Positions 1 through 63,201 of a stretch of DNA of 63,201 bases are shown here, in pieces (positions within the stretch are counted from its first letter, which is position 1; each line of letters starts with the position of its first letter). This DNA is from an uncultured Clostridia bacterium (GTDB lineage Bacteria; Bacillota; Clostridia; Oscillospirales; Ruminococcaceae). A program made the translations under genes and the position numbers. The notes below the pieces were generated by a model. That model was not told the origin of the DNA and ran no database searches. It saw only the letters and a program-made list of their open reading frames with translations. The stretch is taken from assembly GCA_947589035.1 (NCBI GenBank), contig CANPYZ010000011.1, positions 1 through 63,201 of the forward strand, given 5' to 3'.

Positions 1-99
1 CCCTTCATGATTATATCATATTTTTAATATAATGTCAATAGATATTTTAATATTTTTAATGTTTTTGTCTCCTATATTCGTTCGGGGAAGAAATTTTTT

Positions 100-253
100 C
101 TTCCGTAGCAAGTCAAACGGGAAATTAAATTTTTCTGCTTGTTTTAATGCAGGGCTTGAATTTCCGTTAATGACTTGCTTTCTGTATTTTTTTGAAGGCG
201 TTCCGGAATTTCACTTCCGGAATTTCGCCTTTCAAAATTTAACGCTTTCTGTA
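100..253 (-). pseudogene. decayed fragment of rnr downstream of intact rnr
   Basis: Read on the minus strand this stretch gives a peptide containing PERLQK, followed after a gap by TEIQAL. Both motifs occur in the intact RNase R at about residues 595-625 (PERLQKKYEKQVIEA and SETEIQATRI). The DNA near 168-215 resembles rnr DNA near 630-680. The reading frame is broken and short. It is best read as a degenerate partial copy of the neighbouring gene; a chance match is possible but unlikely over about 40 bases. Confidence 0.5.
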
Positions 254-2464
254 TTAGTAAAAGATTTCGTCGGGGGGCAATTCTTCCGCCCATAGCAAAT
301 CAATATGTCCGGTGCTGACTTCCGCATTTACACAAACGGCTTGAATTTCGTCACCAATCTGAAATTTTTGTTGGGTGATGACATCTTTAACAAACCAGCT
401 TTCTTCTACTAATATTGCGGTTTCTTCCAATGGCAAAGTATCCACGGGAATCAACCCTTCTGCCATGTTTTCTAAGCGGACATACATGCCATATTCCGCA
501 ATATTCGTAATCATTCCGGTGAATTGCTGACCGATACAAGATTGCATAAATTCCGCAGCAAAATAAGCAAACGCATTCCGTTCAATACGTGTGGCTTGGA
601 TTTCCGTTTCGGAAGCTTGCCGTGCGGCTTCAATGACTTGCTTTTCATATTTTTTCTGAAGGCGTTCCGGCGTTTCCCCTTGTAAAGCATCAGAAATAAT
701 TCTGTGAATCATTAAATCTGCATAACGCCGGATAGGAGACGTGAAATGCGTGTAATCCTTCATGGCTAAGCCGAAATGTCCGGAAGGCTTTTCGGAATAA
801 TACGCTTTTTCCATAGAATGCAGAACAAAATTGCTGATTACAGGGAAATCTTTTTTTTCTCTGCATGTTTCCAGTAATTGCTGAATATCTTTTGGCTGAA
901 CGTCTTCTGTCGAAAACGAAAATTCGTTTTCATGAAGATTGGATAACCAGTCTTTCAGTTTCTGCATATTTTCTTCAGGGGGCTTTTCATGTACACGGTA
1001 GATGAACGGCAAATTTTTCTTTCGTGCGAATTTCGCTGCGCATTCGTTGGCGGAAAGCATACAGGATTCAATAAGTTTTTCCGTTTTTCCGGAATGCACG
1101 GGCATTAAGCCAACGCAAATATGATTTTCATCGAGTAAAATTTCCGCCTCTGCGCTTTCGAGTTCAATTCTGCCGTTCTGGTGATGAATTTCGTCTAATT
1201 TTCCGGTTAATTCCTCAAGCAGGAATAAGCTTTCCTGAATTTCCGCATATTTTTCCCGTATTTCAGCAGAAGCCGTGCCGTCAAAAATCTGGTTGCATTC
1301 TTCGTAAACGCCCTTAAGCCGTGAACGAATGACAGAAGAATAAAATGCATCATGTAATAATTCGCCTTTGGGGGAAAATGTCATAATCACCGAAATGGCG
1401 AGCCGGTCTTCATTCGGGTTCAGGGAACAAATGCCGTTGGAAAGCTCTTTCGGGAGCATGGGAATGACTTTGTCGGCGTAGTAAACGCTTGTCCCTCTGA
1501 GGAAGGCTTCTTTGTCGAGTTCGCTGTTCATGCGCACGTAATGGGAAACGTCCGCAATATGCACACCGAGGGTATATTCTCCTGTTTCGGAATTTTTCGT
1601 AACAGAAACAGCGTCGTCCATATCTTTCGTGTGTGCGCCGTCAATCGTGAAAATTAACTCATTCCGGAAATCTTTCCGGTTCTTGAACTCTGATTCGTTG
1701 AGAACAGCAACAGATTCTGCTTCTTTCTGAATTTCTTCAGCGAAATTTTCCTGTAAATTCGCTTCCCCGAGCATGGCTTGAACGCAATGTTCCGCAACTT
1801 CAGCATTTCCGAAATTATGAATAATCTGCACAATATGATCCCAGTGATGTATGCCACGGGAAACAATTTTCGCTAATACGACATCATTTTTTCTGTAATC
1901 GCAGCTTAAATCATTGTCAATCCTCATGGGAACATTCCCTGTGCGAGAGAGAAACGCACACGGAACATCAAATTCTTCATCATCATACCCGAAAACAATA
2001 TTCCCTCTTAGCAGAAGATGTTCATTTTCTTTCAGAATGCCTAATACCTGTGCTTCGTGAACTTTTTCCCCGCCTGGACGAAGGCGGGCGAGAACAATAT
2101 CCCCTGGCATACTGCCGAACAGATATTTTCCCCGCACGAAAAACTCACGTCCCTGGTCATCATGAAGAAAACCGAACGTTTTATGAAGGCGAACCACTTT
2201 CGCCTGGAAAGTAGGTTTTTCTTTAATGAGCCGATAGGAACAGCCGCTGCGGTAGTCTCTTTCGAGGCGTTCAATTTGACCGCTTTCGAGCAAACTTTCA
2301 ATTGCCGCATCATAGGCTACCGGAGCGGAATCTCTGCCGCATTGCAAGGCTAATTCATCACGGGTTAATTTGTGAGAGGGTCTAACGTGATTGAGAATTT
2401 TTTTAATTCTGAAGCAGAACATTTCTTTTTGTTCGGGGAAAAATGGTTTACCTGAATTTTTCAT
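254..2464 (-). CDS. rnr: ribonuclease R (RNB-family 3'-5' exoribonuclease)
   Basis: 736 residues, normal length for RNase R, which degrades structured RNA 3' to 5' and helps process rRNA and clear tmRNA-tagged messages. An N-terminal winged-helix-like part (about 15-70) is followed by cold-shock-like OB folds (about 85-220). The RNB catalytic domain has TIDGAHTKDMDDAVSV at about 273-288, whose aspartates bind the metals. A C-terminal S1 domain starts near GQQFTGMITNIAEYG (about 640). The start lies 9 bases after the secG stop, so the two are probably cotranscribed; secG-rnr is a common Firmicutes pair. Confident. Confidence 0.95.
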   Translation of the reverse strand: MKNSGKPFFPEQKEMFCFRIKKILNHVRPSHKLTRDELALQCGRDSAPVAYDAAIESLLESGQIERLERDYRSGCSYRLIKEKPTFQAKVVRLHKTFGFLHDDQGREFFVRGKYLFGSMPGDIVLARLRPGGEKVHEAQVLGILKENEHLLLRGNIVFGYDDEEFDVPCAFLSRTGNVPMRIDNDLSCDYRKNDVVLAKIVSRGIHHWDHIVQIIHNFGNAEVAEHCVQAMLGEANLQENFAEEIQKEAESVAVLNESEFKNRKDFRNELIFTIDGAHTKDMDDAVSVTKNSETGEYTLGVHIADVSHYVRMNSELDKEAFLRGTSVYYADKVIPMLPKELSNGICSLNPNEDRLAISVIMTFSPKGELLHDAFYSSVIRSRLKGVYEECNQIFDGTASAEIREKYAEIQESLFLLEELTGKLDEIHHQNGRIELESAEAEILLDENHICVGLMPVHSGKTEKLIESCMLSANECAAKFARKKNLPFIYRVHEKPPEENMQKLKDWLSNLHENEFSFSTEDVQPKDIQQLLETCREKKDFPVISNFVLHSMEKAYYSEKPSGHFGLAMKDYTHFTSPIRRYADLMIHRIISDALQGETPERLQKKYEKQVIEAARQASETEIQATRIERNAFAYFAAEFMQSCIGQQFTGMITNIAEYGMYVRLENMAEGLIPVDTLPLEETAILVEESWFVKDVITQQKFQIGDEIQAVCVNAEVSTGHIDLLWAEELPPDEIFY

Positions 2465-2473
2465 GCCTGCTTT

Positions 2474-2758
2474 TTATTCCGTGCCGCCGCTGGTGAGTGT
2501 TGTGATAATTGGCACGACGATATTCATCACAATTAACGTAATGAACCCGAGAATGCCCAAAATTTTTACCAGTTTCTGCAATGCCGCATCACGGGTGTTG
2601 CCTTCATTGTGGGCGTAGAACGAGTCAGTTTCAGAACTGCCGCCGAGGGCAGAAGTCCCATTCTGCTGCGTTTTTTCGTCCTGCATCAAGCAAAGAATCA
2701 CAATCAGCAAAGACAGGAGCAACACAATCGCACCGCAAACAATTTCATAAATTTCCAT
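2474..2758 (-). CDS. secG: preprotein translocase subunit SecG
   Basis: 94 residues. SecG is the small membrane subunit of the SecYEG channel that exports unfolded preproteins. Two hydrophobic helices are visible (about 5-25 and 63-85), separated by a polar loop rich in Ser and Gly (TSALGGSSETDSFY). An AGAGGA ribosome site precedes the ATG, and a consensus promoter lies at 2797-2825. Two segments of this gene (2490-2522 and 2565-2597) are matched by the two spacers of the CRISPR-like array just upstream. Confidence 0.93.
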   Translation of the reverse strand: MEIYEIVCGAIVLLLSLLIVILCLMQDEKTQQNGTSALGGSSETDSFYAHNEGNTRDAALQKLVKILGILGFITLIVMNIVVPIITTLTSGGTE

Positions 2759-2796
2759 AATTTAGTCCTCTTTTCAAAAAATTTAGTATATTTTAT

Positions 2797-2825
2797 ATTA
2801 TAACACATGTCTTGAAAAATGTCAA
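2797..2825 (-). promoter_or_regulatory. secG promoter
   Basis: Minus strand: TTGACA at 2820-2825, a 17-bp spacer, TATAAT at 2797-2802, a perfect sigma-A consensus. The -35 box overlaps the foot of the terminator that ends the CRISPR-like array 1 transcript, so array and gene are packed back to back. Confidence 0.85.
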
Positions 2826-2852
2826 GCCCATGAAACTGCTTCATGGGCTTGA
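2822..2852 (-). terminator. terminator after CRISPR-like array 1
   Basis: Perfect 12-bp inverted repeat (TCAAGCCCATGA with a 7-base loop). On the minus strand it is followed by CATTTTTC. It closes the transcript that starts at the array 1 promoter and crosses the repeats. Confidence 0.75.
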
Positions 2853-2867
2853 TTTTAACATAAAGGG

Positions 2868-3017
2868 GTACCACCCCCGCATACGCGGGGAAAAGCTGGT
2901 GAGTGTTGTGATAATTGGAATCACAATAGGATCACCCCCGCATACGCGGGGAAAAGTTCGTTAATTTCTGCAATGCCGCATCACGGGTAGGATCACCCCC
3001 GCATACGCGGGGAAAAG
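2868..3017 (-). CRISPR. mini CRISPR-like array 1 (3 repeats, 2 spacers matching secG)
   Basis: Three 28-bp repeats at 2868-2895, 2929-2956 and 2990-3017 with core CCCCGCGTATGCGGGG (minus-strand reading), flanked by CTTTT and GGTGATCC. They are separated by two 33-bp spacers (period 61), the geometry of type I-E arrays. The repeat at 2868 is altered at its distal end, as expected for a terminal repeat, so the leader is at the high-coordinate side. Both spacers match the adjacent secG gene: 2896-2928 matches 2490-2522 (29 of 33) and 2957-2989 matches 2565-2597 (27 of 33). No cas genes are seen in the window. Confidence 0.85.
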
Positions 3018-3057
3018 AACGATCCATAAAATAAGTATTGAGTACCCCCTTTCCTAT

Positions 3058-3086
3058 AGTATACCACAAAAGTCTGAACTTGTCAA
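3058..3086 (-). promoter_or_regulatory. promoter of CRISPR-like array 1
   Basis: Minus strand TTGACA (3081-3086), 17-bp spacer, TATACT (3058-3063). Transcription would start near 3051 and enter the first repeat about 33 bases later. The leader from -35 to the repeat is shared with array 3 (45497-45560), including the GTGGTATACTATAGG block. Confidence 0.85.
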
Positions 3087-3134
3087 GAGTATAAAAAAGT
3101 ATAAAAAAAAAAATGAAAATAAAAAAAATGCAAT

Positions 3135-3163
3135 TTGACATTTTACTAAAAATGTGGTAAAAT
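3135..3163 (+). promoter_or_regulatory. promoter of the 63-residue ORF
   Basis: TTGACA (3135-3140), 17-bp spacer, TAAAAT (3158-3163), then TAGGAGAG just ahead of the ATG at 3189. It diverges from the array 1 promoter about 50 bp away. Confidence 0.75.
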
Positions 3164-3188
3164 AAATTTGTATTTAGGAGAGATAAAC

Positions 3189-3380
3189 ATGATTAAGTTA
3201 GAAATCCACAGCGACACAGACACTATCACCGGCGATCTCGCCAAAGGCGTGGCGTACACGCTGAAAGCCGTGGCTGACCACGGCGGGCAGCCCCTGAAGA
3301 GCTTGACGGCAGACCTGATACTTCAGGTCATCGCCCTGACCGAGGACGACGACGGCAAAAAACCCCCGCCGTTTTTATGA
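3189..3380 (+). CDS. small acidic protein of unknown function between two CRISPR-like arrays
   Basis: 63 residues, start chosen at the ATG after TAGGAGAGATAAAC. I do not recognise the family. The protein begins MIKLEIHSDTDTITGD and has an acidic tail (TEDDDGKKPPPF). Its codons are much richer in G and C than the surrounding genes, a sign of transfer. It has its own consensus promoter, lies between divergent arrays 1 and 2, and its TGA overlaps an ATG that opens a short frame into array 2. The position fits an accessory of the array cassette. A small anti-CRISPR-like or DNA-binding role is only a guess. Confidence 0.7.
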   Translation: MIKLEIHSDTDTITGDLAKGVAYTLKAVADHGGQPLKSLTADLILQVIALTEDDDGKKPPPFL

Positions 3381-3401
3381 ATCGTTTTTTGCCACAGTTT
3401 T

Positions 3402-3556
3402 CTTTTCCCCGCGTATGCGGGGGTGATCCTAAAAGCCATTCAAAAGAAGTCGGCGGAACGGGCTTTTCCCCGCGTATGCGGGGGTGATCCCCCCCCCTTT
3501 ATTTCACAGAGAGTTTGCCCCTCAAAAGCTTTTCCCCGCGTATGCGGGGCGTGGAC
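3402..3556 (+). CRISPR. mini CRISPR-like array 2 (3 repeats; first spacer matches phoR)
   Basis: Repeats at 3402-3429, 3463-3490 and 3529-3556 (same 28-bp repeat as array 1; the last one diverges to GCGGGGCGTGGAC). Spacer 1 (3430-3462, 33 bp) matches phoR at 3710-3742 in 29 of 33 positions. Spacer 2 is 38 bp with a long C run and resembles the segment at the same place in array 3, so it seems to be a constant trailer, not a guide. The array points at the 3' end of phoR and ends at a shared hairpin terminator. Confidence 0.82.
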
Positions 3557-4956
3557 GTTGTCCCATCAGAAAATCCCCCGTTTTCACAACGGGGTTTTTT
3601 TATTGCAGGAAATTTTAACGTCACGCACGTGCCTTTCTGCTCTTCGCTTTCAAGGGAAATTTCTCCTTGATGTGCTAAAACTCCGTGTTTCACAATAGAC
3701 AAGCCTAAACCCGTTCCGCCGACTTCTTTTGAGCGGCTCTCACTCACCCGATAAAAGCGTTCGAAAATTCGTTCCTGTGCCTGTTCCGGAATGCCGATTC
3801 CGGTGTCTTTAATTTGCACGAAAGAATAATTTTCTTCCTGCCAGGTTTTCATATAGACGAAACCGCCCTCATGATTATATTTAATGGCATTATCGCAAAG
3901 ATTATAAATCACTTCTTCTAAAATTTGCGGAATGCCGGAAATATATACATTTTCGCCTTCACAAATTAAAGAGATATGTTGTTTTTCGGCGTTGATGGTT
4001 AAGCGTTCACGGATATTTTGGCAAAGTTGGAAAACATTCACTTCCGTCATGGGGGGCTGCGACGTTTCGCCGGATTCCAAACGGGAAAGCTTTAAAATAT
4101 CATTCACAAGGCTAATCATGCGTTGGGCTTCTTTGTAAATATTATCTGCGAAATGGGCAACATCCTGCTGCTGCACATATCCCTCACGGATAATTTCCGC
4201 AAATCCTGAAATTGATGTCAAAGGCGTTTTCAATTCGTGGGAAACGTTCGCTGTAAATTCCCGGCGCATGTCGTCTTGCTTTTTGTGTTCTCGCTGTAGC
4301 TGTTCAATTTGCTGATGAATTTTTTGGTTCTGGGAAATTAGTTGCAGAATAAACGGCTTCATTTCGGCGTAAATATTCCGGTCGTCAGGGTTTTCCGGGT
4401 CAAGCTGGTTAATCGGAATCATCAGTTTTCGGGAACTTTCCGTTGCAAGCACAACCGAAAGCAGAATAATTAACAGAACAATTAAACTCACTGCGGAAAT
4501 CATTGTTATCACTACTCCTACTGCGGCTTCCTGTTTCATGGAAATTCTGATGATTTGCCCGTTAGTTAATTTTACAGCGTAATTTGCCGTTTTCGTTCCG
4601 GCAGATTCGGAATAGCGGCGGCTTTCGCCTTCGCCTTTCTGGAAGGCTTCCTGAATTTCTTCTCTTCCGGCGTGATTTTCTAAATTATCGGCTGAAAAAA
4701 CGGAATCGAATAATACGGTTCCGTCCTTGTCAATTAACGTAATTCGTTCGCTGCCAATATCTAAATTTAATAAAAATTTATCGCCGTATAAATTTAAAGC
4801 AGAAGATAACATCACGGCTCTGTCCCGCAATTCGTCCATTGTTTTCTGGGATAAATACACATTCATGACAGTTAAAATTGCCGTGAATGTCACTAAAAAT
4901 ACAGTCATGCACCCTAAAAACATTCTTTTCGTTAATTCGTCACGCATTGACTGCAT
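3499..4956 (-). CDS. phoR: PhoR-like sensor histidine kinase
   Basis: 485 residues. TM1 at about 10-32, an external sensor region to about 145, TM2 at about 147-170. HisKA motif NVSHELKTPLTSISGF carries the phosphorylated His. The ATPase has DNAIKYN, DTGIGIP and GGTGLGLSIVKHG. Overlaps the upstream response regulator gene by a few codons, so translation is coupled. Likely phosphate or envelope sensing. The C-terminus is odd: after LKFPA, where relatives usually end, the frame runs through the terminator hairpin and the last repeat of array 2, adding about 30 unrelated residues. Confidence 0.9.
   Translation of the reverse strand: MQSMRDELTKRMFLGCMTVFLVTFTAILTVMNVYLSQKTMDELRDRAVMLSSALNLYGDKFLLNLDIGSERITLIDKDGTVLFDSVFSADNLENHAGREEIQEAFQKGEGESRRYSESAGTKTANYAVKLTNGQIIRISMKQEAAVGVVITMISAVSLIVLLIILLSVVLATESSRKLMIPINQLDPENPDDRNIYAEMKPFILQLISQNQKIHQQIEQLQREHKKQDDMRREFTANVSHELKTPLTSISGFAEIIREGYVQQQDVAHFADNIYKEAQRMISLVNDILKLSRLESGETSQPPMTEVNVFQLCQNIRERLTINAEKQHISLICEGENVYISGIPQILEEVIYNLCDNAIKYNHEGGFVYMKTWQEENYSFVQIKDTGIGIPEQAQERIFERFYRVSESRSKEVGGTGLGLSIVKHGVLAHQGEISLESEEQKGTCVTLKFPAIKKPRCENGGFSDGTTSTPRIRGEKLLRGKLSVK
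3576..3601. terminator. shared hairpin between phoR and CRISPR-like array 2
   Basis: 7-bp GC-rich stem (CCCCGTT / AACGGGG, 5-base loop) followed by T7 on the plus strand, where it ends the array 2 transcript; the minus strand has a weaker T run. Nearly the same hairpin follows rpsT beside array 3, so it may belong to the cassette. Confidence 0.75.
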
Positions 4957-5638
4957 TGTCAGAATCTCCTATTTTGTAGCCAACGCCCCGAATGGTGCGA
5001 ATATAATTTCCCGCTTCACCGAGTTTCTGCCGGAGTGTTCGAATATGCACGTCAACTGTTCTGTTTTCGCCGTCGAAGTTATAGCCCCAGACATGATTTA
5101 AAAATTGTTCACGGCTTAATACAATATTTTTATTTTCTAATAAAAAGCATAGCATTTCAAATTCTTTGAACGTTAAAATAATTTCATTCCCGTTCACCTG
5201 AACAAGATGTTTTTCCGGACAGACGTATAACACCCCTAAATGATATTCTGTTTGTTCCGTAACGGGGAAATTTCCTTTCGCACGCCGTAAAAGCGCACGC
5301 ACACGGGCAAGAAGTTCCAACATGCCGAACGGTTTCGGCAAGTAATCATCTGCGCCGGCATCTAAACCAATGACTTTTTCATATTCGCTTGATTTCGCCG
5401 TCAGCATCATGACGGGAATTTTTTCTGTAGAAATCGTTTTCCGCAAACGGCGCAGAATAGAAATGCCGTCTTCTTCCGGTAACATAATATCTAATAAAAT
5501 TAATTCCGGAAGTTGTTTATCTAAAGCCGTCCAGAAATCAGAAGGCTTTGCGAAACTTTCCGCTTTCATGCCTGCGCTGTTCAGTGTGTAAGTCACTAAT
5601 TCCCGAATGCTGTCATCATCTTCAACAAAATAAATCAT
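4940..5638 (-). CDS. phoP: OmpR-family response regulator (PhoP-like)
   Basis: 232 residues from the ATG at 5638, chosen because GGAGAGAAGAAGAC precedes it and the product then starts MIYFVEDDDS. The receiver domain has the acidic pocket EDDD, the phospho-acceptor in LILLDIMLPEEDG, and the conserved Lys in DYLPKPF. The C-terminal winged helix shows RTVDVHIRTLRQKLGEAG. It is the partner of the overlapping kinase gene. The start overlaps the end of cca by 17 bases. Confidence 0.92.
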   Translation of the reverse strand: MIYFVEDDDSIRELVTYTLNSAGMKAESFAKPSDFWTALDKQLPELILLDIMLPEEDGISILRRLRKTISTEKIPVMMLTAKSSEYEKVIGLDAGADDYLPKPFGMLELLARVRALLRRAKGNFPVTEQTEYHLGVLYVCPEKHLVQVNGNEIILTFKEFEMLCFLLENKNIVLSREQFLNHVWGYNFDGENRTVDVHIRTLRQKLGEAGNYIRTIRGVGYKIGDSDNAVNA

Positions 5639-6953
5639 GTCTTCTTCTCTCCGCACAAGTTAATAAGGCTTTCCGTTCGTTGGGCAAATTATGATATACG
5701 GCTTCTAATAAAATATTCAGCATTTTTCCGATTTCTTCCCCTTCAAAACCAATTGCTTTTAAATCATTTCCGTTAATGGCTAACTCTTTCACACGGCAGC
5801 AAATATTCTGTTCCACGCATCGTTGAAATAAGCTTTCTGCCTGGTTAATCCGGCGGCGGCTTTCGGGTTCAAGAATTTTTTTGGAAAGCCGGTCAGCATC
5901 GAAGATTTGAATTAACATTAAATATTCTTCTTCCGTCAGAATATTTAATAATCTCCGGACAGTAATTAGTTTTTCCGGAATTTTCCGGTGGCAGGCAATT
6001 AATTTCGTGACTTGTTTTCTGGTGGCGTTGTCTGCCTTTAAACGAAGTAAAATATTATCTGCCAGTTTTGCGCTTTTCTCGGCGTGCCGGTAAAAATGCC
6101 CCCTCACGTCAAATTGATAGCACTGCGGTTTGGCAATATCATGAAACAGCATTGTCAGCCGGATGATTAAATTTTCCGGCGAATTGCCGACTGTTTTCGC
6201 AATATGTTCCCAGACGGTGAAATCATGAAATTTCGTATGCTGTGTAAACGCAATACAAGGCGCAATTTCCGGAATATTCACGCATAAAATTTCCGGATAG
6301 GCAAGTAAAACATCAGTAATATATTTTCCCATTAACATTTCACATAATTCCGTGTAAATTCGTTCAGCGGAAATCCATTTCAATTGAAATGCTCCGGCAC
6401 GCATGGCGCAATCTGTTAATAAATCCGGTTTCAAGCCTAAACGAGCGCAGAAACGCATTCCTCTTAAAATTCTTAATGCGTCTTCACGGAATCTTGCAGA
6501 AGGCACGCCCACGCAGCGTAGAATTTTATTCTGTAAATCCTGAACGCCGCCGTATAAATCAATTAATTTCTGGTTTTCCACGTCGTAAGCCATTGCGTTA
6601 CAAGTGAAATCCCGCCGGCATAAATCTTCTTCTAATGTTTCAGCGAACTGCACTTTCTGCGGGTGGCGGTAATCCCGGTAATCCGTTTCAGTTCGGAAAG
6701 TGGTCATTTCCGCAAAACTTCCGGAAAATTTCACGCCAACCGTTCCGAACGCTCTTCCGTAAGCGGAACAATTCTTTTCGCCGAACAGGGAAATAATTTC
6801 TTCCGGTTTGGCATTCGTGGCAATGTCGTAATCATGGGGCATTTTCCCTAACACAACATCTCTCACGCAGCCGCCGACCAAATACGCCTGAAAATTGTTC
6901 TGCAATAATTTCCGGCACATTTGCTGAATCGCTTCAGGAAATGAAAAATCCAT
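5622..6953 (-). CDS. cca: CCA-adding tRNA nucleotidyltransferase
   Basis: 443 residues from the ATG at 6953, preceded by a strong AAGGAGG. The enzyme adds or repairs the 3' CCA of tRNAs. Motifs of the class II family: YLVGGCVRDVVLGKMPHDYD with catalytic aspartates, the RRDFTCNAMAYD motif, and ARFREDALRILRGMRF. An HD-type motif (LFHDIAKP) follows in the C-terminal half. The start lies inside the end of the metallophosphoesterase gene, so translation is probably coupled. Confidence 0.93.
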   Translation of the reverse strand: MDFSFPEAIQQMCRKLLQNNFQAYLVGGCVRDVVLGKMPHDYDIATNAKPEEIISLFGEKNCSAYGRAFGTVGVKFSGSFAEMTTFRTETDYRDYRHPQKVQFAETLEEDLCRRDFTCNAMAYDVENQKLIDLYGGVQDLQNKILRCVGVPSARFREDALRILRGMRFCARLGLKPDLLTDCAMRAGAFQLKWISAERIYTELCEMLMGKYITDVLLAYPEILCVNIPEIAPCIAFTQHTKFHDFTVWEHIAKTVGNSPENLIIRLTMLFHDIAKPQCYQFDVRGHFYRHAEKSAKLADNILLRLKADNATRKQVTKLIACHRKIPEKLITVRRLLNILTEEEYLMLIQIFDADRLSKKILEPESRRRINQAESLFQRCVEQNICCRVKELAINGNDLKAIGFEGEEIGKMLNILLEAVYHNLPNERKALLTCAERRRHDLFC

Positions 6954-7746
6954 TCTTTTTTCCTCCTTCTTTGGGGAGTAAATCAATACAAACAATTTCC
7001 GGAGGATTATTCAACCGGAATTTTCCGATACCTGCGGAAACGTTCATATAACAATTTTTAATCTTGTAAATGCCTTTTGTATATTCAGGGAAAAATTTTC
7101 GTTCCGGCGAAAATAAACCGCCAATTTTCGGAAGGCGAATCATTCCCCCGTGAACATGCCCGGAAAGAACGAAATCCGCATTCCATTCCGCATAAGCCGG
7201 AAACCCTATCGGCGAATGTGCTAATAAAATACAAGGATGTTCAGTGCATTTCCCGACACAAGTTTCTAATAAAGCCGGAGTAATTTTTTCCAGTTGGAAA
7301 TAATTTCCGGCTTGATTTTTGTAAACTGTCTGCGGAAGAGTTAAGCCCGTAATATTCACGCCATTCAGAAAAATTGTTTGATTATCTAAAATCATAATTC
7401 CTGAATGTTCTGCCGTGCGGGAAAATTTTTCCCGAAATTTAACAGGCAAGTCCATTTCATGATTGCCGAATGAATACACCACAGGAGCGAATTTTCTTAA
7501 TTTGTTCAGGAAAATTAACGCATCATGCACGCTGTCGGAATTAATTTTTCGGGAAAGTAAATCTCCCGTAATGGCAATTACACAATTTGAAGAAGTGAAA
7601 AGTTTCACCTGATGTAAAATTTCATTCATGCAGGAAATATTTTCTTCATGCGTGGTATTCCGGCTGAAATGTATATCGGAAATGTGCAGAATCCGGAACG
7701 GCTTTTCTAAGCCATTCAGGATAATGCATTCTCTTCTGTTCGTCAT
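6934..7746 (-). CDS. YkuE-like calcineurin-fold metallophosphoesterase
   Basis: 270 residues. All five metal-binding motifs are present: SDIHFS, TGDLLS, GNHEMD, LAHSP and SGHVHGG. Relatives such as YkuE are metal-dependent phosphoesterases of uncertain substrate, some exported; no signal peptide is visible here. The ATG overlaps the gyrA stop (ATGA), so it is translated from the gyrA transcript. Confidence 0.85.
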
Positions 7747-10346
7747 ATTTCTTCTGAATCGGGTTCTTCTTCAAATTCTTCTTCAAATTCTTTTTCAGGG
7801 TTTTCTTCTGGCGTTTCGTGTTCAGCACGGGTGAACGCAACAACGGTATGATTTTCGGAAACTTTCATGACCCGAACGCCTTTCGAAATTCTCCCTAAAA
7901 TGCGAATTTCACTCGCTGGAATGCGAATAATAATGCCTTCCGTAGAAATTAAAATAATATCGTCATCTTCATCAACGACTTTAATTCCGCAGACATCGCC
8001 CCGAATAGAATCAACGGGGTAATTTTTCACGCCGTGACCGCCACGCCCCTGAATGCGGTATTCGTCTAAAGCAGTTCGCTTTCCGTAACCAAATTCAGAA
8101 ACGGTCAATACGCTTGCGCCCTCCCGAACTCTTGCCATAGAAACAACTTCATCTGTTCCACGTAAGGAAATTGCCTTTACGCCTGAACCCATACGGCTTT
8201 GCGGGCGGATTTGGCTTTCTTCTAAGCGTAACGCCATGCCTTTCCGAGTGGCAATTATTAACTGATTCGTGCCGTCCGTCATGCGTACGCCGGCGATTTC
8301 ATCATTGACATGATTTATATTTTGTAAATGAATGGCAATAATGCCTTTCCGGCGAATATTTTTATACGCACTTAACGGCGTTCGTTTAATTTTCCCGAAT
8401 TTCGTAATCATGACAATGAATTTATCTTCATCGAAATCTTTCGTTCTTAACATTGCGGAAATGCGTTCGCCTTCCTGTAACTGAAGTAAATTCGCAAAGT
8501 GAAATCCTCTGGAGGCTTTTGAACCGTCCGGAATTTCATAGCATTTTAATTTATGCATATAGCCCTTATTTGTAATAAATAAAATATTATCATGGCTGGA
8601 GCAGATAAACATTTCTGAAACGAAATCTTCCGCACGTTGTTTCATGCCCTGAACGCCACGCCCTCCACGGCGTTGTGTTTTATAAGCGTCAAGTGCCATT
8701 CGCTTAATATAGCCGTTATTCGTGTAAGTGACAACGCAGTCTTCCACTTCAATTAGTGATTCTATATCGACTTCACCGCTGATGGCAGTAATTTCCGTTC
8801 GGCGTTCGTCGTTGAATTTCCGGCGGATTTCTTCTAATTCAGAAGAAATAATTTCGTAAACTTTCTGTTTATCGGCGAGAGTGTCTTCATAACCGGAAAT
8901 TTTCTCACAGAGGGAAAATAATTCGTCAGTAATTTTCTGCCGTTCGAGTCCGGTTAATGCGCCTAAACGCATCTGCACAATGGCTTCTGCCTGTTCTTCT
9001 GAAAGTCCGGTTGTTTCCGGTAAGTGTAAACCGGATAAATCATATTGTGCTTTTTCTAATAATTCTGACATGTTCACGTCTTTGAACCGTTCCATGAGTT
9101 TTTCTTTCCCTTCAGCAATGCTTGCTGATTTCCGCAAAATCGAAATCACTTCATCAATATAATCCGCTGCTAACATAAAGCCCTGCAATAAATGCGCACG
9201 CTTTAACGCCTTTTCTAAATCAAATTTCACTCGGCGGGTAATGACTTCTACCTGAAATTCTAAATATTGTTCTAAAATTTGTTTCAGGGAAAGCACTTTC
9301 GGAACGCCTTTCGACAGAACAAGCATATTCACTCCGCAAGTGTCCTGTAACTGCGTGTAGGAGAATAATTTATTTAATACGACATCAGCAACGGCATCTT
9401 TCCGTAAGCCTATCACAATGCGCATTCCCTCTCTGCCGGATTCGTCACGGATGAATGTTGCGCCGTCAATGCGTTTGTCTTTAATTAAATTAGCGATGTG
9501 TTCCACGAGGCGGGCTTTATTCACCATGTAGGGAATTTCATGAATAATAATATGCTGTCTGCCTTTAATTTCTTCATAGGAAGTTTTCGCACGGACAGTA
9601 ATTTTTCCTTTTCCGGTGGCGTAAGCTGCACGAATGCCGGCTTTCCCCATAATGATTCCGCCTGTCGGGAAATCAGGACCTTTAATGCATTCCATTAAGT
9701 CGTCTAAAGTGCAATTCGGGTCTTGAATTAACAAATTCAAGCCGTCAATGACTTCCCCTAAATTATGCGTAGGAATATTCGTTGCCATGCCAACGGCAAT
9801 GCCGACAGAACCGTTCACTAAGACATTCGGAAAGCGTGAAGGCAAAACTTCCGGTTCTTTCAGGCGGTCGTCGTAGTTCATGCCGAAATTCACGGTATTT
9901 TTCTGAATGTCCGTCACCATTTCTACAGATAATTTCGACATTCTCGCCTCTGTGTAACGATAAGCGGCGGGCGGGTCTCCGTCAATCGAACCGAAATTCC
10001 CGTGACCGTCCACAAGCGGATAACGCAAAGAAAAATCCTGCGCTAATCTGACTAACGCATCATAAACAGAAGCGTCCCCGTGCGGGTGATAACGCCCTAA
10101 AACTGCCCCGACAGTATCGGCACATTTTCTGTAAGGCTGGTCGGGAGTTAGTCCGTTTTCATGAAGCGTGTAAATAATTCTCCGGTGAACGGGTTTCAAG
10201 CCGTCACGCACGTCCGGCAATGCCCTTGAAATAATGACCGACATTGCATAAGCTAAGAACGAATCATGCATTTCATCGGCAACATCAACGGGAATGACTT
10301 TCTGCAAAGAAGTTTGTTCTGTATTTTCTGTATTCAACTTTATCAC
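7743..10346 (-). CDS. gyrA: DNA gyrase subunit A
   Basis: 867 residues. GyrA cuts and reseals DNA; with GyrB it adds negative supercoils. The winged-helix region has [19 protein letters not shown] and the catalytic Tyr in [13 protein letters not shown] (about 125). The C-terminal beta-pinwheel carries the GyrA-box ([11 protein letters not shown]). The tail is acidic ([15 protein letters not shown]). The quinolone-determining position equivalent to E. coli Ser83 is Ala. It overlaps the YcxB-like gene upstream. Confidence 0.97.
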
Positions 10347-10957
10347 CTACTTGAAAATTTCTGGAATGTTTTGCCGAGACGCTGCGAAAAATGCACCCGA
10401 ATAATTTCGAGTTCTTCTTCTGAAAAAATTGCTTTCGGCAGAACGTAAAACATTGTTTTCGCCTGATAAATCATCAGGAAATCGTCATATTCTAAGACAG
10501 ATAAATATTTATTATAATAAATTCGTTTTCCGGAAAAATTTTCTTCCGGCGTATCGTCAAATAATGCATCTGTTTCCTGTTCAGGTAAATGGTCAGAATC
10601 TTCCGGCGAAAAGAACGTGCCGATTTCGAGATATTCCGGAAAAATTCTGATTCGATACTGGTCTTGTTCAATTTCTTTAATGGCAAGTAATAAATTCCGA
10701 CGAATTTTTTTGGGGTTGTACCATTGGAAAAAAATTAACACAAGGCAAATAAAAATAATCATGAAATACAACGGCGGAGGGGAAGTTTCTGCCGTAGCGA
10801 TAAAATAGCCATAAACTAAAATAATAAATAATAATATGACTATTGTGCAGTAATTTCTGGGGTAAACGAATTTTTTCTGAAAAGCAGTGAATGCTTTTTT
10901 AAATAATTCGTAGGGAATTTGATAATTCTTTTCAAGTAAAATTCCGGAATTTTCCAA
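10343..10957 (-). CDS. YcxB-like membrane protein
   Basis: 204 residues. Two hydrophobic helices at about 38-55 and 63-80, then a soluble C-terminal half with the YcxB-type pattern ([28 protein letters not shown]). Function unknown; the family is common in Firmicutes. It sits between gyrB and gyrA and overlaps the gyrA start, so it is part of the gyrase operon. Confidence 0.75.
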
Positions 10958-10976
10958 AATTATTCACCTCAATAAA

Positions 10977-13090
<2,114 letters not shown>

Positions 13091-13109
13091 TTAAAAAATT
13101 TCTAAAATT

Positions 13110-13262
13110 TCTAAAAATGCAGAAAATATTTTTCTGTTCCTGAATTTAAATCGCCGTGAAGGGGTCTGACAGGCGCATAGCGGCGTTTTAACTGCTTTAG
13201 TAGTAAAGTTACAGGGGTTAATTCAACCCCCCCGTAAAAATGCCGTTTAAATGCTTTTTAGG
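13110..13262 (-). pseudogene. decayed internal fragment of recF
   Basis: The minus-strand translation reads, with stops, LNGIFTGG ... NAAMRLSDPFTAI.IQE, aligning to intact RecF residues LYGIITGG ... NATMSLSDPSTAMFIQE. At DNA level it resembles 13667-13770. It lies directly downstream of recF on the same strand and cannot encode a protein. It explains most of the recF-gyrB gap. Confidence 0.7.
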
Positions 13263-13275
13263 GGTATTGCATTTT

Positions 13276-14394
13276 TCAGCCTGTTAATACGCCGTCCTGC
13301 ATGTGAAATAATTTCGCTTTCTGGTCAAGCTTTAACGCCGAGGCGTTGCACAGCGTAATAAATACTTGCATGTCCGAAATGGTTTCGTAAAGCAATTTCT
13401 GCCGTTTTTCGTCGAGTTCGCCCATGACATCATCTAACAGCACGACAGGGGAACGTTTCTGTTTTTCGTGATACAAATGCGCCTGCGCTAAACGTAAAAC
13501 TAAGGCAACGCTTTTCTTCTGCCCCTGAGAGCCGAATTGCTGAACGGATTTCCCGTTAATCGTGAGCTGCAAGTCATCACGCTGAATGCCTTTCTGGGTG
13601 TAGCCCACACGGCAATCTTCTTCAAGATGTTCAGCAAGCATTTTCTGATACTCCTGAATGAACATCGCCGTAGAGGGGTCTGACAGGCTCATAGTGGCGT
13701 TTAAATTATTTCGGTAGGAAAGTATAAGGCTTTCCTTACCCCCCGTGATAATGCCGTATAAACGCCCGCAGAGGGGTGCTAAATGTTTCACGTATTCAGA
13801 ACGTAATTGCATGACGTAAACGGCTTCTTTGGCGAGTGCCTCATCAAAGAGCGTAATTTCCCGACCGGAAAGCCGTTTCTGCAAGGCTTTCTGAAGGCAG
13901 GCATTTCTTTGTGCGAGAAGAACATTCGCACGGCTGACGTGCTGAACCGCTCCTGAATGCAGCTGACAAGCGCATAAATCCATAAACGCCCTTCTCTTGT
14001 CCGGCGTTCCGGTAATTAAATTTAAATCCGCCGGAGAAAATGCCACACAGTGAAATAATTCGAATAAGGCATTCGCCTTTTGATTTTCCACGCCGTTGAT
14101 TGAAATTAATTTTTTCTTCTGTTGTCCACGCTGTAACGTGCAGAGAATTTCCTGTATTCTTCTTCCGTCGGAAAACGAACACGCACACCGGAAAAATTCC
14201 GCATCGAACCCGAGGTAATGCCGTTCTTTCACGCCGTGGAAATTTTTGCAGCCGGTCATCAGCCAGATAGCGTCTAATAAATTTGTTTTCCCCTGAGCGT
14301 TATCGCCGATAATTAGATTTAATTTTTCGTCAGGGGAAAACTGCACATGTTTCAGATTCCGGAAACCCTCTGCGGAAAACCCTATAATATGCAT
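13276..14394 (-). CDS. recF: DNA replication and repair protein RecF
   Basis: 372 residues, the usual length. RecF is an SMC-like ATPase that helps load RecA at gaps through RecOR. Walker A is GDNAQGKTNLLDAIW (about 31-45), the signature region is GSQGQKKSVALVLRLAQ, and Walker B is VVLLDDVMGELD. It starts immediately next to the S4-protein gene, in the classic dnaN-yaaA-recF order. Confidence 0.95.
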   Translation of the reverse strand: MHIIGFSAEGFRNLKHVQFSPDEKLNLIIGDNAQGKTNLLDAIWLMTGCKNFHGVKERHYLGFDAEFFRCACSFSDGRRIQEILCTLQRGQQKKKLISINGVENQKANALFELFHCVAFSPADLNLITGTPDKRRAFMDLCACQLHSGAVQHVSRANVLLAQRNACLQKALQKRLSGREITLFDEALAKEAVYVMQLRSEYVKHLAPLCGRLYGIITGGKESLILSYRNNLNATMSLSDPSTAMFIQEYQKMLAEHLEEDCRVGYTQKGIQRDDLQLTINGKSVQQFGSQGQKKSVALVLRLAQAHLYHEKQKRSPVVLLDDVMGELDEKRQKLLYETISDMQVFITLCNASALKLDQKAKLFHMQDGVLTG

Positions 14395-14637
14395 TTATTC
14401 CGACACGACTTTCACGGTGAACCGGTCGACGGAAACTTCATCACCGGAACGAATTTTCTTGCCTCGCATGGTGCAGATTTCGCCGTTGACTTTCACTTGC
14501 CCCTGTTGAATCAATTCTTTAGCGAAACCGCCCGTATCGCAAAGACCGGCGAATTTCAGCAAAGAATCTAATTTAATAAACTCCGTATGAATGCGAATTG
14601 TTTCAAATTCTTGCTTTTGCTTTTGTTTTTGGCTCAT
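14395..14637 (-). CDS. yaaA: S4-domain RNA-binding protein (YaaA/RlbA-like)
   Basis: 80 residues with an S4 RNA-binding domain: [34 protein letters not shown], then the RSGDEV turn. Homologues between dnaN and recF in Firmicutes act in ribosome biogenesis. The Gln/Lys-rich N-terminus ([11 protein letters not shown]) is an addition. Stop abuts the recF start. Confidence 0.88.
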
Positions 14638-14655
14638 GAAAATTTCTCCCTGAAG

Positions 14656-15768
14656 TTAATCTCTCAGTTGAATGGGCATAATTAAATAAATAAAGCTTTC
14701 GTTTTCAGTGGGAGTAATTTTAATCACTTTGTAGCTGCCGCCTAATTGAAAACTTAATTTTTCGCACTGACAGGAACGCAAAGCGTCCATCAGGTATTTA
14801 TTGCTGAACCCGATGGTTAAACTTTCTCCGTCGATGTCCACAGGCAAACGGTCACGGATTGCGCCGATTGCCGTTTTACAGGAAATTTCTAAAATGCCAT
14901 TTTCGAACGTGCATTGCATGGGAGCTCTGTTTTTCTCGTTGATTAACAGGGAACATCTTTCCACGCAAGCCATTAATTCTTTTTTCGGCACTTGAACAAT
15001 CGTTTTAATTTCAGTGGGAATATTTCTGTGGAAGTCGGGATAATCGCCTTCCAGTAATCTGGCGAATAATTCGAAGCCGTTCACGGAAAACACAATATGC
15101 CGTTCGCTTACGGAAAATACGCAAAATTGTTCATTGTCATCTTTGTCATCTTTCAGCATGGAAACGACTTCATTCAGGGCTTTTCTCGGCACAACGAAAC
15201 GAAATTCCGGTAAATTCGGGATTTTTTCCTGTCTTAAGGCAAGCCGGAATCTGTCCATAGCGACAATATAAAAAATGCCGTTTTTGGATTCGAATAATTC
15301 TCCGGTTAAAATTGGCATATCGTCCCGAACGGCAACAGCGTAACCGGATTCCTGAAGCATAGATTTCAGCAATTGTTGTGAAATAGTCACAGTCGCCATA
15401 CTTTCCACAACGGGCAAATCGGGAAATTCTTCCGCACTCATGGCGGAAAGCTGATAATGCGTATCTTCACTGCTGATGATAACGCTGAAATTTTCCTGAA
15501 TTTCGCAAGTAATCTCCACTCCAGGCATACGGCGAATCATTTCAGTGAATAATCTGCCGAGCAGAACGAACGTAAATTCTTCATCGCATTTTGCCGGAAC
15601 GGTTGTGCGGATACCCATTTCCAGATTATACCCTGTCAGAGTAATTTGTTCTTTCTGCATCTGAATGCAGATGCCCTCCATGACCGGAACAGTAGATTTC
15701 AGCGCAACGGCTTTCATGACATGCGTAATGGCATTACACAAATCCATTTTATCACAAGTAAACTTCAT
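14656..15768 (-). CDS. dnaN: DNA polymerase III sliding clamp, beta subunit
   Basis: 370 residues from the ATG at 15768, chosen because AAGGAGAG precedes it and the product then starts MKFTCDKMDL as in relatives. The beta clamp is a ring that tethers the replicative polymerase. The three-domain fold is evident from length and motifs (KSTVPVMEGI near the N-terminus, LIMPIQL at the C-terminal pocket). Confidence 0.96.
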   Translation of the reverse strand: MKFTCDKMDLCNAITHVMKAVALKSTVPVMEGICIQMQKEQITLTGYNLEMGIRTTVPAKCDEEFTFVLLGRLFTEMIRRMPGVEITCEIQENFSVIISSEDTHYQLSAMSAEEFPDLPVVESMATVTISQQLLKSMLQESGYAVAVRDDMPILTGELFESKNGIFYIVAMDRFRLALRQEKIPNLPEFRFVVPRKALNEVVSMLKDDKDDNEQFCVFSVSERHIVFSVNGFELFARLLEGDYPDFHRNIPTEIKTIVQVPKKELMACVERCSLLINEKNRAPMQCTFENGILEISCKTAIGAIRDRLPVDIDGESLTIGFSNKYLMDALRSCQCEKLSFQLGGSYKVIKITPTENESFIYLIMPIQLRD

Positions 15769-15844
15769 TGGAACTCTCCTTTGCAAAAATTAAAATTCAA
15801 CCCTAAACTAATTATACCACAAAAAATTGAATCTGTCAAACTTT

Positions 15845-15984
15845 TCTGAAAATTTAAATCTAAAAATTCAAGTCTGAAAATTTAAGTCTGGAAATTTAAA
15901 TCTGAAAAATTAAATCTGAAATTTCAAGTCTGGAAATTTAAATCTGAAAATTCAAATTTGAAAATTTGCTTCTGAAAATTTTTT
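15845..15984. repeat. ten 14-bp AT-rich iterons in oriC
   Basis: A TCTGAAAATTTAAA-like unit recurs at exactly 14-bp steps (15845, 15859, 15873 ... 15971), ten times with small changes. It lies between dnaN and the DnaA-trio, next to the expected unwinding region. A protein-binding iteron or helically unstable segment is likely; the protein is unknown. Confidence 0.8.
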
Positions 15985-16512
15985 CGGGCGAAAAAATCGA
16001 AAAATTAAAAAGTTACAAGTTGTAACTATTTCGACCAAAATTTGGAAGGCGAATTTTTTTTCCGTCTGTCTAATCTAAGATAGTAGTAGTAGTAGGGGGT
16101 GTTGAAACTGTTGAAAACTTTTTTTTTGCCCATTTGAAGCCGAAAAAAGACCAAAGTTTTCAACATTCAACATGTTGAAAAATTGTTGAAAAGTTGAAAA
16201 CTCATTTTCAACACAAAAAATCCGGAAAAAGTGTTGAAAAGTTGAAAAATTGTTGAAAAATTGTGGAAACAAAGTGGAAACATTGGGGAAAGTTTTTTAC
16301 TTTTCTGTAACTTTTGAAAAGTTTTCAACAAACTGTTGAAAACTAAATTGTTGAAAGTGTTGAAAACTTTCCAGTCTGTAAAATTTACGGCGATATAACT
16401 GGAAAAAAAGCCAATGTTGAAAGTGTTGAAACTGTTGAAAACTTGTTGAAAGAGTGTTGAAAACTTTTTTAGTAACAATTTTTCCACAGAGTTTTCAACA
16501 GTTTGTGGAAAG
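15985..16512. other. oriC: chromosomal replication origin (oriC) core
   Basis: The dnaA-dnaN gap holds an AT-rich stretch (15985-16080), five consecutive TAG triplets (16081-16095), a G4 run, then TGTTGAAAC/TGTTGAAAA (16100-16117) and further TGTTGAAAA or TTTTCAACA boxes at about 16157, 16173, 16184, 16205, 16232, 16251, 16322, 16334, 16358 and 16492, plus TTTTCCACA at 16480. This is the basal unwinding layout known from Bacillus: DnaA boxes, GC cluster, DnaA-trio, AT-rich DUE. The boxes differ from the TTATCCACA consensus. Confidence 0.85.
16081..16095 (+). promoter_or_regulatory. DnaA-trio element
   Basis: Five perfect TAG repeats, adjacent to a G4 run and two box-like sites, in the orientation expected for DnaA to polymerise from the boxes onto this strand. 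Confidence 0.8.
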
Positions 16513-16518
16513 AAAATC

Positions 16519-16565
16519 GCTTTAGCGGACTAAAGCGCAGGCACTTTCGTGCGCTAAAGCGTCCA
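16519..16565 (-). terminator. hairpin after dnaA
   Basis: Nested inverted repeats (CGCTTTAG / CTAAAGCG and GGAC ... GTCC) between dnaA and the origin boxes. Probably ends the dnaA message or insulates the origin. No long T run, so modest confidence. Confidence 0.5.
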
Positions 16566-16626
16566 CCCAAATTTTAACAAAATTGCCCTGTTGAAAACCC
16601 TATACAACCTGCCCAATAAAATTAGT

Positions 16627-17988
16627 TTATTTTATTTCAGGTGCTTTTTCTTGAATATTCCGGATAATATCATCGACCAAATCACGCAAATTTTCGTCTC
16701 GTTTAATCATGTCATTCACTGTGTTAATTGCATAAACGATTGTCGAATGGTCTCTTCCGCCAAATTCAGAACCAATCGAAGCAAGCGGCATTCCCGTCAC
16801 TTCCCGTACCACGTAAGCAGAAACTTTCCTTGCCATGGAAACTTGAGAAGTGCGTTTACTGGAACGAATGTCGTCGGACGTTACGCCATACACTTTCCCA
16901 ACTTCCGAAATAATTTTCTCAACCGTAATCGGAATTGGCTGTTCATCGGTCAAAATGTCACGAATGACACTTTGCGCCATGGAAATCGTCGGCGGGCTGT
17001 TCGCTAAAGTTTTCAGGGCTTTCAGCTTTTTCACTGCACCTTCTAACTGGCGGATGTTCGTTTTCAGGCGTGTAGCGATAAATTCCACGACTTCATCGGG
17101 AATTTTAAAATCTAATAATTCCGCTTTCCGCCGAATAATGGCGTATCTCGTTTCGAAATCCGGTGCGCTGATATCCGCAATCAACCCACATTCAAAACGG
17201 CTTCTGATGCGCTCTTCCAGGGTTTTCAGTTCCCGTGGGGGCTTGTCGGACGTGATGACAATTTGCTTTCCCTCGGAGTGCAATTTATTGAACGTGTGGA
17301 AAAATTCTTCCTGCATTCGTTCTTTTCCGGAAAAAAACTGAATATCATCAACAATTAAGACATCGGCTTTCCGGTATTTGTCGTGAAAAACAGTCGTGTC
17401 CCGCTGGTCAATGGATTTAATTAATTCATTGCCAAACGCCTCACCGGTAACGTAAATGGCATTTTTATCCGGTGTCTGACTGAGCATTTCATGTTTGATT
17501 GCCGTCACTAAATGCGTTTTCCCGAGTCCGGAAGCCCCGTAAATGAACAGCGGGTTATAAGACGCTGCCGTATCAGAAGCCACCGCCTTACAGGCGGCGA
17601 AAGCAAACTCATTGGAACGCCCGACAATGAACGTATCGAACGTATAGTCATAATTCGCAATATCTTCATTTTTCTGAAGTTCTTCCTGCTTTTCCGCAAT
17701 GGTTTTCGGCTCGTCGTAAAGATAACCGCCTGGCTTGATGTTAATCACCACTTCTACGGGGAAGCCGAGAATGCTCTCTAAAGCCGTTTCAAGGAAGGTT
17801 TTGTAATTGGTGATAATAATGCCCTGTTGAAATTCTGTGTCTACCTGGAACACGGCTTTCCGCTTGTCCAAATCCAAAGAAAGCGGTTCCATTGTGTTAA
17901 TCCATGTACTCATGGGAACCGGCGCAATCAGATTGTGATGGTCACAATATAATTTCGCCTGTTCGAACACTTCGTGAAAAGAGTTCAT
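16627..17988 (-). CDS. dnaA: chromosomal replication initiator DnaA
   Basis: 453 residues. DnaA binds DnaA boxes and melts the origin. The N-terminal DnaB-interaction domain is followed by a short linker. The AAA+ domain has Walker A GASGLGKTHL, Walker B DVLIVDDIQFF and the arginine-finger region LEERIRSRFECGL. The DNA-binding domain IV has SEFGGRDHSTIVYAINTV. GGAGG precedes the ATG. Confidence 0.97.
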   Translation of the reverse strand: MNSFHEVFEQAKLYCDHHNLIAPVPMSTWINTMEPLSLDLDKRKAVFQVDTEFQQGIIITNYKTFLETALESILGFPVEVVINIKPGGYLYDEPKTIAEKQEELQKNEDIANYDYTFDTFIVGRSNEFAFAACKAVASDTAASYNPLFIYGASGLGKTHLVTAIKHEMLSQTPDKNAIYVTGEAFGNELIKSIDQRDTTVFHDKYRKADVLIVDDIQFFSGKERMQEEFFHTFNKLHSEGKQIVITSDKPPRELKTLEERIRSRFECGLIADISAPDFETRYAIIRRKAELLDFKIPDEVVEFIATRLKTNIRQLEGAVKKLKALKTLANSPPTISMAQSVIRDILTDEQPIPITVEKIISEVGKVYGVTSDDIRSSKRTSQVSMARKVSAYVVREVTGMPLASIGSEFGGRDHSTIVYAINTVNDMIKRDENLRDLVDDIIRNIQEKAPEIK

Positions 17989-18120
17989 GTTTGAATAACC
18001 TCCATTTCGTCAATAGCGTAATCGCTTTTTTTCTATTCTAACATATTTGCCGGAAAAAAGCAAGTGTTTTTCTAATTTTTCGCTTATGGCAACAAAAAAA
18101 AAATTACCGGTTTTGACACC

Positions 18121-18500
18121 CTATACAAAATGCACAAAATTTTTCTGAAAATTTGAAAAAAACGTCGTCATTATACAAAAACAGAACAAAAATCTGAATT
18201 TCTCTTCAATTGTATTCGCCCAAAATTTGGAATTTAGTAAACCGGTACAAAATTTTTCACAAGTTTTCCACAACATGAAGCCAACTGCACTGTTGAAAAG
18301 TGGAAAAATAGAAATTTCAGGCGAAATTCTGAAAATTCTATGAAAATTGCACAAAAACTGACTGAACCATATACAAAACTGAACGAAAGTAAGCAAAAAT
18401 TTGTTCAATTTTTATCTATTCCGCACTAATTCTGACAAATTCTTCCGAAAACTTTGTGAAAAACAGAAGTCGTTGTATAACCGGTACACTTTTTTCCACA
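18121..18500. other. AT-rich gap with degenerate repeat copies
   Basis: No gene visible. Short sequences related to the 155-bp repeat (GAAAAAAACGTCGTC near 18165, GTCGTTGTATAACC near 18470) and scattered TTTCCACA motifs occur. Confidence 0.5.
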
Positions 18501-18504
18501 AAAT

Positions 18505-18995
18505 TTGAAAAAAACGTTGTCGTTGCACAACCGTTCATTTTTCATTCACGAAGTGTTGCAAAATCACTCCAATTTTTATTGCAAAAATGCGAATAGTATT
18601 GCAGATTCGCTCCTAATTTTTAAAAATTTGTATAGTTTTCACAAAATTTCCGGAAAAGTTTGAAAAAAACGTCGTCGATGCACAACCGTTCATTTTTCAT
18701 TCACGAAGTGTTGCAAAATCACTCCAATTTTTATTGCAAAAATGCGAATCGTATTGCAGATTCGCTCCTAAATTTCAAAAATTTGTATAGTTTTCACAAA
18801 ATTTTCGGAAAAATTTGAAAAAAACGTTGTCGTTGCACAACCGTTCATTTTTCATTCACGAAGTGTTGCAAAATCACTCCAATTTTTATTGCAAAAATGC
18901 GAATCGTATTGCAGATTCGCTCCTAAATTTCAAAAATTTGTATAGTTTTCACAAAATTTTCGGAAAAATTTGAAAAAAACGTTGTCGTTGCACAA
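18505..18995. repeat. 155-bp tandem repeats between dnaA and rpmH
   Basis: Three full copies and the start of a fourth: the marker CGTTGTCGTTGCACAACC (or a near variant) begins at 18515, 18670, 18825 and 18980, an exact 155-bp period. Each unit contains GCGAATCG...GCAGATTCGC, which can form a hairpin. No coding frame of note. Role unknown; position suggests an origin accessory. Confidence 0.85.
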
Positions 18996-19439
18996 TGACT
19001 TTGACAGAAGTTGTTTTTCTGCCAAAAAGATACAAATTTTTTGTATAATTTCCCGAGTAATTTCAACAATTTGTGGAAAATTCTTTCCAGTTTCCATAAA
19101 TTTAAAAAATTTAACCATTCTTTTGTGAAACGATGCCGTTTTTTTCAACTTTTGTTGAAAATTTTATCGTTTTTGTATACCGTGCCGAAACTTAATTTGC
19201 CTATAGGTGAAGTCGGATTGTTGAAAACTGACCCTTAATTTTTCCCGATATATTGCGCTGAACTCGTTTTCTGTGTGGTGAATTTGTGCAATTTGACGTG
19301 TTGAAAACTTTTTTGTCGTGATTTTTGCTAAATTTTTCTAATTTTCGTGAATTACCCGAAATTTACCCGATTTTTGAATATTTTTTCAGAAAAATTTTTC
19401 CGGATTCACCCGAACGGGATTCGTTCAGACAAGCTCTTC

Positions 19440-20110
19440 CGGAATGTTGCAAATTCGCTCCTCAATCCCTCCGGCACTTTGTTCCAACTTCCCTGACAGG
19501 AGAGGCAAATTGCGGAAATGTTGCAGAATTGCTCTTTTCGAACCCCTCCGGCACTGCGTGCCACCTCCCCTGACAGGAGAGGCGAATTGCGGAAATGTTG
19601 CAAAATCGCTCTTTTTTCAAATATTGCAGAAATGATTCTGCTGAATATTGCAGAATTGCTCTTTTCGAACCCCTCCGGCACTGCGTGCCACCTCCCCTGA
19701 CAGGAGAGGCGAATTGCGGAAATGTTGCAAAATCGCTCTTTTTTCAAATATTGCAGAAATGATTCTGCTGAATATTGCAGAATTGCTCTTTTCGAACCCC
19801 TCCGGCACTGCGTGCCACCTCCCCTGACAGGAGAGGCGAATTTGAAAGAAGAAAACTATTTCCTACGGGAAGAAACCATCTCCCCTGATAGGGGAGGCGA
19901 ATTGCGGAAATGTTGCAAATTCGCTCTTTTTTCAAATATTGCAGAAATGATTCTGCTGAATATTGCAAATTCGCTCTTTTCGAACCCCTCCGGCACTGCG
20001 TGCCACCTCCCCTGACAGGGGAGGCAAATTGCGGAAATGTTGCAAAATCGCTCTTTTTTCAAATATTGCAGAAATGATTCTGCCGAATATTGCAAATTCA
20101 CTCTTTTTCA
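19440..20110. repeat. composite repeat block: REP-like palindromes plus GCAATATT units
   Basis: About five copies of a unit made of (a) a palindrome CCTCCGGCACTGCGTGCC + CTCCCCTGACAGGAGAGG and (b) TTTCAAATATTGCAGAAATG with ATTCTGCTGAATATTGC. Successive copies near 19584 and 19712 are 128 bp apart. Part (b) is the reverse complement of the 48-bp unit at 24110-24970. Confidence 0.8.
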
Positions 20111-20162
20111 AGATTTCAATGTCAATTTTTCCCCATTTTTGAAAATTTTTTTCAAAAAGCCC

Positions 20163-20191
20163 TTGACAGATTCGTTTAAATAGGCTATAAT
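20163..20191 (+). promoter_or_regulatory. rpmH promoter
   Basis: TTGACA (20163-20168), 17-bp spacer, TATAAT (20186-20191): perfect consensus, fitting the high demand for ribosomal protein L34. Confidence 0.9.
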
Positions 20192-20263
20192 GGAATAGTA
20201 GTCCGCCGGATTTCACTGACTGGCTGTCAGGGAGTTCCAGCTTACCGAAAGGAGGAATTTCAC

Positions 20264-20398
20264 GTGAAAAGAACTTACCAGCCAAAGAAACTGCACAGAA
20301 AAAAAGAACACGGTTTCATGAAAAGAATGTCCGATAGAAACGGCAGAAAGGTTTTAGCTCGCAGGAGAACAAAGGGCAGAAAAAGACTTTCCCATTGA
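20264..20398 (+). CDS. rpmH: 50S ribosomal protein L34
   Basis: 44 residues from a GTG start with AAAGGAGGA before it. Reads (V/M)[17 protein letters not shown] and ends [12 protein letters not shown], the standard L34 sequence. First gene of the rpmH-rnpA-yidD-yidC-jag operon. Confidence 0.97.
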
Positions 20399-20412
20399 TT
20401 TGATTCCGAGTC

Positions 20413-20450
20413 AAGACCACAAATTTCTTTTTGATTTGTGGTCTTTTTTT
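20413..20450 (+). terminator. terminator or attenuator between rpmH and rnpA
   Basis: AAGACCACAAAT / ATTTGTGGTCTT stem with a T-rich tail, just after rpmH. It would let most transcripts stop after rpmH and a fraction read into rnpA, matching the different needs for L34 and RnpA. Confidence 0.8.
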
Positions 20451-20487
20451 ATTTTGTTTTCATTTGTTTAAGGCGGTGAATGACTAT

Positions 20488-20901
20488 TTGCGTACTCAGG
20501 TTCTGAACCGGAACAAGGATTTCCAACTCTGCTACCGGAAAGGCGTGTTCCTCGTTTCACAAAATATTGTTCTCTATGCCCGGAAAAATTCCCTTCCTTG
20601 CCTTCGTATGGGCATTACAACCAGCAAAAAAGTTGGTAACGCCGTTTGCCGCAGTCGGGCAAGAAGAATCATTCGGCAGGCGTGGCGTGAAAATGAAGCT
20701 CTTATTCCTTCCGGTTTAGATGTCGTTGTTGTGGCAAGGGTTCATATTACGGAAGTCAAATCAACAGTTGTTAGCCATTGGTTGAAAAAGTACGGCGTTC
20801 CGGCGTTAATTCAAATCGCTGAAGGCAAAATTCCTTCTTCTAAATCTAAAACTTCTAAACTTCCGAATGATAATTCCCTGAAGGGGGGAGATTCTTCATG
20901 A
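20488..20901 (+). CDS. rnpA: ribonuclease P protein component
   Basis: 137 residues from the TTG at 20488, placed after AGGCGGTG; a GTG at 20476 is an alternative. RnpA assists the RNase P RNA in cutting tRNA 5' leaders. Family motifs: [13 protein letters not shown], and the RNR-type signature [22 protein letters not shown]-terminal Ser/Lys-rich tail is an addition. ATGA overlap with yidD. Confidence 0.92.
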
Positions 20902-21137
20902 AGAAAATTTTACTTGCCTTGATTCATGTTTATCAGAAATGCATTTCTCCCTTGTTTCCGCCGTGTTGCCGTTATTTTCCGTCATGTTCGTGTTATGCCT
21001 GTACGGCAATTGAACGATTCGGAGCGGGGAAAGGTTTACTGTTAGCCATTTTAAGAATTTTACGCTGTCACCCCTGGGCGAAAGGCGGCGTTGACTTCGT
21101 GCCGGAAGTTTTCCCCTACAGAATCAAACATCACTAA
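20898..21137 (+). CDS. yidD: membrane protein insertion efficiency factor YidD
   Basis: 79 residues with the family pattern [23 protein letters not shown] and [22 protein letters not shown]. YidD associates with the inner membrane and helps YidC-dependent insertion. Start overlaps the rnpA stop. Confidence 0.92.
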
Positions 21138-21193
21138 TTTAAATTAGCCCGAAATTTAGCCAAATTAAGCCAAATCAGAAAGAGGTATCTATT

Positions 21194-22423
21194 TTGAATT
21201 TTTTGATTAATATTATTGCGATTCCGCTTAGTTTCATCATGAAACTGATTTACAATCTTGTCGGAAATTACGGTATTTCGATTATTTTGTTTACGTTCGT
21301 TACCAGAATGATTCTGTTCCCCGTGTCCTATAAACAACAGAAAAATGCTTCCCGTATGCAATTATTAAACCCTAAAATGAAGAAAATTCAGGAGAAATAC
21401 CGCAATGACCCAACACAAATGCAAATGGCACAGTTTCAGCTTTATCAGGACGAAAATATTAACCCGTATTCTTCCTGTTTAACTTCTTTTATTCCGTTAA
21501 TTCTGCTCTGGGGCGTGTTAGCCGTTGTGTACAAGCCAATGACTTATATTATGGATTACAGCACGGAAACCATTGAAGAAGCGAAATCTGTCGTTCTTTC
21601 CCTTGAACCCGATGCCGAAACCACGTTTAATAAAAACACTATGCGGCAGGAATTATTAATTATGGACAAAATGCTCCAGAACCCTGAACAATTTTCCGCT
21701 GTTCTCCGTAACGGCGAAATTACCATTCAGGAAAATGACACCGAAAAAACACAGAAATTAGAACATCTTTCCCCGAATTTTCTAACCGAAATTAAAGAAT
21801 TTTCCGAAACATTCACCCTCGGCAACGTCCGCTTAAGCGAAACGCCAAGCACGAAAATTTCCGAAAATTCAAGCTTTTTCCTGTTCTTAATCCCGATTCT
21901 TTCCGGAGTCATGCAATTATTATTCACGATTTACACGCAGTACATGCAGAAGAAACGCAATCCCGATATGCCGAGTATGGGCGCAATGAATATTATGCTT
22001 TACGGAATGCCGTTATTCTCTGTCTGGCTTGCGTTTACCGTGCCTGCCGGCGTGGGCTTTTACTGGTTGTGTTCTTCAGCGTTTTCTTTCCTGCAAAGCG
22101 TTTTCCTCTATTGGTGGTTCAACGATGAACGCATTGAAAAAATTGGTGAAGCCGAACGGAAAAAAGCCCAGAAGGCAAGAAAACGCCCTACCATGATGCA
22201 AATGATGCTGGAACAGCAACAGGAATTAATGCGCCAGGAACAAGGCGTTTCCGGCAACAGAGTCCGTTATTCTGATGATGACGGAAATCCGAAATTTTCC
22301 CGTTCTGAAATGGAAGAATATAATTCAGCCGTTATCCGTGAGGCAAGACGGAGAATTGCTGAAAAATATGGCGATATTGAACCCGATACCGCCCCAAAAG
22401 ACCCTAAGAAAAAGAAAAAATAA
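21194..22423 (+). CDS. yidC: YidC/Oxa1-family membrane insertase
   Basis: 409 residues from a TTG start after AGAGGT. Inserts membrane proteins alone or with Sec. The conserved core begins NYGISIILFTFVTRMILFPVSYKQQ, with the Arg of the hydrophilic groove. It has a periplasmic-side insertion of about 90 residues between helices 2 and 3, longer than in Bacillus, and a basic C-terminal tail (DPKKKKK) likely to touch ribosomes. Confidence 0.93.
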   Translation: MNFLINIIAIPLSFIMKLIYNLVGNYGISIILFTFVTRMILFPVSYKQQKNASRMQLLNPKMKKIQEKYRNDPTQMQMAQFQLYQDENINPYSSCLTSFIPLILLWGVLAVVYKPMTYIMDYSTETIEEAKSVVLSLEPDAETTFNKNTMRQELLIMDKMLQNPEQFSAVLRNGEITIQENDTEKTQKLEHLSPNFLTEIKEFSETFTLGNVRLSETPSTKISENSSFFLFLIPILSGVMQLLFTIYTQYMQKKRNPDMPSMGAMNIMLYGMPLFSVWLAFTVPAGVGFYWLCSSAFSFLQSVFLYWWFNDERIEKIGEAERKKAQKARKRPTMMQMMLEQQQELMRQEQGVSGNRVRYSDDDGNPKFSRSEMEEYNSAVIREARRRIAEKYGDIEPDTAPKDPKKKKK

Positions 22424-22444
22424 TCCGAACAGGAGTGATTTTGA

Positions 22445-24058
22445 ATGAAACAAATTTTTATTGCCAAAACAGTTGAGGACGCTAAAGAACTCGCCGCTAA
22501 GGCGTTTGGTGTCGCTAAATCCGAAATTCAATTCGAAATTCTGGAAGAACCGAAACGGGGATTTTTAGGATTCGGCAAGAAGGGCGATGCCAAAGTCAGG
22601 GCGACTTACATTCCGCCAGAACCGGAAAAATCAGAAAAAACAGAACTTTCCTTTACGGAAACGATTCAGGAAAAGCCTTCAAAAGTGCAGGATTTCACGG
22701 AAGAAACACCGGAAATTGCAGAAGAACCGCAGGAAATTATTGTTTCTGAAATGATGAGTGAAGATGCAATAGGCGTTCCGGAAAATGAATTGCCCATCAT
22801 GAGCGAAAATGCAATAGCAGAAACGATTACAGAAAGTGAACCGGAAACAGAAATCATTCCGGAAACTATTGCAGAAAGTGAACCGGAAACAGAACCCGTT
22901 CCGGAAGTTTCAGAAACTGTTGCAGAATCTTCCAGGAGTAAAAATGCAACACCGGAAACTGTTGCAGAAAGTGAACCGGAAACAGAATTAGTTTCAGAAG
23001 TTTCAGAAACTGTTGCAGAATCTTCCAGGAGTGAAAATGCAATATCAGAAACTATTGCAGAAAGTGAACCAGAAACAGAACCCGTTCCGGAAGTTTCAGA
23101 AATCGTTGCAGAATCTTCCATGAGTGAAAATGCAATATCAGAAACTGTTGCAGAAAGTGAACCGGAAACAGAACCCGTTCCGGAAGTTTCAGAAATCGTT
23201 GCAGAATCTTCCATGAGTGAAAATGCAATATCAGAAACTATTGCAGAAAGTGAACTCGAAACAGAACCCGTTCCGGAAGTTTCAGAAACTGTTGCAGAAT
23301 CTTCCATGAGTGAAAATGCAACATCTTCAAAGAACGAAAAATCATACATGCATTCTGATGCTGATTTAATTACCGGCGAACCTTCCCCTTCAGCACTCGC
23401 TAAAATTGAAGCCGCCCAGAATTATTTGAGAAGTTTGTTCACGGCTTTGGACATTAAAGTCAATTTCCGTGTGAAAGCCGGAAAAGATACGGCAATGATT
23501 GATATTATTTCTTTCGAAAATGGAATGGTCATCGGGAAACGTGGCGAAAATTTAGACGCTTTGCAATATTTAGCATTCATGGCAGCTAACCGCACCGATA
23601 ACAGCGAATATTACCGCATTATTTTAAATGCTTCCAATTACAGAGAACGCCGCCGGAAAACCCTTGAGGAACTCGCACAGAAAATTGCTCACCGTGTGTT
23701 AAGTAATCAGCGTTCCGACATTCTCGAACCAATGAACCCTTACGAACGCAGAATTATTCATTCCGCTGTGGCGGAAATTGACGGCGTGGAATCCCGCAGC
23801 GTTGGCGAAGAACCTAACAGAAGAGTTGTCATTTTCCCTGAAGGCGTACCCTATAAACCAAAATACCACAATAACAACCGCCGTCAATATAATGGGAAAC
23901 CCTACCGCAAAAACGGAAACTACCACAAAAAAGATTCTTCCGTACAGGCAACAAGAATTTCTATGGATTCCATGAAAACCAGTTTTGAAAAAGATTATCA
24001 ACGCCCGAAACCGGAAGATGAACTGAATGCAGGGCTTTACGGGAAAATTGACATTTAA
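22445..24058 (+). CDS. jag: Jag/KhpB RNA-binding protein with expanded repeat linker
   Basis: 537 residues, against roughly 200-300 in relatives. Jag-N domain at 1-57 (VEDAKELAAKAFGV ... KRGFLGFGKKGDAKV), KH domain around GMVIGKRGENLDALQYLA, R3H domain near the C-terminus (NPYERRIIHSAVAEIDGVESRSVGEEPNRRVVI). Between them is an acidic Ser/Glu/Pro-rich linker with five 31-residue repeats. Jag/KhpB binds RNA and affects cell elongation and sporulation in Firmicutes. Preceded by AGGAGTGATT. Confidence 0.92.
   Translation: MKQIFIAKTVEDAKELAAKAFGVAKSEIQFEILEEPKRGFLGFGKKGDAKVRATYIPPEPEKSEKTELSFTETIQEKPSKVQDFTEETPEIAEEPQEIIVSEMMSEDAIGVPENELPIMSENAIAETITESEPETEIIPETIAESEPETEPVPEVSETVAESSRSKNATPETVAESEPETELVSEVSETVAESSRSENAISETIAESEPETEPVPEVSEIVAESSMSENAISETVAESEPETEPVPEVSEIVAESSMSENAISETIAESELETEPVPEVSETVAESSMSENATSSKNEKSYMHSDADLITGEPSPSALAKIEAAQNYLRSLFTALDIKVNFRVKAGKDTAMIDIISFENGMVIGKRGENLDALQYLAFMAANRTDNSEYYRIILNASNYRERRRKTLEELAQKIAHRVLSNQRSDILEPMNPYERRIIHSAVAEIDGVESRSVGEEPNRRVVIFPEGVPYKPKYHNNNRRQYNGKPYRKNGNYHKKDSSVQATRISMDSMKTSFEKDYQRPKPEDELNAGLYGKIDI
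22862..23326 (+). repeat. five 93-bp in-frame tandem repeats in jag
   Basis: Five copies of a 31-residue unit starting ET(I/V)AESEPETEPVPEVSE. Copies 3 and 4 are nearly identical in DNA, which indicates recent expansion and likely length variation between strains. Confidence 0.9.
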
Positions 24059-24063
24059 TGCAA

Positions 24064-24094
24064 AAGGCTGAACTTTTCCCGTTCAGCCTTTTTC
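24064..24094 (+). terminator. terminator after jag
   Basis: AAGGCTGAAC / GTTCAGCCTT 10-bp stem, 7-base loop, followed by TTTCC. Ends the rpmH-jag operon before the 48-bp repeat array. Confidence 0.85.
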
Positions 24095-24109
24095 CTGAAA
24101 ATTTTTGAT

Positions 24110-24970
24110 TTGAAAAGAGCGATTTTGCAATACTTGTCAGAATCATTTCTGCAATATTCAAAAAGAGTAATTCTGCAATACTCGTCAGAATCATTTCTGC
24201 AATATTCAGAAAGAGTAATTCTGCAATACTTGTCAGAATCATTTCTGCAATATTCAAAAAGAGTAATTCTGCAATACTTGTCAGAATCATTTCTGCAATA
24301 TTCAGAAAGAGTAATTCTGCAATACTCGTCAGAATCATTTCTGCAATATTTGAAAAGAGTGAAATTGCAATACTTGTCAGAATTATTTCTGCAATATTCA
24401 GAAAGAGCAATTCTGCAATACTCGTCAGAACAATTTTTGCAATATTCAAAAAGAGTGAAATTGCAATACTCGTCAGAATCATTTCTGCAATATTCAAAAA
24501 GAGCGAATTTGCAATACTCGTCAGAATCATTTCTGCAATATTCAGAAAGAGCGAATTTGCAATACTCGTCAGAACAATTTCTGCAATATTCAAAAAGAGC
24601 AATTCTGCAATACTCGTCAGAATCATTTCTGCAATATTCAAAAAGAGCAATTCTGCAATACTCGTCAGAATCATTTCTGCAATATTCAAAAAGAGTAATT
24701 CTGCAATACTTGTCAGAATCATTTCTGCAATATTCAAAAAGAGCGAATTTGCAATACTCGTCAGAACAATTTCTGCAATATTCAGAAAGAGCAATTCTGC
24801 AATACTTGTCAGAACAATTTCTGCAATATTCAAAAAGAGCGAATTTGCAATACTTGTCAGAACAATTTCTGCAATATTCAGAAAGAGTAATTCTGCAATA
24901 CTCGTCAGAACAATTTCTGCAATACTCGTCAGAATCATTTCTGCAATACTTGAAAAGAGCATTTTTGCAA
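24110..24970. repeat. about 18 tandem 48-bp repeats between jag and mnmE
   Basis: Unit: TTCTGCAATACTCGTCAGAA followed by TCATTTCTGCAATATTCAAAAAGAG-type sequence, 48 bp per copy. The length is a multiple of three, so long open frames appear on both strands; they are by-products. The motif is inverted relative to the related block at 19.6-20.1 kb, so the two blocks flank the rpmH-jag operon. Confidence 0.9.
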
Positions 24971-24984
24971 TAATAGGTGAACAA

Positions 24985-26610
24985 ATGATGAACGAAAATA
25001 CTATTGCCGCCATTGCTACCCCGTCAGGCTCCGGCGGTGTCGCCGTAATTCGGATTTCCGGAGAAATGGCTTTACCTTGTGCGGATTATTTTTTTCAGCC
25101 CGCCGGAAAAAAATGTTCCACGTGGAACATGTCTCCCCTGAACCCCCTGAAAGGGGGTAGGGGGTGGGAGATGTCGCCACAGGCGACAGAGGGGTCAACC
25201 CCTCCGAACCCCTCCGTCAGCTACGCTGACACCTCCCCTGATAGGGGAGGCTCGTTCCCCCTGAAAGGGGGAATGTCACGCAGTGACAAGGGGGTTGTCT
25301 CCCCTGAACCCCCTGAAAGGGGGCAGGGGGTGGGAGATGTCGCCACAGGCGACAGAGGGGTCAAACGCCCGTCAGAAATGAACGGTTATACTTGCGCTTA
25401 CGGGTATTTTCTCGACGGAACGGAAGTTTTAGATGATGTCATTTTAACCGTTTTCCGGAATCCGCACAGCTACACAGGGGAAGACGTTGTCGAAATTTCC
25501 TGCCATGGCGGAAGATTTCTCGCACAGAAAATTTTACGCTTACTATTAACATTCTCCGGCGTGCGCCTTGCGGAAGCGGGCGAATTTACGAAAAGAGCTT
25601 TCCTGAATGGGAAACTTTCCCTTACGCAGGCGGAAGCTGTTGCCGATTTAATTTCCGCTTCCGGTGAAAATTCCCTCCGTTGTGCAAGGATGCTCCGTGA
25701 CGGCGCAACATTCCGGAAAATTTCCGCCTTTTCAGAAACGCTTTTGGAAATTCTTTCCGATTTGGCTGTGTGGGCGGATTACCCTGATGAAGATATTCCG
25801 GAAGTTGACCCCGTGTCTTTAATGAACCGCCTGAAAAATTTATTTTCCCAAATGGAACAGTTAATGAAAACTTACGATTACGGGAAAATTCTTCGAGAAG
25901 GATTGCACACGGTCATTGTCGGAAAGCCGAATGTCGGGAAATCGACTTTATTTAATGCGTTAAGCGGCTATGAAAGAAGTATTGTCACAGACATTGCTGG
26001 AACAACTCGTGACGTTGTGGAAGAACAAATCCGAATCGGGGAAATTTTACTCCGTTTGTCTGATACTGCCGGTGTGCATTCTACAGAAGACCAAGTGGAA
26101 AAAATTGGCGTGGAAAGAAGTTTTTCCGCTATACAGCAAGCAGAATTAATTCTTGCCGTTGTGGATACTTCCGCACCGCTTTCAGAAGAAGACCAGCAAT
26201 TATTTCAGCAACTTCCGCCGGAAAAAACCATTTTAATTTATAATAAAACGGACAAACGTTCTCCGGAATTTCAGCCGTTAGAAAATTTTTCCCCCGTGGA
26301 AGTCATAGAACTTTCAGCGAAAACTTTAGAAAATGTTCACGCTCTTGAAAACGCTGTACAGAATTTCGCTTCCCGTTACGCCACAACAGCGGAAGATGGC
26401 ATGATTGCGAACGAACGGCAAAGAATTTGCTTACAAACAGCGTTACAAGCCATTCAGGAAGCAATGCACACATTAGAACAAGGCTATGCTTTAGATGCCG
26501 TGACAGTGAATTTAGACATTGCGGAAGAAGCCTTTCTCCAATTAACCGGAGAAAAAATTACTGACAAAGTTGTGGACACTGTTTTTTCTCGTTTCTGTGT
26601 CGGAAAATAA
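24985..26610 (+). CDS. mnmE: tRNA modification GTPase MnmE with an 85-residue in-frame insertion
   Basis: 541 residues; without the insert it is 456, the normal length. With MnmG it makes the cmnm5 group on tRNA wobble uridines. N-terminal domain ENTIAAIATPSGSGGVAVIRISG; G1 motif GKPNVGKSTLFNAL; DTAG switch (SDTAGVH); C-terminal FCVGK with the catalytic-site Cys. Residues 44-128 (25114-25368) are encoded by a parS palindrome plus REP-like palindromes, inserted after FFQPAGKK and before NGYTCAYGYF. Start could be either of two adjacent ATGs. Confidence 0.93.
   Translation: MMNENTIAAIATPSGSGGVAVIRISGEMALPCADYFFQPAGKKCSTWNMSPLNPLKGGRGWEMSPQATEGSTPPNPSVSYADTSPDRGGSFPLKGGMSRSDKGVVSPEPPERGQGVGDVATGDRGVKRPSEMNGYTCAYGYFLDGTEVLDDVILTVFRNPHSYTGEDVVEISCHGGRFLAQKILRLLLTFSGVRLAEAGEFTKRAFLNGKLSLTQAEAVADLISASGENSLRCARMLRDGATFRKISAFSETLLEILSDLAVWADYPDEDIPEVDPVSLMNRLKNLFSQMEQLMKTYDYGKILREGLHTVIVGKPNVGKSTLFNALSGYERSIVTDIAGTTRDVVEEQIRIGEILLRLSDTAGVHSTEDQVEKIGVERSFSAIQQAELILAVVDTSAPLSEEDQQLFQQLPPEKTILIYNKTDKRSPEFQPLENFSPVEVIELSAKTLENVHALENAVQNFASRYATTAEDGMIANERQRICLQTALQAIQEAMHTLEQGYALDAVTVNLDIAEEAFLQLTGEKITDKVVDTVFSRFCVGK
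25114..25368 (+). mobile_element. parS-REP insertion inside mnmE
   Basis: 255 bp, exactly 85 codons, free of stops in the mnmE frame. It begins with the perfect palindrome TGTTCCACGTGGAACA (25114-25129) and continues with CCCCCTGAAAGGGGG and CTCCCCTGATAGGGGAG palindromes seen elsewhere in the window. Confidence 0.85.
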
Positions 26611-26654
26611 ATTTAAATTTTAAATTTTAATATTAAATTTGAGGAGGTCTGTTT

Positions 26655-28535
26655 TTGGAAAATCATCAGCAATATTTCATGGAAAATTTCGATGTCATTG
26701 TTATTGGGGCAGGTCATGCCGGAGTAGAAGCCGGATTAGTGGCTGCCCGTCTCGGCTGTAAAACATTATTATTAACAATTTCTTTGGATCAAGTCGCCAA
26801 TATGCCTTGTAATCCTTCTATCGGCGGAACGGCAAAAGGACATTTAGTTCGGGAAATTGACGCTCTCGGCGGCGAAATGGGAAAAGCAGCAGATGCTTGT
26901 TTCCTTCAGTCCAGAATGCTGAACCGGGGAAAAGGTCCTGCTGTGCATAGTTTACGAGTTCAGGCGGACAGAGTGCAATATCATCAATATATGAAACATG
27001 TTTGCGAATTACAGGAAAATTTATTCCTGAAACAGGGCGAAGCCGTGAAAATTTTAACCGAACATCAGAAAGTGACCGGAATTTTAACCCATTTAGGCGC
27101 AATTTATTCCGCTAAAGCCGTTGTCATTGCCACAGGAACATATTTAAAAGGTAAAATTCATATCGGGCAAGTTTCTTTCGAAAGCGGACCAGATGCCGCA
27201 CTTCCGGCGAATGCTCTTGCTGAATCTTTGCGGGAAATTTTACCCTTACGTCGCTTTAAAACCGGAACGCCCTGCCGTGTACATAAAAACAGCATTGATT
27301 TTTCCGTATTGGAAAAACAAGTCGGTGATGCGGAAATTACGCCGTTTTCTTTTCAGACGAATGCTGAACATTTACAAAATCAAGTTTGTTGTTATTTGTC
27401 TTATACTAATGCAAAAACACATAATATCATTAAAGCGAATCTGCACCGTTCGCCGTTGTATTCCGGTAATATTGAGGGCGTGGGTCCTCGTTATTGCCCT
27501 TCCATTGAAGATAAAGTTGTCCGGTTCGCTGATAAGGAAAGACATCAATTATTTATTGAGCCTATGGGATTAACTACGGAAGAATATTATTTGCAGGGAA
27601 TGTCTTCTTCCCTTCCGGAAGACGTGCAGAAAGCCTTTTTACGAACCATTAAAGGACTCGAACATGTGGAAATTTTACGTCCGGCATACGCCATTGAATA
27701 TGATTGCATTGACCCCACTGCCCTGAAACCTACCCTTGAAACGAAAGCTCTTTCCGGTTTATTCGGAGCAGGACAATTCAACGGTAGTTCCGGTTATGAA
27801 GAAGCCGCTGCACAAGGGTTAATTGCCGGAATTAATGCAGCGTTATCCGTGCAGGGAAAACCGCCGTTAATTTTAGAACGTTCCAGTTCCTATATTGGCA
27901 CGTTAATTGATGATTTAGTCTTTAAAGGTTGCAGTGACCCCTACAGAATGATGACTTCCCGCAGTGAATATCGTTTAGTTCTCCGGCAGGATAACGCTGA
28001 TTTCCGCATGATGCCCATTGGCTACAAATTAGGCTTAATTTCTGAAACGCTTTACCAAAATATGCTGAAAAAATATTCCCTCGTTGAGTCGGAAATCCAA
28101 CGCCTGCAACACACCAATATTGCCCCTAATCCTGAAATGAATCAGTTTTTAGAAAGTTCCGGCACTGCTCCTCTTTCCACGGGCTGTAAACTTGCTGATT
28201 TACTTCGCCGTCCTCAATTAAATTATGAACAGTTAACCCCGTTCGATGCACAACGTCCGAATTTACCTTCTTCCGTGCGTGAACAAGTTGAAATTCAAGT
28301 CAAATATCAAGGCTATATTGACCGACAGTATGAAATGATTCAAAAAGCGCATTCCCTCGAACTGAAAACTCTTCCTCAGCCGTTCGATTATCACCAGATT
28401 CACGGCTTACGTTTAGAAGCAGTTGAAAAATTAAACCGCCATCAACCTTTGAATATTGGGCAGGCTTCCCGAATTTCCGGCGTTTCTCCGGCAGACGTTT
28501 CCGTTTTGCTGATTTGGCTGACACAAAATAAATAA
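26655..28535 (+). CDS. mnmG: tRNA uridine-5-carboxymethylaminomethyl modification enzyme MnmG
   Basis: 626 residues from a TTG after GAGGAGGT (an in-frame ATG lies 24 bases on). FAD-binding motif [21 protein letters not shown]; partner of MnmE in wobble uridine modification. Family signatures [27 protein letters not shown] and [24 protein letters not shown]. The usual next genes rsmG, parA and parB do not follow here. Confidence 0.95.
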
Positions 28536-28543
28536 TTTGACAA

Positions 28544-28559
28544 TGTTCCACGTGGAACA
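28544..28559. promoter_or_regulatory. parS: parS site
   Basis: Perfect palindrome TGTTCCACGTGGAACA just after the mnmG stop. Known ParB-binding sequence in several phyla. Confidence 0.85.
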
Positions 28560-28612
28560 TATTTCGTTGCTGTTCCCCCTGAAAGGGGAGGTGGCACGTA
28601 GTGACAAGGGGG
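28560..28612. repeat. REP-like palindrome between two parS sites
   Basis: CCCCCTGAAAGGGGAGGTGG and GTAGTGAC pieces of the dispersed REP-like family, bracketed by parS copies at both ends. Confidence 0.75.
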
Positions 28613-28628
28613 TGTTCCACGTGGAACA
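28613..28628. promoter_or_regulatory. parS: parS site
   Basis: Second perfect TGTTCCACGTGGAACA, 69 bp from the first; spacing close to seven helical turns. Confidence 0.85.
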
Positions 28629-28659
28629 TAATGAAACCGGAATGCAGTGGCATTCCGGT

Positions 28660-29292
28660 TTATTTTAAATTTAAGAGCCGTTTGTCAATTTCTTTCCAGT
28701 CAGCGGAAGAAATGGTATTATGTTCAATTGGGAATGCGTAAGTTTCCGGTTCGAGGTAGCCAATTGTTTCTAAATGTGCGGTTAAAATTTTTAATATTTC
28801 AGCGGCGTATTCTTCTTCTAAGGCATCGGCGGAAGTTTTCGTCGGGGCGGTCTGGTATTTCGGAGTGAAAATTTTCCGGTAGTAGGCTTTAATTTCTAAA
28901 TTCGATTTCTTCCATAAATCAATTGGCGAAATCACTAAAATTACTGTATAATTTCCATTGTCGCTTAATACGTCACGGACGGTATATTTCACCTGGTGAA
29001 GAATTTCCCCTGAAAAATCAAGATATTGCTGTGTTAATTCTTCTGAAATTAAATTTTTCTTCACGCCGTAAGTGTCAAGAATATATGTGGAGAGGTTTTC
29101 TTTTTCGTTCTGGAAAATAGTTTCTGCGGCGTTTTCCCCTGCTCCGGTAAATTCTTCATAAGCAGAAAAATTTTCATGATATGTACAATCTAATAAAGCC
29201 GTCACGTAATTCCGGTACGTTCCGCCGGCGAACCCGCAGCCCGTCAGCAGCACAAAACATAACATAAAATTAATGAAACATAATTTTCTCAT
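28660..29292 (-). CDS. putative lipoprotein, unknown function
   Basis: 210 residues from the ATG at 29292 (GGGGA upstream). N-terminal lipoprotein signal with lipobox LLTGC. The mature part is soluble and alpha/beta-like with no family I recognise. Its start overlaps the end of the next lipoprotein gene, so the two form an operon of surface lipoproteins. Confidence 0.75.
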   Translation of the reverse strand: MRKLCFINFMLCFVLLTGCGFAGGTYRNYVTALLDCTYHENFSAYEEFTGAGENAAETIFQNEKENLSTYILDTYGVKKNLISEELTQQYLDFSGEILHQVKYTVRDVLSDNGNYTVILVISPIDLWKKSNLEIKAYYRKIFTPKYQTAPTKTSADALEEEYAAEILKILTAHLETIGYLEPETYAFPIEHNTISSADWKEIDKRLLNLK

Positions 29293-29294
29293 AA

Positions 29295-30065
29295 TCATTC
29301 CCCGTTTTCCGGTGAAATAGGATTCAATGGTATTGCATTCCCTTCTTCATCATAAAAAGTTAAATTATCTAAATAAAAATCCGAACAAGTTTCCATATTC
29401 CAGCGCATAAATAAAATTTCCGGCTTTTCTACTGTGCTGTCCCAGCGTTTTCCGGGGTCGTTTTCCGGAAAAGCAAATTCAACATGATTCGCATCAGAAC
29501 GCTGTAAATTGCATTGTTCAACGGAAAAATCCGGAAAATTAAACCATTCGCCGTTAATGCAAGTTGTTCCCCCTCCGGCGGTGAAACTTCCGGAAAAAGA
29601 TTCCGTTTTCGATTCAGTGTAGAGGTCAAAAGCAATTTTAGCAACGCTTTCTAATTGGTGTTCCTCAAGGAGTGAATTTGCGGAAATGGAAATTTTCTGC
29701 ACGGCGGAAGGTAAATTTTCCGCATTCGTGGAATTGTCTGTAAATTTCAGCATAGCATTTCCGTCAACAAATTCTATAGAAAGCGTTCCCTTAACGGAAG
29801 TGTCATCGTCCTGCACAACCGAAACGAAACTGAAATTTCCGTCATCGAACGTAATGGCATTCGGGTCAGCTTCCGGAAATGGTGCATTTTTTAATGAATT
29901 TTCTGAAATTATTTCTGAATGATTTTCTTCTGAAAGCATTTCGGAAGTCGTTTCCGCAATGGTTTCCGGTTCTGTGGGAACAGGTTCTGTTTCCTGCGTG
30001 GAAGTTTGCCCGCTGCACCCCGTAAGCAACACGGCAAGCAAACATAAATAAATATATTTTTTCAA
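29295..30065 (-). CDS. putative lipoprotein, unknown function
   Basis: 256 residues from a TTG preceded by GAGGGGATTAAC; the longer frame upstream overlaps the decarboxylase gene and is not likely used. Signal KKYIYLCLLAVLLTGC with lipobox. A Glu/Thr/Ser-rich linker follows (about 22-65), then a globular part with LSIEFVDGNAMLKF and a carbohydrate-binding-like beta pattern (MRWNMETCSDFYLDNLTFYDEEG). Ligand unknown. Confidence 0.75.
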   Translation of the reverse strand: MKKYIYLCLLAVLLTGCSGQTSTQETEPVPTEPETIAETTSEMLSEENHSEIISENSLKNAPFPEADPNAITFDDGNFSFVSVVQDDDTSVKGTLSIEFVDGNAMLKFTDNSTNAENLPSAVQKISISANSLLEEHQLESVAKIAFDLYTESKTESFSGSFTAGGGTTCINGEWFNFPDFSVEQCNLQRSDANHVEFAFPENDPGKRWDSTVEKPEILFMRWNMETCSDFYLDNLTFYDEEGNAIPLNPISPENGE

Positions 30066-30091
30066 GTTAATCCCCTCACTAAATGAATTTT

Positions 30092-31405
30092 TTAAATTGA
30101 TTCTTTGACTACTGCAACTGTCTGCACGCCGTAAAATTCCATGACGGCAAGACATTCCGGAGAAAGTTTTTCTCCGCTGACGGCAATTGGCACGGCTGGC
30201 GGACAAGGCACCTGCACAGCAGCGCAAATTCTGTTTTCCGCTTCAGAAAGCGGTAAAATTTCAAATTCGGCGAGACCTGCCTCCCGTAAGGATAAACTTT
30301 GTTCCATTGGCGAGGGACATTCCGGCGGCGTTTCTGCCGGAAGAGGTTCACAGGCGAATAAGGCTTTTTCCAATTGGGAAAAGTCTTTTTCTGTCATGAC
30401 CGGAGACAATAATATCACGAAACGGCTTTTATCGGCGTATTCGCATTCTATGGGAACAGCTAAATTTCTCATTTGTTCGGCTAAATTTTCCCCGTTCGCC
30501 TGAATCGTGAAATGCATCGGGTCATTCCCTAAGAAAATATATTTCCCTGAAAATTTTTGTTTTAATCTTTCTGCACGCTGTGCGCATTCCGAAATTGCCT
30601 TTTTTCCGGAATGCATCAGCCATTCCGTGCATTCTTCCAAAGACTGCATAATTAAATAAGAAGGACTCGTTGAGCCGAATAACTGCATATTTTGCTTGAA
30701 AAAAATTTTCTCGGAAGAATTTCTCATGTGAAGAAATGCTCCGCCTGTCAACGCCGGCAAAGTTTTATGCGCTGAATCGCAGCAATAGTCCGCCCCTAAA
30801 ATAATTGGATGTTGATTTTCCGGCAGAAATGCCCTGTGCGCCCCGTGGGCGTTGTCTACTAATAATTTCGCTTGATATTTCCGGCAAAGTGCGGAAATTT
30901 CCTGAATATTCTGCACATTTCCGGAATAGTCCGGTGAAGTTAAATATACACACGCCGGAAAGTTCACTTCTTGTAAAGCCTGTTCAAATGCTGTTAAAGT
31001 ATATTTCCCGTCAAGAAATCCGCCGCTTTCCGGATAAATCCATTTTACTGGCAAATCTAACAAAATGCAGCTATTTAGAAAAGCTCTGTGAACCGTTCTC
31101 GGCGCAATGATTATTCTGTGTTCTGCTTTCATTCGGGCAAGCATTGCCTGAATGCATAATGTTGAACCGCCTGCACTCCAGCAAGTTCCCCCCACGCCGT
31201 AAACTTCCGCTGTTTTCCGTTCGGCTTGCTGTAAAATTCCATTCGCTTCGAATAAACTATCCGCTCCGTGAATTTCCGTAATGTCGAATGTGTAGGCTGT
31301 TTCTAATTCAGGAGAAAAACTTTTCCCTTTATGCCCGGGCATATGTCCTCGAAATTGATGTTTTTGTGCATATTGCTGTAAAAAAGCCGTTAAATTTTTA
31401 CACAT
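30092..31405 (-). CDS. Orn/Lys/Arg decarboxylase-like PLP enzyme
   Basis: 437 residues. Fold-type I PLP enzyme of the short YaaO/SpeA-type class found near tmk-holB in Firmicutes. N-terminal motif FRGHMPGHKGK, the Asp/His pair DNAHGAHRAFLP, and the PLP-binding Lys in CDSAHKTLPALTGGAFLH. It probably decarboxylates a basic amino acid to a polyamine precursor. Substrate not readable from sequence. Confidence 0.85.
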   Translation of the reverse strand: MCKNLTAFLQQYAQKHQFRGHMPGHKGKSFSPELETAYTFDITEIHGADSLFEANGILQQAERKTAEVYGVGGTCWSAGGSTLCIQAMLARMKAEHRIIIAPRTVHRAFLNSCILLDLPVKWIYPESGGFLDGKYTLTAFEQALQEVNFPACVYLTSPDYSGNVQNIQEISALCRKYQAKLLVDNAHGAHRAFLPENQHPIILGADYCCDSAHKTLPALTGGAFLHMRNSSEKIFFKQNMQLFGSTSPSYLIMQSLEECTEWLMHSGKKAISECAQRAERLKQKFSGKYIFLGNDPMHFTIQANGENLAEQMRNLAVPIECEYADKSRFVILLSPVMTEKDFSQLEKALFACEPLPAETPPECPSPMEQSLSLREAGLAEFEILPLSEAENRICAAVQVPCPPAVPIAVSGEKLSPECLAVMEFYGVQTVAVVKESI

Positions 31406-31421
31406 AAATTTTCTTCTCCTC

Positions 31422-31450
31422 TTGACAAGCTGAAAAAAATCCTGTAGAAT
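31422..31450 (+). promoter_or_regulatory. promoter of the small-protein/HTH pair
   Basis: TTGACA (31422-31427), 17-bp spacer, TAGAAT (31445-31450), about 80 bp ahead of the ATG at 31531. Confidence 0.75.
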
Positions 31451-31530
31451 AAAATCAGAACATATGTTCTTGTTCTTATTTTATTTTTGATTAGTTTGAT
31501 GATTAAGATGATTGAAAGGAGTTTTTTTCA

Positions 31531-31737
31531 ATGAATGAGTTAATCGCCCAATATCAATACGCCGAATTACTAATTCATCAGCGAATCAGAGAAATTTATT
31601 CCGTGTTGCACAGTGCAACACATCTCCCCACAAAACAAAGAGAATCTCTCGTCGCAAGAATTAAATTGCTGAAACGTGAAGAACAGGAATTAGAAGAAGA
31701 TTTATTTTCCATTAAGAGCCATTTAGGGGGATTTTAA
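31531..31737 (+). CDS. small helical protein, unknown function
   Basis: 68 residues after GAAAGGAG. Predominantly charged and probably a helical hairpin (KLLKREEQELEEDLFSIKSHLGG). One base separates its stop from the next ATG, so it is cotranscribed with a sigma-region-4-like protein and may act with it. Confidence 0.7.
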   Translation: MNELIAQYQYAELLIHQRIREIYSVLHSATHLPTKQRESLVARIKLLKREEQELEEDLFSIKSHLGGF

Positions 31738-31738
31738 C

Positions 31739-32056
31739 ATGAAACGAGTTCCTGAAACTGTGTTAGAATTTGACACGAATTTCGTCAGGGATTTAATTTT
31801 CCCTGAAAATAACAACCGCCGGCAGCTTGACCTTTCCTTAAAAGCCCTGCATGAAGTCATTGAACATGACCTCACCGAACGCCAAAAGCAATTCATTCAG
31901 CTGTATTTCTTTGAAAATTTAAACACTCGGCAAATTGCTGAATTATTAGGCTTAAACCCGTCAACCGTTTCCCGAACGCTCACCAGAGCGAAAAAACGCA
32001 TTTACAAAGTTCTGCATGTATATATTGATTTTCTGAGAACGGAAAAATTGGACTAA
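31739..32056 (+). CDS. sigma-70 region 4-like HTH protein
   Basis: 105 residues. The C-terminal half is a sigma region 4 helix-turn-helix: LTERQKQFIQLYFFENLNTRQIAELLGLNPSTVSRTLTRAKKRIYK. No region 2 is present, so it is not a full sigma factor. A transcription regulator or phage-like small sigma-related protein is likely. Confidence 0.8.
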   Translation: MKRVPETVLEFDTNFVRDLIFPENNNRRQLDLSLKALHEVIEHDLTERQKQFIQLYFFENLNTRQIAELLGLNPSTVSRTLTRAKKRIYKVLHVYIDFLRTEKLD

Positions 32057-32059
32057 AAT

Positions 32060-32090
32060 GCAAAAAGCCCCCGAATCCGGAAGCTTTTGC
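32060..32090 (-). terminator. terminator of tRNA-Gln
   Basis: GCAAAAGC / GCTTTTTGC stem just 3' of the tRNA, followed on the minus strand by ATTTTA. It can also slow transcription from the plus side. Confidence 0.65.
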
Positions 32091-32092
32091 CT

Positions 32093-32168
32093 TGGTTGGG
32101 ACGGCGGGATTTGAACCCACGCAATGACGGAGTCAAAGTCCGTTGCCTTACCGCTTGGCTACGCCCCA
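32093..32168 (-). tRNA. tRNA-Gln (anticodon UUG)
   Basis: 76 bases with encoded CCA. Acceptor stem TGGGGCG pairs with CGTCCCA, anticodon loop CTTTGAC carries UUG, T arm GTGGG-TTCAAAT-CCCGC. All four arms form. Confidence 0.95.
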
Positions 32169-32329
32169 GCACCACTATTACTATTATAGCACATGTTTTT
32201 GCATTTGTCAAGCCCTACACACAATATATTTTTCTGCATAGAATAATCATGGAAAAAAATACTTCCCTACCGTATAAATTTCTTCCGGTAGGCGATACTA
32301 ACACCAAAGAAGAAAGAATTTCCCCCGAA

Positions 32330-32396
32330 TGCCTCCCCTCGTTCCCCCTGAAAGGGGTCAGGGGGTGGAAGATGGCACGGAGTGCCGGAGGGGTCG
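32330..32396. repeat. REP-like palindrome ahead of mazF
   Basis: CCCCCTGAAAGGGGTCAGGGGG and GGCACGGAGTGCC pieces. The mazF ribosome site lies directly beside it. Confidence 0.7.
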
Positions 32397-32411
32397 AAAG
32401 GAGTGTTTTTC

Positions 32412-32759
32412 ATGTTATCCGTGAAACGAGGAGAAATTTATTATGCAGATCTCAGCCCCGTAGTTGGTTCGGAACAAGGCGGGATTCGTCCGGTACTTAT
32501 CGTTCAGAATGATGTAGGCAACCGGCACAGCCCGACAGTGATTGCAGCAGCAATTACTTCCCGATTAGATAAAGCCAAATTACCAACGCATATTTCCTTG
32601 GAAGCGTCTTCCTGCGGTCTGCAAAAAGACAGCATTGTTCTGTTAGAACAAATTCGAACACTCGACAAGAAACGCCTGAAAGATAAAATGGGCGCATTAG
32701 ATTCCACAGCCATGACCAAAATTGATAACGCTTTATCCATTAGTTTCGGCTTGCATTAA
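32412..32759 (+). CDS. mazF: MazF/PemK-family endoribonuclease toxin
   Basis: 115 residues from the ATG after GAAAGGAG. Typical start [31 protein letters not shown], the RNase catalytic Arg/Ser positions, and [15 protein letters not shown]. MazF toxins cut mRNA at short motifs. No antitoxin frame precedes it; in some Firmicutes the gene is likewise separated from its partner. REP-like palindromes flank it on both sides. Confidence 0.9.
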
Positions 32760-32767
32760 CATTTGTC

Positions 32768-32858
32768 GACCCCCTTGTCACTGCGTGACATTCCCCCTTT
32801 CAGGGGGCAATGCCTCCCCTATCAGGGGAGGTGGCACGCCAGTGCCGGAGGGGTTAGT
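32768..32858. repeat. REP-like palindromes between mazF and the Rpn gene
   Basis: Two units: CCCCCTTGTCACTGCGTGAC with CCCCCTTTCAGGGGG, and CTCCCCTATCAGGGGAG with GGCACGCCAGTGCCGGAGG. The second runs into the 3' end of the next gene. Confidence 0.8.
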
Positions 32859-33645
32859 CATCTATTCCGCTGAACAGTGATTTCAAGGGCTTGAATTTTT
32901 CCATGATTTCTTCTTTGCCCTTCCGGATTCCTTCCGCAATGCCTTCCTGACGGCTTCTTTCCTTCATGTCGTTGATTTCCTCGAATGAATAGCTGGTATT
33001 TCCCCGACGGGCTTTCACAATGGTTTTCACATTGGCGTTTTTGTTCAGTGTGGCAAGTATTTTCGCACAATTGGCAATGCTTTCCACGTTGGAATGGGAA
33101 AGAATTTCTAATTCTTCCGCTGTTTTCGTTTTGAACAGCTGTAACCATAATTTTTGCGTGTCCTGATGCCGGAAAGAATCATCTACTTTGTTCAGTTCGA
33201 ATACTTGCAGACAAATTTCCGGAAATAATGGTTCATGCGTGTTTTCTTCCATAAAAGAATACACATGGCTGTAATTATTGTCTTGGGAAACATCGAACAA
33301 CAGGAAACATAACAGAATTGTCCGGTTCGCCTGATTGGATTGTGTTGCGCCGGTCACTTTTTCACTCAGGCTCGCTAAATCGAAAAGTAAATGCTGTAAT
33401 TCATTTCGTTTACTGATGATTTGCATTTCAATGTTAATTAATTGTTCACGAGTTTTCAGCAGTAACCGCAGGCAATAGGAACGAGTACCGGAATTAGGCA
33501 ATAATTCCGCATTTTCAATATGAATCCAGTCTATGCTGTTTTCGGGAATGGCTGTCATATCGTACAGAAATTGTTTTAACACTTCCGTGTTCTGTCCGAA
33601 CAGGGTTTTCATCATGACATCATTCGTTAAGGGAATAATTTCCAT
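32854..33645 (-). CDS. Rpn-family recombination-promoting nuclease / PD-(D/E)XK transposase-like protein
   Basis: 263 residues. N-terminus PLTNDVMMKTLFGQNTEVLKQFLYDM and the ExQ motif in LINIEMQ match the PD-(D/E)XK family long labelled as transposases; E. coli Rpn proteins are DNA endonucleases that raise recombination. C-terminal Arg/Gly/Glu tail (RSRQEGIAEGIRKGKEE) is typical. Last codons lie in the REP-like repeat. Confidence 0.85.
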   Translation of the reverse strand: MEIIPLTNDVMMKTLFGQNTEVLKQFLYDMTAIPENSIDWIHIENAELLPNSGTRSYCLRLLLKTREQLINIEMQIISKRNELQHLLFDLASLSEKVTGATQSNQANRTILLCFLLFDVSQDNNYSHVYSFMEENTHEPLFPEICLQVFELNKVDDSFRHQDTQKLWLQLFKTKTAEELEILSHSNVESIANCAKILATLNKNANVKTIVKARRGNTSYSFEEINDMKERSRQEGIAEGIRKGKEEIMEKFKPLKSLFSGIDD

Positions 33646-33709
33646 AAGTTCACCACTTTCTGATTGATTCTAATTTATTTTAATTCATTTTTAGAATTGT
33701 CTTTTATTT

Positions 33710-33738
33710 ATGATAACATATTTTCCGGTTTTTGTCAA
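33710..33738 (-). promoter_or_regulatory. promoter of the Rpn gene
   Basis: Minus strand TTGACA (33733-33738), 17-bp spacer, TATCAT (33710-33715), about 65 bp ahead of the ATG. Confidence 0.7.
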
Positions 33739-33760
33739 GAGGGGGATAAAAATTTTGAAA

Positions 33761-33776
33761 TGTTCCACGTGGAACA
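33761..33776. promoter_or_regulatory. parS: parS site
   Basis: Perfect TGTTCCACGTGGAACA followed at once by REP-like palindromes. Confidence 0.85.
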
Positions 33777-33880
33777 CCCCTTCCGGCAACCCCTCCGGCA
33801 CTGCGTGCCACCTCCCCTGATAGGGGAGGCAAATTCGTCTCCCCTGAAAGGGGAGATGTCAGCGTAGCTGACAGAGGGGT
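33777..33880. repeat. REP-like palindromes
   Basis: GGCACTGCGTGCC / CTCCCCTGATAGGGGAGG and CTCCCCTGAAAGGGGAG / GTCAGCGTAGCTGAC units in tandem. Confidence 0.8.
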
Positions 33881-33884
33881 TAAA

Positions 33885-33945
33885 AAAGGCAGACCTTTTG
33901 ACGGGTCTGCAAAACTAAGTTAATAAGGATGTAGGATTTATGATA
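33885..33945 (-). ncRNA. candidate small RNA of about 60 nt
   Basis: A consensus promoter on the minus strand (33951-33979) is followed about 55 bases later by a hairpin GCAGACC / GGTCTGC (33889-33910) and a T6 run. No reading frame lies between. A short stable RNA is the simple reading; no family recognised. Confidence 0.55.
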
Positions 33946-33950
33946 GATAT

Positions 33951-33979
33951 ATTATAGCATAAATGACCGAATTTGTCAA
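33951..33979 (-). promoter_or_regulatory. promoter of the candidate small RNA
   Basis: Minus strand TTGACA (33974-33979), 17-bp spacer, TATAAT (33951-33956). Confidence 0.75.
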
Positions 33980-34045
33980 GTTTTCTGCGCAAATTTTGTC
34001 ACTTTCACCAAATTTCAAAATCATGATTTTACATAATACACAAAA

Positions 34046-34906
34046 TTAGTTTTCTAAGTTTTTCAGAGACTTTTCTTCTTTGGTAAATTTCTGTTTTCCG
34101 ACACGGAGAATTTCGACTTCTGAACGGTCAATGAAGTATGGCACATCTTCAGAATTATCTGGCTGAATGCGTAATTTTCCGGTAATGAGGTTAGCTTCTT
34201 CCACTCTGCCTTTACCTTTAGGCGTGCGAACGATAGAACCGAGTGGGGGAGTAATTTTCTGCAATTCGGAATAGGCTTCTTCTTCATGCGCTAAACAACA
34301 CATTAACCTGCCGCAAGTACCGGAAATTTTCACAGGATTTAAAGATAAATTCTGTTCTTTTGCCATTTTAATGGTTACGGGCTGGAAATCGGTTAAATAG
34401 CCCCGACAGCAAAATTCTCTTCCGCAAACGCCTAAACCGCCGAATAATTTCGCTTCATCACGAACGCCAATTTGCCGGAGTTCAATTCTTGTCCGGAAAA
34501 TGGACGCTAATTCTTTGACTAATTCCCGAAAGTCAACACGAGTTTCCGCCGTGAAGTAAAATAATAATTTTGTATTATCGAATGTGCAGGAGACATCAAC
34601 TAATTTCATTTTCAAGTGATGTTCCACAATTTTCTGTTCGAAAACAGCGAACGCCCGTTCTTCTTTGCGTTGATTCTGCTGTAGAATTAGTTTGTCTGCG
34701 TTGGTGACACGGCGGAGAATGCTTTTCAGGGGGGCGGAAATTTTCTCATCGGGGAGTTCTTTGTTCGCAAGGGCAACAGTGCCGACTTCTAAGCCTTTCG
34801 CCGTTTCGACGACGACTTTGTCGCCGAGACTAAGCGAAAGCGAATTAGGAGAAAAATAATATATTTTTCCGGAAGGGGAAAAGCGGATTCCTACAATTTC
34901 AGTCAT
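34046..34906 (-). CDS. ricT: RicT/YaaT PSP1-domain protein
   Basis: 286 residues. PSP1 domain with the conserved cysteine set: GGLGVCGREFCCRGYLTDF and GTCGRLMCCLAHEEE. In Bacillus RicT joins RicA and RicF in a Fe-S complex that directs RNase Y and affects sporulation. Lies after holB as in other Firmicutes. Confidence 0.93.
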   Translation of the reverse strand: MTEIVGIRFSPSGKIYYFSPNSLSLSLGDKVVVETAKGLEVGTVALANKELPDEKISAPLKSILRRVTNADKLILQQNQRKEERAFAVFEQKIVEHHLKMKLVDVSCTFDNTKLLFYFTAETRVDFRELVKELASIFRTRIELRQIGVRDEAKLFGGLGVCGREFCCRGYLTDFQPVTIKMAKEQNLSLNPVKISGTCGRLMCCLAHEEEAYSELQKITPPLGSIVRTPKGKGRVEEANLITGKLRIQPDNSEDVPYFIDRSEVEILRVGKQKFTKEEKSLKNLEN

Positions 34907-34960
34907 GAAAGCACAACCTTTCTGAATTTAAATTTACTATTTAATTTAAAATTTAAGAAT

Positions 34961-35947
34961 TTAATTTTTGTAAAGCAACGCCCCACCGAGTGCGGAAAGT
35001 AAAAGTTTCAAGCTGACATTCGCCTGAAGGGCATTTTGTGCGTTGTCAATGGCGTTTTCCATGCGGAAAAGTTTTCCTGTAGTGGCGTATTTCGATAATA
35101 AAGCGGCAGAAGATGTTTCACAGCCGAGTAATTGAATGGGAATTGTTTCAGCATTTTGATTTTGATATTTTAAAGCGAGTGCATCACGAATTTGCCGGAG
35201 CAACAGGGAAAGTAACATTTCCACATGGGGACGGCTTTTTTCATATTGGTAAAGAAGTTGAAACACGGCATAAGGCTGACGTTTCGCAAGGGCAATGGTT
35301 AATTCTTTCACTTGTCGGGAAATTTCCTGCATTTCAGGGGAATTAAGCCATTGTAAAGCCATTCCGACAGATGTTCCGCCAGTCGCCTGAACAGCTTGAG
35401 AAACTTTTTCCGGAGGGAAATTTTTTGCTAATAAAGCATTCCGGCAATTTTCCGGCGTGCAGGGGTTCACAGGAATTTGCATCATGCGGGAAAGCATTGT
35501 TTCTAAAAAAGCTTCTTTCGAAACGGCAGTGAATAATAACACAACATGTTTCGGGGGTTCTTCTGTTAATTTTAGCAGTGTATTCTGTGCGGAAATGCTG
35601 ATATTATCGCAATCGGAAAACAAATAAATTTTATAATTCGATTCGTTCGGGGCGGAAATGGCATTCCGGCAAACGGAACGGATGGTTTCCACGGAAAAGC
35701 CCTGTAATTTTCCGGAATGTTCCACGGAAATGAAATCAGGGTGAACGTGTTTCGTTAATTTCCGGCAAGCGGAACATTCCCCGCAAGGGGCAGAATTTCC
35801 GGTACAAAGTAATGTTTTCGCAAAATATTCCGCAAGGGTTTTCCGACCTGAACCCTTTTCGCCGTAAAATAAGCAAGCGTGCGGAAAATGACCTGTTTTC
35901 CGGAATTTTTGCATTAAGTCAAGGTTATTCTGGTTATTATAAATCAT
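34961..35947 (-). CDS. holB: DNA polymerase III delta' subunit
   Basis: 328 residues. Clamp-loader subunit: P-loop-like GEKGSGRKTLAEYFAKTLLC, four zinc-binding cysteines CTGNSAPCGECSACRKL, and the sensor region LTEEPPKHVVLLFTA. Start overlaps the darA stop. Confidence 0.92.
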   Translation of the reverse strand: MIYNNQNNLDLMQKFRKTGHFPHACLFYGEKGSGRKTLAEYFAKTLLCTGNSAPCGECSACRKLTKHVHPDFISVEHSGKLQGFSVETIRSVCRNAISAPNESNYKIYLFSDCDNISISAQNTLLKLTEEPPKHVVLLFTAVSKEAFLETMLSRMMQIPVNPCTPENCRNALLAKNFPPEKVSQAVQATGGTSVGMALQWLNSPEMQEISRQVKELTIALAKRQPYAVFQLLYQYEKSRPHVEMLLSLLLRQIRDALALKYQNQNAETIPIQLLGCETSSAALLSKYATTGKLFRMENAIDNAQNALQANVSLKLLLSALGGALLYKN

Positions 35948-36252
35948 AATTTTTCGAATCTTTCAACGTCCGTGACGAAAACAGTTGCGCCGCCGACCTC
36001 GACTTCCACGGGGATTTCTCCGCCACTCATGGACATAGGAACAATTTTCTTTCGTTTATGGCTTTTGGAGCGAATGAGCTGGATTAATTCGTCAAGGCGG
36101 TTTTCCTCCACGCAAGTTAAAAACGTCGTATTTCCGGCACTTAACAGACCGCCGGTAGAGGCTAATTTCGTAGCATAAAAGCCAGCCGCAAGCAAAGCCT
36201 TTCCAACGGCACGGCTATCATCATTATTGACAATGGCAAAAACAAGTTTCAT
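35944..36252 (-). CDS. darA: PII-like cyclic-di-AMP receptor DarA (YaaQ)
   Basis: 102 residues. PII-like trimer family; motif ATKLASTGGLLSAGNTTFLTCVEE is the c-di-AMP-binding signature. First gene of the darA-holB-ricT operon. Downstream effect in the cell is unknown in most species. Confidence 0.88.
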   Translation of the reverse strand: MKLVFAIVNNDDSRAVGKALLAAGFYATKLASTGGLLSAGNTTFLTCVEENRLDELIQLIRSKSHKRKKIVPMSMSGGEIPVEVEVGGATVFVTDVERFEKL

Positions 36253-36299
36253 GAAGTAACTCCTTTCAGGAATGATACTTTAAGTATAACACATTTTGA

Positions 36300-36330
36300 A
36301 AAAAAATGCAAGTCCGTCAGGCAGACTTGC
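36300..36330 (-). terminator. terminator after sigG
   Basis: GCAAGTC / GACTTGC stem; on the minus strand it is followed by a T-rich run at 36300-36307. It separates sigG from darA. Confidence 0.75.
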
Positions 36331-36401
36331 AAAATTTTTCTTCTCATTTCAAAAAGTGTTAGATGAATTAGCATCAGAATCCAAACATTAAACATTAAGT
36401 T

Positions 36402-37175
36402 TCACACAGCGTCTTTAATTTTAGCGATAGCATTTTTTTCTAAGCGGGAAACTTGCGCCTGAGAAATGCCAACTTCTTTAGCGACTTCTACTTGAGTTCT
36501 TCCGCAGAGGAAACGCAAGTATAAAATTTTCTTCTCACGGTCTTCTAAATTTTCCATAGCGTCACGCATGGAAAATTGTGCTATCCAGCTTTCTGCACTG
36601 CTTTGGTCGCTTAACTGGTCAGCAACGTAAAGCGTGTCGCCCGAATCGGAATACACTGGTTCATAAATGGAAATTGGGTCGCTGATACTTTCTAATGCGA
36701 TGACAATGTCAGAACGTTTTTCATGAATTTCTTCTGCAATTTCTTCCATTGTTGGTTCACGCATGAGAGAAGAAGTTAATTTTTCCCTTGCCTGAATGGC
36801 TTTATAGGCTAAATCCCTAAGGGAACGGCTGACTTTAATTTGATTGTAATCCCGTAAATACCGCCGTAATTCGCCGGAAATCATGGGAACGCAGTAAGTG
36901 GAAAAGCGAACTTCTTTCGATAAATCGAAATTGTTAATTGCTTTCATTAAGCCAACAACCCCAATTTGAAATAAATCATCTACATCTTCCCCACGTCCGG
37001 CGAACCGTTGAATGACACTCAGCACAAGCCGGAGATTTCCTTTAATGAGTTTATCACGGATTTTCTTGTCGCCGGTTTCTTTAAATTGCTTTAATAAAGC
37101 CATTTTTTCTTCTTCCGGCATAACTTTTAATTCAGAAGTGTTCACCCCTGAAATGACAACTTTATGATACGCCAT
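36402..37175 (-). CDS. sigG: sporulation sigma factor SigG
   Basis: 257 residues. Forespore sigma factor for late sporulation genes. N-terminus KVVISGVNTSELKVMPEEE is the SigG hallmark; regions 2 (DDLFQIGVVGLMKAINNFD) and 4 (GRTQVEVAKEVGISQAQVSRLEKNA) are intact. GGGTG precedes the ATG. Unusually it is divergent from spoIIGA-sigE; in Bacillus and most clostridia it follows sigE. Confidence 0.95.
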   Translation of the reverse strand: MAYHKVVISGVNTSELKVMPEEEKMALLKQFKETGDKKIRDKLIKGNLRLVLSVIQRFAGRGEDVDDLFQIGVVGLMKAINNFDLSKEVRFSTYCVPMISGELRRYLRDYNQIKVSRSLRDLAYKAIQAREKLTSSLMREPTMEEIAEEIHEKRSDIVIALESISDPISIYEPVYSDSGDTLYVADQLSDQSSAESWIAQFSMRDAMENLEDREKKILYLRFLCGRTQVEVAKEVGISQAQVSRLEKNAIAKIKDAV

Positions 37176-37262
37176 TGAATCACCCTTTCACAATGCTTTA
37201 CAGGAATTATGCATCAAATATTCCGGTTTTATGCAGAAAAAAATTTTTTCGTGCGTGCAATT

Positions 37263-37296
37263 CTGACAAAAAGCAACAAACTAAATATGTTATAAT
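37263..37296 (+). promoter_or_regulatory. spoIIGA promoter with 22-bp spacing
   Basis: CTGACA (37263-37268) and TATAAT (37291-37296) are exactly 22 bp apart, the odd spacing known from the Spo0A-activated spoIIG promoter of B. subtilis. Confidence 0.7.
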
Positions 37297-37324
37297 CAGA
37301 ATAGGGCAAGCAGGGGTGATGAAT

Positions 37325-38107
37325 TTGCGAATTATTTATGTAGATGTTTTACTAATTGTTAATTTTTACATGAATTATTTATTATTAGCTTTCACGGCGA
37401 AAATCACCCGAACGAAAATGCAGTTATGGCGGGGAATTTTCAGCGCAGGTTTAGGAAGTTTCAGTGCGTTAATGATTTTTCTTCCGGAAATGAACGCTTT
37501 CTGTTCTTGGCTGTGTAAATTATTTACTGCGGGAATGATTTGCTTATTCGCATTCGGGAAGAATGATTTTTTCCGGAAGTGGCTGTATTATTTCGGCATG
37601 AGTTTTTTCGTGGCAGGGGGAATGTTAGCCATTTCTTCCTGTACGGAATTAAACAGCATTTATCACAATTCAAGCTGGTATATGGAAATTTCCCTGTTGC
37701 AGTTGTTCAGTTTTACGGTGATTGCCTACGGTGTATTAAGTTTCATGCAATACGTGAATGATAAATTTTTCTCACAAGAAAAACATTATCAAGTGTTCAT
37801 TTCGTATCATGAGAAAACGGCAATTTTAACCGGATTAGCGGACACAGGGAACGCCTTGACAGATTTCTACACGGGAAAAGCAGTCATTGTCTGTGATAAA
37901 ACTTGTTTGAATGGCATTACGCCTGAACATAGTCATTATTTGCCCTATTTGACGGTTGCCGGAAGTGGTTTATTAGAAGTATTCCAGCCGGAAGAAGTCA
38001 AAATTTTACCAGAGGGGGGAAAAGCCCGAAATATTGATGTAGTCGTTGGCATTGGTTTACAAGAAAATGGAAAAGCGATTTTTCACCCGAAACTGTTAAG
38101 ATTTTGA
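37325..38107 (+). CDS. spoIIGA: pro-sigma-E processing protease SpoIIGA
   Basis: 260 residues from the TTG at 37325, six bases after GGGGTGAT; an ATG at 37319 overlaps that site. Five hydrophobic helices fill the N-terminal half; the aspartic protease motif [11 protein letters not shown] starts the C-terminal domain. It cleaves pro-SigE in the mother cell. Stop overlaps the ribosome site of sigE. Confidence 0.9.
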
Positions 38108-38121
38108 GGAGGAATTCATTC

Positions 38122-38823
38122 ATGAAATTTCTGAAACAAATCGGTTTACTGTTGAAAAAATTATTTTCCGGCGGAACGCTGGATTATCTCAGCAGTGCGG
38201 AAACATTGCCGCCGCCCCTGACACGGGAGGAGGAAGAAGAAACTTTCCGGAAACTGAAAGAAGGTGACCCCCACGCCAGAGAAATACTAATTGTGCATAA
38301 TTTGCGTTTAGTGGTTTACATTGCGAAGAAATTCGAAAGTTCTGGTGTTTGTCCGGAAGATTTAATTTCCATAGGGACAATTGGGTTAATTAAAGCCGTC
38401 GAGACGTTTCAGGCGGACAAGAAAATTAAATTAGCGACTTATGCTTCCCGCTGCATTGAAAATGAAATTTTAATGCATTTACGGAAGGCAGTGCAGTATA
38501 AAGGGGAAATTTCGCTTGATGAGCCGTTAAACACAGATTGGGACGGGAACGAATTATTATTAAGTGATGTATTAGGCACGGAAGAAGACATTGTCAGCCG
38601 TGGCATTGAACAGGAAACGGAAAGGGCAGTTGTCCGGCAAGCGGTTGCCGATTTACCGGAACGGGAACGGGAAATTATGTCTTTACGGTTCGGACTTTTC
38701 GGAAAGCGGGAATGCACGCAGAAAGAAGTTGCGGAAAAGATTGGTATTTCGCAGTCGTATATTTCAAGACTTGAGAAGAAAATTATCCGGAAATTGAAAT
38801 TCGTGTTAGAAAATCAAATTTAA
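38122..38823 (+). CDS. sigE: pro-sigma-E, mother-cell sigma factor
   Basis: 233 residues from the ATG after GAGGAGG. N-terminal pro-sequence [15 protein letters not shown] is amphipathic and membrane-binding, removed by SpoIIGA. Region 2: [18 protein letters not shown]; region 4: [23 protein letters not shown]. Confidence 0.95.
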
Positions 38824-38837
38824 AATTTAAAATTTCA

Positions 38838-38866
38838 ACGGCAGGGTTTTCCCTGCTGTTTTTTTA
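38838..38866 (+). terminator. terminator after sigE
   Basis: ACGGCAGGG / CCCTGCTGT stem, TTTT loop, T7 tail. Confidence 0.9.
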
Positions 38867-38954
38867 AATTTCAGGAACGAGAAAAGCAGAAAAGAGGAGA
38901 TAAATTTAAAAAATAAATTGTGAAAAAAAGAAAACGGAAGTTTTCATTTTTCCC

Positions 38955-38983
38955 TTGACATTCTGCCGGAAAACATGTATAAT
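38955..38983 (+). promoter_or_regulatory. promoter of the phosphatase-SGNH pair
   Basis: TTGACA (38955-38960), 17-bp spacer, TATAAT (38978-38983), 35 bp before the ATG. Confidence 0.85.
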
Positions 38984-39017
38984 TAAATTATACGCATTTC
39001 AGAAAGGTGGCTGCTTT

Positions 39018-39719
39018 ATGTATTATGTCATGTCCGATTTACACGGCGAATATCAGAAATATCTCCGTATGCTGGAATTACTTCAGCTTTCCGAAGAAGA
39101 TTCCCTGTTCATTCTCGGCGATATGGTCGACAGAGGAAAACAACCTGTTACGCTGATTCAGGATATTATGACCAGAAAAAATATTTTTCCGATTATGGGC
39201 AATCATGATTGCCTTGCATGGTGTTTTCTGCAAAATTTATGCATGGACATTACTTCTGAATCGATTATGGCGGCATTCTCGAATGAAGATGCGCAGGAAA
39301 TGTTACTCTGGATTGACGACGGCGGCGCAACAACTTTCGCTGAATTTCAGAAAATTTCCATTCCCGAACGGAAAGAAATTGTTGCATTCTTAGAAAGTCT
39401 GCCACTTTATGAAATTGTTCATGTGAAGGATAAAAAATTTATTCTTGTTCATGCGGGTTTAGGCAATTTCCGCCCAGATAAGCCTTTAAGTGAATACCTG
39501 CCGGAAGAACTTCTGCTGACTCGTGGAGACCCCGACAGGCGTTTTTTTGAAGATGAAAATATGTATATTATTACGGGGCATACCCCTACGCCGTTAATTT
39601 CCGGTAAGCCGGAAATTTACCATAGTATGAATAATATTTATATTGACTGCGGCGCATGTTTCGAAACTGGTCGGCTTGCGTGTTTGTGCTTAGATACCAT
39701 GCAGGAATTTTATGTTTAA
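39018..39719 (+). CDS. ApaH/PrpE-like metallophosphatase
   Basis: 233 residues from the ATG after AAAGGTGG. PPP-family motifs: SDLHGEY, GDMVDRG, GNHD, VHAG and GHTPT. Such proteins hydrolyse diadenosine polyphosphates or phosphoproteins; the substrate cannot be told apart here. Followed by an SGNH hydrolase gene. Confidence 0.85.
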   Translation: MYYVMSDLHGEYQKYLRMLELLQLSEEDSLFILGDMVDRGKQPVTLIQDIMTRKNIFPIMGNHDCLAWCFLQNLCMDITSESIMAAFSNEDAQEMLLWIDDGGATTFAEFQKISIPERKEIVAFLESLPLYEIVHVKDKKFILVHAGLGNFRPDKPLSEYLPEELLLTRGDPDRRFFEDENMYIITGHTPTPLISGKPEIYHSMNNIYIDCGACFETGRLACLCLDTMQEFYV

Positions 39720-39737
39720 CATCAGGGAGTTTCTTCA

Positions 39738-40412
39738 ATGGTAAATTATTTTTCCCTTATGGGCGATTCAATCAGCACATTTGTTGGTACGCAGCCGGAA
39801 GGTTACCGTGTGCATTATGATTATGAAAACATGCAGAAAAATGCCCTCCGCTATATTCGTGATACCTGGTGGGCGCAGACCATTTCCCATTTCAGCGGAA
39901 GGCTTTGCGTGAATAATTCCTATGCAGGCAGCTGTGTTGCCGGAAAACACCCCTTTTCAGGCAACAGCCCGAAACGAACAGGGCTTTTGCATAATGGAAA
40001 CATTGCGCCGGATATTATTTTAATTTACATGGGCATTAAAGATTTCGGCAGGGGCGTGCCAATTAAACGAAAATATTTTTCTTTCCGGAAGAATCCGCTT
40101 TATTTTGAAGATGCCTATGCGTTAATGATTACCCGAATTAAAAATAATTATCCGACTTCCAGAATTATTTGCGGAACAATTGCCCGAACGTATCACGCTA
40201 AAATTAACAATTGGCAGTTTCCGGAAAAATTTTCCGGCATTGCCTTAGAAGACTATAACGAAAGTATTCGTTTTCTTGTTCAGAAATATAAATGTGAACT
40301 TGTTGACTTGCGGTATGTGTATTATGAAACGCTTGACGGCACGCACCCGACGTTAAAAGGTCATGAAGAATTAGCGGAAGGCTGGATTTCCGGATTAGAA
40401 AAAATACTTTAA
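39738..40412 (+). CDS. SGNH/GDSL-family hydrolase
   Basis: 224 residues. Block I GDSIS with the catalytic Ser, the Asn block GSCVAGKH region, and DGTHPTLKGHEELA with the Asp-His pair. No signal peptide, so a cytosolic esterase is likely. Preceded by GGGAG. Confidence 0.8.
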   Translation: MVNYFSLMGDSISTFVGTQPEGYRVHYDYENMQKNALRYIRDTWWAQTISHFSGRLCVNNSYAGSCVAGKHPFSGNSPKRTGLLHNGNIAPDIILIYMGIKDFGRGVPIKRKYFSFRKNPLYFEDAYALMITRIKNNYPTSRIICGTIARTYHAKINNWQFPEKFSGIALEDYNESIRFLVQKYKCELVDLRYVYYETLDGTHPTLKGHEELAEGWISGLEKIL

Positions 40413-40468
40413 TTTTAATTTTAGTTTAATTTTAATTTAATTTTAATTTGAAAAGGAGTAGTGCTTTT

Positions 40469-41590
40469 ATGATTTTACTTGACGAACTGAAATTGGAAGT
40501 GAATAATTTCCGGAAAGAACTTGACGAACTCGGAGAAGTGCTGAATATTACCAAATCTAAAGAAGAATTAACAGCACTCCAGCAGAAAGCCTCTGAGGCT
40601 GGTTTCTGGGAAGACCTCGAAAATTCTCAGAAAGTCCTCCAGAAAACCAAACAACTCGAAAATAAAATTTCCAGTTACGAAAAAATGCAGTCCCGCCTTG
40701 AAGATATTTCTACCATGATTGAACTTTGCATGGAAGAAGAAGACGAGGAAATGCAGAACGAAATTGTTTCCGAAATGAACGATTTCCGGCAGGAACTCGA
40801 AAATAAAAATTTAGAAACTTTGCTTTCCGGTGAATATGATGCGAAAAATGCAATTTTAACATTCCACGCCGGCGCAGGCGGAACGGAGGCGCAGGACTGG
40901 GCGGAAATGCTTTACAGAATGTATCACCGCTGGGCTGAACGGCATAATTTCAAAGTGCAGTTATTGGATTATCTCGACGGAGAAGAAGCCGGCTTGAAAA
41001 GTGCGTCCATTATGGTGGAAGGCGAAAACGCCTACGGTTACTTGAAATCAGAAGCAGGTGTTCATCGTTTAGTGCGTGTTTCTCCGTTCGATGCATCCGG
41101 CAGACGGCACACGTCTTTTGCGGCTTTAGAAGTCATGCCTGAAATGGACGATAATATTCAGGTTGATATTCGGGAAGAAGACATTGAAATGGAAGTGTAC
41201 CGTTCCAGCGGTGCAGGCGGTCAGAAAGTCAATAAAACAAGTTCTGCTGTTCGGCTGATTCATAAACCAACCGGAATTGTCACTTCCTGCCAGACACAAA
41301 GAAGTCAATTTCAGAATAAAGACTACGCCATGAAGATGCTAATCGCAAAACTCGTGGAAATTAAAGAACGGGAGCATTTAGAAAAGATTTCCGACATTAA
41401 AGGCGTTCAGAAAGAAATCGGCTGGGGGGCGCAAATTCGTTCCTATGTGTTCATGCCGTACACGCTGGTGAAAGACCACCGAACCGCCTTTGAAAGCGGA
41501 AACATTGCCGCCGTCATGGATGGTGACATTGACGGTTTCATTCATGCGTATCTGAAATCGCTCTCCCACGGAACGTTGACACAAGATTAA
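40469..41590 (+). CDS. prfB: peptide chain release factor 2
   Basis: 373 residues from the ATG after AAAAGGAG. Stop-codon motif SPF (VSPFDASGRRH) defines RF2; the catalytic GGQ is in SSGAGGQKVNKTSSAVRL. The reading frame is continuous from the start: the autoregulatory +1 frameshift found in many prfB genes is absent. Confidence 0.95.
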   Translation: MILLDELKLEVNNFRKELDELGEVLNITKSKEELTALQQKASEAGFWEDLENSQKVLQKTKQLENKISSYEKMQSRLEDISTMIELCMEEEDEEMQNEIVSEMNDFRQELENKNLETLLSGEYDAKNAILTFHAGAGGTEAQDWAEMLYRMYHRWAERHNFKVQLLDYLDGEEAGLKSASIMVEGENAYGYLKSEAGVHRLVRVSPFDASGRRHTSFAALEVMPEMDDNIQVDIREEDIEMEVYRSSGAGGQKVNKTSSAVRLIHKPTGIVTSCQTQRSQFQNKDYAMKMLIAKLVEIKEREHLEKISDIKGVQKEIGWGAQIRSYVFMPYTLVKDHRTAFESGNIAAVMDGDIDGFIHAYLKSLSHGTLTQD

Positions 41591-41604
41591 CAAGGAGGAA
41601 AATT

Positions 41605-41823
41605 ATGGAATCCAATACGCCGAAAAAAAGACCCGACTGGTTGACAGACGAAGTTGTCGCCGAAATGAAACAAGCAATAAAAGCATGTGATAACCCTTAC
41701 ACAACATCAGATGAAATTCCATTTGATGGTTTTGATATTGACAGTGAACACAATGAACTTGACGGAAAACGTTTCAATGCATTTTGTTATATAAGATTAT
41801 TAACAATCTATGATTTACTGTAA
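41605..41823 (+). CDS. small protein, unknown function
   Basis: 72 residues after AAGGAGG, 14 bp beyond prfB and likely cotranscribed. Reads MESNTPKKRPDWLTDEVVAEMKQ with an acidic middle. No family recognised. Confidence 0.65.
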   Translation: MESNTPKKRPDWLTDEVVAEMKQAIKACDNPYTTSDEIPFDGFDIDSEHNELDGKRFNAFCYIRLLTIYDLL

Positions 41824-41830
41824 AAATTTA

Positions 41831-41860
41831 CCTGCATTCGGAAAGAATGCAGGTATTTTT
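41831..41860. terminator. bidirectional terminator
   Basis: CCTGCATTC / GAATGCAGG perfect stem with T-rich tail, between the convergent small gene and the cellulase. Confidence 0.85.
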
Positions 41861-41865
41861 TGAAT

Positions 41866-43833
41866 TTAATTCGTCGTATCGGAATAGTTTGCTAAATCTT
41901 CATCTGTCATAATACCGACGATTTTCTTCATCACAGCAAGGGATTCTCCAGGTTCAGGAATGTTGCTTTTGTTGAAATCCACGTTTTTCAGCCCCTGGTC
42001 GGTCAGTTTCGACTTGCCGAGAATCGCTCTGTTAATTAAAATCACATCTAAAATATTGACATCGTTATTGCAATCCGCATCGCCGTATGTTATTTTAGCT
42101 GTGTCCGGATTCGTGGAATCCTGTTCGGAAGCAGGTTCTGTTTCCGTTTCTGTTTCCGTGGGAACGTCTGTTTCTGTTGGTTCTGTTGGGGGTTCTGTTT
42201 CAGTTTCAGTTTCGGTTGGTTTCTGTTCCGTGGGCTTTTGTTCTTTCGGTTTCGCTGTCGCTGTGGCTTGCAATTCCGTGTATGTAGTTTCTTTATCAAA
42301 TACTAACGTGACGGAAGTTAATTCCGCATTGTCAGGTCCCCACCATTTCGCAAAATCCATATTTCCCGTTAAGGAAATCACATAATTTTCTACTCCTCCA
42401 CTGTCGGGTTCGAATTTTCCGTCTAAATCAATAGTGACTGTTCCGTCTGCGCCGACTGCACTCGCTTCACAAGTCCAATCTCGGTGACTTCCGTCAGGAT
42501 TCGTTGCGGGGAAAGATACGCCCCAACCGCCTTCCGGCGTGCCGTTCAGAATGACTTGCTTAATGCTGACACCATTTCCGGCATATGCGCCTAAGTCAAT
42601 GCTGTAATCCGGCGAACCGCTTAATTCAATTGTTGTTCTGTCGGAAGTCGCTGTGTTTTTCTTAATGTCATAATCAAATTCTATCGGCGTGCCGTTTTCT
42701 TTCAGATTCTGGTAAACGTTCCCGAAATCGTCATCAAACCATTTCAGATTCTGTCTGTCGAAAAATTGCATGTCTCCAGCGTTCCCTGCGTCCCATAAAA
42801 ACGCACTGACACCATTCGTGGCTAATGCGGTAGAGGCAACCGTATTTAAATATTCCACTATGCTGTTATGGTCTTTTCCGCCTTCCGCATTCGTGACAAC
42901 GCCATATTCGCCAACGATTACAGGCACGCCTTCGTCAGCGTAGTAAGCTTTCATTCTGGCGAAATCATTGTAAACGGTTTGTTTTTCTTCTTCCGTTCCC
43001 CATTTGTCCGTATAACCCCAAGTGTCCTGTAATTTCGCAACAGCGAAAATTGACGGCGAATAATAATGAATCGAAACCGCTAACATGTCATCATCCGGCA
43101 AATGATATTCCGGATTGCAAGTTTTCGCTAAATCGTCATTCGCTCCGGCTAATAATAATAATCTGTCTGCATTATTTCCGCCGGATTTCCGGACAATGTC
43201 CACGAATTTTTCATTAAAAGCATTTAATGTGTCATAATCGAATGGCACTTCATTCATGCTTTCCATGACTAAATGATTGTCATAATCTTTGAAATAATTT
43301 GCCACTTCCGTCCAGATTGTTTCATATCTCGGCATAGCGTCCATTCCGGCATCTAACCAATATTCGCTGTTACTTCCGCCGGAACAGTCCCAATGCATAT
43401 TCATAATGACATACATTCCGTTGTCATAGGCGTAATCAATGACTTCTTTCACTCTGGCTAAATAAGCGTCGTCAACGTCATTCGTGACAGGGTCGGTATT
43501 TTCCCCCCACGTTACCGGAATGCGAATAGAATCAAATCCCTGTGCATGAATCGTATCAATCATTTCCTTTGTGGTAATTGGATTGCCCCAGAGTGTTTCT
43601 GTGGAATGTTCATTCCAGCTTGCCTCATCAATCCAACCTGTGGAAAAATACCGCTTTGAACCGCCGTTGCAGTCAAAAGAATTTCCCAAATTACAGCCCA
43701 TGCCCATTTCATTGACAATGTCAATGGCTGTTTTCGTTTCGGCTTTCGCTGTGGAAAATCCTGTTGCCATTGTTCCGGTTAAAACAACTGCCAACAATGC
43801 CGAAATGCCTTTTTTCATTTGTTTCCGTTTCAT
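41866..43833 (-). CDS. secreted GH5 cellulase with type I dockerin
   Basis: 655 residues. Signal peptide to about A30. GH5 domain at about 35-380: GCNLGNSFDC, acid/base Glu in MESMNEVPFD, nucleophile Glu in VIVGEYGVV. A beta-sandwich carbohydrate-binding-like module (about 405-525), then a Thr/Glu/Pro linker, then a dockerin with two Ca-binding repeats (GDADCNNDVNILDVILINRAILGK and VDFNKSNI...). It would be carried on a cellulosome scaffoldin and cut beta-glucans. Confidence 0.93.
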   Translation of the reverse strand: MKRKQMKKGISALLAVVLTGTMATGFSTAKAETKTAIDIVNEMGMGCNLGNSFDCNGGSKRYFSTGWIDEASWNEHSTETLWGNPITTKEMIDTIHAQGFDSIRIPVTWGENTDPVTNDVDDAYLARVKEVIDYAYDNGMYVIMNMHWDCSGGSNSEYWLDAGMDAMPRYETIWTEVANYFKDYDNHLVMESMNEVPFDYDTLNAFNEKFVDIVRKSGGNNADRLLLLAGANDDLAKTCNPEYHLPDDDMLAVSIHYYSPSIFAVAKLQDTWGYTDKWGTEEEKQTVYNDFARMKAYYADEGVPVIVGEYGVVTNAEGGKDHNSIVEYLNTVASTALATNGVSAFLWDAGNAGDMQFFDRQNLKWFDDDFGNVYQNLKENGTPIEFDYDIKKNTATSDRTTIELSGSPDYSIDLGAYAGNGVSIKQVILNGTPEGGWGVSFPATNPDGSHRDWTCEASAVGADGTVTIDLDGKFEPDSGGVENYVISLTGNMDFAKWWGPDNAELTSVTLVFDKETTYTELQATATAKPKEQKPTEQKPTETETETEPPTEPTETDVPTETETETEPASEQDSTNPDTAKITYGDADCNNDVNILDVILINRAILGKSKLTDQGLKNVDFNKSNIPEPGESLAVMKKIVGIMTDEDLANYSDTTN

Positions 43834-43896
43834 GTTGAAAAACTTTCCTCTCTTTCTGGTTAATTTTGTGCGAAAAACAAAATTTCTCTTGTCTTA

Positions 43897-43925
43897 ATTA
43901 TAACATGAAAATTTGCGTTTGTCAA
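43897..43925 (-). promoter_or_regulatory. promoter of the GH5 cellulase
   Basis: Minus strand TTGACA (43920-43925), 17-bp spacer, TATAAT (43897-43902). Confidence 0.85.
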
Positions 43926-43942
43926 ATCTTTTCCGGAAATTT

Positions 43943-44764
43943 TCAGAAATTCGCAATGTCTGCGTAATGCATTTCGGGCTGAAGTGCCATGTTAATGCCA
44001 CAGCTTAACAAATGCGCCGCCTGTTGAATTAACCGGTCAATGTCTCTCGGCGCAACGGTCATTTCCGGAACAGATTCATGAAAATATTTCGTGTTAATTA
44101 CCGTCGGAACGCCTAAGCCAATTACCGGAATGCCTAACGTTTCAACAGTTAATGCCGTTCTATGATTCGCCACGCCGCTCCCCGGAGAAATGCCTGTATT
44201 CGACAATTGAATAGTTTTCCCTAAGCGTTCCGGTGAAGTACATGCTAACGCATCTACCGCAATAATCACAGCAGGGTGAATTTTTTCCGAAACGGCTTGA
44301 ATGAGTTCCGCTGATTCTATGCCCGTCTGCCCTAATACTCCACCAGCTAAGGCGCACACTGGTCTTAATTTTTTCAGGAAGGGTTCATCTTCCTGTTTCA
44401 GTTCGCTTCGTAAATGCCTTGTGGCGATGATTTTTCCGGCGACTTTCACCCCTAACGCATCTGGCGTAATATTTTCATTCCCTAAGCCGGCAACGAACAC
44501 AAGCCCTTCCGGCGGTAGGAATTGTTTTAATTCGTGAGCAAATTCTTCTGCCATTTCGGGATAATGTGCGGAAAAACCTGATAACGATTCCCCTTGCAGA
44601 GTAATATATTTCCCTTCCGGCTTCTGGAGAAATTCTTCCGCTTGTTTGCCCTGCACGGAAATTTCCGTAATGTGAAAAAATTTCCCTCGTTCGGACTGGT
44701 GAACGCCCGGCACGGATTCCGGCAAGGCGGAAAGGCTTTCTAAGGCTAAATCGGTTCTGTTCAT
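43943..44764 (-). CDS. gpr: germination protease GPR
   Basis: 273 residues from the ATG after AGGAGGA. Aspartic-type endopeptidase that degrades small acid-soluble spore proteins at germination. NRTDLALES at the N-terminus follows the auto-processing pattern; other signatures GLGNENITPDALG and VDALACTSPERLGKTIQLSNTGISPGSGV. Divergent from rpsT, as in Bacillus. Confidence 0.95.
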   Translation of the reverse strand: MNRTDLALESLSALPESVPGVHQSERGKFFHITEISVQGKQAEEFLQKPEGKYITLQGESLSGFSAHYPEMAEEFAHELKQFLPPEGLVFVAGLGNENITPDALGVKVAGKIIATRHLRSELKQEDEPFLKKLRPVCALAGGVLGQTGIESAELIQAVSEKIHPAVIIAVDALACTSPERLGKTIQLSNTGISPGSGVANHRTALTVETLGIPVIGLGVPTVINTKYFHESVPEMTVAPRDIDRLIQQAAHLLSCGINMALQPEMHYADIANF

Positions 44765-44838
44765 GAAAATTCCTCCTGAATTATGCAAAATGCCGAAAAA
44801 GTGGAAAATTTTTCAGCAAAAAAACGTGAAAAATAGTA

Positions 44839-44867
44839 TTGCATTTCCCGTGAAAACATGCTATAAT
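44839..44867 (+). promoter_or_regulatory. rpsT promoter
   Basis: TTGCAT (44839-44844), 17-bp spacer, TATAAT (44862-44867). Confidence 0.85.
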
Positions 44868-44978
44868 AATAGTCAGGTGCGGAAAATTCGGGCGGTCGTG
44901 CCGTCCGGCGTGCGTGTCTCATGGTTTTCTTATTCTGTACCATTATACGTGAATTATTCAGAAAAGGAGGTCAACGAA

Positions 44979-45239
44979 ATGCCGAATATTAAATCTGCGA
45001 AAAAAAGAGTGAAAGTCAACAAGACAAAAGCTGCTGCCAACAAGGCGAGAAAGTCCAATTTAAAGACCATCATCAAAAAAGCAGAATTAGCTGCTGCGAA
45101 TCAGTCTCCGGACATGGAAACTGCTGTCCGTTTAGCGATTAAGCGTGTGGACCAGGCTTGCGCAAAAAAAATACTGCACAAAAACACTGCCGCAAGAAAA
45201 AAAGCACACCTCGCCAAACTGCTGAACAACTACAAATAA
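44979..45239 (+). CDS. rpsT: 30S ribosomal protein S20
   Basis: 86 residues from the ATG after AAAAGGAGG. MPNIKSAKKRVKVNKTKAAANKARKS and KGVIHKNTAARKKAHL-type C-terminus (here KKILHKNTAARKKAHLAKL) are diagnostic. Positions 45188-45220 are matched by the spacer of array 3 immediately downstream. Confidence 0.97.
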   Translation: MPNIKSAKKRVKVNKTKAAANKARKSNLKTIIKKAELAAANQSPDMETAVRLAIKRVDQACAKKILHKNTAARKKAHLAKLLNNYK

Positions 45240-45244
45240 AAATT

Positions 45245-45270
45245 CCCCCGTTGTGAAAACGGGGGTTTTT
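45245..45270. terminator. hairpin shared by rpsT and CRISPR-like array 3
   Basis: CCCCCGTT / AACGGGGG stem; T5 on the plus strand for rpsT, and AATTTTT on the minus strand for the array. Nearly the same as the hairpin at 3576. Confidence 0.85.
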
Positions 45271-45286
45271 CTTGAATTTGGGTAAA

Positions 45287-45467
45287 GTCCACGCCCCGCA
45301 TACGCAGGGAAATGCTCCGGTCAAAAAATGCCGCAGCGGAACTCTTTGAGGGTCAAGAACCCTCTGGAAAATAAAGGGGTACTACCCCCGCATATGCGGG
45401 GAAAAAAGTTTGGCAAGATGTGCTTTTTTTCTTGCGGCGGGATCACCCCCGCATACGCAGGGAAAAG
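45287..45467 (-). CRISPR. mini CRISPR-like array 3 (3 repeats; spacer matches rpsT)
   Basis: Repeats at 45287-45314 (terminal variant ending GCGTGGAC on the minus strand), 45379-45406 and 45440-45467. The 33-bp spacer 45407-45439 matches rpsT 45188-45220 in 30 of 33 positions; two of the three changes are synonymous third positions. The 64-bp stretch 45315-45378 resembles the trailer of array 2. A 29-bp segment (45468-45496) lies between the first repeat and the conserved leader. Confidence 0.82.
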
Positions 45468-45531
45468 GCTCACAGTTCAAAAAAACCGTAGCAAAAACGA
45501 TCCATAATTGCTTGGGTACCCCTTCCCCTAT

Positions 45532-45560
45532 AGTATACCACAAAATTCCAACGTTGTCAA
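45532..45560 (-). promoter_or_regulatory. promoter of CRISPR-like array 3
   Basis: Minus strand TTGACA (45555-45560), 17-bp spacer, TATACT (45532-45537), in a block nearly identical to the array 1 promoter. Confidence 0.85.
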
Positions 45561-45593
45561 GAGTTTTGGGAAACTTTCACGGGGGCGGACGAG

Positions 45594-45785
45594 GTTTTAT
45601 TTTATGTAATTCGCCTAAAATTAAAAACTTTAACTTCCAAAAATTTGTGCATTTAGTAGAAAGTGAAATTTTTCAGAAATTTTTTGAAAAAAAATCCAAT
45701 TTTTTCGGCGTTCAGTTGTTATATAAGTGAAGAGGGAAGAAAAAGAGAGGGTTTGTTCAAAATTCATGACGTGAAAATTTACATT
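45594..45785 (+). repeat. direct repeat, copy A (upstream of the LRR-dockerin gene)
   Basis: About 190 bp similar to 47230-47412. The best-preserved core, 45686-45753, includes TTTTTTCGGCGTTCAGTTGT, TATATAAGTGAAGAGGGAAG and GAGAGGGTTT. It is the leader and probable promoter of the next gene. Confidence 0.8.
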
Positions 45786-45843
45786 TACTTCTTCATTTTC
45801 TTAATTTTTATTTTTATTTTTCATTTCTTAGGAGGATTTTTTC

Positions 45844-47184
45844 ATGAACAAGAAAATTTTTCCCGCCGTACTCGCTGCGGCAAGCATTCTGACCAATTCA
45901 GCAAGCCTTTCCGCCTTTGCGGAGTCCGTTTCCGGAAATTGGAACGGTCTTGACTGGGAAATTCACAACCATGTGCTGACGATTTCCGGAACTGGTGCAA
46001 TTCATTGCTGTACATGGACATTTCCTGATGATGACATGTTAGAAATTCCGGAATGGTTCGATTATGCACAGGACATTCAGGAAATTGTCATTCAAAACGG
46101 TGTGACCGGTGCGGAAGAACACGCTTTATCTGGTTTTCCGAATTTAGAAAAAATTACTTTGCCGGAAAGTTTCACTTTCCTTGACCCGAATGCCCTATCG
46201 GACAACCCGAATTTAGCGGAAATTTCCGGCTTGGAAAACGTGGAACAATTCGGCTTTCAATGCCTGAGTAACACGAAATATATTGCCGAAAATCCGTTTG
46301 TCATTCATGATAATGCGTTATATTATGCAGAAGGCACGGAATTTACCGTTCCGGACGGCGTGCAGGAAATTAAACCGTTCGCTTTCGGAAATTTCACCGG
46401 AGAAAATTTCATTGCTTATCCGAAAAATGAAAACCAGTCTGTTTATTATGAAATCACTCTGCCGGATTCGGTGCAGAACATTGACGATTATGCTTTCGCT
46501 TACTGTTCCACAATGACCGGAATTAACATTCCGGATTCCGTGCAGAATATCGGGGATTATGCCTTTTTCAACTGCGTGAATTTAGATAATCTCACGTTAG
46601 GGGAAAATCTTTCCGCCATTGGTGAAAACGCATTCTTTAATTGCAAGAACTTGAACCAATTAACCATTCTGAATCCGGAAACGAATTTCCAGCTTGATGC
46701 TTACGGAAATGCGCTTGACTGGGCGGAAACTCTCGAAAATCCGGAATCAGGGCGTTTAGGGCTTTTAGAGAGAGTTCCGCAAACTCTTCTGGAAGAGTTC
46801 CCTTTCTGTTTAGATGAAATGATGTCTTACATAAATTTGCATTTTTTCGAAACGAAACCTTATTCCACTGACCAGAATCCTTCTAAGCAAAAAACCATCA
46901 CGCAAGGCGCAGTAACTGGGCATATTGGTTCAACGGCACAGAAATTCGCCCGCCAGCAGGAATTGCCTTTCCGCCCGTTGGAAGACGGCATTTTCGGCGA
47001 CATGGACGACGACGGCGAAACGTCAATTTTAGATGTCATTTCCGTGAACCGTTACATTCTCGGAAAATCGGCATTTTCCGACAAACAAAACGCTTTCGCC
47101 GATGTTGACCAGGACGGGCAAATTACTCCGGCTGATGCTTTGTTAATGATGAAAAAAATTGTTGGCATTGTCGACGAATTTTAA
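45844..47184 (+). CDS. secreted BspA-type leucine-rich-repeat protein with type I dockerin
   Basis: 446 residues. Signal peptide MNKKIFPAVLAAASILTNSASLSAFAE. LRR_5/BspA-like repeats at about 60-285 (VQNIDDYAFAYCSTMTGINIPDSV-type units). C-terminal dockerin with two Ca loops: GDMDDDGETSILDVISVNRYILG and ADVDQDGQITPADALLMMKKIVG. It would dock to a scaffoldin and may mediate adhesion. Preceded by AGGAGGA. Confidence 0.9.
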   Translation: MNKKIFPAVLAAASILTNSASLSAFAESVSGNWNGLDWEIHNHVLTISGTGAIHCCTWTFPDDDMLEIPEWFDYAQDIQEIVIQNGVTGAEEHALSGFPNLEKITLPESFTFLDPNALSDNPNLAEISGLENVEQFGFQCLSNTKYIAENPFVIHDNALYYAEGTEFTVPDGVQEIKPFAFGNFTGENFIAYPKNENQSVYYEITLPDSVQNIDDYAFAYCSTMTGINIPDSVQNIGDYAFFNCVNLDNLTLGENLSAIGENAFFNCKNLNQLTILNPETNFQLDAYGNALDWAETLENPESGRLGLLERVPQTLLEEFPFCLDEMMSYINLHFFETKPYSTDQNPSKQKTITQGAVTGHIGSTAQKFARQQELPFRPLEDGIFGDMDDDGETSILDVISVNRYILGKSAFSDKQNAFADVDQDGQITPADALLMMKKIVGIVDEF

Positions 47185-47229
47185 AATTTAAATTTAAACT
47201 TACACTAAAAATTCCCCCGTTTTTCACAA

Positions 47230-47412
47230 ACAGGGGTTTAATTTTATGCAATTTAACTAAAATTCTAAATTTTAAATCCCGAAAATTTGTGCAATGCAGA
47301 GAAACTGAATTTTTTTCAAAAAAAATCCAATTTTTTCGGCGTTCAGTTGTTATATAAGTGAAGAGGGAAGAAAAAAGAGAGGGTTTTTAAAATTTCTGAC
47401 GTGAAAATAAAC
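47230..47412 (+). repeat. direct repeat, copy B (downstream of the LRR-dockerin gene)
   Basis: Second copy of the leader/promoter segment. No plus-strand gene follows it; the next gene is on the other strand. Confidence 0.8.
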
Positions 47413-47468
47413 CTTAACTACAACAAAAATAGAAAGAATAAATCATTTTCCAAATTTTCCATTCAGTC

Positions 47469-47503
47469 AAAAAGCGTTCCCACTGCGCAAGGGAACGCTT
47501 TTT
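47469..47503. terminator. terminator of the sugar-binding protein gene
   Basis: AAAAAGCGTTCCC / GGGAACGCTTTTT 13-bp stem, effective in both directions. Confidence 0.9.
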
Positions 47504-47510
47504 GGCAATT

Positions 47511-48557
47511 TTATTTTCCTGCTGGGTTAATCATGAATTGAATATCATCGTCGTTAATGTTTTCTTTCGTAATCAGTGCAGAACCGGTGTCGTTCATCGT
47601 TGCCGGAATGGTTTCACCATTCAACAAGTAAGATGCCGCCTGAACGCCGAAATATCCCATGTTATAAGGGTTCTGTGTCACCACGCCCGCAAGAATGCCA
47701 TTGTCTAAATACGCATCTGCGCCGTTGAAATAGTCAAATCCAATGACTTGCACTTCCCCTTCCTGAATTACGCCGTCAGCAATTAAGCTTTCCACGCCCT
47801 GACAAACACCAACCGTTGTTGGCTGATTCGATGCGAAAACAATGTCAATGTCATTGCTGTCGTCTCCGTCATCTTTCCGTTCTTTTACCATGCTGATGAT
47901 TTTTTCCTTGCTTTCTTCCGTGTCGCCGTGGCAGTTTTCTGAATCTAACATTTCCACGCCTTCCACGCCCTCAAAACAATTCACGAACCCGTCACGGCGG
48001 TCAATTGCTGTCTGGGAAATTTCATCATGCGTTAATACCGCAACAACATGATTTTCGTCTTCGGTGTCCTCTTCAATCATTTTCAATGCATACTGTCCGC
48101 CGGACTGTGCTGCATATTCGTTCTGTGTGCCTAAAAATGCTGCTCTGTCCGCAAAAGACACATCACTGTCAATTGTAATAATTTCCACGCCTTTGTCATG
48201 GGCAGCTTGTAATGTGTCGTTCAGTTCGTCCACGACTACAGGCGCAAGCACAATGACTTTCGCACCGTCGGAAACTGCCTGATTGATGAGTGTAATTTGT
48301 TCCTCATAATCTTCTTTTTCGGGGGCAGTGTAGGAAATGTCTAAATTCAATTCCGTTCGGGCATCTTCAACGGCTTTTTTCACAGCGTCCCAATAGGAAT
48401 CGGCACTTTTGCAAATGACCGCAATCGGCGCACCGCCGGAAGAAGATGTTCCGCCGGAATCAGGCGTTGTGCCGGAATCGGCTGTTCCCGTTCCTCCGCA
48501 GGCGGTACACGCCACGGTAAGCAGAAACGCTGACAAAACAGCAAGTACTTTTTTCAT
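47511..48557 (-). CDS. sugar ABC transporter substrate-binding lipoprotein (RbsB-like)
   Basis: 348 residues. Lipoprotein signal with Cys in VACTACGG, then a Gly/Ser/Thr linker. Periplasmic-binding-protein fold of the ribose class: AVICKSADSYWDAVKKAVEDA, VIVLAPVVVDELNDTLQAAHDKGVEIITIDSDV. No ATPase or permease gene is adjacent, so it works with a distant transporter or as a sensor protein. Confidence 0.9.
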   Translation of the reverse strand: MKKVLAVLSAFLLTVACTACGGTGTADSGTTPDSGGTSSSGGAPIAVICKSADSYWDAVKKAVEDARTELNLDISYTAPEKEDYEEQITLINQAVSDGAKVIVLAPVVVDELNDTLQAAHDKGVEIITIDSDVSFADRAAFLGTQNEYAAQSGGQYALKMIEEDTEDENHVVAVLTHDEISQTAIDRRDGFVNCFEGVEGVEMLDSENCHGDTEESKEKIISMVKERKDDGDDSNDIDIVFASNQPTTVGVCQGVESLIADGVIQEGEVQVIGFDYFNGADAYLDNGILAGVVTQNPYNMGYFGVQAASYLLNGETIPATMNDTGSALITKENINDDDIQFMINPAGK

Positions 48558-48598
48558 GGAAAAATTCTCTCCTTTTTTTATAAAATGCTTATTTATCT

Positions 48599-48627
48599 AT
48601 TATAACACAAATTATCAGAAATTGCAA
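48599..48627 (-). promoter_or_regulatory. promoter of the sugar-binding protein gene
   Basis: Minus strand TTGCAA (48622-48627), 17-bp spacer, TATAAT (48599-48604). Confidence 0.8.
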
Positions 48628-48656
48628 GGCTTTTTGAAAAATTTTCCTAAAAATTA

Positions 48657-48875
48657 ACCCCTCTGTCGAACCCCTCTGGTAACCCCTCTGTCAGCTTCGC
48701 TGACATCTCCCCTTTCAGGGGAGACTTGTTCCACGTGGAACATTTGCCTCCCCTATCAGGGGAGGTGGCACGCAGTGCCGGAGGGGTGCGGCGGAGGGGG
48801 TACCCTCTGTGACCCCTCTGTCGCTTTCAGCGACATCTCCCACCCCCTGCCCCCTTTCAGGGGGTTCAGGGGAGA
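48657..48875. repeat. REP-like palindrome cluster with parS
   Basis: Tandem units GTCAGCTTCGCTGAC + CTCCCCTTTCAGGGGAG, then parS, then CTCCCCTATCAGGGGAGG + GGCACGCAGTGCC, then GTCGCTTTCAGCGAC with CCCCCTTTCAGGGGG. No gene. Confidence 0.85.
48727..48742. promoter_or_regulatory. parS: parS site
   Basis: Perfect TGTTCCACGTGGAACA inside a REP-like cluster. Confidence 0.85.
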
Positions 48876-48878
48876 CAT

Positions 48879-50264
48879 TTATTCATAGCCGAAATATAAT
48901 TCTTTCGTGTTGACATCAACATTTGCGAAAATTCTTCCCCCGTCCGGTGAAAGTAAATCCATATACCACATTGGCACACAAGCTATTCCCTGAAATTGGT
49001 GATTTTCGTCGTAGAAAAATATTGTTCCGAAACCAAGTTGAATATCTTCCACATCAAAAACTTGTTCTGACGGTAAATGTTCCGAAATAATCTGGCAGGC
49101 TTCCGCCAAAGAACAATAGTCTTTCGGCAGCATTTGCTGATAATCGAATTTTCTGGTTAGCATCGGCGGAAAATAACAATAGTCCACGGAATCAGAACTT
49201 AACATAAGCATTTGCACATACTGCCCGTTTACGGCTCTGTTTTCGTTTTCGTAACGGCTTCTTTTCCGGTTGTCAATTAAATAATGACTAATTCTTGTTC
49301 CCACGGAAAACGTGAACAAATAACCTTTCCTGCCGTCTTTCAATTCAATTTCTTCTATTTTTTCGGGGCTTTCCATCATTTCATAACTTTCCGGAAATAA
49401 TTCACTTTCATTCAGCCGGCGAATATCATTTTTCAGAAATTCATCCACTTCCTGAAATTCTACTGTCTGATTTCCGAACGTCAGCAAATAGTCATCAGAA
49501 TAAAAATACCCCTGTTTAGCAATTAACGAAATTCCTTGATTTTCTTCCGGTGTCCAGAGAGAATTATTTTGTAAAGTTTGATTCTGTATGTAGAAATTCC
49601 CGAATTTGTCCATTTCCGCATAAATTAATTCATTCTGATAAATTAATTTTTCCGATTCTTCAATTGTCTGCCCTGTGGAAGATTTCACCTGTTCTGAATT
49701 AAAGGCACTCCCTGAAAAACTTTCCACGGCGTTTTTCATGAATAGCAAATCCGCACCGGATAAATTCGTTGTTTCATAAAAATTCTGGTAAATATTCCCA
49801 GCACTGGAATTGAACAGCGAAAATCCATAGCCTTCTATGTGCAAATTAGAATAACTATCTTCCTCAAAATTCTGTGTCGGATTTTTGTAATAAATCGGCG
49901 GTTCTGTCTGCTGAACGGCTTCAATGGCTTTCCGTTCTTCTTCGTCGAGTTCTGCTGCTTGCAAAATATTTTCCGCATTAAGGGAAATTTCCGTTGTTGT
50001 TTCCGTTTCAGTAGTTATTGTTCCAATTTCTGTTCCGGTTGTTTCCGTTGTTGTAATGGTTTTCCCTGAATCAGAAATTTTCGTTTCTGTTTCAGTTTCT
50101 GTTTCTGAAAAATTTTCCGTTTCCGTTTCGGAAATCATTTCAGAAATCGTTTCTGTTCTTGTTACTGTTTCGGAAAAAATTTCTTTTTCAGGGGTTTTGT
50201 CTTTTTTGCACCCTGTAAACCCGATACAAGCTAACAACAACATGAAAATTAACATTCTTTTCAT
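48879..50264 (-). CDS. paralogous lipoprotein family, member 1
   Basis: 461 residues from the ATG after AGGAGTGATTGTG; a longer frame starting MFHVEH is only the parS site read as codons. Signal MKRMLIFMLLLACIGFTGC with lipobox, then KKDK, then a Glu/Thr/Ser linker of about 80 residues. The globular part (about 115-461) ends ACVPMWYMDLLSPDGGRIFANVDVNTKELYFGYE, shared by all members. Function unknown; surface-anchored. Confidence 0.85.
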   Translation of the reverse strand: MKRMLIFMLLLACIGFTGCKKDKTPEKEIFSETVTRTETISEMISETETENFSETETETETKISDSGKTITTTETTGTEIGTITTETETTTEISLNAENILQAAELDEEERKAIEAVQQTEPPIYYKNPTQNFEEDSYSNLHIEGYGFSLFNSSAGNIYQNFYETTNLSGADLLFMKNAVESFSGSAFNSEQVKSSTGQTIEESEKLIYQNELIYAEMDKFGNFYIQNQTLQNNSLWTPEENQGISLIAKQGYFYSDDYLLTFGNQTVEFQEVDEFLKNDIRRLNESELFPESYEMMESPEKIEEIELKDGRKGYLFTFSVGTRISHYLIDNRKRSRYENENRAVNGQYVQMLMLSSDSVDYCYFPPMLTRKFDYQQMLPKDYCSLAEACQIISEHLPSEQVFDVEDIQLGFGTIFFYDENHQFQGIACVPMWYMDLLSPDGGRIFANVDVNTKELYFGYE

Positions 50265-50301
50265 CACAATCACTCCTAAGAAATTTATTAAAATTTGATT
50301 A

Positions 50302-50317
50302 TGTTCCACGTGGAACA
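50302..50317. promoter_or_regulatory. parS: parS site
   Basis: Perfect TGTTCCACGTGGAACA, 38 bp ahead of member 1's start. Confidence 0.85.
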
Positions 50318-50489
50318 TTTAACCCCCTTGTCACTGCGTGACATTCCCCCTTTCAGAGGGAACATGCCTCCCCTGCAAGGGAAGGTGCCGCCGAAGGCGG
50401 CGGAGGGGTGCGGCGGAGGGGTTGACCCCTCTGTCAACTTCGTTGACATCTCCCACCCCCTGCCCCCTTTCAGGGGGTTCAAGGGAGAC
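50318..50489. repeat. REP-like palindrome cluster
   Basis: GTCACTGCGTGAC, CTCCCCTGCAAGGG, GCCGCCGAAGGCGGC and GTCAACTTCGTTGAC units, each with an accompanying C/G palindrome. Confidence 0.85.
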
Positions 50490-50491
50490 TT

Positions 50492-51871
50492 CTATTCATA
50501 GCTGAAATATAATTCCCTCGTGTCAACATCAATATTTGCGAAAGTCGTTTCCCCTTCCGGTGAAAGTAAATCCATATACCACATTGGCACGCAAGCCATT
50601 CCCTGAAATTGATGTTCTTCATCATAGAAAAATACTGTCCCCAAACCGAGTTGAATATTTTCCACGTCGAAAACTTGATTTAATGGCAAACGTTCCGAAA
50701 GAATCTGGCAAGCTTCCGCCAAAGTGCAATATTTCCCGGGCAACATTTGCTGATAGTCGGATTTTCTGGTTAAAATCGGCGGTAAATAGATATAGTCCAC
50801 TGAATCAGAATTTAACATGAATATTTGCACATACTGCCCATTTACGGCTCTGTTTTCATTTTCGTAGCGGCTTCTTGTCCGGCTGTCTATCGTGTACTGA
50901 CTAATTTTAGTTTTCACGGAATAGGTAAACAAACAACCAATTCTGCCGTCTTTCAGCTGAATTTCTTCTATTTTTTGGGGATTGAGAATTGTATATCTTT
51001 CCGGAAATAGTTCACTTTCCACTGAATGAATATAACTTGCCAGAAACATATTCACTTCCTGAAATTTCATTGTCTGATTTCCGAACGTCAGCAAACATTC
51101 ATCATAAAAATGTCTCTTTTCAGCAATCAGCGAAATTTCCTGATTTTCTTCCGGTGTCCAGAGGGGATCATTTTGTAAAGTGTTATTCTGCATGTAGAAA
51201 TTTCCGAATTTGTCCATTTCCGTATAAATTAATTCATTCTGGTAAATTAATTTTTCCGATTCTTCAAGGCTTTTTCCTGTGGAAGATTTCACCTGTTCTG
51301 CATGAAAAGCACTCCCTGAAACATTTTCCACGGCATTCTTCAGGAAAAGTAAATCTGCACCGGATAAATTTGCCGTTTCGTAGAAATCCTGATAAACATT
51401 TCCAGAAGCAGAACTGAACGCTCCAAAACTAACATTCTCTATGCGCAAATTGGAATAATTCTCTTCTTCAAAATTTAATACCGGATTTTGATAATAAATC
51501 GGCGGTTCTGTCTGCTGAACGGCTTCAAAGGCTTTCCGTTCTTCTTCATCGAGTTCTGCTGCTTGCAAAATATTTTCTGCATTAAGGGAAATTTCCGTTG
51601 CTGTTTCCGTTCCGGTAGTTGTTCCGGTTTTCGTTCCGGTTGTTTCTGGTGTTGTCGTCGTTTTCCCTGAAGGGGAAGTTTCTGTTTCTGGTTTTGCTTT
51701 TGTTTTCGTTTCTGAAAAATTTTCCGTTTCCGTTTCGGAAATCATTTCAGAAATAGTTTCTGTTCTTGTTGCTGTTTCGGAAAAAATTTCTTTTTCAGGG
51801 GTTTTGTCTTTTTTGCACCCTGTAAACCCGATACAAGCTAACAGCAACACACAAATTAACATTTTTTTCAT
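50492..51871 (-). CDS. paralogous lipoprotein family, member 2
   Basis: 459 residues from the ATG after AGGAGTGATTACA. Signal MKKMLICVLLLACIGFTGC. Same layout as member 1 with a Thr/Glu linker and the motif VKSSTGKSLEESEKLIYQNELIY. Ends GMACVPMWYMDLLSPEG ... RELYFSYE. Close paralogue of members 1, 4 and 6. Confidence 0.85.
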   Translation of the reverse strand: MKKMLICVLLLACIGFTGCKKDKTPEKEIFSETATRTETISEMISETETENFSETKTKAKPETETSPSGKTTTTPETTGTKTGTTTGTETATEISLNAENILQAAELDEEERKAFEAVQQTEPPIYYQNPVLNFEEENYSNLRIENVSFGAFSSASGNVYQDFYETANLSGADLLFLKNAVENVSGSAFHAEQVKSSTGKSLEESEKLIYQNELIYTEMDKFGNFYMQNNTLQNDPLWTPEENQEISLIAEKRHFYDECLLTFGNQTMKFQEVNMFLASYIHSVESELFPERYTILNPQKIEEIQLKDGRIGCLFTYSVKTKISQYTIDSRTRSRYENENRAVNGQYVQIFMLNSDSVDYIYLPPILTRKSDYQQMLPGKYCTLAEACQILSERLPLNQVFDVENIQLGLGTVFFYDEEHQFQGMACVPMWYMDLLSPEGETTFANIDVDTRELYFSYE

Positions 51872-51898
51872 TGTAATCACTCCTAAAAAATTCATTAA

Positions 51899-52093
51899 CC
51901 CCTTAACCCCTCCGGCACTCCGTGCCACCTCCCACCCCCTGCCCCCTTTCAGGGGGTTCAAGGGAGACTTGTTTCTCCTGAAGTTGTCTCCCCTGTAAGG
52001 GGAGATGTCGCCAAAGGCGACAGAGGGGTTAAATGTTCCACGTGGAACATTTGTCTCTCCTGTAAGGGGAGGTGCCACAAAGCAGCGGAGGGG
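51899..52093. repeat. REP-like palindrome cluster with parS
   Basis: GGCACTCCGTGCC, CCCCCTTTCAGGGGG, GTCGCCAAAGGCGAC with CTCCCCTGTAAGGGGAG, then parS. Confidence 0.85.
52034..52049. promoter_or_regulatory. parS: parS site
   Basis: Perfect TGTTCCACGTGGAACA between REP-like units. Confidence 0.85.
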
Positions 52094-53434
52094 TTATTCT
52101 TCCCTAATCCAGCATTTTTCGCCGGAATGTTCCGGCTGGTCATCGTACCAAGTGAATATTTCCTTCGTGACAGCATCTATGCCAATACCGAATTGAACAT
52201 GCCCCTGCTGGCGTTCTGTTTCATTCGTTTCAAAAACAAATTCATAAACCGGTGTTAAAACATAGCCGAGAAATATTTTTTCCGGACTGTAAAGCTTTTC
52301 CGTTGCATAGACTAAACTTCCGGAAAGTAAATTCCTATTTTCCGTTAGTGTTTCGTCGGCAAGGCGGAAAGCTTCCTGCTGGTCAATCAATAAAACCTGC
52401 GGATTCTGATTCGGGCGGAAATCGGTAATTTGCTTTTGTGTGGGCTGCCCTGAAAGATACCCTATTTGCAGAAAGCCAATTTCCCCTTTCCGGAAAAAGC
52501 CAATTTTCGCCGTTGTTCCGGTGATTTGTTTCACGCCGTCGGGCGATTCCCCGAACGCTAAAACAGGGATATCCCGACTAATTAACGGAACATCTAAAAT
52601 CACTGCCTGATTGCCGTCAGAAAAATTCTGAATTTCTATTCGAATTTCCGGGTCATTAAAACTATACTCTTTCCCGAAATATTGAAATTGTTCCCACATC
52701 GTGAGAAAAATTTCCTGGATACTGACTTTTTCCCCGTCAAGCATCACAAAATCTGAATCATAAACGAAATCTTCTTTCTGATATAAAGTCTGAAAAAATT
52801 TTCCGTTTTCCGTTCGTTCTGTCTTAACTGCATATACTGACGGCGAAATGGCTTGCTGATACACGGAAACAGGATTTTCCGGAAAATCTTTGCTTTTTAT
52901 TTCTAAATCCTGTGAAAGAATATCACATTGCAGAATAGTTTCTTCATCTTCATAAACTAAATTTTCCACTTCCGCATAATTTTCTTCCGGAATAGAAGAA
53001 AAATTCATTTTCTTATCCGGCATAATGCAGAATAAATTCTTCTCTTCAAGCGCATTTCCGGAAAAATTTTCCCACACCTGCGCAACGAGTGAAACATCTT
53101 TTTCGGAAAACCGTTCCACTTCAAAAAATCGTTGTTCAATACTGCCAACAATAGTGACAATTTCGTAAAATTTCGTTCCGTTCTGAATATGCTGCAATTC
53201 AGGTAAATTTTCTTCTCTGATAGAACTGTAATTCACCCACGGCTGCGGGGTGAAATCCGGAACGGTTTCTTCCGTTTCTGAAAAAGTTTCCGTTTCCGTT
53301 CCGGAATTAGTTTCAGAAACAGTTTCTGTTTTCGTCGTTTCGGGGGAAGTTTCTTTTTCAAGAAGTTTATCTTTTTTGCACCCCATAAACCCAATACAAG
53401 ACAACACCAGCATGAAAATTAACATTTTTTTCAT
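52094..53434 (-). CDS. paralogous lipoprotein family, divergent member 3
   Basis: 446 residues from the ATG after AGGAGTGATTGTG. Shares the signal (MKKMLIFMLVLSCIGFMGCKKDK) and short Glu/Thr linker, but the globular part differs from the other members (TVPDFTPQPWVNYSSIREENL, TPVYEFVFETNETERQQGHVQFGIGIDAVTKEIFTWYD). It keeps the general order of a C-terminal SLAV/AFRLADETLTE-type helix before the last strands. Distant homology is likely. Confidence 0.8.
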   Translation of the reverse strand: MKKMLIFMLVLSCIGFMGCKKDKLLEKETSPETTKTETVSETNSGTETETFSETEETVPDFTPQPWVNYSSIREENLPELQHIQNGTKFYEIVTIVGSIEQRFFEVERFSEKDVSLVAQVWENFSGNALEEKNLFCIMPDKKMNFSSIPEENYAEVENLVYEDEETILQCDILSQDLEIKSKDFPENPVSVYQQAISPSVYAVKTERTENGKFFQTLYQKEDFVYDSDFVMLDGEKVSIQEIFLTMWEQFQYFGKEYSFNDPEIRIEIQNFSDGNQAVILDVPLISRDIPVLAFGESPDGVKQITGTTAKIGFFRKGEIGFLQIGYLSGQPTQKQITDFRPNQNPQVLLIDQQEAFRLADETLTENRNLLSGSLVYATEKLYSPEKIFLGYVLTPVYEFVFETNETERQQGHVQFGIGIDAVTKEIFTWYDDQPEHSGEKCWIREE

Positions 53435-53457
53435 CACAATCACTCCTAAAAATTTCA

Positions 53458-53664
53458 TTAACCCCTTGACCCCTCCGGCACTGCGTGCCACCTCCCACCC
53501 CCAGCCCCCTTTCAGGGGGTTCAGGGGAGGCAAATGTTCCACGTGGAACATTTAACCCCCTTGGCACTACGTGACATTCCCCCTTTCAGGGGGAACATGC
53601 CTCCCATGTAAGGGGAGGTGCCGCCGAAGGCGGCGGAGGGGTGCGGCGGAGGGGTTACCAGAGG
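53458..53664. repeat. REP-like palindrome cluster with parS
   Basis: GGCACTGCGTGCC, CCCCCTTTCAGGGGG, parS, then GTGAC-type and GCCGCCGAAGGCGGC units. Confidence 0.85.
53535..53550. promoter_or_regulatory. parS: parS site
   Basis: Perfect TGTTCCACGTGGAACA. Confidence 0.85.
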
Positions 53665-53666
53665 GG

Positions 53667-55043
53667 TCATTCATAGCTGAAATATAATTCCCTCGTGTCA
53701 GCATCGACATTTGCGAAAATGACTTCCCCTTCCGGTGAAAGTAAATCCATATACCACATTGGCACGCAAGCCATGCCCTGAAATTGATGTTCTTCATCAT
53801 AGAAAAACACTGTCCCGAATCCGAGCTGAATATTTTTCACATCAAAAACCTGATCTGACGGCAAACTGTCCGAAAGAATCTGGCAGGCTTCCGCTAAAGT
53901 GCAATATTTTCCAGATAACATTTGCTGATAGTCTGGTTTTCTGGTTAAAATTGGCGGTAAATAGAGATAGTCCACGGAATCAGGATTTAACATAAAAATC
54001 TGCACATACTGCCCGTTTACGGCTCTGTTTTCATTTTCGTAGCGGCTTCTTTTCCGATTGTCTGCCCCCACAGAATATGTCAACAAGCAACCAATTCTGC
54101 CGTCTTTCAGCTGAACTTCTTCTATTTTGTCAGGGTTGGCTTCGAGGTTGATGTGATGCTTTTCCGGAAGTAATTCACCTTTATTCAGCTGATTAAGATA
54201 ATTATTCAGAAATTCATTCACTTCCTGAAGTGTCACTTCTTGCTGTTCAAACGTCAATACAGTCTTAGTCGAATAAAAAACACCATGCATGTCTTTATCA
54301 ACAACCGAAGTTTGATTTCCTTCCGGTGTCCAGAGGGAATTATTTTGTAAAGTGTTATTCTGCATGTAGAAATTTCCATATTTATCCATTTCCACATAAA
54401 GAGAATCATTCTGATAAATCAATTTTTCTGATTCTTCAAGGCTTTTCCCTGTGGAAGATTTCACCTGTTCCGCATCAAAATCACTTTCTGAAACATTTTC
54501 CACGACGTTTTTCAGAAAAAGTAAATCTGCACCAGATAAATTTTTTGTTTCATAGAAATCTTGGTAAATATTTCCTTCTGAAGAATTGAATTTTGCAAAA
54601 AACATATTCCCTATGTGCAGATTGGAATAACCTTCCCGATCAAAATCTAATTCCGGATTATGATAATAAATTGGTGGTTCTGTCTGCTGAACGGCTTCAA
54701 TAGCTTTCCGTTCTTCTTCGTCAATTTCCGCTTCCTGTAAAGCATTTTCCGCATTAAGGGAAATTTCCGTTGTTGTTTCCGTTCCGGTCGTTGTTGTTCC
54801 GGTTTCTGTTGTTGTTGTTGTCGTTTTCCCTGAATCGGAAGTTTCTGTTCCGGTTGCAGTTTCTGTTTCTGCTGTTGTTTTCGTTTCCGGAAAATCTTCT
54901 GTTTCCGTTCCGGAATTGGTTTCAGAAACAGTTTCTGTTCTTGTTGTTTCGGGGGAAGTTTCTTTTTCAAGAAATTTATCTTTTTTGCACCCCGTAAACC
55001 CGATACAAGCTAATAACAACACACAAAGTAATAATTTTTTCAT
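53667..55043 (-). CDS. paralogous lipoprotein family, member 4
   Basis: 458 residues from the ATG after AGGAGTGATTACA. Signal MKKLLLCVLLLACIGFTGC. Long Thr/Glu linker (about 25-85), then the conserved core with SSTGKSLEESEKLIYQND, YCTLAEACQILSDSLPSDQVFDV and C-terminal MACVPMWYMDLLSPEGEVIF. Confidence 0.85.
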   Translation of the reverse strand: MKKLLLCVLLLACIGFTGCKKDKFLEKETSPETTRTETVSETNSGTETEDFPETKTTAETETATGTETSDSGKTTTTTTETGTTTTGTETTTEISLNAENALQEAEIDEEERKAIEAVQQTEPPIYYHNPELDFDREGYSNLHIGNMFFAKFNSSEGNIYQDFYETKNLSGADLLFLKNVVENVSESDFDAEQVKSSTGKSLEESEKLIYQNDSLYVEMDKYGNFYMQNNTLQNNSLWTPEGNQTSVVDKDMHGVFYSTKTVLTFEQQEVTLQEVNEFLNNYLNQLNKGELLPEKHHINLEANPDKIEEVQLKDGRIGCLLTYSVGADNRKRSRYENENRAVNGQYVQIFMLNPDSVDYLYLPPILTRKPDYQQMLSGKYCTLAEACQILSDSLPSDQVFDVKNIQLGFGTVFFYDEEHQFQGMACVPMWYMDLLSPEGEVIFANVDADTRELYFSYE

Positions 55044-55068
55044 TGTAATCACTCCTGAAATTCATTTC

Positions 55069-55590
55069 TTAGCAATATACGCCTAATATTTTTCCATCGT
55101 CCTGACGAATGACCGTGAACGCCATTTTCCCTGAACTTACCTGCATTGTCACAATCCAGACGGCATATTCTTCCTGAAATTGTACAGTAAATTCCGTTTT
55201 CTGGCTATTCACATAAGATTCCCCGACTAACTCCGCTAAAGCAATTTTCCCTTTTGTTTCAGCGTCTTCTTCCGATTCAATTTCCCCGAAAACCCTTTCC
55301 GAAAGTCTTTCTGCATCGTTCTGCATAAATTCCGCAAAATCGCCGGACACTTCCGCATCATAGGAAAATTCTTTTTCACAAATTAGTTTTAATAACTTTC
55401 TTTCCCTGAATTTTTCATCATCTTCCGGAATAGTTTCCGGTAAAGCCGTTTCCGTAACGGAAATTTCCGTTTCCGGTGCTAACGTCTGTACGGGAATTGT
55501 TTCAATAGCAATATTTTCCGGAACACTCTGGCAGCCAGTCAGCAACGCCGCTGAACAACACCACAAGAATAATAAATTTTTCTTCTTCAT
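55069..55590 (-). CDS. short lipoprotein, unknown function
   Basis: 173 residues from the ATG placed eight bases after AGGAG, as in its neighbours. Signal MKKKNLLFLWCCSAALLTGC. The mature part is not obviously related to the larger family. It lies among them in the same direction and shares the same translation-start context. Confidence 0.75.
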   Translation of the reverse strand: MKKKNLLFLWCCSAALLTGCQSVPENIAIETIPVQTLAPETEISVTETALPETIPEDDEKFRERKLLKLICEKEFSYDAEVSGDFAEFMQNDAERLSERVFGEIESEEDAETKGKIALAELVGESYVNSQKTEFTVQFQEEYAVWIVTMQVSSGKMAFTVIRQDDGKILGVYC

Positions 55591-55612
55591 CATAATCACT
55601 CCTAAAATTTGA

Positions 55613-55662
55613 TAACCCCTCTGTCACCCCCTGCCCCCTTTCAGGGGGTTCAAGGGAGACAT
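55613..55662. repeat. REP-like palindrome
   Basis: CCCCTCTGTCACCCCCTGCC with CCCCCTTTCAGGGGG directly after the stop of member 5. Confidence 0.7.
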
Positions 55663-57165
55663 TTATTCATAGCTGAAATATAATTCTTTCGTGTCTAAAT
55701 TCACATCAGCGAAAATCATTTCCCCGGTTGGTGAAATAAGTTCCACGTGGAACATTGGCACGCAAGCGGAACCTTGAAACTGATGGTTTTCATCATTTAA
55801 AAACACTGTTTCATAAAAGATTCTTACTAAACCGCTTACCCGATAAATTTCCCCCTGCGGCAAGCTATCCGAAATCAATTGAAATGCTTCTGATGAAGTA
55901 CAGAACGTTCCCGACAAATTTTGCTGATAGTCCGGATTTCTGGTTAAAATCGGCGGTAAATAGAGATAATCCACGGAATGCGGACTTAACATTAACACCT
56001 GAACATATTGCCCTTTCACTGCCCTGTCATCATTTTCATAACGGCTTTTCGTCTGGCAGCCCACTTCTAAACCAATGCCGTTATTATATAATTCCTTAGA
56101 AGAAATTTTAAATGTCCATAAATAGCCAATTTTGCCGTCTTCCAATTGAATTTCCCTGACATCAAAGAAATCTTTCATGCTGAAACCCTGCATTTCCATT
56201 TCGCCGTTTTCCTGCTGTACTTCCATATAAATTGTTGTGTTCTTCATCACAAAATTTTCATTACCAATCCAGCCAAGTTCTTCCGCCTGCTGGAAATATT
56301 CATTCAGGAATTGAATTTCTTCCACGGCGGAAACACTTTCTTCCCCAAATGAAAAATTGAGGTCTTTCACTTGGGGGAAATCTCTGCCTTCCACATATCG
56401 GAAATCATCTGACCAAATTATTTGGTTTTCTTGTTCCGGCGAAAAATCATTCGGCAAAGTGTTGCTCTGAATGTGAAAATTTCCGAATTTGTCCATTTCC
56501 GCATAATGGGAATCATTCCGGTAAATTACCTTTTCCGATTCTTCAAGGCTTTTCCCTGTGGAAGATTTCACCTGTTCCGCATCAAAGGCAATTCCTGAAA
56601 CATTTTCCACGGCGTTTTTCATGAATAGTAAATCTGCGCCGGACAGCGTTTTCTTCTCGTAAAAATGTTCCTTAACGTTTGCGCCGTTGTCAGAATATAA
56701 CTTGCCGATAGGGGGAATGTCAATTTGTAAATTCGGGTAGCTGTCCTTGTCAAAATCTAAATTCGGATCTTTGTAATATATCAGCGGTTCTGTCTGCTGA
56801 ACGGCTGCAAAGGCTTTCCGTTCTTCTTCGTCCATTGCTGCCGCTTGTAAAGCGTTTTCCGCATCAAGAAAAACTGCTGTTGTCGTTGTTTCCGGTTTAG
56901 TGGTTGTTCCGGTTTCCGTTCCTGTTCCGGTTGTTGTGGTTTTCCCTGAATGGGAAGTTTCCGTTTCTGTTCCGGTTGCAGTTTTTGTTTTAGATTTTGT
57001 TTTCGTTTTCGTTTCCGGAAAATCTTCTGTTTCCGTTCCGGAATTGGTTTCAGAAATCGTTTCTGTTCTTGTTGTTTCGGGGGAAGTTTCAGCGGATTTG
57101 TCCTTTTTGCAACCCGTAAACCCAATACAAGCTAACGCCAACATGAAAATTAACATTCTTTTCAT
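55663..57165 (-). CDS. paralogous lipoprotein family, member 5
   Basis: 500 residues from the ATG after AGGAGTGATTGTG. Signal MKRMLIFMLALACIGFTGC, long Thr/Glu/Lys linker (about 25-90). The core has an extra segment (about 280-345) rich in Met and Glu (MEVQQENGEMEMQGFSMKDF). C-terminal region SACVPMFHVELISPTGEMIFADVNLDTKELYFSYE contains a parS-like site in its DNA. Confidence 0.85.
   Translation of the reverse strand: MKRMLIFMLALACIGFTGCKKDKSAETSPETTRTETISETNSGTETEDFPETKTKTKSKTKTATGTETETSHSGKTTTTGTGTETGTTTKPETTTTAVFLDAENALQAAAMDEEERKAFAAVQQTEPLIYYKDPNLDFDKDSYPNLQIDIPPIGKLYSDNGANVKEHFYEKKTLSGADLLFMKNAVENVSGIAFDAEQVKSSTGKSLEESEKVIYRNDSHYAEMDKFGNFHIQSNTLPNDFSPEQENQIIWSDDFRYVEGRDFPQVKDLNFSFGEESVSAVEEIQFLNEYFQQAEELGWIGNENFVMKNTTIYMEVQQENGEMEMQGFSMKDFFDVREIQLEDGKIGYLWTFKISSKELYNNGIGLEVGCQTKSRYENDDRAVKGQYVQVLMLSPHSVDYLYLPPILTRNPDYQQNLSGTFCTSSEAFQLISDSLPQGEIYRVSGLVRIFYETVFLNDENHQFQGSACVPMFHVELISPTGEMIFADVNLDTKELYFSYE
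55739..55754. promoter_or_regulatory. parS-like site inside a coding region
   Basis: AGTTCCACGTGGAACA, 15 of 16 to parS, lies within member 5 and encodes MFHVEL where paralogues have MWYMDL or MWHINL. Confidence 0.6.
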
Positions 57166-57202
57166 CACAATCACTCCTAAGAAATTTATTAGAAATTTAT
57201 CA

Positions 57203-57218
57203 TGTTCCACGTGGAACA
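57203..57218. promoter_or_regulatory. parS: parS site
   Basis: Perfect TGTTCCACGTGGAACA ahead of member 5. Confidence 0.85.
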
Positions 57219-57375
57219 TTTACCCCCTTGTCACTATGTGACATTCCCCCTTTCAGGGGGAACAGCCTCCCCTGAACCCCCTGAAAGGGGGCTGGGGGTG
57301 GGAGGCGGCACGCAGTGCCGAAGGGGTTGACCCCTCTGTCAACTTCGTTGACATCTCCCCTTTCAGGGGAGACTT
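57219..57375. repeat. REP-like palindrome cluster
   Basis: GTCACTATGTGAC + CCCCCTTTCAGGGGG, CCCCCTGAAAGGGGG + GGCACGCAGTGCC, and GTCAACTTCGTTGAC + CTCCCCTTTCAGGGGAG. Confidence 0.85.
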
Positions 57376-58758
57376 TTATTCATAGCTGAAATATAATTCC
57401 CTCGTGTCAGCATCGACATTTGCGAAAATGACTTCCCCTTCCGGTGAAAGTAAATCCATGTACCACATCGGCACGCAAGCCATTCCCTGAAACTGATGCT
57501 CTTCATCATAGAAAAACACTGTTCCGAATCCGAGTTGAATATTTTCCACATCAAAAACCTGATCTGACGGCAAATTGTCCGAAAGAATCTGGCAGGCTTC
57601 CGCCAAAGTGCAATATTTTCCGGACAACATTTGCTGATAGTCTGGTTTTCTGGTCAAAACCGGCGGTAAATAGAGATAGTCCACGGAATCAGGATTTAAC
57701 ATGAAAATTTGCACGTACTGCCCGTTCACGGCTCTGTTTTCGTTTTCGTAGCGGCTTCTTTTCCGGCTGTCTATTGGTTTCTGACTAAGTCTTGTATCCA
57801 CAGAATAGGTAAACAAACAACCAATTCTGCCGTCTTTCAGCTGAACTTTCTCTATTTTTTTGAGGTCGTAGATTGTATATTTTTCTGGAAATAATTCATC
57901 TTCCAGCTGACGAATATAATCCTTTTCCAGAAACTCCCTCACTTCCTTAAATTGCACTTCTTGCTGTTCAAATGTCAATGCATAGTCCCACGAATGAAAA
58001 AGGTCATCTTCATCAGCAATCAACGAAATTTCTTGATTTTCTTCCGGTGTCCAGAGGGAATCACTTTTTAAAGTATTATTCTGCATGTAGAAATTTCCGA
58101 ATCTGTCCATTTCCGCATAAATGGAATCATTCCGGTAAAGTAATTTTTCCGATTCTTCAAGGCTTTGCCCCGTGGAAGATTTTACTTGTTCTATATCAAA
58201 AGTACTCCCTGAAACATTTTCCACGGCATTTTTCAGGAAAAGCAAATCTGCACCAGATAAATTCGTTGTTTCGTAAAAATCCTGATAAATATTTCCGGCA
58301 GAGGAATTGAACAGCGAAAATCCATAGCCTTCTATGTGCAGATTGGAATAACCTTCTGTATCAAAATCCAGTACCGGATCATGATAATAAATTGGCGGTT
58401 CTGTCTGCTGAACGGCTTCAATAGCTTTCCGTTCTTCTTCATCAATTTCCGCTTCCTGTAAAGCGTTTTCCGCATCAAGGAAAATTTCTGTGGTTGTTTC
58501 CGTTCCGGTTGTTGTTCCTGTTTCTGTTCCGGTCGTTGTGGTTTTCCCTGAAGAGGAAGTTTCCGTTTCTGTTCCGGTTGGTGTTTTCGCTTTGGATTTT
58601 GATTTTGTTTTCGTTTCCGAAAAATCTTCTGTTTCCGTTCCGGAAATAGTTTCAGAAACAGTTTCTGTTTTCGTTGTTTCAGGGGAAGTTTCAGCGGATT
58701 TGTCCTTTTTGCAACCCATAAACCCGATACAAGCTAACGCCAACATGAAAATTAACAT
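57376..58758 (-). CDS. paralogous lipoprotein family, member 6 (start frameshifted)
   Basis: 460 residues as an open frame from ATG 58758 (MLIFMLALACIGFMGC). The expected start, at 58768 after AGGAGTGATTACA, reads ATG AAA AAA TGT TAA because the A run has six bases, where members 2 and 3 have seven. The frame therefore lacks a usable ribosome site and the Lys residues of the signal. The rest is intact and close to members 2 and 4. It may be off, phase-variable, or a sequencing error. Confidence 0.8.
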   Translation of the reverse strand: MLIFMLALACIGFMGCKKDKSAETSPETTKTETVSETISGTETEDFSETKTKSKSKAKTPTGTETETSSSGKTTTTGTETGTTTGTETTTEIFLDAENALQEAEIDEEERKAIEAVQQTEPPIYYHDPVLDFDTEGYSNLHIEGYGFSLFNSSAGNIYQDFYETTNLSGADLLFLKNAVENVSGSTFDIEQVKSSTGQSLEESEKLLYRNDSIYAEMDRFGNFYMQNNTLKSDSLWTPEENQEISLIADEDDLFHSWDYALTFEQQEVQFKEVREFLEKDYIRQLEDELFPEKYTIYDLKKIEKVQLKDGRIGCLFTYSVDTRLSQKPIDSRKRSRYENENRAVNGQYVQIFMLNPDSVDYLYLPPVLTRKPDYQQMLSGKYCTLAEACQILSDNLPSDQVFDVENIQLGFGTVFFYDEEHQFQGMACVPMWYMDLLSPEGEVIFANVDADTRELYFSYE

Positions 58759-58803
58759 TTTTTCATTGTAATCACTCCTAAGAAATTTATTAAAATTTGA
58801 TTA

Positions 58804-58819
58804 TGTTCCACGTGGAACA
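58804..58819. promoter_or_regulatory. parS: parS site
   Basis: Perfect TGTTCCACGTGGAACA ahead of member 6. Confidence 0.85.
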
Positions 58820-58912
58820 TTTAACCCCCTTGTCACTGCGTGACATTCCCCCTTTCAGGGGGAACATGCCTCCCCTGCAAGGGGAGGTGCCGCTGAAAGC
58901 GGCGGAGGGGTC
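58820..58912. repeat. REP-like palindrome cluster
   Basis: GTCACTGCGTGAC + CCCCCTTTCAGGGGG, then CTCCCCTGCAAGGGGAG + GCCGCTGAAAGCGGC. The rest up to 59025 is AT-rich with no gene. Confidence 0.85.
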
Positions 58913-59025
58913 AAGAATTTTCTACTAATAAAACACTTCACCCCCGGAAAATATGACAAAAAATTTTCCGGGGGCGTAAATTTTGTAGATATGCACAAAT
59001 CATAAACAGAAATTTTAGTATAAAT

Positions 59026-59886
59026 TTAGTATTCAATTCCCGTTTCCACGGTCATTTCTTTTCCGGAACTCGTGCAGCGAATGTTCCCGTCCTGAAATGT
59101 AACATAAGTCTGAATATTCTTTTCCGAAAGTGCCTGCTGTACGACAGGGGAATAATTTTCCTGATTCGTGGAAACAATCGCATATTCCGGACGGACTGCC
59201 GCTAAAAATTCCGGCAAATTGGCAATTTCCCTGCCGTGATAGGGTTCTTTCAGTACTGTGCAGTCACCTATGGTCATAATTTCGGCAAGGCGTTCCTGCA
59301 TGGCATCTCCGGCGAACAGGAAAATTTCTTCATGGTGTGTCACCCGAATCACTAAGGAATGATTATTGTCATTGCCTTGTGTATAATTTTCCCGCTGACA
59401 AGGGAAAATTTCTATATAGGCATCATCGGAGAAAAATTTTTCCGGTGCGGTGTTCACCAAATCGAAAGATAAATTTTCTGCCTGCATGGCTTCACAAAGT
59501 TTCTGATATTCTTTGCTGTTTTCGGAATATTCCGGCGCAAGTACACGCTGAACGGGAAATTCTTCTAACACTTTGACTGCGCCGCCGATATGGTCTTGGT
59601 CATAATGCGTGAAAATTAACACATCAATTTTTTCCGCACCGAGGGCGTGCAAACAGGAACAAAGTTTTTTCCCGTCGCTTTTTTCGCCGCAATCAATGAC
59701 AATAATCTGGTTTTGTGTTTTAATCACGGCAGAATCTGCTTTTCCGACTTTCAGGAAGTCGACACTTACCGGAAAAGTTTCTTCCGGTTCATGGTAATCT
59801 GTAGTTGTTTCTTCCGGTGAACACCCTGTGAAATTGATTATTACACATGATAGTAATAAAATGAATTTTTTTAAATTAAATTTCAT
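59026..59886 (-). CDS. MBL-fold lipoprotein, ComEC C-terminal-domain-like
   Basis: 286 residues after AAAGGAGA. Lipoprotein signal ending NFTGC. Metallo-beta-lactamase fold with metal motif FTHYDQDHIGG (HxxxDH) and later H/D ligands (LFAGDAM, EPYHGRE). This is the stand-alone version of the ComEC hydrolase domain, possibly a surface nuclease or phosphodiesterase. Substrate not known. Confidence 0.85.
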   Translation of the reverse strand: MKFNLKKFILLLSCVIINFTGCSPEETTTDYHEPEETFPVSVDFLKVGKADSAVIKTQNQIIVIDCGEKSDGKKLCSCLHALGAEKIDVLIFTHYDQDHIGGAVKVLEEFPVQRVLAPEYSENSKEYQKLCEAMQAENLSFDLVNTAPEKFFSDDAYIEIFPCQRENYTQGNDNNHSLVIRVTHHEEIFLFAGDAMQERLAEIMTIGDCTVLKEPYHGREIANLPEFLAAVRPEYAIVSTNQENYSPVVQQALSEKNIQTYVTFQDGNIRCTSSGKEMTVETGIEY

Positions 59887-59942
59887 GGTTCAGTCTCCTT
59901 TCAAGATAATTTTACACAAATTACCTTGAAAATAACTGAAAA

Positions 59943-60320
59943 TTATTCTTCCGGATGAGTTAAACGTTCAATAGCATTCGTGTTTAATTTCGCCGTTAAA
60001 CGAAGCCGGTCAACTTCTTTCCGGAGAATTTCTAATTCCGTCTGGCGGCTGTTTTCCCCTTCAAGCTGCTGTGTTAAACTTTCCACTTCTGCCTTACATT
60101 GATTTAATTTCAGCACATATTTCACTTGTTCTTCTTTCAGACGGGCAATTTCTTCCTGTGCTTCTTTTAAATGATGTGTCAGCATATTTGCCTGTAAATG
60201 CATAATCCGCAATTCTTTCAGAATTTCCGCATTGAATGCGTTCTGTGCATTGCCGAATGTCTCCAGTTCCTGCGGCGTTTTCCCGATTCCCTGCATGGGT
60301 TCATATGTTTTCGCCTTCAT
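59943..60320 (-). CDS. small coiled-coil protein, unknown function
   Basis: 125 residues from the ATG at 60320 after GAAGGG. Long heptad-like helix (about 30-110): LKEAQEEIARLKEEQVKYVLKLNQCKAEVESLTQQLEGE. No family recognised. Cotranscribed with the nucleotide-sugar reductase upstream. Confidence 0.7.
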   Translation of the reverse strand: MKAKTYEPMQGIGKTPQELETFGNAQNAFNAEILKELRIMHLQANMLTHHLKEAQEEIARLKEEQVKYVLKLNQCKAEVESLTQQLEGENSRQTELEILRKEVDRLRLTAKLNTNAIERLTHPEE

Positions 60321-60346
60321 GGGTTTTCCCTTCTTTCTTGAAATAA

Positions 60347-61282
60347 TTAACATAAGCCAAAATTTTTCCGGTGTGCGTTCAGCATGGTGTGCAGCGTTTC
60401 TTCTAAAGAAAATTCCGGTTGCCAGCCAGTAATTTCCCTTAAACGGGAAATATCCGCCTGAATGACAGGAACGTCAGAAGGACGCATTTTTTCGGGGTTC
60501 TGTTCTATAGCAATAGAAACTGTGCTGAACTCTAATAATATATTCAATATTTCCTGAATGGAAACTGCCTGACCGCTTCCGACGTTGTACGTTTCACCGG
60601 AAATGCCTTTTTCCATAAGTAAGCTATACGCCCGCACCACGTCACGCACATCTGAAAAATCCCGTTTAGCATTTAAATTTCCTACCTGCATTACAGGCGG
60701 ACGGAAACCGGCTTCAATTTCAGCAATTTGCATGGCGAAATCAGACGCAACGAAAATTGGTGCTTGTCCTGCGCCAATATGATTGAACGCCCTGACCATA
60801 ATCACGCCCATTCCGTAAGATTCAGCGTAAAGTGTGCCAAGCATATTCTGGCAAGCTTTTGTCACGGCGTAAGGATTAGCTGGATGAAGGGGAATAGTTT
60901 CAGCAATTGCCCCTTCTGTTTTTCCGTATTCCTCACCGGAACCAACTAATAAAATTCTCGGGTAATAATGTTCCACATGCCGGACGGCTTCCAGTAAATG
61001 CAATACGCCTTTAATATTCACATCAATGGTTAATTCCGGATTTTTCCATGAAGTAAATACGGAACTTTGTGCCGCTAAATGATAAATATATTTCGGGCGT
61101 TGCGCTGTGAGTAATTTTTCTATGTCGGTCTGGTTCATGATGTCTAAATAAAAGACATCACAATTTCCGGAAACGTGTTCTTTCGGGAGAATCGTTGCGC
61201 CAACGTGGGCGTGTTTCCGGTTTAATTCCTGAATCAGGTAGCCGCCGACAAAACCACCTGCTCCGATTACTAATGCATCCAT
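60347..61282 (-). CDS. GDP-6-deoxy-4-ketomannose reductase-like SDR enzyme
   Basis: 311 residues after GAAAGGAGA. Extended SDR: NAD(P) motif GAGGFVGG, catalytic YAVTK (YxxxK), and the reductase-type C-terminal PEKMRPSDVPVIQADISRL. Family members make GDP-rhamnose or related sugars for surface glycans. Exact product inferred only. Confidence 0.82.
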   Translation of the reverse strand: MDALVIGAGGFVGGYLIQELNRKHAHVGATILPKEHVSGNCDVFYLDIMNQTDIEKLLTAQRPKYIYHLAAQSSVFTSWKNPELTIDVNIKGVLHLLEAVRHVEHYYPRILLVGSGEEYGKTEGAIAETIPLHPANPYAVTKACQNMLGTLYAESYGMGVIMVRAFNHIGAGQAPIFVASDFAMQIAEIEAGFRPPVMQVGNLNAKRDFSDVRDVVRAYSLLMEKGISGETYNVGSGQAVSIQEILNILLEFSTVSIAIEQNPEKMRPSDVPVIQADISRLREITGWQPEFSLEETLHTMLNAHRKNFGLC

Positions 61283-61307
61283 AGATAAAATATTCTCCTT
61301 TCAAACC

Positions 61308-61475
61308 CTCGACCCCTTTGTCACTGCATGACATTCCCCCTTTCAGGGGGAACAGGGCAAATTGTTCCACGTGGAACATTTAACCCCTCCGGCACTCCGT
61401 GCCACCTCCCCTTTCAGGGGAGGCAATTTTAAGTCTCCCCTATAAGGGGAGATGTCAGCGAAGCTGACAGAGGGG
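61308..61475. repeat. REP-like palindrome cluster with parS
   Basis: GTCACTGCATGAC + CCCCCTTTCAGGGGG, parS, GGCACTCCGTGCC + CTCCCCTTTCAGGGGAGG, and CTCCCCTATAAGGGGAG + GTCAGCGAAGCTGAC. Confidence 0.85.
61363..61378. promoter_or_regulatory. parS: parS site
   Basis: Perfect TGTTCCACGTGGAACA, the furthest from the origin in this window. Confidence 0.85.
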
Positions 61476-62798
61476 TCATTCATAGCTGAAATATAATTCT
61501 TTCGTGTCTAAATTCACATCAGCGAAAATTTTTTCCCCGTCTGGTGAAATTAAATTGATATGCCACATTGGCACGCAAGCCATGCCCTGAAACTGATGAT
61601 TTTCATCATTCAGGAATACAGTTTCATAGCAAATCTGAATATTTTCCACGGTGAACGTTCCTTCTTGCGGCAAATTTTCCGAAATTTTCTGGCAAGCTTC
61701 TGTTAATGTGCAGTACGTTCCGGACAAAGTCCGCTGAGTATCGGGCGTTCTGGTGAAAATCGGCGGTAAATAAAGATAGTCAATAGAATCCGGATTTAAC
61801 ATAAACACCTGAACATATTGCCCTTTTACTGCCCTGTCTTCATTTTCATAACGGCTTTTCTTCCGGCTGTCTACTTCAAAATCAGTAACGCTTGTATGTA
61901 AAGAAAACGTAAACAAATACCCCGTTCTGCCGTCTTCTAACTGAATTTCTTCTATTTTCTGAGGGCTTTTCATGAGTTCATAATATTCTGAAAATGAATC
62001 ATTTTCCGCTTTCATGACGGATTGAATCTTTTCACGCAAAAATTCACTTAATTCCTGTAAAATCACTGTCTGCCCGTTAAGGGAAAATGTTCTGTTCTGT
62101 ATGCTGTACGCTCCCTGACCGTCTGTTGAAGAAACAAGGGAAATTTGTTTTTCCTGTTCGGGTGTCCAGGGGGAATCATTTTGTAAAGTGTTATTCTGCA
62201 TGTAGAAATTTCCGAATTTGTCCATTTCCGCATAAATTGAATCATTCTGGTAAATCAGTTTTTCTGAAGAGTTCAATTGTTCCGCATGAAAGGCATTTCC
62301 TGAAATATTTTCCACGGTGTTTTTCAGAAAAGAAACATCTGTTTCAGACAAATTTGTCGTTTCGTAAAAATGTTCATGAATATTTACACCATTTGCAGAA
62401 CTTGGTATTTTCACCGTATAACCATCAATTTGTAAATTGGCATAACCATCTTTGTCAAAATCTTTCACGGGGTCTCGGTAATAAACTAATTCTTCTGTTG
62501 GCTGAATGGCTTCAAAGGCTTTCCGTTCTTCTTCGTCGATTTCCGTTTCTGGCGAAATCATTTCCGTATCAAGGGAAATTTTTGTTGTTGTTTCTGTTCC
62601 GGTTGTTGTGGTTGTTTTCCCTGAATCGGAAGTTTCTGTTTTCGATTTCGATTTTGTTTCCGTTTCAGGAAAATTTTCTGTTTCAGAAATTGTTTCTGTT
62701 GTTTCGGGGGAAGTTTCTTTTTCAAGGGTTTTGTCTTTTTTGCACCCTGTAAACCCAACACAAGCCAACAACAACACGCAAAGTAATATTCTTTTCAT
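61476..62798 (-). CDS. paralogous lipoprotein family, member 7
   Basis: 440 residues from the ATG after AGGAGTGATTTTC. Signal MKRILLCVLLLACVGFTGC, shorter linker, core with YCTLTEACQKISENLPQEGTF and MACVPMWHINLISPDGEKIFADVNLDTKELYFSYE. Upstream DNA is replaced by the right end of an IS605-type element, so its native promoter may be lost or altered. Confidence 0.85.
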   Translation of the reverse strand: MKRILLCVLLLACVGFTGCKKDKTLEKETSPETTETISETENFPETETKSKSKTETSDSGKTTTTTGTETTTKISLDTEMISPETEIDEEERKAFEAIQPTEELVYYRDPVKDFDKDGYANLQIDGYTVKIPSSANGVNIHEHFYETTNLSETDVSFLKNTVENISGNAFHAEQLNSSEKLIYQNDSIYAEMDKFGNFYMQNNTLQNDSPWTPEQEKQISLVSSTDGQGAYSIQNRTFSLNGQTVILQELSEFLREKIQSVMKAENDSFSEYYELMKSPQKIEEIQLEDGRTGYLFTFSLHTSVTDFEVDSRKKSRYENEDRAVKGQYVQVFMLNPDSIDYLYLPPIFTRTPDTQRTLSGTYCTLTEACQKISENLPQEGTFTVENIQICYETVFLNDENHQFQGMACVPMWHINLISPDGEKIFADVNLDTKELYFSYE

Positions 62799-62839
62799 GA
62801 AAATCACTCCTAAGCAATGATAACCGTTACTGAAAACTT

Positions 62840-62994
62840 ATAAAAAGTTGTAAAACAAACTTTTCTGTTTCATTCCTTGTTCATTGTGTCCGTTTTTGAA
62901 ATCGCAAGCAATTTCTACTCACGTTTGGGATAACACTCCGAAGGCGTAAATTCCCGACTAACGTATCGGTACACACCAATTGCATTTGTTTTAG
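62840..62994 (-). ncRNA. probable omega-RNA and right end of an IS605/IS1341-type element
   Basis: Directly 3' of the tnpB stop. The minus strand contains GGAGTGTTATCC, GACACAATGAACAAGGAATG and then an imperfect hairpin AAAAGTT / AACTTTT (62843-62864) as at the right ends of such elements. In TnpB systems this region makes the guide RNA, with the guide taken from flanking DNA below about 62840. Confidence 0.65.
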
Positions 62995-63201
62995 CTATGC
63001 AATGAGTTTTTTGTAGCGCATTAAATTCACACTTGCCTGAAAATCCCTGTCAATCACAAGTCCACATACAGAGCAATGATAAACTCTGTCAGACAATTTC
63101 AGGTCTTTCTTGATGTTTCCGCAACAGGAACATAATTTACTGGACGGATAATATCTGTCAGCCGTGATAAATTCAATGTTATGCCATGCGCATTTATATT
63201 G
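62995..63201 (-). CDS. tnpB: TnpB RNA-guided nuclease, C-terminal fragment (runs off window)
   Basis: 68 residues visible. Zinc ribbon with CSCCG and CSVCG, and the third RuvC acidic motif DRDFQASVNLMRY, both diagnostic of TnpB C-termini. The gene continues beyond the window, so completeness cannot be judged. Confidence 0.92.
   Translation of the reverse strand, partial: QYKCAWHNIEFITADRYYPSSKLCSCCGNIKKDLKLSDRVYHCSVCGLVIDRDFQASVNLMRYKKLIA

Follow-up and report, generated by a model that had tools for sequence, protein, structure and literature searches.

Intronless homing endonuclease genes of the T-even phages adjoin their targets; the resident target is resistant through sequence divergence, and the flank is linked. 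The Sulfolobales portogloboviruses SPV1 and SPV2 carry mini-CRISPR arrays (PMC6858448, in excerpt; reviewed in PMC11656645, also in excerpt). The targets of these mini-arrays lie near the array in the relative, for a reason that the excerpted text calls unclear (PMC6858448). Spacers matching chromosomal housekeeping genes of related species have been reported in archaea (PMC3285040, in excerpt), and CAST elements with homing-site guides carry a guide that matches the sequence adjoining the element (PMC11656645, in excerpt).

The cassettes described here share several features with the SPV1 and SPV2 arrays as excerpted (PMC6858448). Both have one or two spacers, their own leader and promoter, host-type repeats, and no cas genes. 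In both, relatives carry different spacers at the same position, close relatives are targeted, and the own copy escapes by mutation or deletion. As in mini-arrays of inter-element conflicts, orthologous regions of relatives are targeted near the array (best foreign match 32/33, none exact), and self-targeting is avoided by mutation (13/15). Unlike the viral arrays, the cassettes appear to be located in bacterial chromosomes, beside secG, rpsT, histidine kinase, uracil-DNA-glycosylase, S4-domain, and DUF378 genes. They also differ in having several copies per genome, type I-E repeats, and an optional XRE repressor with a small DUF6809-like gene. The T-even genes resemble the cassettes in the position of the element by its target, the diverged and resistant resident target, and the linked flank; the cassettes differ in using a guide RNA instead of a nuclease, and in having no clear co-conversion signal. 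The archaeal spacers likewise match related species' chromosomal genes, but proximity between target and array is not described in the excerpt (PMC3285040). Compared with CAST as excerpted (PMC11656645), no transposase was recognised among the ORFs listed near the cassettes, distance and orientation are variable, and both flanks are targeted. In the open-licence PMC literature, covered mostly as titles and abstract openings, no earlier description was found of mini-arrays in chromosomes whose guides target the flanks of the array. The new element is that an SPV-like proximity rule is now seen in bacterial chromosomes, at several loci per genome and in four species.

The window is the whole stretch of DNA analysed, 63,201 nt of an uncultured Clostridia bacterium (Ruminococcaceae). 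It is contig C11 of the genome G000 (2.4 Mb, 95.9% complete). Dockerin-type proteins, judged by eye, suggest a Ruminococcus-like genus. The features of its three mini-arrays are given in Table 1. Array 1 contains repeats at 2868-2895 (degenerate), 2929-2956, and 2990-3017, with a period of 61 nt and spacers of 33 nt. Its repeat, read on the minus strand, is CTTTTCCCCGCGTATGCGGGGGTGATCC, with a predicted hairpin fold of -13.2 kcal/mol. When 34-mers were compared, the two spacers matched secG at 30/34 and 27/34, with shuffle maxima of 22/34. Array 2 lies about 400 bases from array 1. The histidine kinase frame crosses a terminator-like hairpin and the truncated repeat (3499-3610), and stops in the array 2 tail, as if the element had landed at the extreme end of the gene. 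The small ORF beside array 2 had no match in the remaining genus genomes (38 searched) and no Pfam family above the cut-off.

Table 1. Mini-arrays of the window, their targets, and neighbouring features (matches of the array 1 spacers are for the 32-nt cores).
Feature	Position	Strand	Details
Mini-array 1	2868..3017	minus (crRNA strand minus)	three I-E-type repeats, two spacers
Array 1 spacer 2	2896..2928	minus	secG 2490-2521, 28/32; seed mismatches 3, 7; PAM place AAT
Array 1 spacer 1	2957..2989	minus	secG 2565-2596, 27/32; mismatches only at 25, 27-30; PAM place AAC
secG, target orthologue of array 1	2474..2758	minus	Pfam SecG
Promoter-like site of array 1	3058..3086	minus	TTGACA-17-TATACT; core TTGTGGTATACTAT
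Terminator-like hairpin between array 1 and secG	2822..2852	minus	
Promoter-like site upstream of secG	2797..2825	minus	12/12 consensus
Mini-array 2	3402..3549	plus (opposite to array 1)	two full repeats and one truncated, one spacer
Array 2 spacer	3430..3462	plus	histidine kinase gene 3710-3741, on the other flank from secG, 28/32
Array 2 3' tail	3491..3528	plus	judged non-spacer; by eye like the last-repeat tails of paralogous elements
Sensor histidine kinase ORF, target orthologue of array 2	3499..4956	minus	HisKA, HATPase_c
Promoter-like site upstream of small ORF and array 2	3135..3163	plus	
Small ORF, 63 aa	3189..3380	plus	paralogue adjoins the mini-array at G000:C4
Third mini-array (rpsT site)	45294..45466	minus	one spacer
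rpsT protospacer (ribosomal protein S20)	45189..45221	plus	30/33; 3/3 mismatches at third codon positions
Promoter -10 region of third mini-array	45527..45545	minus	TTTTGTGGTATACTATAGG

Further copies were identified on other contigs of G000. The mini-array on contig C4, which has the small ORF in common with the window element, carries a spacer matching the uracil-DNA-glycosylase gene downstream. On contig C28, two of the three spacers match the adjoining S4-domain gene and the gene preceding it. The promoter core TTTTGTGGTATACTATAGG is common to all four G000-type elements. Among 396 family genomes, it was found with no mismatches only in these four elements and at one site in another genome (G074), where no such repeat is present within the surrounding 1.8 kb. 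The shorter core TTGTGGTATACTAT has seven sites in G000: the four G000-type elements, an array on contig C45, and the upstream regions of two tRNA-Met genes (L140, L141), which thus have a promoter core in common with the mini-arrays. Between the rpsT and C28 copies, 347 nt on the leader side are 86% identical and a tail of 179 nt is 87% identical; their spacers differ. These paralogous copies suggest that the cassettes are mobile. The C45 array (5617-5809) is diverged; it has the repeat ATTCTCCCCGCACATGCGGGAGTACT and the TTGTGGTATACTAT core, and lies upstream of a fabH-like gene (named by eye). None of its spacers matches the flank, and one is a GTTTGT repeat. Judged from the ORFs listed, the cassette loci are chromosomal in appearance.

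The repeat pattern is present in 6 of the 38 genus genomes, including G000. The exact pattern was found in 4 of 109 genomes; in the other three, among the matches listed, it occurs as runs on one contig each. In G006, G028, and G032, the cassettes consist of a mini-array, a divergent XRE repressor (HTH_26), a promoter-like site, and a small gene, and their ends are inverted (GTTGACAGCAAG/CTTGCTGTCAAC-type). The family search for this type used one repressor and two small proteins; the small gene resembles DUF6809, below the Pfam cut-off. A cassette is present between rpsT and DUF378 in all three genomes: in G006 it is a single repeat with no spacer, in G028 it has two spacers, both matching rpsT, and in G032 three, matching DUF378, an XRE gene, and rpsT. 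The three genomes share a second cassette locus, bounded by a transporter-like gene (named by eye) and a GH94 gene. There, spacers of G032 and G028 match one spot in an amidohydrolase gene in opposite orientations, and the G006 spacer matches the GH94 gene. At the shared positions, the spacers are different or absent. Single-repeat, spacerless cassettes were observed where relatives have spacers (L020, 4969-4988; L029, 126-145); these have the look of arrays not yet filled, or of single repeats akin to RNA anti-CRISPRs. Overall, a copy combines a promoter-like site with an array of one to three spacers, or with one repeat lacking spacers; some copies additionally have an XRE repressor or a small gene. 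The cassettes have few spacers and a leader or promoter, and no cas genes adjoin them (ORFs near several cassettes, inspected by eye).

Twenty-seven inter-repeat segments were tested. Two of them, 3491-3528 and the final C4 segment, are array tails and were removed, which left 25 real spacers from six genomes. The count also excludes some other pieces between repeats, namely the 47-nt leader piece of C4, the short second segment of L019, the last segment of L084, and the long tails of C28 and of the array at 45294. Comparison with translated flanks showed that 15 of the 25 spacers match their own surroundings, in nine cassettes of four genomes. By cassette type, matches were found for 7/8 in the G000 type, 8/10 in the XRE type, and 0/7 in the rest (three of C45, L019, L023, L025, and L031). 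One of the 15, the G032 spacer L027_2, targets the cassette's own XRE gene instead of a flanking gene, and it matches the XRE genes of other cassettes better than its own. The ten spacers with no nearby match are C28_2, C45_1-3, L018a, L018b, L019, L023, L025, and L031m. At the nucleotide level, identity of at least 0.75 in the own flank was found for 13 of 23 mini-array spacers (L023 and L031m left out).

The mismatches showed an orthologue-like pattern. Across the 15 matching pairs there are 81 mismatches, distributed over codon positions 1/2/3 as 19/9/53 (p=7e-10; the longest open frame was used for five genes). Type I-E systems follow a 5'-AA PAM rule, and the seed comprises positions 1-8 except 6. 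An AA was present at the PAM place in 8 of the 15 own protospacers, compared with a background of 0.127 (p=2e-4). In 13/15 cases, the resident allele has no AA or has a seed mismatch. Both PAM and seed are retained in two exceptions: secG spacer 1, mismatched only at distal positions and in a genome with no detected Cascade, and L020b in G006, a genome with Cas7e. The spacers of a copy match genes at its own flanks, in a version that resembles an orthologue and that resident alleles mostly escape.

The arrays fit type I-E in their 28-29 nt I-E-type hairpin repeat, the 61-nt period, and the 5'-AA PAM enrichment. Their repeat class is that of a long array adjoining I-E genes in G028, which include Cse1, Cse2, Cas7, Cas5, Cas6e, Cas1e, a Cas2e-DnaQ fusion, and a Cas3 that runs off the edge of the stretch examined. 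In this region, Cas2e is fused to a DnaQ-like exonuclease (L026, 3986-4852), and an ISAs1 transposase gene adjoins the long array. Cas7e was found in 3 of the 38 genus genomes (G005, G006, and G028). Neither Cse1 nor Cas7e was found in G000 (95.9% complete), and Cas7e was not found in G032 (79% complete). The arrays of these two genomes may be inert there. Since Cse1 and Cas7e were not found, the G000 arrays could be remnants, could become active only once transferred, or could rely on cas genes within the missing 4%.

These features are, on balance, probably explained by chromosomal guide-only type I-E cassettes, which would turn the host Cascade-Cas3 against alleles of the cassette's own locus, incoming or rival, and so destroy them. 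New spacers would be added by the host Cas1-Cas2 upon entry of orthologous DNA from related strains. The transcribed crRNAs would then direct Cascade-Cas3 against other alleles of that locus, whether incoming or co-resident, that have a rival cassette or none. With the targeted alleles destroyed, the cassette would be safe from overwriting by homologous recombination. When a cassette enters another lineage, the same cut could exchange an empty allele for the cassette allele. A rule that targets lie in cis requires either cis selection or cis acquisition; cis selection is favoured. Selection in cis would explain why the targets lie within ~1.4 kb of the array: a guide against an alternative allele of its own locus would block cassette loss by homologous replacement, and may also aid spread.

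Cis acquisition is the basis of the strongest alternative, in which the array took up its spacers from the flanking resident sequence, for instance where the DNA broke nearby, and these stayed unchanged as the genes later diverged under purifying selection. This would explain the proximity without selection, and third-position mismatches are likewise expected from it. In G000, both spacers against secG and the one against rpsT also fit it, as each matches its own allele best when relatives' loci are compared; the wide comparison covers these two targets. However, for the eight matching spacers of G006, G028, and G032, the allele of another species was closer for five, three were ties, and the own allele was best for none. 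The other species' and own alleles matched at 28 and 26 of 32 for L024_1, 28 and 23 for L027_1, 24 and 22 for L027_2, 27 and 25 of 33 for L020b, and 32 and 31 for L084. In addition, 7/15 own protospacers have no AA PAM, and the acquisition of spacers from the own chromosome is expected to harm a cell with an active I-E system. A self-derived origin is therefore considered unlikely. The guides look as if they were aimed at relatives' alleles of the same locus, as suggested by sequence comparison.

The donors of the spacers were searched among these relatives. The exact secG orthologue that the original prediction proposed to look for did not turn up: secG is present in 37 of the 38 genus genomes, and across 30 loci (own included) none of the 29 others matched better than the own gene. 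The nearest relative SecG is 80% identical to that of G000. For rpsT, present in 35/38 genomes, no exact match was found among 30 loci and the own one. More broadly, none of 22 spacers (the three C45 spacers left out) was identical to any non-array site in 144 sequences; the nearest were L084 (32/33) and L028 (31/33). A degenerate secG pattern returned a single locus, in an Oscillospiraceae MAG from goat omasum, and its sequence rules it out as the donor. As to viral or plasmid origins, only weak matches were obtained, for the two secG spacers against phages (best E 0.3) and for the histidine kinase spacer against plasmids (best E 0.9). Among viral contigs, there were no exact cores of the two secG spacers and no contigs with the repeat pattern.

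The spacers might also be a passive memory, with ordinary type I-E adaptation sampling the chromosomal DNA of related species and the proximity having no function. Archaeal spacers against housekeeping genes of related species are a known precedent, as excerpted (PMC3285040). But such sampling predicts a random placement of spacers among arrays, which was not seen; the spacers match only their own locus or its orthologues. None of 348 comparisons with unrelated cassette flanks reached at least 0.75 identity (highest 0.72). The long arrays of G005, G006, and G028 gave 0/102 own-flank matches of at least 0.75 (maximum 0.66; p=7e-12 against the mini-arrays). When long-array spacers were compared with the cassette flanks, a single comparison of 1648 was above 0.75, at 0.81, and it involved a BspA-like gene (named by eye). 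This BspA-like gene, at position 46061 of the window, is matched at 26/32 by spacer 2 of the G028 long array (L026). Two long-array spacers scored above their ten shuffles, L030 spacer 17 (25/34, at ~5 kb) and L022 spacer 8 (22/34). Passive memory is thus quite improbable. The same controls bear out the original prediction that the secG matches were not due to chance, and nine cassette loci in four genomes behave alike. Its reading of array 1 as a CRISPR-like array beside secG, with two matching spacers (given as 29/33 and 27/33), agrees with the present comparison, and its proposal of orthologue-like third-position differences held for all 15 spacers taken together; the pattern is wider than it described, extending to array 2, the third mini-array, and nine cassettes in four species.

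CAST-like transposition, in which the spacers would direct insertion of the element beside its target, is very unlikely. Each paralogous copy does lie near its own protospacer. However, target and array are separated by anything between 59 and 1330 nt, and the element is found now on the PAM side of the protospacer and now on the opposite side, so that the 15 matching spacers do not show the fixed distance and orientation of CAST; no transposase, and no TnsABC or TniQ gene, was recognised by eye among the ORFs listed near the cassettes. Regulation, in which the crRNAs would repress or attenuate the adjoining resident gene, is scarcely credible: the array adjoins the gene and the crRNA is in the gene sense in 11/15 cases, but 13/15 resident alleles have no PAM or seed match, array 1 is set apart from secG by a terminator-like hairpin as well as a promoter-like site, and G000 has no detected Cse1 or Cas7e. 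Of the roles first proposed for the secG array, excluding DNA from the locus or homing to it fits the data; regulating the resident gene does not, for these reasons and because relatives' alleles fit better for 5/8 spacers outside G000, and neither does homing with a CAST-type geometry.

Within the explanation by guide-only cassettes, guarding of the locus is the cautious version of the mechanism, and homing, as a natural drive, is the bold one. In the latter, a guide-only cassette would cut the recipient's orthologous flanks in a relative bearing I-E, and recombination would then bring in the cassette along with its own flanks, which resist cutting. The XRE repressor, present beside some cassettes, would silence the array in cells that already carry the cassette and release it in recipients new to it, an arrangement that would suit zygotic induction. 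Such an RNA-guided gene drive is offered tentatively and is rather unlikely. Identity at the cassette loci was 85.1-92.5%, compared with 85.6-92.9% for gyrA (three species, one control gene). Between G028 and G032, the second shared locus was 89.2% identical, and a further 701 nt 93.2%, compared with 86.2% for gyrA. No clear rise in identity over gyrA, as a sign of flank co-conversion or active homing, was found among G006, G028, and G032. Recent spread among these genomes is not clearly supported, because the identity of the cassette loci is much like that of gyrA.

In summary, the proximity rule at several chromosomal loci in four species points to selection on linkage, in which a guide is retained if it hits alternative alleles of its own site. 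If this is true, CRISPR guides in ordinary bacterial chromosomes would be barriers or drives directed at particular alleles, and would shape interspecies recombination around housekeeping genes.
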